The notes under the pieces were generated by a model. It did no database searches. It saw nothing but the letters and a program-made list of their open reading frames with translations, and was not told the DNA's origin. A stretch of DNA of 31,610 nt, taken from positions 1-31,610 of IMG/VR virus record IMGVR_UViG_3300042471_000332. One strand, written 5' to 3'. Shown here in pieces: positions 1 through 31,610 of the stretch. Source of the DNA: a virus. Numbering within the stretch: the stretch's first letter is position 1; every line of letters starts with the position of its first letter. The translations under genes and the position numbers were made by a program.

Positions 1-2
1 CA

Positions 3-1346
3 GACCAGTGGGGTAATGCAATGGATGAATACGAAAGTCTCGCGGATGGTGATGTATCGCAGTTGGCACCGGCTGACTGGTTTAAACGATTCGTTTACGT
101 TGCCGAGGGCGACCTGTTTTTCGATGTGAAGACGCATCAGGACTATTCCCGGCAGACGTTTAACGCCCTGTTTCGGGGCACGCCGTGCTACTCCGTACAC
201 AACAAGGCTAGGCGCATCGAGGCGGCCACCTTCTTCGATGAGAACCGGGCTGCGATGGGTAGTTACGTTGCTAACGCCCTGACGTATGCGCCGGGTGAAA
301 CCGAGTTGCTGAAGAAAGCCGGGGTAGGCTACGTCAACAAGTGGAAGGACTCACGGCCAGCCGCGCAGAGCGCGGACGTCTCGCTGTGGCTGAACCACTT
401 GCACCGGATGATTCCGACCGACTTTGAGCGCGAACACGTTTTGAACGTGATGGCGTACAAGCGCCAGAACCCGCAGCGCAAGATTAACCACGCCGTGCTG
501 CACACGGGTTTGCCGGGTGGCGGTAAAGATACACTCTGGGCGCCTTTCCTGTGGTCTATTGGCGGCGGTTCGTTAAAGAACATAGCCGTGGCTAGGGCTG
601 AAGAGGTCGCGGGTTCGTGGGGCTATACCTACGAGTCCGAGGTGATCGTGCTAAATGAGATTCGTTATCGAAAAGGCGATGACCGCCGAGCGATGGAAAA
701 CAACCTGAAACCCGTGATCGCTGCGCCGCCTGAATTGCTATTGGTAAACAAGAAGCAACAGCACCCGTACTATGTGGTCAACAGGCTCTTCGTTCTGGCT
801 TTCAGTAACGACCGAGCGCCGATCACGATACCGGCTGACGATAGGCGCTGGTTCGTCATCTGGTCGCAAGCGCCACGCCTACCGGACGATGAAGCCGCAA
901 GGCTGTGGGACTGGTACGGCAAAGGCGGGTTTGAGGCTGTGGCGGGTTATCTGGATGCGCGAGACGTCAGCCAGTTTAACCCCGGAGCCGTACCGCCGTT
1001 AACCGATGCGAAGTTAGCCATGGTTGATTTAGGCATGTCGGGCGGCGAGGCGTTTATCGCGGACATGGTGCGGCAACGTCGCGGAGTCTTCGCTAGAGGC
1101 GTTATAGGCTCTCCGTGGTCAGAGGTGCTATCTGGTATTGCCGCCGGTACGGACGGCCATAAACCGTCCCGTGAGACGTTATTCGTGGCACTACGGGAAA
1201 GCGGCTGGAAGGATATTGGGCGAGTAATGAGCCGCGAGCATCAGACCCCGAAACACTTGTGGGTTGCTCCCGAGTTAGCAGACCGCAGCAAGTCCGATAT
1301 CAGGGCGATGGTTGAAGGCAAACCAGACTTACAGATGGTGAAATAA
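3..1346 (+). CDS. DUF5906-type primase-helicase (SF3-like), 5' partial
   Basis: Probable replicative NTPase of the D5/SF3-like DUF5906 family, which unwinds or primes phage DNA. Residues are counted from the ATG at 21. Seen: Walker A GLPGGGKDT (163-171), an acidic Walker-B-like VIVLNE (208-213), a sensor Asn in FSND (261-264) and paired arginines in DDRRWF (273-278) that fit an arginine finger. The N-terminal stretch with FVYV and FFDV resembles the linker that follows an AEP primase domain in longer relatives. The frame is open to the left edge and family members are usually longer, so the true start is probably upstream; the ATG at 21 has only a GGGG run as a possible ribosome-binding site. 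The gene ends just before a strong hairpin and converges on the leftward small-gene operon. The NTPase call is firm; the primase part is inferred. Confidence 0.85.
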   Translation, partial: DQWGNAMDEYESLADGDVSQLAPADWFKRFVYVAEGDLFFDVKTHQDYSRQTFNALFRGTPCYSVHNKARRIEAATFFDENRAAMGSYVANALTYAPGETELLKKAGVGYVNKWKDSRPAAQSADVSLWLNHLHRMIPTDFEREHVLNVMAYKRQNPQRKINHAVLHTGLPGGGKDTLWAPFLWSIGGGSLKNIAVARAEEVAGSWGYTYESEVIVLNEIRYRKGDDRRAMENNLKPVIAAPPELLLVNKKQQHPYYVVNRLFVLAFSNDRAPITIPADDRRWFVIWSQAPRLPDDEAARLWDWYGKGGFEAVAGYLDARDVSQFNPGAVPPLTDAKLAMVDLGMSGGEAFIADMVRQRRGVFARGVIGSPWSEVLSGIAAGTDGHKPSRETLFVALRESGWKDIGRVMSREHQTPKHLWVAPELADRSKSDIRAMVEGKPDLQMVK

Positions 1347-1347
1347 A

Positions 1348-1363
1348 GGGGGCTTGCGCCCCC
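1348..1363. terminator. bidirectional Rho-independent terminator
   Basis: A 6-bp all-GC stem, GGGGGC (1348-1353) with GCCCCC (1358-1363), closes a TTGC loop. It sits two bases after the helicase stop and five bases before the last stop of the minus-strand operon, between converging units. Read leftward the stem is followed by CTTTATTT, a usable U tract; read rightward it is followed by TCGTTTA, which is weaker. It probably ends both transcripts. Confidence 0.75.
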
Positions 1364-1367
1364 TCGT

Positions 1368-1430
1368 TTAATCGTCAAAAAGAATGGATGCCAGTACGGT
1401 AAGCGCTACCGCTATCAGGAATCCCGCCAT
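1368..1430 (-). CDS. 20-aa hydrophobic peptide
   Basis: A very short reading frame whose product is nearly all hydrophobic in its middle (FLIAVALTVLASILF) and ends in two Asp, so it looks like a single membrane segment. The start is chosen because GAGGG lies about seven bases upstream. An in-frame ATG nine codons earlier would add MRRYCEGDT but lacks a good ribosome-binding site. It overlaps the end of the 44-aa frame upstream by 16 bases, the compact style of this operon, and stops just before the terminator. No family is recognised. Such peptides are easily missed by gene finders, but length makes chance possible. Confidence 0.4.
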   Translation of the reverse strand: MAGFLIAVALTVLASILFDD

Positions 1431-1549
1431 AGTGTCGCCCTCGCAGTATCTACGCATCGCCCGAGGTAAGTCACCCAATACCGGCGAGTGCAACGGGTCA
1501 GCCGTGGATAGGATGGGGTCAGCCCCCAACGCTCGTGAAACTCAGTCAC
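1415..1549 (-). CDS. 44-aa hypothetical protein, GTG start
   Basis: A small basic, aromatic-rich protein (MTEFHERWGL..., several Arg, two Cys) of unknown function. The GTG start overlaps the TGA of the 69-aa gene upstream as GTGA, an arrangement also seen at 4538-4541 in the same operon, which supports translational coupling. Its 3' end overlaps the start of the 20-aa hydrophobic peptide. No domain is recognised; confidence rests on the coupling geometry and uninterrupted tiling of the operon. Confidence 0.45.
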   Translation of the reverse strand: MTEFHERWGLTPSYPRLTRCTRRYWVTYLGRCVDTARATLWRDS

Positions 1550-1755
1550 GGCCTACCCTCCAATGCGCGGCGCACTTCCTCAACGAAAGGCGCGAGTTCT
1601 CTCACGGTTAAGTCATCGTCCCACGCGCTGATAAACGCCCGCACAGCCGTTTGGAGCCGCAGAGGGTTAGGCGGGTAGCGATAAGGTCGGGCTATCTCTT
1701 CCTCGGCAAAAAAGGCCTCTAATTCTGCAATGGTTGGTCGGTGTGGTTTTTCCAT
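1546..1755 (-). CDS. 69-aa hypothetical protein
   Basis: Small, mostly helical acidic/basic protein (MEKPHRPTIAELEAFF...) with a charged C-terminal helix. The start ATG has GGTGA four bases upstream, and that GGTGA includes the stop of the preceding gene. The stop is shared with the GTG of the next gene. No family is recognised. It is a cytoplasmic candidate with no signal peptide or membrane segment. Confidence 0.75.
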   Translation of the reverse strand: MEKPHRPTIAELEAFFAEEEIARPYRYPPNPLRLQTAVRAFISAWDDDLTVRELAPFVEEVRRALEGRP

Positions 1756-1759
1756 GTGG

Positions 1760-1882
1760 TCACCAGTAGTTAGATAGCGGGTGCTGTGCGCGGCTAGAGC
1801 GCCAGTTTGGGGGCGGTACGTGTCGCCAATCGTGGCCGCGAGCGTACCAGTACCCTAGTTGCCAGAGTTTATGCAGACCCAT
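1760..1882 (-). CDS. 40-aa hypothetical protein
   Basis: Small Trp/Tyr/His-rich basic protein (MGLHKLWQLGYWYARGHDW...). The frame is open further upstream, but the ATG at 1882 is chosen because GGAGG lies four bases before it, inside the end of the helix-turn-helix gene (14-base overlap). This is the same GGAGGCCG-N-ATG start module found at four other junctions of the operon. Function unknown. Confidence 0.65.
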   Translation of the reverse strand: MGLHKLWQLGYWYARGHDWRHVPPPNWRSSRAQHPLSNYW

Positions 1883-2078
1883 ACGGCCTCCGTAGTTGGT
1901 AACGCGCATAACGCTTGCCGTTGGTTGTCTCCGTCTTGCACTCAATGTCTAGCCCCTCACGACGTAGGTCGGCAATGCGAGCAGCAAGCCTGAAGCATCC
2001 ATAATCCTGCAAGGCATCCAACGGGGTGAGCGACCGCCCTAGAATCAGGGCGGCGCGTATCTGGTCATTCTGCGACAT
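1869..2078 (-). CDS. small helix-turn-helix DNA-binding protein
   Basis: A 69-aa protein with a clear helix-turn-helix pattern: SLTPLDALQDYGCFRLAARI (residues 16-35), followed by DLRREGLDI and a basic beta-wing ending in KRYARYQL. This is the compact winged-helix type (HTH_39-like) common in phage genomes, where a helix positions Arg/Leu against DNA. It may regulate this operon or the nearby control region, but its target cannot be read from sequence. AGGAG lies nine bases upstream of the ATG, and the start overlaps the stop of the 61-aa gene before it by 14 bases. Confidence 0.85.
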   Translation of the reverse strand: MSQNDQIRAALILGRSLTPLDALQDYGCFRLAARIADLRREGLDIECKTETTNGKRYARYQLRRPYGSA

Positions 2079-2250
2079 CGGCAGGATCTCCTATGTTGAC
2101 TTCCTCAACGTCCCAATCCAATTCGCTGTGGACGGTATAGCCCGCCTTTACGATTTGAAGCGCGATCTCGGCAGCGTCGTCCTCGTCGCGTGCCTCAACG
2201 GTTACGACCTCTTGGATGCAGGTAAATAGCACCACGTCAAAGGCTCTCAT
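2065..2250 (-). CDS. 61-aa acidic hypothetical protein
   Basis: A short acidic protein with a predicted beta-strand (FDVVLFTCIQEVVTVEA) followed by an Ala/Glu helix (DEDDAAEIALQIV). The layout matches the protein encoded at 2755-2952, so the two are probably distant paralogs; it recalls small DpnD/PcfM-like phage domains. Start: ATGA overlap with the upstream stop and GGAGG inside the upstream gene end. Function unknown. Confidence 0.8.
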   Translation of the reverse strand: MRAFDVVLFTCIQEVVTVEARDEDDAAEIALQIVKAGYTVHSELDWDVEEVNIGDPADVAE

Positions 2251-2555
2251 GCGGCCTCCCCGGTAGCCTTGGCGATGGCGGCTCTAGCCTTATCAAAATG
2301 ATAGGCAACATCTAAACCATTATTCGCGGCGGTTAAACGCGCCCCCCATAAGGCTGCGCTTTCGGTGTTCAATAAACTAACAACGGCCTCCAAGAGGTCA
2401 GGCGCGGCAGCGATAAGGCGAGCGTTTGCCTCACCCATAGGCGAGGGGTTGCAGACTGTATAGCCGTCGCTGTCGATAATTGCGCGGTAACCGGTTGCGG
2501 CATCTGTTACGCCTTCGGCTAGAGCGTACCAAGGGGCGGAAGTGTGGGCGTTCAT
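2247..2555 (-). CDS. 102-aa phage protein with AAPDLLEA motif (paralog of 2552-2758)
   Basis: Belongs to a widespread class of phage accessory proteins recognised by the segment ARLIAAAPDLLEA (about 46-58) and the C-terminal KARAAIAKATGEAA. The N-terminus (SAPWYALAEG, GYRAIIDSDGYTV) looks like a small beta-sheet. Role unknown in this class. The protein at 2552-2758 shares both motifs and the underlying DNA is nearly identical there, so one arose by duplication. ATGA overlap at its start, with the ribosome-binding site GGAGG supplied by the upstream gene's Glu-Ala-Ala codons. Confidence 0.85.
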   Translation of the reverse strand: MNAHTSAPWYALAEGVTDAATGYRAIIDSDGYTVCNPSPMGEANARLIAAAPDLLEAVVSLLNTESAALWGARLTAANNGLDVAYHFDKARAAIAKATGEAA

Positions 2556-2758
2556 GCGGCCTCCCCGGTAGCCTTAGCGATAGCGGCTCGAACCTCTGCA
2601 AGCGTTTCCCATGCGGGGTGTTCTTGCTCTGGGTCGTACTCCGGCAAGATGCCCTCAAGGTCGGCAAGCGCACAGCGGCAAGCCTCCAGAAGGTCAGGCG
2701 CGGCAGAGAGTAGGTCGCCCGTGTACTTACCACGCGCTCCGATAACTTCGATTTTCAT
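2552..2758 (-). CDS. 68-aa phage protein with AAPDLLEA motif
   Basis: Shorter paralog of the preceding entry: MKIEVIGARGKYTGD, then LLSAAPDLLEACRCALADL, an acidic loop, and the tail VRAAIAKATGEAA. The DNA encoding the motif (2682-2706) and the tail (2552-2587) matches the neighbour at all but two positions in each stretch, suggesting a recent tandem duplication with loss of the N-terminal part. The start overlaps the upstream stop (ATGA). Function unknown. Confidence 0.85.
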   Translation of the reverse strand: MKIEVIGARGKYTGDLLSAAPDLLEACRCALADLEGILPEYDPEQEHPAWETLAEVRAAIAKATGEAA

Positions 2759-2952
2759 GCGGCCTCCGTTTTCTTTTTAACGTCTTCGATAAAATCTTCA
2801 GCGTGTACCACCCCGAGATGATCGAACGACTCGTCGTCGTCGTCCCACGTTTCCACCGCTATCTCGTGGGCTTCCTCGGGTGTAGCGGCTTCCACTTCCA
2901 ACTGATAAACGTGATGCTCTACACGGCAGAGCGTGACAGTAAAGCGGCTCAT
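2755..2952 (-). CDS. 65-aa acidic hypothetical protein
   Basis: Beta-strand FTVTLCRVEHHVYQLEVEA, then helix TPEEAHEIAVETW, an acidic run DDDDES and a lysine-rich end (VKKKTEAA). The strand-helix layout parallels 2065-2250. It starts on an ATGA overlap with the 48-aa gene; the ribosome-binding site GGAGG is in that gene's end. The EAA tail again encodes the start signal of the next gene. Function unknown. Confidence 0.82.
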   Translation of the reverse strand: MSRFTVTLCRVEHHVYQLEVEAATPEEAHEIAVETWDDDDESFDHLGVVHAEDFIEDVKKKTEAA

Positions 2953-3095
2953 GTGTTTTCCTCCGTCAAGGTGTGATCTTGTTCGACATAATCCAAAGCG
3001 GCCTCATAAAGCCGGTCGCGCTCTGTTTCGTTGCTTGAATACCAAAGGATGAAGTTTCGAATAGCGTCTAACGCTTGTTCTTGTTTCTGGTTCAT
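2949..3095 (-). CDS. 48-aa hypothetical protein
   Basis: A short helical protein (MNQKQEQALDAIRNF..., RLYEAALDYVEQ) missed by a 60-aa cut-off but firmly placed. Its ATG overlaps the upstream stop as ATGA with GGAGG four bases before, and its own TGA overlaps the next ATG with GGAGG inside its last codons. Both junctions match the pattern of the neighbouring genes. No family recognised. Confidence 0.75.
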   Translation of the reverse strand: MNQKQEQALDAIRNFILWYSSNETERDRLYEAALDYVEQDHTLTEENT

Positions 3096-3358
3096 GCAGC
3101 CTCCCCACGGTAGTAGGCGAGCCAGTCACCCGCAAAGTCCGAAAAGTGTTTGCGCGAATACAGCACCCCGTTACGCTCTCGGGGTGGCTTCAAGCAGATT
3201 TCCACCCGCTGCATATCGCTACGGTCATGCGCGGCCTTTTCAATAGCGGCGGCCTGTTCCCATGTGTCGCAAGCCACAACGACGACGTTGCGCTTGCCCT
3301 CAGAGACACCCCAACCGCTCATAAATTTATCAGTCATACGGACGTAATAGCGGCTCAT
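3092..3358 (-). CDS. 88-aa conserved phage hypothetical protein
   Basis: Protein beginning MSRYYVRMTDKFMSGWG and containing NVVVVACDTWEQAAAIEKAA, a form known from other phage genomes without assigned function; it looks like a small alpha/beta domain. The frame is open 35 codons upstream, but the start at 3358 is chosen because it makes an ATGA overlap with the preceding gene, like its neighbours. It ends in RGEAA, whose codons carry the start signal of the next gene. Confidence 0.83.
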   Translation of the reverse strand: MSRYYVRMTDKFMSGWGVSEGKRNVVVVACDTWEQAAAIEKAAHDRSDMQRVEICLKPPRERNGVLYSRKHFSDFAGDWLAYYRGEAA

Positions 3359-3825
3359 AACGTCACCCCTGCGGCGGTTGCCACCTCTGCGACGATGGAG
3401 TCGGGCGAGCGAGTGCGCGAACGGTTCAGCGACCAATAGCGGCCACCGATACGAACGTGCCACGCATGGATGTCCGAGGCTAATGGCTCGCTTACGTAAA
3501 AGGCTTCGGTGCTAAGAGAGTCAGACCAACACTCAAGCCTTTTGCGCGTCCACTTGCACGGCGGTAATACTTCCAACATCTCCCAAAACTTCTGTTTTGT
3601 TATTTCGACGGGAGCGTGGCAGTAAGCAGCCATCTGAGCGTCGTCTATTAGTTTGCAAGCATCATCGAACGGCAGCAGTTCCATGCTCGTGCGACCTTGT
3701 GCGCGTAGGTCTGCGAGCGTTTCCTTATCGTATTGAGTGCGGTATTCGCCCTCGCACATAACAGCAATAGAGTAAAGGTGAGTTTTACCGACCTCATAAA
3801 AGGCCATTAAATTATTTTCTTGCAT
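3355..3825 (-). CDS. 156-aa hypothetical protein downstream of the ribozyme
   Basis: The largest product of this operon. It has no recognised domain; the C-terminal part (WHVRIGGRYWSLNRS...) is basic and aromatic. The start at MQENNL is chosen for CGGAG nine bases upstream, the shared leader of this half of the operon. Its mRNA leader is unusual: bases 3844-3905 fold as a hammerhead ribozyme, and predicted cleavage would leave a 52-nt leader. It stops in an ATGA overlap with the 88-aa gene. Function unknown. Confidence 0.83.
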   Translation of the reverse strand: MQENNLMAFYEVGKTHLYSIAVMCEGEYRTQYDKETLADLRAQGRTSMELLPFDDACKLIDDAQMAAYCHAPVEITKQKFWEMLEVLPPCKWTRKRLECWSDSLSTEAFYVSEPLASDIHAWHVRIGGRYWSLNRSRTRSPDSIVAEVATAAGVTL

Positions 3826-3843
3826 TGCTAAATTCTCCGTTTG

Positions 3844-3905
3844 TAGTTTGGTCTCATCAGTAGCAGCGTGACTGCCTGACGCCTCACGGCGTTTCGACCT
3901 CTCTA
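3844..3905 (-). ncRNA. putative type II hammerhead ribozyme
   Basis: Read on the minus strand (3905 to 3844), every conserved core position of the self-cleaving hammerhead is present in the circularly permuted, type II order. Stem II is GGTC (3899-3896) with GACC (3853-3850), extended past a 3x3 internal loop by TAG/CTA (3905-3903 / 3846-3844). The core has GAA (3895-3893). Stem III is ACGCC (3892-3888) with GGCGT (3883-3879), loop GTGA, giving the required A15.1-U16.1 pair. Cleavage base C17 is 3878. Stem I is GGCAG (3876-3872) with CTGCT (3866-3862), loop TCACG, followed by CTGATGA (3860-3854). G10.1-C11.1 is present. Weak point: positions 1.1 and 2.1 are A and A. Predicted cleavage is between 3878 and 3877. 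The element fills the gap between two genes and includes the upstream gene's TAG stop. Confidence 0.8.
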
Positions 3906-4166
3906 GGAATTGGCAGACTTCACAAAGTGCGGATACGGGTGCAACGCACCATTAGACCTTTCGGAATAATGCTTTCCGTACTCATAACCCAAGCGTCTAA
4001 TGCGGTTACGGATTGCACGAGCGTAGACGTTAGAGCGCTGATGCTCTTCCTGCGTCATCAGGCGAGACGGACTTGTGGCGTGGTTATAGGCAGCGCAGAG
4101 GCCATAAATGGTGCGACCTGCTACCCACAGTTTGCCGTCAGGCTTGTATTGTGCGTAAGGCTTCAT
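3903..4166 (-). CDS. 87-aa basic hypothetical protein
   Basis: Basic protein rich in Tyr, Arg and His (MKPYAQYKPDGKLWVAGRTI..., YARAIRNRIRRLGYEYGKHY). The middle helices with many Arg suggest nucleic-acid contact, but no family is recognised. The start has CGGAG nine bases upstream in the shared leader. Its TAG stop forms part of ribozyme stem II, so ribosomes finishing this gene would disturb ribozyme folding. Confidence 0.8.
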   Translation of the reverse strand: MKPYAQYKPDGKLWVAGRTIYGLCAAYNHATSPSRLMTQEEHQRSNVYARAIRNRIRRLGYEYGKHYSERSNGALHPYPHFVKSANS

Positions 4167-4192
4167 TGTTAGATTCTCCGAGTAGTTATTAG

Positions 4193-4384
4193 TCAGGCGG
4201 CTTTAGCGATAGCGTTAAAGGCTTTCCAATAGGTCAAGGCAGAGCGGTAGTCGTCACACCTCACCTTGTCGTGTACATCGCCACGAGCGTTGCGAACGAC
4301 GACACACCACCACGAGCCAGAGCGCGAGAAATGGGTAGACCAATCGTTTTTGAAAATCTTTACTTTCGAGGATGCGTAAGACAT
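4193..4384 (-). CDS. 63-aa hypothetical protein
   Basis: Small basic protein (MSYASSKVKIFKNDWSTHF..., WWCVVVRNARGD) with a likely beta-hairpin then a helix (DYRSALTYWKAFNAIAKAA). The frame extends upstream, but the ATG at 4384 is chosen for the CGGAGAACCTAGCAATG leader, matching neighbouring genes. The upstream extension would overlap the small membrane protein gene. Function unknown. Confidence 0.78.
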   Translation of the reverse strand: MSYASSKVKIFKNDWSTHFSRSGSWWCVVVRNARGDVHDKVRCDDYRSALTYWKAFNAIAKAA

Positions 4385-4400
4385 TGCTAGGTTCTCCGAG

Positions 4401-4541
4401 TTAGTTGCGGCAGTAGTCGATAAGGGCGGCGATACCTGCAACGGCAATGCCACCGGCTCCGAGTGTAAATGAATCTATTACAAAGGCAACACAAGCGAGG
4501 GTGAAGCCTACGAACACGACAGAGTTTAAGAAGTGAGTCAC
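4401..4541 (-). CDS. 46-aa two-helix membrane protein, GTG start
   Basis: Two hydrophobic stretches, NSVVFVGFTLACVAFVI (6-22) and LGAGGIAVAGIAALI (27-41), separated by a short DSFT turn, with Asp-Tyr-Cys-Arg-Asn at the end: a small helical-hairpin inner-membrane protein. The GTG start overlaps the TGA of the 75-aa gene as GTGA, so it is probably translationally coupled. It is far from the lysis region, so holin is not a favoured reading; superinfection exclusion or a host-membrane role are possible but unsupported. Confidence 0.6.
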   Translation of the reverse strand: MTHFLNSVVFVGFTLACVAFVIDSFTLGAGGIAVAGIAALIDYCRN

Positions 4542-4765
4542 GATTGCACCTCGGGGTGAGTGACGCGAACCGAGGTGAAGCCTTTAGCGGTAGCAGTCGG
4601 CATAATCTTGGTGATCATTTCTTGCGAGATGCTACCTTTAAAGATGATTTCTTCTTCTGTGCTATTAGGCGAAACACCGTAGACAACGGTAAAGATACGG
4701 GACGGCATAAGGCTTGCCGTCATCGTCTTATTTGCGCCGTGATATACAAATGCGGCTGAAGGCAT
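4538..4765 (-). CDS. 75-aa hypothetical protein
   Basis: Protein beginning MPSAAFVYHGANKTMT, with mixed beta-strand pattern (IFTVVYGVSPN, EEEIIFKGSI) and ending in VRVTHPEVQS. The ATG at 4765 has the shared leader CGGAGCAACTAGCAATG. It is coupled by GTGA to the small membrane protein. No family recognised. Confidence 0.78.
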   Translation of the reverse strand: MPSAAFVYHGANKTMTASLMPSRIFTVVYGVSPNSTEEEIIFKGSISQEMITKIMPTATAKGFTSVRVTHPEVQS

Positions 4766-4782
4766 TGCTAGTTGCTCCGTAA

Positions 4783-5049
4783 TTAAAAGTTAAACATCGA
4801 GCGCAAGCCGGAAACGTTTGCGTCTTTGCTCTTAGCGTTGCGGAATTGCATATCGGCAACAGAGCCGCACTTCACACCGTTGTCGGTTTCGTAAAAGCAA
4901 ACTCGATCAGCAAGTTTGCGGCCTACGGTGTAGTAACTACCGAAACAATAGACACGCTTGCCCTCAGCCTTCAGCGCTTGGCTGATGTGGTAGGCGCTGA
5001 GGCCTCTGTCAATCATGGCTTGAATCTTTCTAATGGTCTGGATGCTCAT
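4783..5049 (-). CDS. 88-aa hypothetical protein
   Basis: The N-terminal helices (IQTIRKIQAMIDRGLSAYHISQALKAEGK) have the spacing of a small DNA-binding helix-turn-helix, in the style of 'how many steps an invasion/recombinase-like HTH takes', followed by a beta-rich part with three Cys (VYCFGSYYTV, VCFYETDNGVKCG). The Cys do not make a convincing zinc site. The ATG at 5049 is preferred over upstream in-frame starts because of the CGGAGCAACTAGCCATG leader; longer versions would run into the first gene of the operon. It could be a regulator; unproven. Confidence 0.75.
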   Translation of the reverse strand: MSIQTIRKIQAMIDRGLSAYHISQALKAEGKRVYCFGSYYTVGRKLADRVCFYETDNGVKCGSVADMQFRNAKSKDANVSGLRSMFNF

Positions 5050-5065
5050 GGCTAGTTGCTCCGTA

Positions 5066-5278
5066 TTAATTAGCGAGGGCTGAGAGTTTCGCGGACATAT
5101 CAGCGAGGCGATGCGCGAAGATCGGCACATTGTGGTACTTCTCTACGTTGTCGCCATGCGAGACGCTGGCGAACCAGTTGCCATAAGTGCTGTTAGTGCG
5201 AGTGATGCGGAAGACGCAGCGATCTGCGTAACCTACATATTCACCCTTGCGGAATGCTGACTTCTCAATGTTGAACAT
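5066..5278 (-). CDS. 70-aa hypothetical protein, first gene of leftward operon
   Basis: Promoter-proximal gene of the minus-strand operon. The product (MFNIEKSAFRKGEYVGYADR..., FRITRTNSTYGNWFASVSHG) looks beta-rich with a C-terminal helix (FAHRLADMSAKLSALAN). No family recognised. Its ribosome-binding site CGGAG lies inside a 9-bp inverted repeat (5288-5314), which could hide it in the RNA or act as an operator in the DNA. Confidence 0.78.
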   Translation of the reverse strand: MFNIEKSAFRKGEYVGYADRCVFRITRTNSTYGNWFASVSHGDNVEKYHNVPIFAHRLADMSAKLSALAN

Positions 5279-5287
5279 GGCTGATTG

Positions 5288-5314
5288 CTCCGTGTTTATG
5301 TTGTCAACACGGAG
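5288..5314 (-). promoter_or_regulatory. 9-bp inverted repeat over the first RBS of the leftward operon
   Basis: CTCCGTGTT (5288-5296) is the exact reverse complement of AACACGGAG (5306-5314), with a 9-base spacer. On the minus strand the second arm contains the CGGAG ribosome-binding site of the 70-aa gene, so an RNA hairpin would sequester it. Alternatively it is a repressor operator. A TTGACA occurs within it on the minus strand, but no suitable -10 follows. Confidence 0.6.
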
Positions 5315-5391
5315 AGCCTAGAGACTTCCGTTATGGTTGTAAACAACTTTTTTACAGTCACTCTGTTAGGCAAGGCTGAAAAGGCTGAGAC

Positions 5392-5410
5392 TGTGGATAA
5401 CTTGTGGATC
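5392..5410 (-). promoter_or_regulatory. two adjacent DnaA-box-like sites
   Basis: TGTGGATAA (5392-5400) is the exact reverse complement of the consensus DnaA box TTATCCACA. TTGTGGATC (5402-5410) is a weaker copy one base further on, in the same orientation. Together with the nearby palindrome array and AT tract they could belong to a replication origin that recruits host DnaA. Two sites alone can occur by chance. Confidence 0.45.
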
Positions 5411-5669
5411 ACTCTATTACAGGCGATTTCAGAGCAAACCAATGGCAAGGCTAAGGGTTGCTCGATGTCGTCTGTAAAACGTTTTATGACGGTTTGGCAA
5501 AAAATGGTTACTTACGCGTAAATCACTAGAAAATAAGATGTTTCGGAGAATGTAAGTAAAAAAGAGAGTTTCTAGCCTGATTCGTAAAAATGTACCGTGT
5601 AGAAAACTAGTTTTAAAAAAATGACTACGTACTGACATTACTAACAGAATCACCCTTTCCGCCTACCTT

Positions 5670-5753
5670 GTTGCATCTACGCAACACTAACTGTTGCATC
5701 TACGCCACAACGTAGCCATGTTGCATAAACGCAACGTGTTGCATTCACGCAAC
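5670..5753. repeat. array of four GTTGC-N6-GCAAC palindromes
   Basis: Four 16-bp inverted repeats: 5670-5685 (GTTGCATCTACGCAAC), 5693-5708 (one mismatch, GCCAC arm), 5720-5735 (central ATAAAC) and 5738-5753 (central ATTCAC). All share GTTGCAT and, except the third, a central CAC or TAC before the second arm. Centre spacing is 23, 27 and 18 bp. This is typical of clustered operators for a dimeric regulator or of replication iterons. A fifth perfect-arm copy lies at 18298-18313. Confidence 0.75.
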
Positions 5754-5807
5754 ATAACGTATTGCAAACGATTCTCTTACGCATAACGATAACCATTCGC
5801 GTCTAGG

Positions 5808-5847
5808 GTTGTGGTACACGCACAACAGGGTGTTGCGGCAAAACAAC
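5808..5847. repeat. two looser GTTG/CAAC inverted repeats
   Basis: GTTGTG (5808-5813) with CACAAC (5821-5826) across a 7-base spacer, then GTTG (5832-5835) with CAAC (5844-5847) in a 16-base unit of the same length as the array members. They may be degenerate members of the upstream palindrome array or simply GT/AC-rich sequence. Confidence 0.4.
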
Positions 5848-5895
5848 AGGGGGGGTAGGGCCATGGGTTGCCCGGTCACGATTACGATGCCCTCA

Positions 5896-5920
5896 CAAAA
5901 ACTTTTTTATTTTTTTTAAA
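5896..5920. other. AT tract
   Basis: A 25-base stretch that is almost all A then T, in an otherwise balanced region, with no GC-rich stem directly before it on the plus strand. That argues against a simple terminator. It could be an easily melted segment of an origin, or an UP-like element or T-tract for a transcript whose hairpin is not evident. Confidence 0.4.
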
Positions 5921-5985
5921 CTCTGCTAACATTCCTTTTGCAACGTCTGACCAGATGCGCTGGTAGCGACCGAGAGGTAACTGAA

Positions 5986-6027
5986 GCGGTTTTGATGACT
6001 TGGATAATTTGAATGTCCAAGAGCCGC
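5986..6027. other. stem-loop in the control region
   Basis: CTTGGA (5999-6004) pairs with TCCAAG (6016-6021) around an 11-base loop. An outer GCGG (5986-5989) can pair with CCGC (6024-6027) across uneven internal loops. It lies in the probable 5' leader of the morphogenesis operon. It matches no RNA family I recognise, and is not a tRNA (no T-arm signature). Confidence 0.35.
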
Positions 6028-6176
6028 ACAATCTAAGGCACTAAACGTATCCCTAGACGCTTCCGCCTCGGCACACAGGCTCCACGGTTGTTGGAGATCG
6101 CGGCCTCCCGGCAGGATCACCCTGCACGTTGCTCTTGCTCTTCCTTCCTTGCCAAACCTTCTGTTACAGTCCGCTT

Positions 6177-6380
6177 ATGTCGATACGTATGTCGGAGTTG
6201 GAGTGGGCAGAGTTTGCTGCCAAGTCTCTGGTATGCCGCTCTTGCTTCTGGGCCGCTCAGGTGACTAAGGTTGCTGAGAAGGTCTGGTGTGCCCACGCCA
6301 CCCACCACGGTTGGATGTCTGACGTTCCCGCCTGTTCTGGCAAAGAGTTCCGGTATGAACCTCGTAACAGAATCCTTTAA
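6177..6380 (+). CDS. 67-aa Cys-rich phage protein
   Basis: Small protein with a CRSC pair (residues 23-26) and later single cysteines (WCAHATHHGW, PACSGKEFRYEP). Together these resemble small phage proteins with C-x2-C...C...C zinc-binding patterns and an F-x-YEP ending. Function unknown; a zinc-ribbon-like fold is inferred. Start at 6177 gives MSIRMSELEW; the ATG at 6189 is an alternative. No clear ribosome-binding site is seen, so it may be nearly leaderless. It overlaps the small terminase by 26 bases and is the first gene of the morphogenesis operon. An antisense frame covers it but lacks any such motif. Confidence 0.65.
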   Translation: MSIRMSELEWAEFAAKSLVCRSCFWAAQVTKVAEKVWCAHATHHGWMSDVPACSGKEFRYEPRNRIL

Positions 6381-6849
6381 GTCCATTCCTTTTGCGCCTC
6401 GTGAACTGAAGGCATCGCCGGAGGTTCTGCAAAAGATTTACGACGCCGCCAAACTCGGGCTAAAGGGTGACGCCTTGGCCTTTGCGGCAGGGTTACTGCC
6501 CGTTGAGTACCGTAGACTCTGCCAGTTAGATAACGCGGCTGCGGTCGCCGAGGGAAAAGGTCGTGCGGACTCTGAGGTTGAGGCAGCGTCGGCCTTGCGA
6601 GAAGGCGCGATTAATGGGGACACCAAAGCCGCGCTCGCCTTGCTCCAAAACCTTCATGGTTGGGTGGCTAAACAGCAAGTCCAAGTTGATATCAAATCCC
6701 AGATTAGTATTGTCGCCGCGCTGCAAGAGGCAGAATCTCGCGTCTTGGCGGGCCGCGTATATGACGCTACGCCGGATCAATTAGCGCACGAGCAACCCGC
6801 TGCGATAAAGTACGCACCGGAGGGCAAACAACATGTCAGTGTTGAATAG
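6355..6849 (+). CDS. terminase small subunit-like DNA-recognition protein
   Basis: 164-aa helical protein placed two genes before the large terminase. N-terminal helices (LQKIYDAAKLGLKGDALAFA, then GLLPVEYRRLCQLD) form a helix-turn-helix-like unit typical of phage small terminases, which recognise packaging sites as oligomeric rings. The middle (ADSEVEAASALREGAINGDT, KAALALLQNLHGW) is the helical oligomerisation region, and QVDIKSQISIVAALQEAESR follows. The start at 6355 is chosen over upstream in-frame starts because only from MNLVTESF does the family-like sequence begin. The 3' end overlaps the next gene by 17 bases. The role is inferred from pattern and position. Confidence 0.75.
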   Translation: MNLVTESFKSIPFAPRELKASPEVLQKIYDAAKLGLKGDALAFAAGLLPVEYRRLCQLDNAAAVAEGKGRADSEVEAASALREGAINGDTKAALALLQNLHGWVAKQQVQVDIKSQISIVAALQEAESRVLAGRVYDATPDQLAHEQPAAIKYAPEGKQHVSVE

Positions 6850-7564
6850 ATTGGCGGAGTTCTTCGGGTATCAGAAGCCATCGGCTAACGCCTTAGCGCA
6901 GCAAAATAGTCCGCTTGACTCTAGCGTTTTAACCGCGATTGCTGCTAGGCAGAATCTTTATAATCCGGCACAACAAAGTCAGGATTCATTTAGAAGGCTA
7001 AGAGGCGGCAATAAGTTTTCTTACGGTGAAACGCTACGAGCCGATAGGGAACCGTTGTTTGTCAAAGGCTATCGGTATGATCGTCGTCGCGGAGCATTAG
7101 AGACGCTTCCCAAAAAGTTCAACATGGAAGATGTGCGTCTTTACTCGACCGCTATCGGTGACGCTATACGTGCTGGGGTACCGGGCATTTCTGAAAACAT
7201 TTCTCCAGAAATCATTACTGCCATGCTTCTTAAGGAAGGCAGAGAAGATTTGGGAGCAAACGAATACAACGCAAACGATCCTCAATCTCAGGCCATTTAC
7301 GAAAAGTATGCCCAAGATTATGGGCATGATCCTGCCGTAGCAATTGCGGCTATGTATGACAAGGCTAAGGTATCTAAACGCTTAGGTATTCCGTTTGCTA
7401 GTGCTTGGATTGGCACAGGTCGAAGCCCTTACGAAACAAGCGCTCAGTATGCTGCGGACACTGAAAACTTTAAGAGAATAGCCACTGACAGAAAGAACCA
7501 GTCGTTGCTGAACTTTATTCGTGGCTCAATGAGCGCACCGCTTCCGGGTGAAGAAAACTACTAA
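6833..7564 (+). CDS. lysozyme/transglycosylase-like protein between the terminase genes
   Basis: 243-aa protein. The second half looks like a lysozyme-fold domain: IITAMLLKEGREDLGANEYN (127-146) with candidate catalytic Glu135, then helices PAVAIAAMYDKAKVSKRLG and FASAWIGTGRSPYET, a pattern found in phage virion transglycosylases. The N-terminal 100 residues are low-complexity and basic with no domain recognised. The ribosome-binding site GGAGG is 10 bases upstream. It could be a virion-associated muralytic enzyme or simply share the fold; no signal peptide is seen. Position between the small and large terminase genes is unusual for an enzyme of entry or lysis. Confidence 0.55.
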   Translation: MSVLNRLAEFFGYQKPSANALAQQNSPLDSSVLTAIAARQNLYNPAQQSQDSFRRLRGGNKFSYGETLRADREPLFVKGYRYDRRRGALETLPKKFNMEDVRLYSTAIGDAIRAGVPGISENISPEIITAMLLKEGREDLGANEYNANDPQSQAIYEKYAQDYGHDPAVAIAAMYDKAKVSKRLGIPFASAWIGTGRSPYETSAQYAADTENFKRIATDRKNQSLLNFIRGSMSAPLPGEENY

Positions 7565-9093
7565 TGCAACAGCCGATCTATAGCCCCGAAGAAGAAGAGT
7601 TGCTGATGAGCAAACTCTGGTCGCCCGTTATTAAGGACGACCCAGAGGCCTTCGTGCTACTCGCTTTCCCTTGGGGCCAGAAAGGCACGCCTCTCGAACA
7701 CTTCAAGGGTCCGCGTAAGTGGCAACGGGAAATCCTGCGCGACATTGCCGCCCACACTGCAAAGAATAAGGCCGCAACCTCCTACGAAGTCCTGCGTATG
7801 GCAACGGCTTCCGGTCGCGGTATCGGTAAGTCTGCGCTGGTGTCGTGGCTAATCCTCTGGATGCTGAGTACCCGGATTGGCTCAACGACCATTGTGTCGG
7901 CCAACTCGGAAGCGCAGTTACGCTCGATTACATGGGCAGAAATTACTAAGTGGGCAGCGCTCCTCATCAATTCGCATTGGTTTGAGATTAGCGCCACCCG
8001 CGTGATGCCTGCTAAGTGGCTCGCCGAACTCGTTGAGCGTGACCTTAAGAAAGGTACTCGTTACTGGTCCGTCGAAGGTCGCTTGTGGTCCGAAGAGAAC
8101 CCCGATTCGTATGCGGGTGTCCACAACTTTGACGGCGTTATGGTGATTTTCGACGAAGCGAGTGGTATCCCTGACCCTATCTGGTCGGTGACGGCAGGCT
8201 TTTTTACGGAAAACACCCCGCACCGTTTCTGGCTGTCGTTTAGCAACCCCCGTCGTAACGAGGGCTACTTCTTCGAAGCGTTCCACTCTAAGCGTGCGTT
8301 CTGGAACACCCGCAACATTGACGCTCGCACCGTTGAAGAAACCGACAAGTCGGTGTATCAACAGATCATCGACGAATACGGCATCGACTCACCGCAAGCC
8401 AAGGTGGAAGTCTATGGCGAGTTTCCGTCTGAAGGAGACGATCAATTCATACCGCCTAGCCTTGTGGATTTGGCGATGTCGCGTAGCAAGTACAAGGATG
8501 AGACGGCGCCTATTGTTATTGGAGTCGATCCGGCTCGCAGCGGAGCGGACTCGACCGTTATCGCCGTCCGCAAAGGTCGAGACATCATCGCCATCAAGCG
8601 CTTTAAAGGCGAAGACACGATGGAGATTGTTGGCCGAGTTATTGACGCGATTGACGAGTACCAACCCACGCTCGTCGTCCTCGACGAAGGCGGATTAGGC
8701 TACGGCATCCTTGATCGCTTGAAAGAGCAGCGCTATAAGGTAGTGCGTGGCGTTAACTTCGGATGGAAGTCCAAGACCCCGGCTATGTGGCAAAACAAAC
8801 GTGCAGAGTTGTGGGGCGAAATGAAGTCGTGGCTGAAAGACGCTGCGCTACCCAATGATAGGCAGTTAAAGGCTGACCTGACAGGACCAAAACAGAAAAT
8901 TAATTCCTCTGGCTCCATCTTGTTGGAGTCGAAGAAAGACATGAAGGCGCGTGGCCTTGCATCGCCTGACGCTGCCGATGCCATCGCCGTCACGTTTGCG
9001 TATCCCGTGGCGCACCGCGAATACCGCGAGCGTCCCCGCACGATTACCACGAGCCGCGAGAGCGGCATGATCAACACTTGGATGGGTGCTTAA
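7564..9093 (+). CDS. terL: terminase large subunit
   Basis: 509-aa packaging motor that translocates DNA through the portal and cuts it to end packaging. ATPase: Walker A GRGIGKS (84-90), Walker B VIFDEA (194-199), coupling motif SFSN (225-228). RNase H-like nuclease: GVDPARSGAD (Asp322), VVLDEGG (Asp374) and SPDAADA (Asp469/Asp472) supply the metal-binding acidic residues. Length and motif spacing are normal for the family. The ATG overlaps the upstream stop by one base (TAATG), and its own stop overlaps the next ATG in the same way. Confidence 0.97.
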   Translation: MQQPIYSPEEEELLMSKLWSPVIKDDPEAFVLLAFPWGQKGTPLEHFKGPRKWQREILRDIAAHTAKNKAATSYEVLRMATASGRGIGKSALVSWLILWMLSTRIGSTTIVSANSEAQLRSITWAEITKWAALLINSHWFEISATRVMPAKWLAELVERDLKKGTRYWSVEGRLWSEENPDSYAGVHNFDGVMVIFDEASGIPDPIWSVTAGFFTENTPHRFWLSFSNPRRNEGYFFEAFHSKRAFWNTRNIDARTVEETDKSVYQQIIDEYGIDSPQAKVEVYGEFPSEGDDQFIPPSLVDLAMSRSKYKDETAPIVIGVDPARSGADSTVIAVRKGRDIIAIKRFKGEDTMEIVGRVIDAIDEYQPTLVVLDEGGLGYGILDRLKEQRYKVVRGVNFGWKSKTPAMWQNKRAELWGEMKSWLKDAALPNDRQLKADLTGPKQKINSSGSILLESKKDMKARGLASPDAADAIAVTFAYPVAHREYRERPRTITTSRESGMINTWMGA

Positions 9094-9353
9094 TGGCTAA
9101 GAAGTCCGTCAGCCTCTCAGTTGGTAGAGGAGAAAAGCAGTCCGTGTCAAGAGGGGCGGGATTGACCGCGAAAGGCCGTGCAAAATATAATCGTGCAACG
9201 GGGTCTAATTTGAAGGCTCCGGCGCCCAGTCCGAAGACAAAAGCGGACGCAGGACGTAAAAAGTCGTTTTGCGCCCGCATGAAAGGGGTCGTTCGCAACG
9301 CCAAGGGGCCAGCCGAACGCGCTAAAGCATCCTTAAAACGATGGAAATGCTGA
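9093..9353 (+). CDS. DUF6321-like small basic protein
   Basis: 86-aa very basic protein (MAKKSVSLSVGRGEKQ..., GLTAKGRAKYNRATGSNLKA, KKSFCARMKGVV, ERAKASLKRWKC), matching a family of small phage proteins (DUF6321-like) commonly located near terminase and portal genes; its job is not established. The start at 9093 is a TAATG overlap with the terminase stop; five extra upstream codons are therefore excluded. High Lys/Arg and Cys in SFCARM and at the last position are typical of the family. Confidence 0.85.
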   Translation: MAKKSVSLSVGRGEKQSVSRGAGLTAKGRAKYNRATGSNLKAPAPSPKTKADAGRKKSFCARMKGVVRNAKGPAERAKASLKRWKC

Positions 9354-9354
9354 A

Positions 9355-9528
9355 ATGGCTGCAAAAAAGGGACTATATGCGAACATTCATGCTAAACGCG
9401 CTCGAATCGCTGCGGGATCGGGCGAAAAGATGCGTAAACCGGGTTCTAAGGGCGCTCCAACGGCTGCCAATTTCAGAAAGTCAGCCCTTACCGCCCGAAA
9501 CCCCCGTAAAACCTCCAAAAAAGGCTAA
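9355..9528 (+). CDS. 57-aa basic phage protein
   Basis: Starts MAAKKGLYANIHAKRARIAA and continues GSGEKMRKPGSKGAPTAANF, a recognisable small phage protein that is found beside the portal in many genomes, function unknown. It was too short for a 60-aa cut-off. The ATG is one base after the preceding stop. A longer frame at 9341-9592 in another register is a shadow of this gene. Confidence 0.85.
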   Translation: MAAKKGLYANIHAKRARIAAGSGEKMRKPGSKGAPTAANFRKSALTARNPRKTSKKG

Positions 9529-9533
9529 GAAAC

Positions 9534-9722
9534 ATGTACGGAAAGAAAAACCCCGGTCCAATCGGCGTGTCTCCCGGCGCAACAGTCGGTGACATGATCC
9601 AAAACAGCCGGATGCAGAAGCCCCGGATGCCTGCTCCGCGTATGCCGAAGCGCGTTAACGAGGACATGATCCGCACTGCGGTTGATTTCCGACCGACTCC
9701 GATGAAACGGGGTATGCGTTAA
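9534..9722 (+). CDS. 62-aa Met/Pro/Arg-rich protein
   Basis: Small basic protein with repeated Met-Pro-Arg units ([15 protein letters not shown]) and a tail [10 protein letters not shown]. No domain. Its position in a run of four small proteins between terminase and portal, and its TAATG overlap with the next gene, support it being translated. Such disordered basic proteins may bind DNA or portal/terminase, but that is a guess. Confidence 0.75.
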
Positions 9723-9859
9723 TGCCTCTCGTAAAGTCCGCCTCTAAGGGGGCTTTTCGTAAGAACATTCGCGCTGAAGTGAAGGCAGGCAAGCCTGTTA
9801 AGCAGGCCGTTGCCATCGCGTATTCGGTAAAGCGTAAAGCCGGTAAGAAGGGCAAGTAA
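9722..9859 (+). CDS. 45-aa basic phage protein (DUF6496-like)
   Basis: Starts [20 protein letters not shown] and includes [19 protein letters not shown], a very common small phage protein of unknown role. It overlaps both neighbours by one base (TAATG at each end), tying it to the portal start. Entirely helical and Lys-rich. Confidence 0.88.
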
Positions 9860-12042
9860 TGGCTAAAGACCCGACAGGGATGAAGGGCGCGGCTCAGGTG
9901 GCTAATACGCCCGAGAGCCGCCGTGCGCGTAGTACGGGCGATATCCTCGCCCAAGCGCGTACCCGGATGCAGTTGTCCCTGACGGCTTATAGCGAGTCTC
10001 GGGACAGCGAATTGGACGACCTGCGCTTTATGGCAGGTTCCCCAGATAACCGCTGGCAGTGGCCGCAAGAGGTCTTAGCCACCCGTGGCGCAGTGCAAGG
10101 TCAGACGATTAACGCTCGTCCCTGCCTGACCATCAACAAACTGCCCCAGCACGTTCGGCAGGTCACTAACGACCAGCGCCAGAACCGCCCTGCGGGCAAA
10201 GTCATTCCGGTCGATGACAAGGCGGACATTGAAGTTGCCGAAGTGTTTGACGGTATCGTCCGGCACATCGAGTACATCTCGGATGCCGACGTTGCTTACG
10301 ACACTGCTTGTGAGAATCAGGTCACGTATGGCGAAGGCTATATCCGCATTCTGACCGAGTATTGCGACCCAGATTCGTTTGACCAAGACATCCGTATTGC
10401 TCGCGTTCGTAACTCGTTCTCGGTATATATGGACCCGCACATCCAAGACCCGTGCGGAGCCGATGCAGAATGGTGTTTTATAACCGAGGACATGCCCCGT
10501 GAGGAGTTTGAGCGTCATTTTCCTGACGCCGAACCCATCTCGTCGATCCAGAGCCGTGGTATTGGTGACGAGAATCTGGCGCAGTGGATTACCGACGATT
10601 CAGTACGGATTGCGGAATACTTCTACGCTTACTATGAAAAAGCGAAGTTAAACCTGTATCCGGGCGGTATGACCGCCTACGCCGACTCGCCCGAAGCCGC
10701 GCAGATGGAGGCCATGGGCCTCGCCCCTGTTCGCACCCGTGACGTAGACATCCGCAAGATCAAGTGGATGAAGACGAACGGCTATGAGGTGCTGGAAGAG
10801 CAGGAGTGGCCGGGTAAGTCGATTCCGGTTGTCCGCGTGGTCGGCAACGAATACGAAGTAGAAGGCCGTATCTACATCAGCGGCCTCGTGCGTAACGCTA
10901 AAGACGCGCAGCGCATGTACAACTACTGGGTATCCCAAGAGGCGGAAATGCTCGCCTTGGCCCCCAAAGCGCCGTTTATCGGCTACGGTGGTCAGTTTGA
11001 GGGATACGAGCATCAGTGGAAGACCGCCAATACCCAGAACTGGCCGTATTTGGAGGTCAATCCTGACGTTACGGACGGCGCTGGCAACATGCTGCCGCTG
11101 CCCCAACGTGCCGCCCCACCCCTTGCACAAACAGGGCTTATTCAGGCTAAGATGGGCGCGTCGGACGACATTAAGTCTACGACGGGCTACTATGACTCTA
11201 GCCTTGGCGCCACGTCTAACGAGCGCTCGGGTCGGGCCATATTGGCGCGTGAACGTCAGGGCGATACGGGGTCATATCATTACGTCGATAACCTTGCCCG
11301 CGCTATCCGCTACGTTACGCGTCAACTCGTTGACTTGATTCCGAAGATTTACGATACCCAGCGTATCGCTCGCATCATCGGCATCGACGGGGAAACCTCG
11401 ACGGTGCGTATCGACCCGATGCAGCAAGAGCCTGTCCGCAAGTTGGTGGATCAGGCTGGCGTTGTCATCGAAAAAATCTACAACCCGTCCGTAGGTAAGT
11501 ACGACGTAGCCGTCACGACTGGCCCGTCCTACATGACCAAGCGCCAAGAAGCGATGGACGCGATGTCGCAAATCCTGCAAGCCAACCCGAACCTTTGGGG
11601 CGTGGCAGGCGATCTGTTCGTCAAGAACATGGATTGGCCGGGAGCGCAGGAAATTGCCAAGCGTCTGGCTAAAACGATTGATCCCAAACTGCTTGCCGAT
11701 CCTGACGAAGACCCAGCGTTGCAGGCTGCTAACCAGCAGATTGAGGCGATGGGCGCTGAGATGGATCAGATGTTCCAGATGCTCCAAAATGTCTCGCAGT
11801 CTATGGAAGCCACGGAACTGCGTATCAAGGAGCAGGAAGCGCAGATCAAGGCGTATGACGCCGAAACCAAGCGTATCAGCGCGGTTCAGGCCGGTATGTC
11901 CGAAGAGCAAATCCAAGACATCGTGATGGGCACGATTAGCGGGATGCTGTCCGCCAACGACCTTGTAGCCCCGGCCCCTAGAGAGGCTGAAATGCCAATG
12001 GAAATGCCACCGCAAATGCCGATGGAGTTACCGCCGCAATGA
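9859..12042 (+). CDS. portal protein, P22 gp1-like
   Basis: 727 aa, the size of P22 gp1. The dodecameric portal ring is the DNA channel at one capsid vertex and docks the terminase and tail. The N-terminus (ELDDLRFMAGSPDNRWQWP, ARPCLTINKLPQHVRQVTND, CENQVTYGEGYIRI) is characteristic of P22-type portals. The C-terminal third is a long helical/coiled region rich in Gln and Glu (NQQIEAMGAEMDQMFQML), the barrel equivalent. It ends in an unusual Met/Pro repeat (EMPMEMPPQMPMELPPQ). Its TGA overlaps the next ATG (ATGA). Confidence 0.95.
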   Translation: MAKDPTGMKGAAQVANTPESRRARSTGDILAQARTRMQLSLTAYSESRDSELDDLRFMAGSPDNRWQWPQEVLATRGAVQGQTINARPCLTINKLPQHVRQVTNDQRQNRPAGKVIPVDDKADIEVAEVFDGIVRHIEYISDADVAYDTACENQVTYGEGYIRILTEYCDPDSFDQDIRIARVRNSFSVYMDPHIQDPCGADAEWCFITEDMPREEFERHFPDAEPISSIQSRGIGDENLAQWITDDSVRIAEYFYAYYEKAKLNLYPGGMTAYADSPEAAQMEAMGLAPVRTRDVDIRKIKWMKTNGYEVLEEQEWPGKSIPVVRVVGNEYEVEGRIYISGLVRNAKDAQRMYNYWVSQEAEMLALAPKAPFIGYGGQFEGYEHQWKTANTQNWPYLEVNPDVTDGAGNMLPLPQRAAPPLAQTGLIQAKMGASDDIKSTTGYYDSSLGATSNERSGRAILARERQGDTGSYHYVDNLARAIRYVTRQLVDLIPKIYDTQRIARIIGIDGETSTVRIDPMQQEPVRKLVDQAGVVIEKIYNPSVGKYDVAVTTGPSYMTKRQEAMDAMSQILQANPNLWGVAGDLFVKNMDWPGAQEIAKRLAKTIDPKLLADPDEDPALQAANQQIEAMGAEMDQMFQMLQNVSQSMEATELRIKEQEAQIKAYDAETKRISAVQAGMSEEQIQDIVMGTISGMLSANDLVAPAPREAEMPMEMPPQMPMELPPQ

Positions 12043-12401
12043 CCTGCGAAGTCTTTATCGGACGGCTATTTTTAGCGCGGGATGTGACCCATTCCACGCA
12101 CCTGAATACCCGTAACTACGCCAAACACAAGGCACTACAGAAGTTCTACGAGGGCATCATTCCCCTCGCAGACGACTTTGCCGAGGCGTATCAGGGTCGG
12201 CACGGGCTGATCGGCCCGATTGCCCTAGCATCTGCCCAGAAGTCAAACAACGTACTTGACTTTCTGGAAAAGGAACTTAAAGAACTTGAGGAAATGCGGT
12301 ATAAAGTCGTCAGTAAAGACGACACGACGCTGCAAAACCTGTTAGACGCCATATTTGGCTTGTACTTGTCTACGATTTACAAGTTACGCTTTTTAGCGTG
12401 A
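12039..12401 (+). CDS. DUF5856-like phage protein
   Basis: 120-aa protein beginning MTCEVFIGRLFLARDVTHST and containing HKALQKFYEGIIPLADDFAE, AYQGRHGLIGPI and a helical C-terminus (FLEKELKELEEMRY). This matches the DUF5856-type family, helical proteins of unknown role near phage portals, related in look to Dps-like four-helix proteins. Translational coupling with the portal by ATGA. Cytoplasmic; no membrane segment. Confidence 0.8.
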   Translation: MTCEVFIGRLFLARDVTHSTHLNTRNYAKHKALQKFYEGIIPLADDFAEAYQGRHGLIGPIALASAQKSNNVLDFLEKELKELEEMRYKVVSKDDTTLQNLLDAIFGLYLSTIYKLRFLA

Positions 12402-12411
12402 GGTAACGACA

Positions 12412-12714
12412 TTGGAACTTCTCAACCCCCTTGTTGATGCGCTTTATACCGCCCGCTCGGTCGCTTATACCGGCACTGCTGGCTCGACCGATGCTTGGCC
12501 TGCCGGAGCGCAGGGCGTTGTCATCTGGGCAACGACTAACGCGTATGTGCGCGTAGGCGAAGGTGTGACGGCTACGACTGCCGATACGCCGATTCCGGCT
12601 GGCGTGCCGATTGCGTTTAAGGTGCCAGAGGGTACGGGCGCTCCTTGGCGCGTCAGCGCTATTCAGGTTGTCGCTGGCGGCACGGTCTACGCAAAGCCTA
12701 TTAACGCGCAATGA
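12412..12714 (+). CDS. 100-aa structural-type hypothetical protein, TTG start
   Basis: Beta-rich Ala/Gly/Thr protein (VVIWATTNAYVRVGEGVTAT, GVPIAFKVPEG, AIQVVAGGTVYAKPINAQ), resembling small virion proteins that sit with fibers or decorate the head. TTG is used as start, preceded by GAGG seven bases upstream, and no ATG is available nearby. It overlaps the large fiber gene by four bases (ATGA). Function unknown; minor virion protein is the likely class. Confidence 0.75.
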   Translation: MELLNPLVDALYTARSVAYTGTAGSTDAWPAGAQGVVIWATTNAYVRVGEGVTATTADTPIPAGVPIAFKVPEGTGAPWRVSAIQVVAGGTVYAKPINAQ

Positions 12715-14552
12715 GTTACGGGGCGAATGATCCGAACGGGCTGCCGTTAGGGTTGCCCTCTATTCTCTCTTTGGGGTTGCCGCCTTTGGTCAACCCTTAC
12801 CCTGCGCTTAACCTTGATTTTATAAACAACCAGACACTTGATTCCCGAGTAACCTTCTCTCGCGGCAGTCAGGCTACGCTGTTTGACTCCACGGGTACGC
12901 TGGTTTACGCGAAGCATAATTTGATCTTGCAATCGCAGACGTTTCAAACAACTTGGACTGCTGCTGAGGCTTCAATTACAACTGACGCTACGGTTGCACC
13001 AAACGGGACGCAAACAGCGGATAAATTGGTTGAAAATACCGCATCAGGAGTGTCGCACCGCGTTATTCAAACGGGGGCGCCTCTTTCTGCGTCAAATTCA
13101 GCAACATTAAGTTTTTACGCAAAAGCAGCCGAGCGAAATATCGTCAGAGCGCAATTATATGAAAATGCGAGTGGAGGCATTTTAACTGGGTTTTTTGATT
13201 TGTCGTTAGGGACAGTAACATCTACAAGCGTAACGGGAACTGCATCGGGAGTTTCTGGAACAATAACGCTTGTTGGCGACGGTTGGTATCGTTGTACATT
13301 GTCAGGCATCCCTTATACATCTGGAACGCTTGCTTCCGTTGCGTTTACGCTGGTTAGTACAGGGACAACTGTCGTTTATACCGGAGACGGCACCTCCGGC
13401 ATTTTCCTCTGGGGCGCCCAACTCAACCTCGCCAACATAGAAGGCGGCGTCACCTCGTCGCTGACGACGTATTACCCGACGACAACTGCGGCCTACTACG
13501 CCCCTCGCTTTGACTACAACCCCTCTACGCTACAGCCGCTCGGCTTGCTCATTGAGGAAGCGAGGACGAATCTGTTGTTGCAAAGTCAGTTTGCAGCATC
13601 GTGGATAAATTTTGGAACGGCAACTCAAACGATAAACAATGCCGTTGCGCCTGACGGGACAACGACGGCCAACTTGGTAAGTTCGCCAGCCGCAACTGAT
13701 TATGTGTACCAAGCGCCGACAACCGTAATCGGCACTTCATATGCTTTTTCGTTTTTTGTTAAAAACAGCACCGCAACGATAAGTCATTATCAAGTCAGAA
13801 CAAGCAGCACGGCGGCGTTTGGCACGTTGACTTGGAGCGGAGCAACCCTAACTGCTGTAACCCCAACTATAGGGACTGCATCATTTGTTGACGTTGGTAA
13901 TGGTTGGTATCGCGTAATTGCAACCTATACAGCGACGGAAACCGCTGCTCGGCATCGTATTGGCGGCGGCGACAACACATCTACGACGGGAAATGTTTTT
14001 GTCTGGGGCGCTCAACTAGAAGCCGGTGCCTTTGCGACTTCCTACATCCCAACCACCACCACCGCTCTGACTCGCAACGCAGATGTGGCGAGCATGACGG
14101 GGACGAATTTCTCGTCGTGGTACAACGCGAGTGAGGGGACGATTTATGGTCAATCAGTTATTGCTCGTCAACCAGCAGCAACAGCAAATATACTTGCAAT
14201 AAGCGACGGAACCGCAGACAACTTTATTGACCTACGATATAGAGCAACTGGAACTGTTGGCGCTCAAGTTTTTACTTTAGCCGCAGTTCAGGTTAATAAC
14301 ACGACAGGCCCAACCGCAACAGCAAATCTCTTAATTAAAGATTGTTTTGCCTTTGCTGCTAATAATGCCGCTGAATCCATCAACGGTTTGACGCCGATAA
14401 TAGATTCATCAATAAGCGTGCCAACGGTAAATAGAATGTTTATTGGTGCAAATCCAAATGGAAATGCCGCTTTCTTGAACGGCTACATTCAACGCATCGC
14501 TTACTACCCCACGCGCCTACCTAACAGCACTTTGCAGGCACTCACGGCATGA
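12711..14552 (+). CDS. fiber/adhesin with tandem carbohydrate-binding-like modules
   Basis: 613-aa virion protein. After a Leu/Pro-rich N-terminus come two similar jelly-roll-like modules, each with NL(I/L)LQSQ...W (near 70 and 286), PxGT, and a signature VG(D/N)GWYR (near 188 and 394) followed by FLWGAQL / FVWGAQLEAG and TSYIPTTTTALTRNAD. Such modules occur in phage fibers that bind glycans. The C-terminus (SEGTIYGQSVI... FLNGYIQRIAYYPTRLP) looks like a LamG/concanavalin-like domain. It probably binds a surface polysaccharide; no catalytic site is seen. AT-richer stretches (around 12930-13380 and 13560-13900) stand out from flanks, suggesting module exchange. Confidence 0.8.
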   Translation: MSYGANDPNGLPLGLPSILSLGLPPLVNPYPALNLDFINNQTLDSRVTFSRGSQATLFDSTGTLVYAKHNLILQSQTFQTTWTAAEASITTDATVAPNGTQTADKLVENTASGVSHRVIQTGAPLSASNSATLSFYAKAAERNIVRAQLYENASGGILTGFFDLSLGTVTSTSVTGTASGVSGTITLVGDGWYRCTLSGIPYTSGTLASVAFTLVSTGTTVVYTGDGTSGIFLWGAQLNLANIEGGVTSSLTTYYPTTTAAYYAPRFDYNPSTLQPLGLLIEEARTNLLLQSQFAASWINFGTATQTINNAVAPDGTTTANLVSSPAATDYVYQAPTTVIGTSYAFSFFVKNSTATISHYQVRTSSTAAFGTLTWSGATLTAVTPTIGTASFVDVGNGWYRVIATYTATETAARHRIGGGDNTSTTGNVFVWGAQLEAGAFATSYIPTTTTALTRNADVASMTGTNFSSWYNASEGTIYGQSVIARQPAATANILAISDGTADNFIDLRYRATGTVGAQVFTLAAVQVNNTTGPTATANLLIKDCFAFAANNAAESINGLTPIIDSSISVPTVNRMFIGANPNGNAAFLNGYIQRIAYYPTRLPNSTLQALTA

Positions 14553-14863
14553 ACGACTACTACCTCAAAGCAGCCGACGCCACAGCCCTGTACGACGTAT
14601 TAGAGGCGGCAGGCGTTGTGACCGAGGGCGACCAAGGCTGGCACGTTACGGACGGCCATAAGTACGCGCTAGATGTGATCGGCGCGATCTACAAGCCGAC
14701 CGGCAAGGTATTGCAGACCGAGGACGGCGAAGTGCCGGAAATGAAACCAGTTGACGGTTTCCACGCTAATGTGCGTGTCATTAACATGAGCGATTTTGAT
14801 GTTAATAAAATCGCAAAAATCTTACTTGAAACGCCGGGTAATCCGATAAGGGGATGGGCATAA
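14549..14863 (+). CDS. 104-aa fiber-associated hypothetical protein
   Basis: Alpha/beta protein starting MNDYYLKAADATALYDVLEA and including KYALDVIGAIYKPTGKVLQ and DGFHANVRV. Proteins of this form follow fiber genes in phages and may be fiber-associated or assembly proteins; function not established. It overlaps the adhesin stop (ATGA) and precedes the second fiber by two bases, so it is in the receptor-binding cassette. The last part (MSDFDVNKIAKILLETPGNP) is helical. Confidence 0.78.
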   Translation: MNDYYLKAADATALYDVLEAAGVVTEGDQGWHVTDGHKYALDVIGAIYKPTGKVLQTEDGEVPEMKPVDGFHANVRVINMSDFDVNKIAKILLETPGNPIRGWA

Positions 14864-14864
14864 C

Positions 14865-16424
14865 ATGGCCGACACTAAAATCAGCGCACTGCCTTCAGGT
14901 GCCCCGGCACAGGCTGGCGACGAGTACGTTGTTGCTCGATCCAGCGCTAACTACAAACTGACGCTGACGAACATCGCGGCCTCGATGCCTGAGACAACGA
15001 TTACGTCCACAAACACAATAAAACTCAAACTTACCGGAGGCACGGCACAAAACGCGCTTGCCTTTGAGCCGGTTAGTGGAACGAACCAATACTCCATCCA
15101 TGCGGGCAATAGTTTGCTTGTGGGTGGTGATAAAGGTTTCATGATTTACGACAACACTAACGGGCGGGCGAAATTATTTTGCGATGACGGTACTGGCGAA
15201 ACGCGCATACTCGGAACAACCTTTTCTACCGTTTACGCCAACGGCTCCGAACGGATGCGTATTGACGGCTCTACCGGCAACGTCGGTGTTGGGACGGCTA
15301 CGCCCGACGCAAAATTAACGGTAAACGGCGCGGCATCATTTTCTGATGGAACAGCGTCTGCCCCCGGCATTGCAAATAGCGGTGATTTAGATACCGGCGT
15401 TTATTTCCCTGCGGCCAACGAAGTGGCCGTTACTACAGGCGGCTCGGTCGCTGCTGCGTTTAACAGCAACGGCGTGTTCTTCCGCAACCGCATCATTAAC
15501 GGCGATATGCGGATCGCGCAGAGAGGGACTGCGGCGGTGACGGCAAGCGGAGATTTCCCCGTTGACAGATTAACAACCTTTGTTACAACAACCGGCGCGT
15601 TTTCAGCGCAACAAGATTCTGATGCTCCCGCAGGATTTGTGAATTCAACAAAATTTACGGTAACAACTGCTGGCACGGTTAGTTCAACGCAAGCGTTTTT
15701 GGTTACGCAGCGCGTTGAAGGAACCAACATTGCTGATCTTGCTTGGGGTACTGCATCTGCGCGTACAGTCACTTTGTCTTTTTGGGTTCGCTCAAGTTTA
15801 ACTGGAACCTTTGGTGGAGCAGTAAGCAATAGTGCGGTGGCTCGTAGTTATCCGTTTTCGTACACCATTAGTTCTGCAAACACTTGGGAATACAAAACAA
15901 TAACGATTCCCGGCGATACAACCGGGACTTGGCTTACAACGACTGGGGTTGGAATTCGTGTTATTTGGGGGCTTGGCGTTGGGAGCACTTTATCTAACAC
16001 AGCCGGGGCGTGGGCAGCGGGTAATTTCAACTCTGTAACCGGCGCGGTTGATTGGATTACTAATCTCAACGCCACTTGGTACGTTACCGGCGTCCAACTT
16101 GAATCCGGCTCCGTTGCCACTCCGTTTGAGCGTAGACCGTTCGGCACGGAGTTGATGCTGTGTCAGCGGTATTACCAGACGGTACGGGCTTGCGCCCAAG
16201 ATAATGGCGCTGCCGCGAGTACAAAGGCTTATACAATTCCAGTCAATTTCAACGTAGCGATGAGGGCTGCACCTACAATTACTTATACAGCAATCACAAC
16301 GTCAAACGTAACTTCAAGGACGGCAATTAACATATTTGAGTATGGTTTTGCTCACCAAGTAATTGCAAGTGGCGGCCCGTCAATGCTTGAAATTTCAACG
16401 GCTGTCGCTTCCATTGAATTGTGA
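14865..16424 (+). CDS. tail fiber protein
   Basis: 519 aa. The N-terminal [20 protein letters not shown]...[12 protein letters not shown] is an adapter form seen on many phage fibers, and a diverged version starts the tailspike at 16890. [16 protein letters not shown] (near 138) is a shaft motif, followed by [10 protein letters not shown] and [22 protein letters not shown] (near 207) starts a jelly-roll-like domain ending in [11 protein letters not shown] and [20 protein letters not shown], a frequent phage fiber ending, then a distal tip domain. Receptor binding is the likely function. Confidence 0.85.
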
Positions 16425-16431
16425 GATCAGA

Positions 16432-16596
16432 ATGTACAAGTTAATTAAACTGATTGAAGGCGTAAACGCCGATGTTGTGGTAAGGCTAGAAGACGGTGCT
16501 TGTATCCCGTTTGACCAAGCCAACACCGACTATCAGGAATATCTGAAATGGCTTGCAGAAGGCAACGAGCCGCTGCCTGCTGACGAGGACAAATAA
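16432..16596 (+). CDS. 54-aa tail-fiber-associated small protein
   Basis: Short protein with [20 protein letters not shown] and [11 protein letters not shown], a motif common in small phage proteins downstream of fibers (XkdW-like), thought to be minor tail or fiber-assembly partners. The ATG at 16432 is chosen ([11 protein letters not shown]) over an in-frame upstream start inside the fiber gene; GAGAT is the weak ribosome-binding site. It overlaps the next ATG by one base. Confidence 0.8.
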
Positions 16597-16886
16597 TGAA
16601 CAACTGGAAGGTCGAAGGTCTGCGGATTCTCCCGCAAGCGCACGGACACGAGAACGTCGTTGCTTTCGTCGATTGGAGTCTCGGCCCGTTGCGAGAGACG
16701 ACGCGGCTGGTAAAGCCGAGCAGCGAGTTCATCCCTCTGGCTAACCTGACCGAGGAGATCGTTCTCGGCTGGGTGTGGAACCTGACGCACAAGAAAGCGT
16801 GGGAACAAAAAGCGGCTGAATTAGCCGCTTCGGTTCAGCCGCCGAAAGACGAATCTGTACCTGTTGCACTGCCTTGGGCGGAGTAA
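16596..16886 (+). CDS. 96-aa fiber-cassette protein
   Basis: Protein with NVVAFVDWSLGPLRETTRLV (beta), then IPLANLTEEIVLGWVWNLT and an Ala/Glu helix ending in PVALPWAE, a layout seen in phage tail proteins (DUF7936-like) that follow fiber genes. Probable small structural or chaperone protein of the receptor-binding apparatus. TAATG coupling with the upstream gene. Confidence 0.75.
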   Translation: MNNWKVEGLRILPQAHGHENVVAFVDWSLGPLRETTRLVKPSSEFIPLANLTEEIVLGWVWNLTHKKAWEQKAAELAASVQPPKDESVPVALPWAE

Positions 16887-16889
16887 AAC

Positions 16890-18296
16890 ATGTCCACCAT
16901 AAAGATTTCCCAGTTACCCGCTGCAACCAATCCGGTATCCGTTGGCGCTGTGGTGCCCATCGTTGATGGCGGCGTAACCAAGAAGGCAACCATTGCCCAG
17001 TTGGGCGAGATGGTGTCAGTTAAGGCGTATGGCGCAACCGGCGACGGTACGACCAACGATACGGCTGCCATTCAGGCTGCGATTGATTACGTATACGGCG
17101 CGGGCGGCGGTACGGTGTACTTCCCACCGGGCACTTACCGCGTGACCTCGATTGTCCGCAACTGGACGAACCCGATTACGGTCAACATTAAGGGCAGCGG
17201 CAAGCGATCCACTGTCCTTCGCAAGTTTGGCTCTGACGCTACGCCTGTGCTGGACTTCTCTGGCATCGCGTCCATGCTGGAGCCGTACAGCGAAATCTCT
17301 GACCTTGAGATTGACGGTAACGACGTCGGTAACGTCAACGGCCTTCGAGCGACCAACTATGGGCGCTGGGTGTTGCGTAACGTCTTTATTGAAAATTGCA
17401 ACTACGGTTTGTATTGCCGTGGCGGTTTGGTGTTTGACGTGTACGACTGCACGTTTCAAGACAACCTCTACGGCTACTACTGCGAAAAGTCTGCCGATAA
17501 CGTCTACAGCAACTTGGTGACGTTCTACGGCGGTCAGTTCAGCGGTAACACCACTTGGGGTTTGTACATTAAGCAAGCCGGTGGCGTGCATGTTGTCGGC
17601 ACCGACATTAGTTTTAACGGCACTTCGGGCGACACCGGCACGGGCGGTATCTACTACGACGTGACGATGGACGATGAAGTCGGCTATGCCGTCGCGTCCA
17701 TTAAGAACGCATGGTTTGAAGGCAATTTCGGCAACGGCATCAAAACGGGCGCTGTCGGCGGTCTGCATCTGTCAATAATGGACACCACGCTCGCGGGTAA
17801 CTTCAACCCGATCACGGTTGGCGCTATCGCCATGAGCGAGATTTCCAACTGTTTTGCCGGTTCCGTAACCGACACGATTGTAGTCGGCGCCGGACGCAGC
17901 ATCGTCAAGAATTGCATCTTCTACGACTTGATTGATAACAGCACGTATTACCACCACTGGAACGTGGTCGGTAACGCGTATAGCGACATTAACGAAACCA
18001 ATGCTCGCGCCGATGTGATTTGCGGAACGGAACGGTTCGTTCAAGGTTCTGCCGCTGCACTAACCGCTGGTAGCCCGGAAGACTTTGTAAACTTCTTGTT
18101 CGGCACCGGTCAACAGCAGTTTTGGTGTCAAAACGTCAAAAACTTGAGCCTTGGCCCAGCGGCTATTGGCTTCTACGGCACCTCGCCGCAGACGAAACAG
18201 ACGATTACGGGCTCCCGTGGCGGTAACGCAGCCCTCGCATCTTTGCTGACGGCGCTCGCAAGCACGGGTCTAATTACTGATAGCACTACGGCTTAA
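16890..18296 (+). CDS. tailspike with pectate-lyase-type beta-helix
   Basis: 468 aa. Adapter at residues 1-40 (MSTIKISQLPAATNPVSVGA..., VTKKATIAQLGEM), related to that of the 14865 fiber. Residue 42 onward is a Pectate_lyase_3 start: VSVKAYGATGDGTTNDTAAI, GGGTVYFPPGTYRVTS. Repeated Asn/Asp-Gly beta-helix coils continue to about 400. The tail (TITGSRGGNAALASLLTAL) is a known phage trimer-tip ending. Tailspikes of this fold cut or bind O-antigen or capsule; active-site Asp/Glu cannot be chosen from sequence. P22's spike is longer (666 aa). Confidence 0.9.
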   Translation: MSTIKISQLPAATNPVSVGAVVPIVDGGVTKKATIAQLGEMVSVKAYGATGDGTTNDTAAIQAAIDYVYGAGGGTVYFPPGTYRVTSIVRNWTNPITVNIKGSGKRSTVLRKFGSDATPVLDFSGIASMLEPYSEISDLEIDGNDVGNVNGLRATNYGRWVLRNVFIENCNYGLYCRGGLVFDVYDCTFQDNLYGYYCEKSADNVYSNLVTFYGGQFSGNTTWGLYIKQAGGVHVVGTDISFNGTSGDTGTGGIYYDVTMDDEVGYAVASIKNAWFEGNFGNGIKTGAVGGLHLSIMDTTLAGNFNPITVGAIAMSEISNCFAGSVTDTIVVGAGRSIVKNCIFYDLIDNSTYYHHWNVVGNAYSDINETNARADVICGTERFVQGSAAALTAGSPEDFVNFLFGTGQQQFWCQNVKNLSLGPAAIGFYGTSPQTKQTITGSRGGNAALASLLTALASTGLITDSTTA

Positions 18297-18297
18297 T

Positions 18298-18313
18298 GTT
18301 GCGCTGAAGCAAC
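18298..18313. repeat. fifth GTTGC-N6-GCAAC palindrome, before the scaffold gene
   Basis: GTTGC (18298-18302) and GCAAC (18309-18313) flank GCTGAA, with the same arms and the same 6-base centre as the array at 5670-5753. It is one base after the tailspike stop, in the 75-base gap before the scaffold gene, the largest gap in the morphogenesis operon. Could be an operator or a small RNA hairpin. Confidence 0.55.
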
Positions 18314-18336
18314 TAGTAAGTTAAAGTTTTACCGTA

Positions 18337-18353
18337 CTGATGCGTTTCATCAG
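18337..18353. other. hairpin upstream of scaffold gene
   Basis: CTGATG (18337-18342) pairs with CATCAG (18348-18353) around CGTTT. Not followed by a U-tract, so it may be an attenuator, an RNA-stabilising 5' hairpin or a processing site before the highly expressed scaffold/coat genes. AAGGAAG, the ribosome-binding site, begins 10 bases after it. Confidence 0.4.
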
Positions 18354-18371
18354 GTTTCCGTAAGGAAGTTT

Positions 18372-19154
18372 ATGTCGGACGAAAATCAAGTCCCTGAAGT
18401 TGTAGCGGCAGAGGCCGTGTCGGAACCCGAGGCTACGGCAGCCCCGGAAACCGTAGATGCTACCCCTGAGGTAGCGGAGCCGGAGAAGACTGAACCAAAA
18501 CTCTTTACACAAGATGATTTGGATAAAGTCATTGATAAAAGACTAAGGAAAGCGCGTAAAAGTTGGGAAAGAGAGCAGGTTTTAAAGGCGCAATCAGCGC
18601 CCGCTGAACCAGTCGCGCTGCCTAGCAGAGACGAAGACCCCGAGGCTTATGCCGAGGCTCTGGCCGAACGCAAAGCAACGGAACTCCTCGCCCGACGCGA
18701 AGCAGAGCGGGAGCAGATGGCTCTCCTAGAGGCGTATCACGAGCGTGAAGAAGCGGCGCGTGACAAGTACGACGACTTCGAGCAAGTCGCGTACAACAAC
18801 TCGCTGCCGATCACGACTGTGATGGCACAGACGATTCAGGCGTCAGAATTGGGGCCAGATATAGCCTACTTTCTGGGGTCTAATCCGAAGGAAGCCGAAC
18901 GCATTTCCCGCTTACCGCAGTTCCTTCAGGCTAAGGAAATCGGAAAGATTGAGGCCAAAATGGCCGACAGTCCCGCCCCGGTTAAGAAGACTACCAGTGC
19001 GCCCCCGCCTATTAAGCCTGTCACAGCAAAAGGCACTGGCGCTCCGGTCTACGATACGACAGACCCACGGTCCATTGCGGCCATGAGTGCGTCAGAGTGG
19101 ATCGAGCGCGAGCGTCAGCGACAGATTAAACAGTGGGAAGCGCGTAACCGCTAA
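18372..19154 (+). CDS. scaffolding protein, P22 gp8-like
   Basis: 260-aa highly charged helical protein directly before the coat gene. The acidic, Ala/Glu/Pro-rich N-terminus (EVVAAEAVSEPEATAAPETV) is followed by DDLDKVIDKRLRKARKSW and long helices (LAERKATELLARREAERE), a region LGPDIAYFLGSNPKEAERI common to phage scaffolds, a Pro-rich linker and a basic C-terminus (WIERERQRQIKQWEARNR) that fits the coat-binding end of scaffolds. It guides procapsid assembly and leaves before or during packaging. Good ribosome-binding site (AAGGAAG). Confidence 0.88.
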   Translation: MSDENQVPEVVAAEAVSEPEATAAPETVDATPEVAEPEKTEPKLFTQDDLDKVIDKRLRKARKSWEREQVLKAQSAPAEPVALPSRDEDPEAYAEALAERKATELLARREAEREQMALLEAYHEREEAARDKYDDFEQVAYNNSLPITTVMAQTIQASELGPDIAYFLGSNPKEAERISRLPQFLQAKEIGKIEAKMADSPAPVKKTTSAPPPIKPVTAKGTGAPVYDTTDPRSIAAMSASEWIERERQRQIKQWEARNR

Positions 19155-19175
19155 CACCTTTTTGGAGACACTTTC

Positions 19176-20381
19176 GTGGCTAATACACTTCTTACAATTG
19201 ATATGATTACGAGAAAGGCTCTCGAAATTCTTGAGAACAACCTTGTAATCACCCGTAACGTGAACCGTCAGTACGACGATTCGTATGCCGTGGAAGGCGC
19301 CAAGATCGGCACCACGCTGCGTATCCGTCTGCCGGACCGCGCTCTTGTGACCGACGGTGCCGCCCTGCAAGTTCAGGACGACAACGAGCAGTTCACGACC
19401 CTGACGGTTGCTTCGCAGAAGCACATCGGCGTCAACTTCACGACCGCCGAAATGACGATGCAGTTGGACGACTTTGCCGAGCGCGTGCTGAAGCCGCGTA
19501 TCAGCCAGTTGGCCTCCAGCATCGACGCTGACGTTGCCAACTCGTTCAACAACATTTACCAGTCGGTTGGTACTCCGGGCACGACTCCGGGCACCTCGCT
19601 CGTTCTGTTGCAGGCGCAGCAGAAGTTGAACGAAGCCGCCGCTGGCATGTCGCCCCGCTACGCCACCGTGAACCCGGCCGCTAACGCCGCGCTCGTCGAG
19701 GGCATGAAGGGCTTGTTCAACCCGGTGTCCACGATCAGCAAGCAGTTCAAGAGCGGCTTGATGGGCGAAGGCATCCTCGGTTACGACGAACTTGCCATGT
19801 CGCAGTCGATCAAGCAGTTCACGACCGGCACCCGTTCTGGCTCTCACACTGTGACCACGACCGTTTCGGCTCAGGGTACTTCGACCATTGCCATCACTGG
19901 CACTGGCACGCAGACCATCAAGAAGGGCGACGTGTTCACGATTGCTAACGTGTACTCGGTCAACCCGCAAACCCGCGAATCAACTGGCTCGCTTCAGCAG
20001 TTCGTCTGCACGGAAGATGTGGCTGCCGCAGGCGGCGCTTACGCTGCTGTGAAGATCAGCCCGGCGATCTACACGTCTAGCGTTGCGCTTGCCACGGTTG
20101 ACTCGTTCCCGCAGGCCGCCGCAGCGATCACGTTCCTCGGTGGCGCTTCGAGCCAGTACCCGCAGAACCTCGTGTACCACCGCGACGCGATTGCGTTTGC
20201 CACGGCTGACCTCCTGCTCCCGCAGGGCGTTGACATGGCTTCGCGTCAGGTCCACAACGGTGTCTCCATGCGCGTTGTTCGTCAGTACGACATCAACAAC
20301 GACCGTATGCCGTGCCGTATCGACGTGCTGTATGGCTACTCGGTGATCCGTCCGCAGATGGCTGTCCGCCTCTGGGGCTAA
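19176..20381 (+). CDS. major coat protein, P22 gp5-like
   Basis: 401 aa (P22 gp5 is 430). The N-terminus MANTLLTIDMITRKALEILE, the segment LRIRLPDRALVTDGAALQVQ, HIGVNFTTAEMTMQLDDFAE and the end FPQAAAAITF... VIRPQMAVRLWG are diagnostic of the P22 coat family (HK97-fold). GTG is the start codon, with GGAG nine bases upstream. The codon use is visibly more biased (many C-ending codons, little variation) than the fiber genes, consistent with high expression. Confidence 0.95.
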   Translation: MANTLLTIDMITRKALEILENNLVITRNVNRQYDDSYAVEGAKIGTTLRIRLPDRALVTDGAALQVQDDNEQFTTLTVASQKHIGVNFTTAEMTMQLDDFAERVLKPRISQLASSIDADVANSFNNIYQSVGTPGTTPGTSLVLLQAQQKLNEAAAGMSPRYATVNPAANAALVEGMKGLFNPVSTISKQFKSGLMGEGILGYDELAMSQSIKQFTTGTRSGSHTVTTTVSAQGTSTIAITGTGTQTIKKGDVFTIANVYSVNPQTRESTGSLQQFVCTEDVAAAGGAYAAVKISPAIYTSSVALATVDSFPQAAAAITFLGGASSQYPQNLVYHRDAIAFATADLLLPQGVDMASRQVHNGVSMRVVRQYDINNDRMPCRIDVLYGYSVIRPQMAVRLWG

Positions 20382-20406
20382 TGGTTAAATTTAAGGAGTA
20401 ACTAAA

Positions 20407-20811
20407 ATGGCACTTCCTAATGGTTCTGGTGGATATCAGATTGGCGACGGCAACAATGGCGAGCCGTTGTTTTTCTCGCAGGTTGCCCCGCTTGCTTTGA
20501 CGGCAGCCGCTACGGCGTCCCCTGCTGAACTGGTCGCGGGTCTTTTCACTTTCAACGGTACGGCTGGCAACTTGACGCTGCCGACGGTGGCTCTCCTTGA
20601 GGCCGCCTACCCGTCGATGAGCGAAAAGAACGACTCTGCGTTCGACTTCTTCGTCATCAACATTGATGCGTCGGGATCGGATGCAATCACCGTTGCTGTC
20701 GGCACGGGTTGGACGTTGGTCGGTGCGGGTGCGGTTTCGGCGGCTTCGTCCGCCCACTTCCGTTGCCGCAAGACCGGCGTTGGCGCGTGGACTGTCTACC
20801 GCATTTCGTAA
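20407..20811 (+). CDS. 134-aa putative head decoration protein
   Basis: Small beta-rich Ala/Gly/Thr protein right after the coat gene (GGYQIGDGNNGEPLFFSQ..., FTFNGTAGNLTLPTVALLE, DAITVAVGTGWTLVGAGAVS, CRKTGVGAWTVYRIS). Strong ribosome-binding site AAGGAG. Position and composition suggest a capsid decoration or minor head protein. No named family is recognised. Confidence 0.75.
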   Translation: MALPNGSGGYQIGDGNNGEPLFFSQVAPLALTAAATASPAELVAGLFTFNGTAGNLTLPTVALLEAAYPSMSEKNDSAFDFFVINIDASGSDAITVAVGTGWTLVGAGAVSAASSAHFRCRKTGVGAWTVYRIS

Positions 20812-20818
20812 TAGCAAC

Positions 20819-20846
20819 GCCCTCGGCGGGGCAACTCGCCGGGGGC
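20819..20846 (+). terminator. GC-rich hairpin between decoration-like genes
   Basis: GCCCTCGGCG (20819-20828) pairs with CGCCGGGGGC (20837-20846), ten pairs with one G-U, loop of eight. There is no U tract afterwards (ACCACCTAAAGGGG, then the next ribosome-binding site). It probably works as a partial attenuator or mRNA 3'-end stabiliser that keeps coat and decoration transcripts above downstream ones. Confidence 0.5.
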
Positions 20847-20867
20847 ACCACCTAAAGGGGTATTGAT

Positions 20868-21368
20868 ATGCCTAATACACAGGCGATTGGTGTTGCTTTT
20901 GCGGATCAGGCGATTATCAACGGCTCGCTTGACTCGGCCACGCTCGTTAATTCCAACGTGCGTAGCGGATTCAGCGCAGCGCAGCAGGGCGCAACGATTA
21001 CGACAACTGGCAACAGCGACGTGTTCGTCATTGCTCCGGTGTCGGGCGTTTTGTCGGCTGCGTGGTTTTCAGGCGTTGATGCGTTGGCTGCAAGCGATAT
21101 TAACTACATCACGTTTACTATCACCAACCTTGGTACGTCTGGTTCGGGCACCGCAGCGATGCTGGCGGCGACCGATGCCAACACGACTAAGACCACGGGT
21201 GGCACCGCTTTGACTGCTAATGCCCAGCGCGTTTTGTCGCTGAACGGCACGGCAGCCAATTTGGTGGTGGCAGCCGGTGATCGTCTCCGTATCCGCGCTG
21301 CGGCAACGGGCACGCTTGCCAACACTGTCACGTTCCCGGTCTACATGCTCAACTTCAGCGTTTCGTAA
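20868..21368 (+). CDS. 166-aa putative head/decoration protein
   Basis: Beta-rich Ala/Thr/Ser protein (GVAFADQAIINGSLDSATLV, GNSDVFVIAPVSGVLSAAWF, TFPVYMLNFSVS), similar in composition and position to the 134-aa protein and possibly a diverged relative. No Cys or Trp cluster, no signal peptide. A ribosome-binding site AAAGGGG precedes the ATG. Likely virion protein, function unproven. Confidence 0.72.
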   Translation: MPNTQAIGVAFADQAIINGSLDSATLVNSNVRSGFSAAQQGATITTTGNSDVFVIAPVSGVLSAAWFSGVDALAASDINYITFTITNLGTSGSGTAAMLAATDANTTKTTGGTALTANAQRVLSLNGTAANLVVAAGDRLRIRAAATGTLANTVTFPVYMLNFSVS

Positions 21369-21369
21369 T

Positions 21370-21576
21370 ATGTCCAATATCTACCTTCGCCACCCCAGAC
21401 ATGGGGAAAAAATTGCAATCTCTTGGCTGGAAGCGAGGGAAGATATGGAACAAGGATGGGAGGAGTTTGACCCCTCTAGTCCTGATGAGTCTGAACCCTC
21501 GGCGTCGTCAGATGTGGCGGCGCTGGGGGATTCTCAGCATAATGCGTTGAGAACGCGTCGCCGCCGTAAGGAGTAA
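21370..21576 (+). CDS. 68-aa acidic/basic small phage protein
   Basis: Starts MSNIYLRHPRHGEKIAISWL, a form common among small phage proteins located between coat and head-completion genes. The acidic middle (EFDPSSPDESEPSASSD) is followed by a basic end (RTRRRRKE). Function unknown. Start one base after the previous stop; in-frame upstream starts lie inside the preceding gene and are rejected. Confidence 0.78.
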   Translation: MSNIYLRHPRHGEKIAISWLEAREDMEQGWEEFDPSSPDESEPSASSDVAALGDSQHNALRTRRRRKE

Positions 21577-21579
21577 ATC

Positions 21580-22293
21580 ATGGCTACAACTGCTGCCGAT
21601 CAAATCAACGGCGCGTTGCGGCTGATCGGGCAGTTGGCCGAGGGCGAAGTCCCTTCTGCGGCCACGTCGCAGGATGCCCTCACCGCTTTGAACCAGATGC
21701 TCGACTCATGGAGTACCGAGCGTTTGGCGGTCTACTCGACCCAAGATCAGGTCTATAACTGGCAGCCGAACGTCCGCACCATCACGATGGGACCGACCGG
21801 CACGTTTGTGGCCGAGCGTCCTATCCTGATGGACGACGCTACCTATTTCCGTGACGCCTCGACCAACGTGTCGTATGGCATCAAACTGATCAATAACCAG
21901 CAGTACAACAGTATTGCGGTTAAGACGGTAACGTCTACGTATCCGCAGTTGATGTGGGTCAATATGACCTACCCCGACGTGGAAATTTATATTTATCCGG
22001 TGCCGACCAAGGTGCTGGAGTTCCACTTTGTGTCGGTGCGACCGCTGACGCAGCCTGCTGCGCTGGACACCGACTTAGCGTTCCCGCCGGGATACCTGCG
22101 TGCGTTCCGATTTAACTTGGCCTGTGAACTTGCGGCGGAGTTTGGTGTCGAACCCTCTCCGCAGGTACAGCGCATTGCTATGACTAGCAAGCGCGACTTA
22201 AAGCGCATTAATAACCCGGATGACCTGATGGCAATGCCTGCGGCGCTGCTTGTCAACCGTCCGCGCTTTAATATCTTCACGGGCAACTTCTAA
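21580..22293 (+). CDS. head-completion/tail accessory protein, P22 gp4-like
   Basis: 237 aa. Helical N-terminus DQINGALRLIGQLAEGEVPS, ALTALNQMLDSWSTERLAVY is diagnostic of the P22 gp4 family, which binds under the portal after packaging to seal it and carry the tail hub. YIYPVPTKVLEFHFVSVRPL and FPPGYLRAFRFNLACELAAE continue the fold. It is longer than P22 gp4 (166 aa). P22 gp4 also has muramidase activity; no such site can be assigned here. Strong ribosome-binding site AAGGAG. Confidence 0.88.
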   Translation: MATTAADQINGALRLIGQLAEGEVPSAATSQDALTALNQMLDSWSTERLAVYSTQDQVYNWQPNVRTITMGPTGTFVAERPILMDDATYFRDASTNVSYGIKLINNQQYNSIAVKTVTSTYPQLMWVNMTYPDVEIYIYPVPTKVLEFHFVSVRPLTQPAALDTDLAFPPGYLRAFRFNLACELAAEFGVEPSPQVQRIAMTSKRDLKRINNPDDLMAMPAALLVNRPRFNIFTGNF

Positions 22294-23897
22294 TGAAGAC
22301 GCCGATCCTCGGGTCGTCGTATGTAATCCGGTCGGTCAATGCTGCCGACAACCGGATGGTCAATCTTTATCCAGAGGTTATTGCCGAGGGCGGCAAGGAG
22401 CCTGCCTACCTGCAACGCTGCCCCGGCTTGGTGCTAAAAGGCACGTATGGCACTGGCCCGATTCGCGGGCTGTGGTCGTTAGGCGATTATCTTTACGTCG
22501 TTTCAGGTAACGAGTTTTTTAAGGTAGATGACACTTTTGACGCCTCCGTTGACTTGGCGTTAGAAGACGGCGGAGACATTCTGCTAGAAAGCGGCGGCGA
22601 CTTGCTGGCTGAAGGTACCGGCGGCGTTTCGCTAGGAACCATCTCCGGCACAGGGCCAGTGTCAATGGCTGACAATGGCACGCAGATTTTTATTGCGGCC
22701 AACCCTGACGGTTACATTTTTGACAGCATTACCGAAGAATTAGTGCAAATTACTGACCCGGATTTTCCGGGGGCGGTAACGGTTGGTTATCTTGACGGGT
22801 ATTTCGTATTTAACGAGCCGAACTCGCAACGTGTCTGGGTCACAAGCCTATTGGATGGCTTGTCTGTTGACCCCTTGGATTTTGCAAGCGCTGAGGGTTC
22901 ACCAGACGGGCTAGTATCCCTGATCATTGACCATCGAGAGGCGTGGCTGTTTGGCACGAACTCCGTGGAGGTCTGGTACAACTCCGGCGACGCCGACTTT
23001 CCGCTCACCCGTATCCAAGGCGCTTACAACGAGATCGGCTGTATTGCGCCGTACTCGGTTGCCAAGATGGATAACTCCGTCTTCTGGCTCGGCGCAGATG
23101 CGCGGGGTCAGGGCATTGTGTATCGAGCCAATGGCTACCAAGGCGTGCGGGTATCTACCCATGCCGTTGAGTTCGCCATTCAAGGCTACGGCGACTTGTC
23201 GGATGCAGTTGGTTACACGTACCAGCAGGACGGCCACACGTTCTACGTGCTGAACTTTACCAACGCCGACACTACTTGGGTGTTTGATGCTGCCACGGGT
23301 TCTTGGCACGAGCGTGCTGGTTTCCGTAACGGCGACTTCAAGCGTCATCGCGGCAACTGCCATGCGCGGTTCAACGGCGAACCCATCATTGGCGACTACG
23401 AGAATGGACGCTTGTACGCGTTCAATCTGGATGTCTACGCCGATGCCGGTGCCACGCAGAAGTGGCTGCGTTCATGGCGTGCGTTGCCGACCGGCGCTAA
23501 CAACCTTAACCGTACCGCTCACCACGCTCTTCAGATTGACTGCGAAACAGGCGTTGGTTTGTCAGGCTATGCGTTCACTGATCAGCAGTTTTTGGGCAGC
23601 GAACTGTCGCAAATTCTGCAAACCGAAATTGGTCAAGACATTATTCTGGATGTGAACTACACCACTGGCGCTGACCCGCAGTTGATGCTGCGTTGGTCAG
23701 ATGACGGCGGCCACACTTGGAATGGCGAGCGCCAAGTATCCATGGGCCGCATCGGCCAGTACGGTACTCGTGCCATCTTCCGCCGCCTCGGCATGACGAC
23801 CAAACTGCGTGACCGCGTGTATGAGATTAGCGGCACCGATCCGGTTAAGGTCGCCATTATGGGCGCTGAACTGCAACTGAGCGGTACTGCGTCGTGA
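22293..23897 (+). CDS. tail hub / packaged-DNA stabilisation protein, P22 gp10-like
   Basis: 534 aa. MKTPILGSSYVIRSVNAADN, RMVNLYPEVIAEGGKEPAYL, CPGLVLKGTYGTGPIRGLW are typical of gp10-like proteins, which form the hexameric hub below gp4 and hold tailspikes and needle. The beta-propeller-like middle has recurrent Trp/Tyr blades (HTFYVLNFTNADTTWVFD). A short acidic duplication (LEDGGDILLESGGDLLAEGT) near 89-110 looks like an inserted loop. TAATG overlap with the gp4-like gene and GTGA with the next. Confidence 0.92.
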   Translation: MKTPILGSSYVIRSVNAADNRMVNLYPEVIAEGGKEPAYLQRCPGLVLKGTYGTGPIRGLWSLGDYLYVVSGNEFFKVDDTFDASVDLALEDGGDILLESGGDLLAEGTGGVSLGTISGTGPVSMADNGTQIFIAANPDGYIFDSITEELVQITDPDFPGAVTVGYLDGYFVFNEPNSQRVWVTSLLDGLSVDPLDFASAEGSPDGLVSLIIDHREAWLFGTNSVEVWYNSGDADFPLTRIQGAYNEIGCIAPYSVAKMDNSVFWLGADARGQGIVYRANGYQGVRVSTHAVEFAIQGYGDLSDAVGYTYQQDGHTFYVLNFTNADTTWVFDAATGSWHERAGFRNGDFKRHRGNCHARFNGEPIIGDYENGRLYAFNLDVYADAGATQKWLRSWRALPTGANNLNRTAHHALQIDCETGVGLSGYAFTDQQFLGSELSQILQTEIGQDIILDVNYTTGADPQLMLRWSDDGGHTWNGERQVSMGRIGQYGTRAIFRRLGMTTKLRDRVYEISGTDPVKVAIMGAELQLSGTAS

Positions 23898-24601
23898 CCG
23901 TAAACATCACGCAAATCCCTGCTCCGCGTGTGCCGTTTATTGACGAGCGCACCGGCCAGATTTCGCGTGAGTGGTTTCGGTTTCTTAACAACCAGTACCA
24001 GTTGACGGGTGGCGGCACTACGCAGACCACCATCTCTGACCTTGAGTTGACGCCTTCGTTATCGGCTAACGTCGAGGACGAGATGGCGGTAGTCAAAGGG
24101 CAGGTAGACGATCTGCAAAAAGGCCCGCCTCGGTTTGAGCCGGGTCTTATTAACTACGGTTCGTTTTTTTCAACGCAGACTCAAGCGGCAACGGTTATCA
24201 ATACTGCGAAAGCCATCACGTACAACAACGCCGACCCTGCCTATGGCGTTTACCGCGACCCAGCCGATAGCAGCAAAATTAAAGTTACTCGACCCGCTAT
24301 CTACAATGTCCAGTTTTCTATTCAGGTAGACAAGACTTCGGGCGGTACGGGGCGACTGTATATTTGGCCTGCTATTAACGGCACTGCCGTAGCCAACTCT
24401 GCGTCATTGATTCAGATTCAAGGCAACAATGCCGAAATCTTCTCTGCCGCTAACTTTTTCTTGCCGTTGTCTAACGGCGATTACTTTCAGTTGTACTTTT
24501 CCGTGGATGCGCTGGACGTGCAGTTGCAGACGTTTGCGGCTGCCGCGCCTGTACCGGCGATTCCCTCCATCATTTTGACTGTTATGCAGGTGTACGTATG
24601 A
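23894..24601 (+). CDS. putative tail needle-like protein with C1q/TNF-like knob
   Basis: 235 aa, GTG start overlapping the gp10-like stop (GTGA). N-terminal VPFIDERTGQISREWFRFLN, then a likely short coiled coil (SANVEDEMAVVKGQVDDLQK), then a C-terminal beta domain: YNVQFSIQVDKTSGGTGRLY, FFLPLSNGDYFQLYFSVDAL, like trimeric C1q/TNF jelly rolls. The slot after gp10 is where P22/Sf6 encode the tail needle gp26, and Sf6 gp26 bears a TNF-like knob. Needle identity is inferred from order and layout; the coiled coil is much shorter than in P22 gp26. Confidence 0.6.
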   Translation: MTVNITQIPAPRVPFIDERTGQISREWFRFLNNQYQLTGGGTTQTTISDLELTPSLSANVEDEMAVVKGQVDDLQKGPPRFEPGLINYGSFFSTQTQAATVINTAKAITYNNADPAYGVYRDPADSSKIKVTRPAIYNVQFSIQVDKTSGGTGRLYIWPAINGTAVANSASLIQIQGNNAEIFSAANFFLPLSNGDYFQLYFSVDALDVQLQTFAAAAPVPAIPSIILTVMQVYV

Positions 24602-25398
24602 CCGTTTACCTTTCAGCCTTTGCAGGAGCCGGGGCGCAGTTCTTTACCGACGACGGCGCCGTGCTGTCGGGCGGAAAGATCTACACCTACGACGCTGGCA
24701 CTACTACCCCGCGAGCGACGTATACGTCCATTAGCGGCACTACGTCCAACGCTAACCCCATCATCCTTGACTCTGGCGGACGGTTGCCCGAGGACATGTG
24801 GTTGGCCGAAGGCGTTAAGTATCGTTTCGTACTGACTAACTCTAACGACGTTCAGATTGGTGAGTACGACGATATTGCGGGCGTTAATGACATCTCCACC
24901 GAAAGCGTGGCGTGGTCAACTATTACGGGCACGCCAACGACGCTGGCAGGGTATGGCATTACGGACGGCATCACGGCAGCGACCGCTGCGGCGACCTATG
25001 CGCCGATTGCCTCGCCCACGTTTACGGGCACGCCGCTAATCCCAGACAACGATACGGTTAGCGCCAACTATGCGGTCGGCTATCGAGAAGCACCGCAGGT
25101 ATCTAAGACGGCTAACTACCAGTTGGTGCTGGCAGATCGCGGCAAGTCGATTCTGATGAACGGCACCAGCCTGACGCTGACTATTCCGGCCAACTCTGCC
25201 GTCGCGTTTCCGGTAGGCACCGTAATCATTATCGTCAACGTCAACACAACGGCGCTTTCAATCAGCATTACGACCGACACGCTGACTCTGGCGAACAGCA
25301 CCACGACCGGCACTCGCACTTTGGCTCGTAACGGCTTGGCTACCTGCGTCAAGATTGGCAGCACGTCTTGGCTGATCAGCGGAGCGGGATTGTCCTAA
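24598..25398 (+). CDS. short tail fiber protein
   Basis: 266 aa. N-terminal AQFFTDDGAVLSGGKIYTYD, AGTTTPRATYTSISGTT and GRLPEDMWLAEGVKYRFVL form a head-binding-like domain common to podovirus fibers. ITGTPTTLAGYGITDGITAA and YAPIASPTFTGTPLIPDND are the fiber shaft repeats of many tail fibers. The rest is a beta domain ending WLISGAGLS. It couples to the upstream gene by ATGA and to the glycine-rich protein by TAATG. Likely second-site receptor binding or shaft protein. Confidence 0.82.
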   Translation: MTVYLSAFAGAGAQFFTDDGAVLSGGKIYTYDAGTTTPRATYTSISGTTSNANPIILDSGGRLPEDMWLAEGVKYRFVLTNSNDVQIGEYDDIAGVNDISTESVAWSTITGTPTTLAGYGITDGITAATAAATYAPIASPTFTGTPLIPDNDTVSANYAVGYREAPQVSKTANYQLVLADRGKSILMNGTSLTLTIPANSAVAFPVGTVIIIVNVNTTALSISITTDTLTLANSTTTGTRTLARNGLATCVKIGSTSWLISGAGLS

Positions 25399-26060
25399 TG
25401 GGCGGCGCTACCTTAGCAGCGGCGATTGCAGGCACGACGGGGGGAGCCGGTGCTGGTGTATTCGACTTCTCGTCTGGGTCGGGTAGCGTCACGATTCCCA
25501 CGGGAGCCACGGGCGTCACCATTGAGGTGTGGGGCGCAGGCGGTGGCGGTGGCTACGGCACTGTCACCCAGATATTTGGCGAGTTCTTGTACGAGCCGCA
25601 AGAGAACCCCGGTGGCGGTGGTGGCGGCGGTGCCTACGCTAAACGAGTCATTGTGTTAACCGCGCCAGATGCCCTTAAAACTATTCTGTACACTGTCGGT
25701 GCTGCCGGTATAGGCGGCACTGTAGGCGACGCTGTGGGCGGCGCTGGCACCCAGTCTGTTGTCTACGCCGGAACCTACGCCCTAGACGAAATGATCTCTA
25801 CGGGCGGTTTTGGCGGCTACGGCGGTATTGGCATATTTGGCAGCCAACAGGGCGCTGGAGGCACGCAGACGGGCGGTACGGTGCCGCCGTCAGTGAATGG
25901 CAACGGAGGGGCTGCCTTTACCCAAACCGGCGCTGCGGGCATTACAGGCGATAATAGCCTCACTGCTGGCGCTGGCGGCAACGGTGGCGACCCGGTAGAG
26001 GGCGGCGATCCGGGCTTGGCCGGCACTAACGGGCGCGTCCGAATGGTATTTACCTTTTAG
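25398..26060 (+). CDS. glycine-rich fiber tip/adhesin protein
   Basis: 220 aa with poly-Gly blocks (VWGAGGGGGYG, NPGGGGGGGAYAKR, GAGGNGGDP), VTIEVWGAGGGGG and GRVRMVFTF at the end: the glycine-rich fold of phage tail adhesins (T4-like gp38/gp37 tip, polyglycine-helix sandwiches) that sets host range. The start is MGGATLAAAI at 25398 by TAATG overlap with the fiber gene; ten upstream codons belong to overlap with that gene. Confidence 0.8.
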   Translation: MGGATLAAAIAGTTGGAGAGVFDFSSGSGSVTIPTGATGVTIEVWGAGGGGGYGTVTQIFGEFLYEPQENPGGGGGGGAYAKRVIVLTAPDALKTILYTVGAAGIGGTVGDAVGGAGTQSVVYAGTYALDEMISTGGFGGYGGIGIFGSQQGAGGTQTGGTVPPSVNGNGGAAFTQTGAAGITGDNSLTAGAGGNGGDPVEGGDPGLAGTNGRVRMVFTF

Positions 26061-26067
26061 GTGACAC

Positions 26068-26403
26068 ATGGCAGTTAACGTAAAAGTCCTGATCCCGGCA
26101 AAGATTGCCGAGAACACGCAAGTAACCCAATACACGGCTACGAACGTATCGGCCATCATCGACAAGTTCACGGCGACGAACTACAGCGCGTCGGCGGCCA
26201 CGATCTCGATCAACCTTGTGACGCAGTTTGACTCGTCGGGCAACCAGAACTTGATCATCAAGAACAAGACGCTGCTGCCCTCGGAGACGTATACGTTCCC
26301 TGAGTTGGTCGGCCATGTGCTGCAACCGGGTGGGTTCATCTCCACGATTGCCGGTACTGCCTCGGCTATCAACATCCGATCCTCTGGTCGGGAAGTGTCG
26401 TGA
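26068..26403 (+). CDS. 111-aa virion-type hypothetical protein
   Basis: Beta-rich small protein (IAENTQVTQYTATNVSAIID, KFTATNYSASAATISINLVT, PSETYTFPELVGHVLQPGGF), with Ig-like/jelly-roll-like strand spacing, a common unnamed phage family near fibers. Ribosome-binding site AGGTGA. Coupled to the next gene by GTGA. Minor structural protein is the best guess. Confidence 0.75.
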   Translation: MAVNVKVLIPAKIAENTQVTQYTATNVSAIIDKFTATNYSASAATISINLVTQFDSSGNQNLIIKNKTLLPSETYTFPELVGHVLQPGGFISTIAGTASAINIRSSGREVS

Positions 26404-26849
26404 CCGACGCCGAATACTGGCTAAGAGAGAACTTTGCAGCGCTGGAGTTGCCGCCAGATGCGGTGGCTTGGCTGATTGATTTGTGGCACGTCACGCAAGT
26501 GTTTGACGACGTAGCCGATGGCGACCCGGTAGACCGTAAGTCGCTGGACGATACCGTGTGGCGCACCCTTGTGGGTATGCCTGCAAACAGTTTCTTTATG
26601 GCTCACGCAGGGCAGTTATTGCCTGCGCTGGGCACGGCGATTCTGAAGTGGAAGGCTTCGGATGACGCCGAGCGCAGCGGCTTGGCCGACGAACGGTCGT
26701 TCGTTTGGCGTGCCGCTTACTATGACTTGGTTCTTTTAGTGGTGCTGTTGTGTCAGGGCCGAGAGTCTGCTATGGAAAAGGCAGGTGCGGTAATGGCACT
26801 ATACGGCGAAAGTTTTGCGACATATCGCGGGGAATTCCCTCATGGCTAA
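26400..26849 (+). CDS. 149-aa hypothetical protein, GTG start
   Basis: Helical, acidic protein (MTDAEYWLRENFAALELPPD, WLIDLWHVTQVFDDVADGD, FVWRAAYYDLVLLVVLLCQG) seen in the same position in other phages but unnamed. A moderately hydrophobic helix near residues 103-117 could touch a membrane. It stands just before the ejection genes; in P22 that place is held by gene 14, needed for making infectious particles. No sequence evidence ties it to gp14. GTGA start and overlap with the next gene support translation. Confidence 0.72.
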   Translation: MTDAEYWLRENFAALELPPDAVAWLIDLWHVTQVFDDVADGDPVDRKSLDDTVWRTLVGMPANSFFMAHAGQLLPALGTAILKWKASDDAERSGLADERSFVWRAAYYDLVLLVVLLCQGRESAMEKAGAVMALYGESFATYRGEFPHG

Positions 26850-27567
26850 TCCAGTCCAAATTGTCGGCACTGTTGCTGGCGCAGTTCTTTCAAAGCGTTC
26901 CGCTGACAAGCAAGAAAAAGCAATTCGCGCCCAATCTGACCGAGACATTGCCCTCCGTAAGCAAATGTACGAAGAGGATATTGCTCGGCAGCAGCCGTAT
27001 TTTGGGGCTGGAGAGTTGGGAATAAACCAACTGTCTCAGTTGTACGGTCCGGGCGGCATGTATACCAAAACGCCCACTATGGAAGATTTACTAATTGACC
27101 CCGGATATTCGTTTCGCTTATCAGAAGGCGAAAAAGCGATGGCTCGTATGCAGTCCGCTCGCGGTCAATTACTAGGCGGTGGGGCAATTAAAGCAGGGCA
27201 ACGATACGGACAAGGATTAGCCTCGCAAGAGTTTCAAAATGCTTTTGACAGATTGATGAATCAACGCGCTACCGTAAGTAATGCGCTGTTGAATTTGGGT
27301 CAATTTGGGCAAAACGCGGTCAATATGGCTGGAGCCGCTGGGCGGGGGTATTCGTCTGGAGCGGCGCAAGCATTTAGCAATATTGGGCAAGCGCAGGCCG
27401 ACAGAGCGGGCCAAGTTGGAGATATTTACCAAAATGTTTTGGGCGATGTTCTGAAGGGGTACGGGCAAATGCGGGGTCCGTCTACATCTCCCTCTCGCGC
27501 TAGTTCGTACGGTGGCTCGTCGGTTCCATACCGAAGCGCTCAATATGGATATTACGAAGGCCCGTAA
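26842..27567 (+). CDS. putative DNA-ejection protein 1 (P22 gp7-like position)
   Basis: 241-aa virion protein. N-terminal amphipathic/hydrophobic segment (NPVQIVGTVAGAVLSKRSAD), a helical charged middle (IRAQSDRDIALRKQMYEEDI) and a Gln/Gly/Ala-rich C-terminus (NALLNLGQFGQNAVNMAGAA, YSSGAAQAFSNIGQAQADRA), the usual composition of podovirus injection proteins that leave the capsid and form a channel through the envelope. Size equals P22 gp7 (229 aa). The start at MANPVQ is chosen inside the end of the preceding gene (8-base overlap). Family match not certain. Confidence 0.65.
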   Translation: MANPVQIVGTVAGAVLSKRSADKQEKAIRAQSDRDIALRKQMYEEDIARQQPYFGAGELGINQLSQLYGPGGMYTKTPTMEDLLIDPGYSFRLSEGEKAMARMQSARGQLLGGGAIKAGQRYGQGLASQEFQNAFDRLMNQRATVSNALLNLGQFGQNAVNMAGAAGRGYSSGAAQAFSNIGQAQADRAGQVGDIYQNVLGDVLKGYGQMRGPSTSPSRASSYGGSSVPYRSAQYGYYEGP

Positions 27568-27581
27568 GGAGACGCATAACC

Positions 27582-28820
27582 ATGGCTAATGAATTAATGT
27601 CAAGACGGCCTTATGTTGATGCGTATTCTGCTATTCAAGAAGGCCGCGCAAGAACAATGGCAGAACGCCAGGCCGAAGAGGCCTTGCGTTTTAATCAAGC
27701 GCGTCAAATGGCGGCGGCCAATTCTTTGCGTGCCGGGCGGGTTGATCCGGTGGCGTATAGCAACGAGTTAGCCCGCATGGGCTTTGCTCACATGGTTCCC
27801 GGCGAACAAAAGCCTTTATATGAACTTGAAGAACAAGTTGGCAAAAGCCAAGAAGCGCTAGGAAAGGGCACACAAGCGCAAGCCAAAGTTCTTTCAGATA
27901 GATTTCAGTATTTTCGGGATTTGGCTCCGGCAAACCCGTCGCTTGCTCCGGGGTGGGTCAATGCAGTTTATACAGACCCAATAGTTGGTCCAGAGTTAGC
28001 AAAATTTGGAACACCGGAAGAAGTAATAGCAGCGATCCCTTCCGATGCAACTGAATACAATAAATGGCTGGAAGGCGTTTCTATGGTTGCAGGCGATTAC
28101 GCCAAGCGCCGCGTGCCGACTGCCGAGGCCATGTTGCCGTATACGCAACCTAAATCTTCAGAAGTGTTTGCCCAAGACGTTGCGCGAGCAACTGCCGGTG
28201 CGCCACGCACGTCGATTAGCACTAAAGGCGATACGGCTGAAGAGGTTAAAAAAGCCGAAAGCCGAGTTGCAGAGTACAACACCATCCGAGACAGGGCGGT
28301 GCAGGGACGCAGGACGCTGCCAAGTCTTCAAAGGGCGGCCAGCGCTTTGGAAAAATTTGAAACTGGATTTGGATCTGAGGCTGCTACAGAAGCCCGCCGA
28401 GTTCTTGTTTCGTTTGGCCTCGGCGATGACGAAGCAGCCGAAAAGGTCAAGAGCGCGGATGCGTTTGCCGTTGCTGTTAAAGACAGAATCTTGTTTAAGT
28501 TGAGTCAGCAGGCTGGCACCCAAACCGAAGGTGACGCACAGCGTGCTGAAGATACTTGGGCAAGTTTCCGAAAGTTAACCGATTCCAACAAATTCCTAAT
28601 TGATTTGGAAAAGGCTGTTATTGCTCAAGACAACGAGCAACTCAAGTTTTATGACGATTGGGAAGCAAAAAATGGAACTTATCGAGGCGCGGCGCAAGCA
28701 TGGCGAGACGGCCCCGGAAGCAAGTCATTGTTTGATCGTCCTGAGATGAAAAAATACGCTGAAAAAAATCAGGGGACTCCGAAGCCTCCTGATGGTTTTG
28801 TAATTAATCCCCCTCGATAG
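27582..28820 (+). CDS. putative DNA-ejection protein 2 (P22 gp20-like position)
   Basis: 412-aa Ala/Gln/Glu-rich helical protein (AIQEGRARTMAERQAEEALR, RVAEYNTIRDRAVQG, LQRAASALEKFETGFGSEAA) with no catalytic motif. Long helical, Gln-rich sequence and position between the first and third ejection proteins fit P22 gp20 (471 aa). A Pro-rich tail (GTPKPPDGFVINPPR) ends it. Strong ribosome-binding site AAGGAG. Role inferred from order. Confidence 0.65.
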   Translation: MANELMSRRPYVDAYSAIQEGRARTMAERQAEEALRFNQARQMAAANSLRAGRVDPVAYSNELARMGFAHMVPGEQKPLYELEEQVGKSQEALGKGTQAQAKVLSDRFQYFRDLAPANPSLAPGWVNAVYTDPIVGPELAKFGTPEEVIAAIPSDATEYNKWLEGVSMVAGDYAKRRVPTAEAMLPYTQPKSSEVFAQDVARATAGAPRTSISTKGDTAEEVKKAESRVAEYNTIRDRAVQGRRTLPSLQRAASALEKFETGFGSEAATEARRVLVSFGLGDDEAAEKVKSADAFAVAVKDRILFKLSQQAGTQTEGDAQRAEDTWASFRKLTDSNKFLIDLEKAVIAQDNEQLKFYDDWEAKNGTYRGAAQAWRDGPGSKSLFDRPEMKKYAEKNQGTPKPPDGFVINPPR

Positions 28821-28829
28821 GATTTTGCC

Positions 28830-31448
28830 ATGCCGCAAAAACTGGTTACGGCAACTAACCCAGAAACCAACGAAAATATTGTGTTGGTGGATGGCGAGTG
28901 GAAACCTTACACGCAGTCTGCAACCGACAAAAGCGGCAGAGCAGCCTTTTTGGTTGATAACAAATGGGTTGCCGAAGAAGCGCCGCCGCCGACTTATGGG
29001 CAAAAAGTTCTTGGCAGTGCCGCCAAAATTGCCCGCGAAGTCGTAAACCCTGTATTGGCGCCTTACGCCACGGTTGGTGGCGCTGGTTTTGCTGCTGGCG
29101 GTCCAATCGGCAGCGCGATTGCGTTAGGCGGGTTGGCTGCGGGCGACATTGCGACAAGCCTTGTTGGGATGAAAACTCCGTCACAAGCCATCCGAGAGTT
29201 GTACGGTGACGAGATTATTGGCGAGCCAACAAGTCAAGGTACTCGCGCCTTACGCACGGTTGGGGAATTCGCTGTTCCTGCATCAGCAGGTTCGCGTGTT
29301 GCCGAAACATTTGCAAGCGGAGTTCGCCCAACAGCAGATTTAACGGCTGACCTTGCAAGGCAAATTGAATTTCGCCAACCGGCAAACGCAATTGAAAATT
29401 ACTTGCTAACAACGCTTGGTAAATCTCAGCAAGCCCCCGTTGGGCCGGGAACCACGCAAAATGTTCTTTCGGTGTTGGCAAAAAACCCCTCCATACAAAC
29501 CACATCTGCGGCTGCCGGTGGCGCTGCCGTTGCGGGAACTGAGTATCTTGGCGGCGATCCGTATGCTCAATTAGCCGCCGGATTGGTTGGCGGCATGGTC
29601 CCAAGCGCAGCAGCAGCCGGAACCAAGGCTATAGGCCAGAAGTTGTATTCCCTGACCGAGCCGCTTTCTAAGAGTGGATTAGAGCGCGTTCGATCAAGAG
29701 CATTGCTGGAGTCATTTAATAACGACCCCATGAGGTTGCAAGCCGCAATCGACATGCTTGAATCTGGCATGACGCCAGAGCAGGTTGCTGTTCGCACAAA
29801 CAACTCTTCCTTTGCCTCGTTACTAGCGACCACTCGATACGCCAAACCAAATGTCTCTGACATGTATCGCGCCCGTGATGCGGCTGTCAATCAGCGTATG
29901 GAAAACGAATTGGCGGATGTGAACCGCCGATTGGCTAATGAAGCAGGCCGCTTGGAATCGCAAGCAATCATATTGCCTCGCGGAGTTCCGGGCGCTGATC
30001 AGCCCCGCATGGGCCGTCAAATTACTGTTGCCCGTGAACAAGAGATTGAAAAGGTGCGTCGTGAAGTGGTGCGCCCTGCTTATGAGGCGGCATTTAACGC
30101 GGCACCAGATTCGTTCAGCATTGAGCCGGTAATTATTGCTGCGCGACAGATTGAGTCTGATCCGCTTACCCGATTGAATCCGAACTTGGCTGAGAAAACA
30201 TCTCAAATCCTTAGCGAATACAAGTTTACGATGCCGAGAGATGTTGACGCAGGATTTGGCAGCGTAGGTGGCGAGCGTCCGCCTGCACGACCAGTTCCGC
30301 CTCAAGTTACTCTTGAAGGCGCTGATAGCATTATTAAGGCTATCAACATGGACGTTGCTAAGTTGTTGGGTAAGACCGACAGCGAGTCCCTTAAAACCTT
30401 GTCGAACTTGTATAAGTTGCGTAACGCGGTAGACGAATCAATTAAGGCTGGCGTACCTGAAAAAGCCAATTCGCTTTATAAAGAAGCCCTTAATTTGTAT
30501 CAAACGCGGATTGCTGCGCCGTTTAGAGAAGGCTGGGTTGCCAACCTTGAGCGAGAAGGCGCTACCGGCGTGCAAATGGTCGCTCCGGCTAAGGTCGTTT
30601 CCACCATTATTAATCCCGCCGACCCAGACAATGCCCGTCGATTTGTGCTTGCGTTGGGCGACAACAAGAGGGCTATGGCTGCCACCAAGGCTGGCATCCT
30701 AGACCTGTATAAACAAAAAGTCGTCAAGGGCGCGAAGATAGCGCCTGAAGACCACGAAAAGTTTATGCGCGACCACGCCGCTGCGCTTGGCATATTAGAT
30801 AACGCTGGCATGGGCATCCGCGCCGAACTGAACAAGTTTGGTAAGGTCGCCACAAGCGTTGAAGGGCGTCAATCTCGGTTAGAAGACTTAACGCGTTATG
30901 TTAATGAAAAAACTGCTGGATTGACGGCAACGCCAGAGCAATCGGCAAGAAACGTAACAGCGGCTGCGCTTGATGAGCCGGGCGTGCGTCAGGTTGTTGA
31001 TGAAATTAATCGCACGCTAAATGACCAGCGTGCCTTTGTAAAACTTGTAAACGACGCATCTCGATCAAGCGGAGTCGGCCCCGGCAAGATTGTCGCGCAA
31101 GACCGTGAGTTGCCTCCTTTCTTGGACAGCAACGTCATGCTGGCTAACTGGATCATTGCCCGACTCAAGGGCAAGTTAGACACCAAACAAGCGGCTGACT
31201 TGGCCGTTGAATTGCTTAACTCTAATACTGCCGCTCGCGCTCTTGGTAACGCGCTTGAGGATCGAATCAGCGTATTCGGAACTCGGCGCAAGGCTTATCA
31301 GCGTGGCGCGGTTGGAGAGGCGTTGTTTTCCCCTTATAAGTTCCCACCTGCCCTTGCCATCACACCGCAAGTTCCGGCTGCTATTAGCAGAGAAGATCGG
31401 AACAAGTTGAGAAGGGAAGAGCAAAACCGTAACGCCCTAGCGAGGTAG
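28830..31448 (+). CDS. putative large DNA-ejection protein 3 (P22 gp16-like position)
   Basis: 872-aa protein. N-terminus with two short repeats (NPETNENIVLVDGEWKPYT and AAFLVDNKWVAEE), then a Gly/Ala-rich hydrophobic stretch (GGAGFAAGGPIGSAIALGGL, about 86-105) and another (GGAAVAGTEYLGGD, AAGLVGGMVPSAAAAG) that could enter a membrane. The rest is long charged helices (RMENELADVNRRLANEAGRL, LSNLYKLRNAVDESIKAGV). This is the pattern of the largest internal ejection protein of podoviruses. P22 gp16 is 609 aa. A lytic transglycosylase domain was looked for and not seen. Confidence 0.7.
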   Translation: MPQKLVTATNPETNENIVLVDGEWKPYTQSATDKSGRAAFLVDNKWVAEEAPPPTYGQKVLGSAAKIAREVVNPVLAPYATVGGAGFAAGGPIGSAIALGGLAAGDIATSLVGMKTPSQAIRELYGDEIIGEPTSQGTRALRTVGEFAVPASAGSRVAETFASGVRPTADLTADLARQIEFRQPANAIENYLLTTLGKSQQAPVGPGTTQNVLSVLAKNPSIQTTSAAAGGAAVAGTEYLGGDPYAQLAAGLVGGMVPSAAAAGTKAIGQKLYSLTEPLSKSGLERVRSRALLESFNNDPMRLQAAIDMLESGMTPEQVAVRTNNSSFASLLATTRYAKPNVSDMYRARDAAVNQRMENELADVNRRLANEAGRLESQAIILPRGVPGADQPRMGRQITVAREQEIEKVRREVVRPAYEAAFNAAPDSFSIEPVIIAARQIESDPLTRLNPNLAEKTSQILSEYKFTMPRDVDAGFGSVGGERPPARPVPPQVTLEGADSIIKAINMDVAKLLGKTDSESLKTLSNLYKLRNAVDESIKAGVPEKANSLYKEALNLYQTRIAAPFREGWVANLEREGATGVQMVAPAKVVSTIINPADPDNARRFVLALGDNKRAMAATKAGILDLYKQKVVKGAKIAPEDHEKFMRDHAAALGILDNAGMGIRAELNKFGKVATSVEGRQSRLEDLTRYVNEKTAGLTATPEQSARNVTAAALDEPGVRQVVDEINRTLNDQRAFVKLVNDASRSSGVGPGKIVAQDRELPPFLDSNVMLANWIIARLKGKLDTKQAADLAVELLNSNTAARALGNALEDRISVFGTRRKAYQRGAVGEALFSPYKFPPALAITPQVPAAISREDRNKLRREEQNRNALAR

Positions 31449-31490
31449 TCATGCTGCAAGGCGCACTCAAGTTAAGTTCGGAGAAGTGAC

Positions 31491-31610
31491 GTGGACTATC
31501 AGGCGGCTTTCAACATTGCGGTGGCAGTTGCAGCAGCGTTTGGCGGTTGGACCTTGCGCTCGATTACGACGAGCCTAGAGAACCTTCAGCGCGACCACAA
31601 AGAGATGATG
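31491..31610 (+). CDS. N-terminus of small membrane protein, probable XhlA/holin-like (3' partial)
   Basis: GTG start with CGGAG seven bases upstream. The first 40 residues (MDYQAAFNIAVAVAAAFGGW, then TLRSITTSLENLQRDHKEMM) show one short membrane-spanning helix followed by the beginning of a coiled coil. Phage lysis-cassette proteins of the hemolysin-XhlA type have this layout, and a lysis module is expected here after the ejection genes. The window ends inside the gene, so the identity is tentative. Confidence 0.65.
   Translation, partial: MDYQAAFNIAVAVAAAFGGWTLRSITTSLENLQRDHKEMM

Follow-up and report, generated by a model that had tools for sequence, protein, structure and literature searches.

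Between two small genes of a tailed phage lies a gap whose minus-strand RNA can be drawn as a hammerhead ribozyme, which raises the question of whether this is a genuine self-cleaving RNA and what it would do for the operon that carries it. The window, by which we mean the whole stretch of DNA analyzed, is a 31,610-bp IMG/VR virus record encoding a P22-type portal, a major head protein and a terminase. By terminase, the nearest named relatives are Phage DSL-LC05 and the Manatee Spring podovirus (ctNMl277), both at 69%; neither contains a match to the covariance model described below, and a nucleotide search of named phages with the 1.2-kb neighborhood of the hammerhead found no relatives. A run of small genes on the minus strand of the record forms a leftward operon, and the hammerhead lies between the stop codon of one, encoding 87 amino acids, and the ribosome-binding site (RBS) of the next, encoding 156. 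No PHROG or Pfam family was found for either gene. An RBS leader of ∼20–24 nt, of the CGGAG..CUAGCAAUG type, precedes six genes of the operon, and the hammerhead is present at one of the six. The gene listed as 4453–4193 probably has its true start at 4384. Elsewhere on the minus strand, the adjacent small genes 2247–2555 and 2552–2758 look like tandem paralogs (repeat pairs D2 and D5) with a common C-terminal ATGEAA; at their junctions, GGAGGCCGCATGA, the RBS, stop and start are merged, an arrangement different from that of the hammerhead junction. We found no promoter- or terminator-like site near the hammerhead, and rejected a terminator or internal promoter as the reason for its hairpins.

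Read 5′ to 3′, the minus-strand RNA consists of UAG, AGA, GGUC, GAA, A, CGCC, GUGA, GGCG, U and C up to the predicted cleavage site, followed by A, GGCAG, UCACG, CUGCU, A, CUGAUGA, GACC and AAACUA (Table 1). CUGANGA, GAAA with A15.1-U16.1, C17 and G10.1-C11.1 are all present, so that every conserved core position named in an earlier sequence-only reading was found on this strand. Its assignment to type II also holds, since loops close stems I and III only and stem II is open. The same reading had placed the element between two genes, as we find it, with the 87-amino-acid stop upstream and the RBS and ATG of the 156-amino-acid gene downstream, and its predicted cut between 3878 and 3877, 52 nt ahead of the ATG at 3825, agrees with the position of the core. 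The extent it gave, 3844–3905, locates the element correctly, with the ribozyme proper being slightly smaller. The 1.1/2.1 pair, which is usually but not absolutely canonical, is A·A in the window copy and is followed by G·U at 1.2/2.2, two weaknesses that had been pointed out and that are both real. Two further proposals were less durable. The TAG stop can indeed extend stem II in the window through a UAG/CUA pairing, but the register is not conserved in relatives, and we rejected the extension as a feature of the class. A tertiary contact between loops III and I was likewise rejected: it is not conserved, the complementarity is no greater than in shuffles, and loop III is mostly of the GNRA (87) or UNCG type (39) among 162 tetraloops.

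Table 1. Coordinates of the hammerhead, its parts and the neighboring genes in the window
Feature	Position	Strand	Basis or remark
Type II hammerhead ribozyme, including A(−1) at 3900	3850–3900	−	Core, covariance-model match of 70.1 bits, covariation
Stem II 5′ strand GGUC (C11.1 = 3896)	3896–3899	−	Pairs with GACC at 3850–3853 (G10.1 = 3853)
Core G12 A13 A14	3893–3895	−	Invariant among aligned relatives
Stem III hairpin	3879–3892	−	A15.1-U16.1 plus CGCC/GGCG, GUGA (GNRA) tetraloop
Predicted cleavage site	3877–3878	−	C17 (3878)/A1.1 (3877), as expected from the established hammerhead mechanism
Stem I AGGCAG/CUGCUA, loop UCACG (3867–3871)	3861–3877	−	Sequence reading, covariation in relatives
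Stem I weak pairs	A·A 1.1/2.1 = 3877/3861; G·U 1.2/2.2 = 3876/3862	−	Sequence reading
Core CUGAUGA (C3–A9)	3854–3860	−	Invariant among relatives except N7
A(−1), candidate tertiary contact	3900	−	Covaries with first loop I nucleotide (U3871)
Upstream gene	3903–4166	−	87 amino acids, no known family; TAG stop = 3905–3903
Downstream gene	3355–3825	−	156 amino acids, no known family; ATG at 3825
3′ leader	3823–3849	−	RBS CGGAG and ATG start; leader type repeated in operon
RBS leader copies	3823, 4164, 4382, 4763, 5047, 5276	−	Repeat comparison in the window

A search of IMG/VR with the 87-amino-acid protein returned 22 loci, picked by the neighboring protein and so independently of the ribozyme. 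In eight of them (L004–L008, L010, L012, L013) a hammerhead directly follows the same gene. Stem I of these eight is either UAGCAG/CUGCUA or AGGCAG/CUGCCU, with compensatory changes from U-A to A-U at 1.1 and from A-U to G-C at 1.2, and further copies change pair 1.5 from A-U to G-C; comparison with related phages, which had been suggested as a check, thus supports the stem. Among these close relatives only stem I varies, and stems II and III are invariant. The hammerhead is dispensable at this junction, since L003 has the upstream gene without one and L001 and L002 have the 156-amino-acid gene without one directly preceding it, L002 carrying a copy elsewhere.

A loose core pattern matches once in the window against 0.02 matches expected, before any requirement for stem pairing. 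A covariance model built from the relatives recovers the hammerhead site with 70.1 bits and E 2e-17 and has no other match of note in the window; the window sequence is part of the training alignment, yet the element is also present in the relatives picked by way of the neighboring protein. The Rfam type II model (RF02276, Hammerhead_II), proposed earlier as a check, gives no match in the window up to E 10 and nothing reaching its 37-bit cut-off. Because close relatives with canonical pairing throughout are missed as well, this result is uninformative and refutes nothing, and we rejected the search as a decisive test. Six sites of the same layout in one phage (G020/L281) score 28–38 bits, one of them above the cut-off. 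The current RF02276 model reaches only part of the class and misses many phage members.

The class itself is large. Pattern scans of IMG/VR yield more than 300 structured sites that share this layout. One of the patterns, which specified nothing beyond the core bases and a set span for stem I, matched at least 120 contigs. Among the matches listed for it, 109 distinct new sites taken without a structure filter include 96 whose stem I reaches 6 bp or more and 89 whose stem II, of varied sequence, reaches 4 bp or more. In an alignment of 49 diverse members, 99.7% of cells are paired, a figure flattered by the choice of these members for pairing, and two-sided change is seen at 12 of 15 pairs (182 such changes versus 41 in shuffles). 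Three of the four stem II pairs covary across the 49 sequences, and sliding the partner columns by 1–3 positions lowers pairing to 29%–48%. All three helices are therefore supported by compensatory change across the class. Placement is equally regular: of 226 sites, 91% lie closely after a stop codon and 88% before an RBS and start, and both hold at 80%, compared with 4% antisense and 5% at random positions. Some phages (G019, G020) carry 9–11 copies. In prokaryote genomes, a GGUC-type pattern matches only 29 stretches across 257 billion bases. When loop I was required to start with C, 61 matches came up and none passes the structure filter; these have the look of chance pattern matches. Separately, L054 contains at 6081–6146 (minus strand) an Rfam tmRNA match just 66 nt long, in which both tmRNA ends are joined and 18 nt replace ∼326 positions of the model; this phage contig may carry a tRNA-like element there.

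Type II hammerheads of this kind have been known from phages since 2011, and the window element is a fresh example. Those described in prophages flank small genes (Perreault et al., 2011, PMC3088659), and the published ribozymes share with the window the core, the permutation with stem II open, the intergenic position by small phage genes and several copies per genome. They differ in their tertiary contact, as far as the published consensus goes: there loop I pairs with the 3′ tail in a pseudoknot (PMC3088659), whereas the class found here shows a single covarying contact between A(−1) and U of loop I. In the window the pseudoknot is absent, the longest run being 1, and among 224 sites runs of at least four Watson-Crick pairs joining loop I to the 3′ tail are no more frequent than in shuffles (4.9% versus 5.1%), so that we rejected the pseudoknot for the class. 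Covariation is found instead between the nucleotide immediately 5′ of stem II and the one at the start of loop I. Across 268 structured sites the combination is A/U in 212, U/A in 46 (34 loci) and other in 10; one pattern, with loop I set to ANNNA, enriched for the U/A class, while no pattern fixed the 5′ nucleotide. The window, with A3900 and U3871, has the commoner form. We regard this pair as a candidate tertiary contact on the strength of its covariation. In types I and III, a reverse Hoogsteen pair is known to join the helix I loop to the helix II loop (PMC6155905).

Among cultured phages, Streptomyces phages R4 (L289, NC_019414.1) and Wentworth (L290, MH019216.1) have seven and six model matches, in each case on one strand of the genome. 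Those examined closely are at gene junctions, as in the window, and one site in each phage has an identical GAAACGCCGUGAGGCGUC segment. Read by eye, the R4 copies differ in that their loop I is longer and contains a UGG opposite CCA of the tail, and they look like the pseudoknot variety. One R4 copy (L289:93–154) falls inside the annotated start of gp81 (64–354), which is therefore probably wrong.

That the element at 3850–3900 comes from a genuine lineage of type II hammerheads is, on this evidence, virtually beyond doubt. What sets the window copy apart is stem I, where the 5′ arm AGGCAG of one allele faces the 3′ arm CUGCUA of the other, giving A·A and G·U. Positions 1.1/2.1 are unpaired in 2 of 328 structured sites, so that the weakness is graver than the sequence-only reading had allowed. 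The other exception, L330 (pattern match 10784, counted on its minus strand), has C·A at 1.1/2.1 together with U at −1 and a loop I starting with A. The window copy could accordingly be a decaying or inactive hammerhead in which recombination or mutation broke the cut-side pair and stabilized a misfold that the phage tolerates. Its minimum-energy fold is indeed non-canonical, unlike that predicted for most relatives, and buries C17 and C3–G5 by pairing C17-A1.1-G1.2 with C3-U4-G5 (probability 0.74 for the pair C28-G48, numbered in the folded 62-mer). Its model score is also the lowest among same-length copies in close relatives (70.1 versus 74.8–82 bits). However, the misfold is favored over the plain hammerhead drawing by at most 1.5 kcal/mol in a folding model that ignores tertiary stabilization, and the core, stem II, stem III, A(−1) and loop I are all intact, with five pairs retained in stem I. 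We consider decay unlikely. The window copy probably cleaves at a useful rate, although its mixed stem I arms would be expected to make it slower than its relatives.

The origin of the mixed stem can be sought in the surrounding homology. Homology to L004 (94%) ends at 3848 and homology to L001 (92%) begins at 3839, which places the element on a mosaic seam. Stem I looks half-changed or recombinant, and recombination between two alleles or a halfway compensatory state would either one explain it. The ends of homology, together with the recurrence of ribozyme plus leader before different genes (L002, 90%; L079, 86%; the second copy of L008, 88%; L003, 79%), suggest recombination. Derivation of the 3′ half from an L002 copy ahead of the same gene was dropped, as the L002 ribozyme precedes a different gene.

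The same recurrence raises a second alternative, in which the conserved element mainly serves DNA, as a homology module of ∼80 bp for the exchange of small genes, with cleavage secondary. Homology to relatives with the upstream gene and ribozyme breaks at or beside the element, and the leader, as noted, precedes six genes, both as this alternative would have it. Compensatory pair changes and the A(−1)/loop I covariation, in contrast, mark selection on RNA rather than on DNA homology, and strand and stop/start placement are fixed; we hold a mainly DNA-level function to be rather improbable. Less probable still is that the A·A mismatch is an assembly chimera joining two phage populations inside a repeated ribozyme. 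The contig does come from a metagenome assembly, and the hammerhead agrees in its 5′ half with the alleles of L008:3050 and L007 and in its 3′ half with the CTGCTA allele. The alleles, however, share only ∼13 identical bases at the presumed crossover, fewer than the k-mer lengths commonly used by assemblers. Chance resemblance, or an ordinary pair of intergenic hairpins, has in its favor a fold energy of the element alone that is not unusual (z −1.6) and is refuted by conservation in independent loci, the rarity of the core, stem and A(−1)/loop I covariation, model score and placement, which leave it a negligible probability.

The best overall explanation, which we hold with good confidence, is a genuine type II hammerhead that would split the operon mRNA. 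Its sequence, stem covariation, conserved stop/start placement and strand are directly observed; cleavage, the product ends and the benefit to the phage are expected from the established hammerhead mechanism and from the triple hammerhead array of A. tumefaciens, which self-cleaves on transcription in E. coli (PMC3088659). Once transcribed, the element would fold and cut the polycistronic message between C17 and A1.1. This would leave the stem III hairpin and a 2′,3′-cyclic phosphate at the 3′ end of the 87-amino-acid message and put a stem I hairpin with a 5′-OH at the head of the 156-amino-acid message, 52 nt ahead of its AUG, so that the two mRNA halves would be open to independent degradation and translation. 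In the literature, the role of hammerheads between phage genes is still described as not known (PMC6155905, PMC10085705). We lean toward mRNA processing as the main role of this element.

We further propose, tentatively and as a pair that may well not both hold, that phages harbor a large pseudoknot-free subclass of type II hammerheads, in which a single long-range pair, A/U or U/A, between the nucleotide 5′ of a fixed 4-bp stem II and the first one of a five-nucleotide loop I would do the tertiary work, and that ribozyme-leader modules act as seams for small-gene exchange, the window showing one such module in which stem I is mixed. As a natural mismatch at 1.1/2.1, which is rare, the window copy offers a useful test of the importance of that pair. 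The A(−1)/loop I covariation is open to direct test, and cultured phages with arrays, such as Streptomyces phage R4, permit a test in vivo. For the family as a whole, the relatives give a rule of placement: stop, ribozyme, RBS and start, in the sense orientation.
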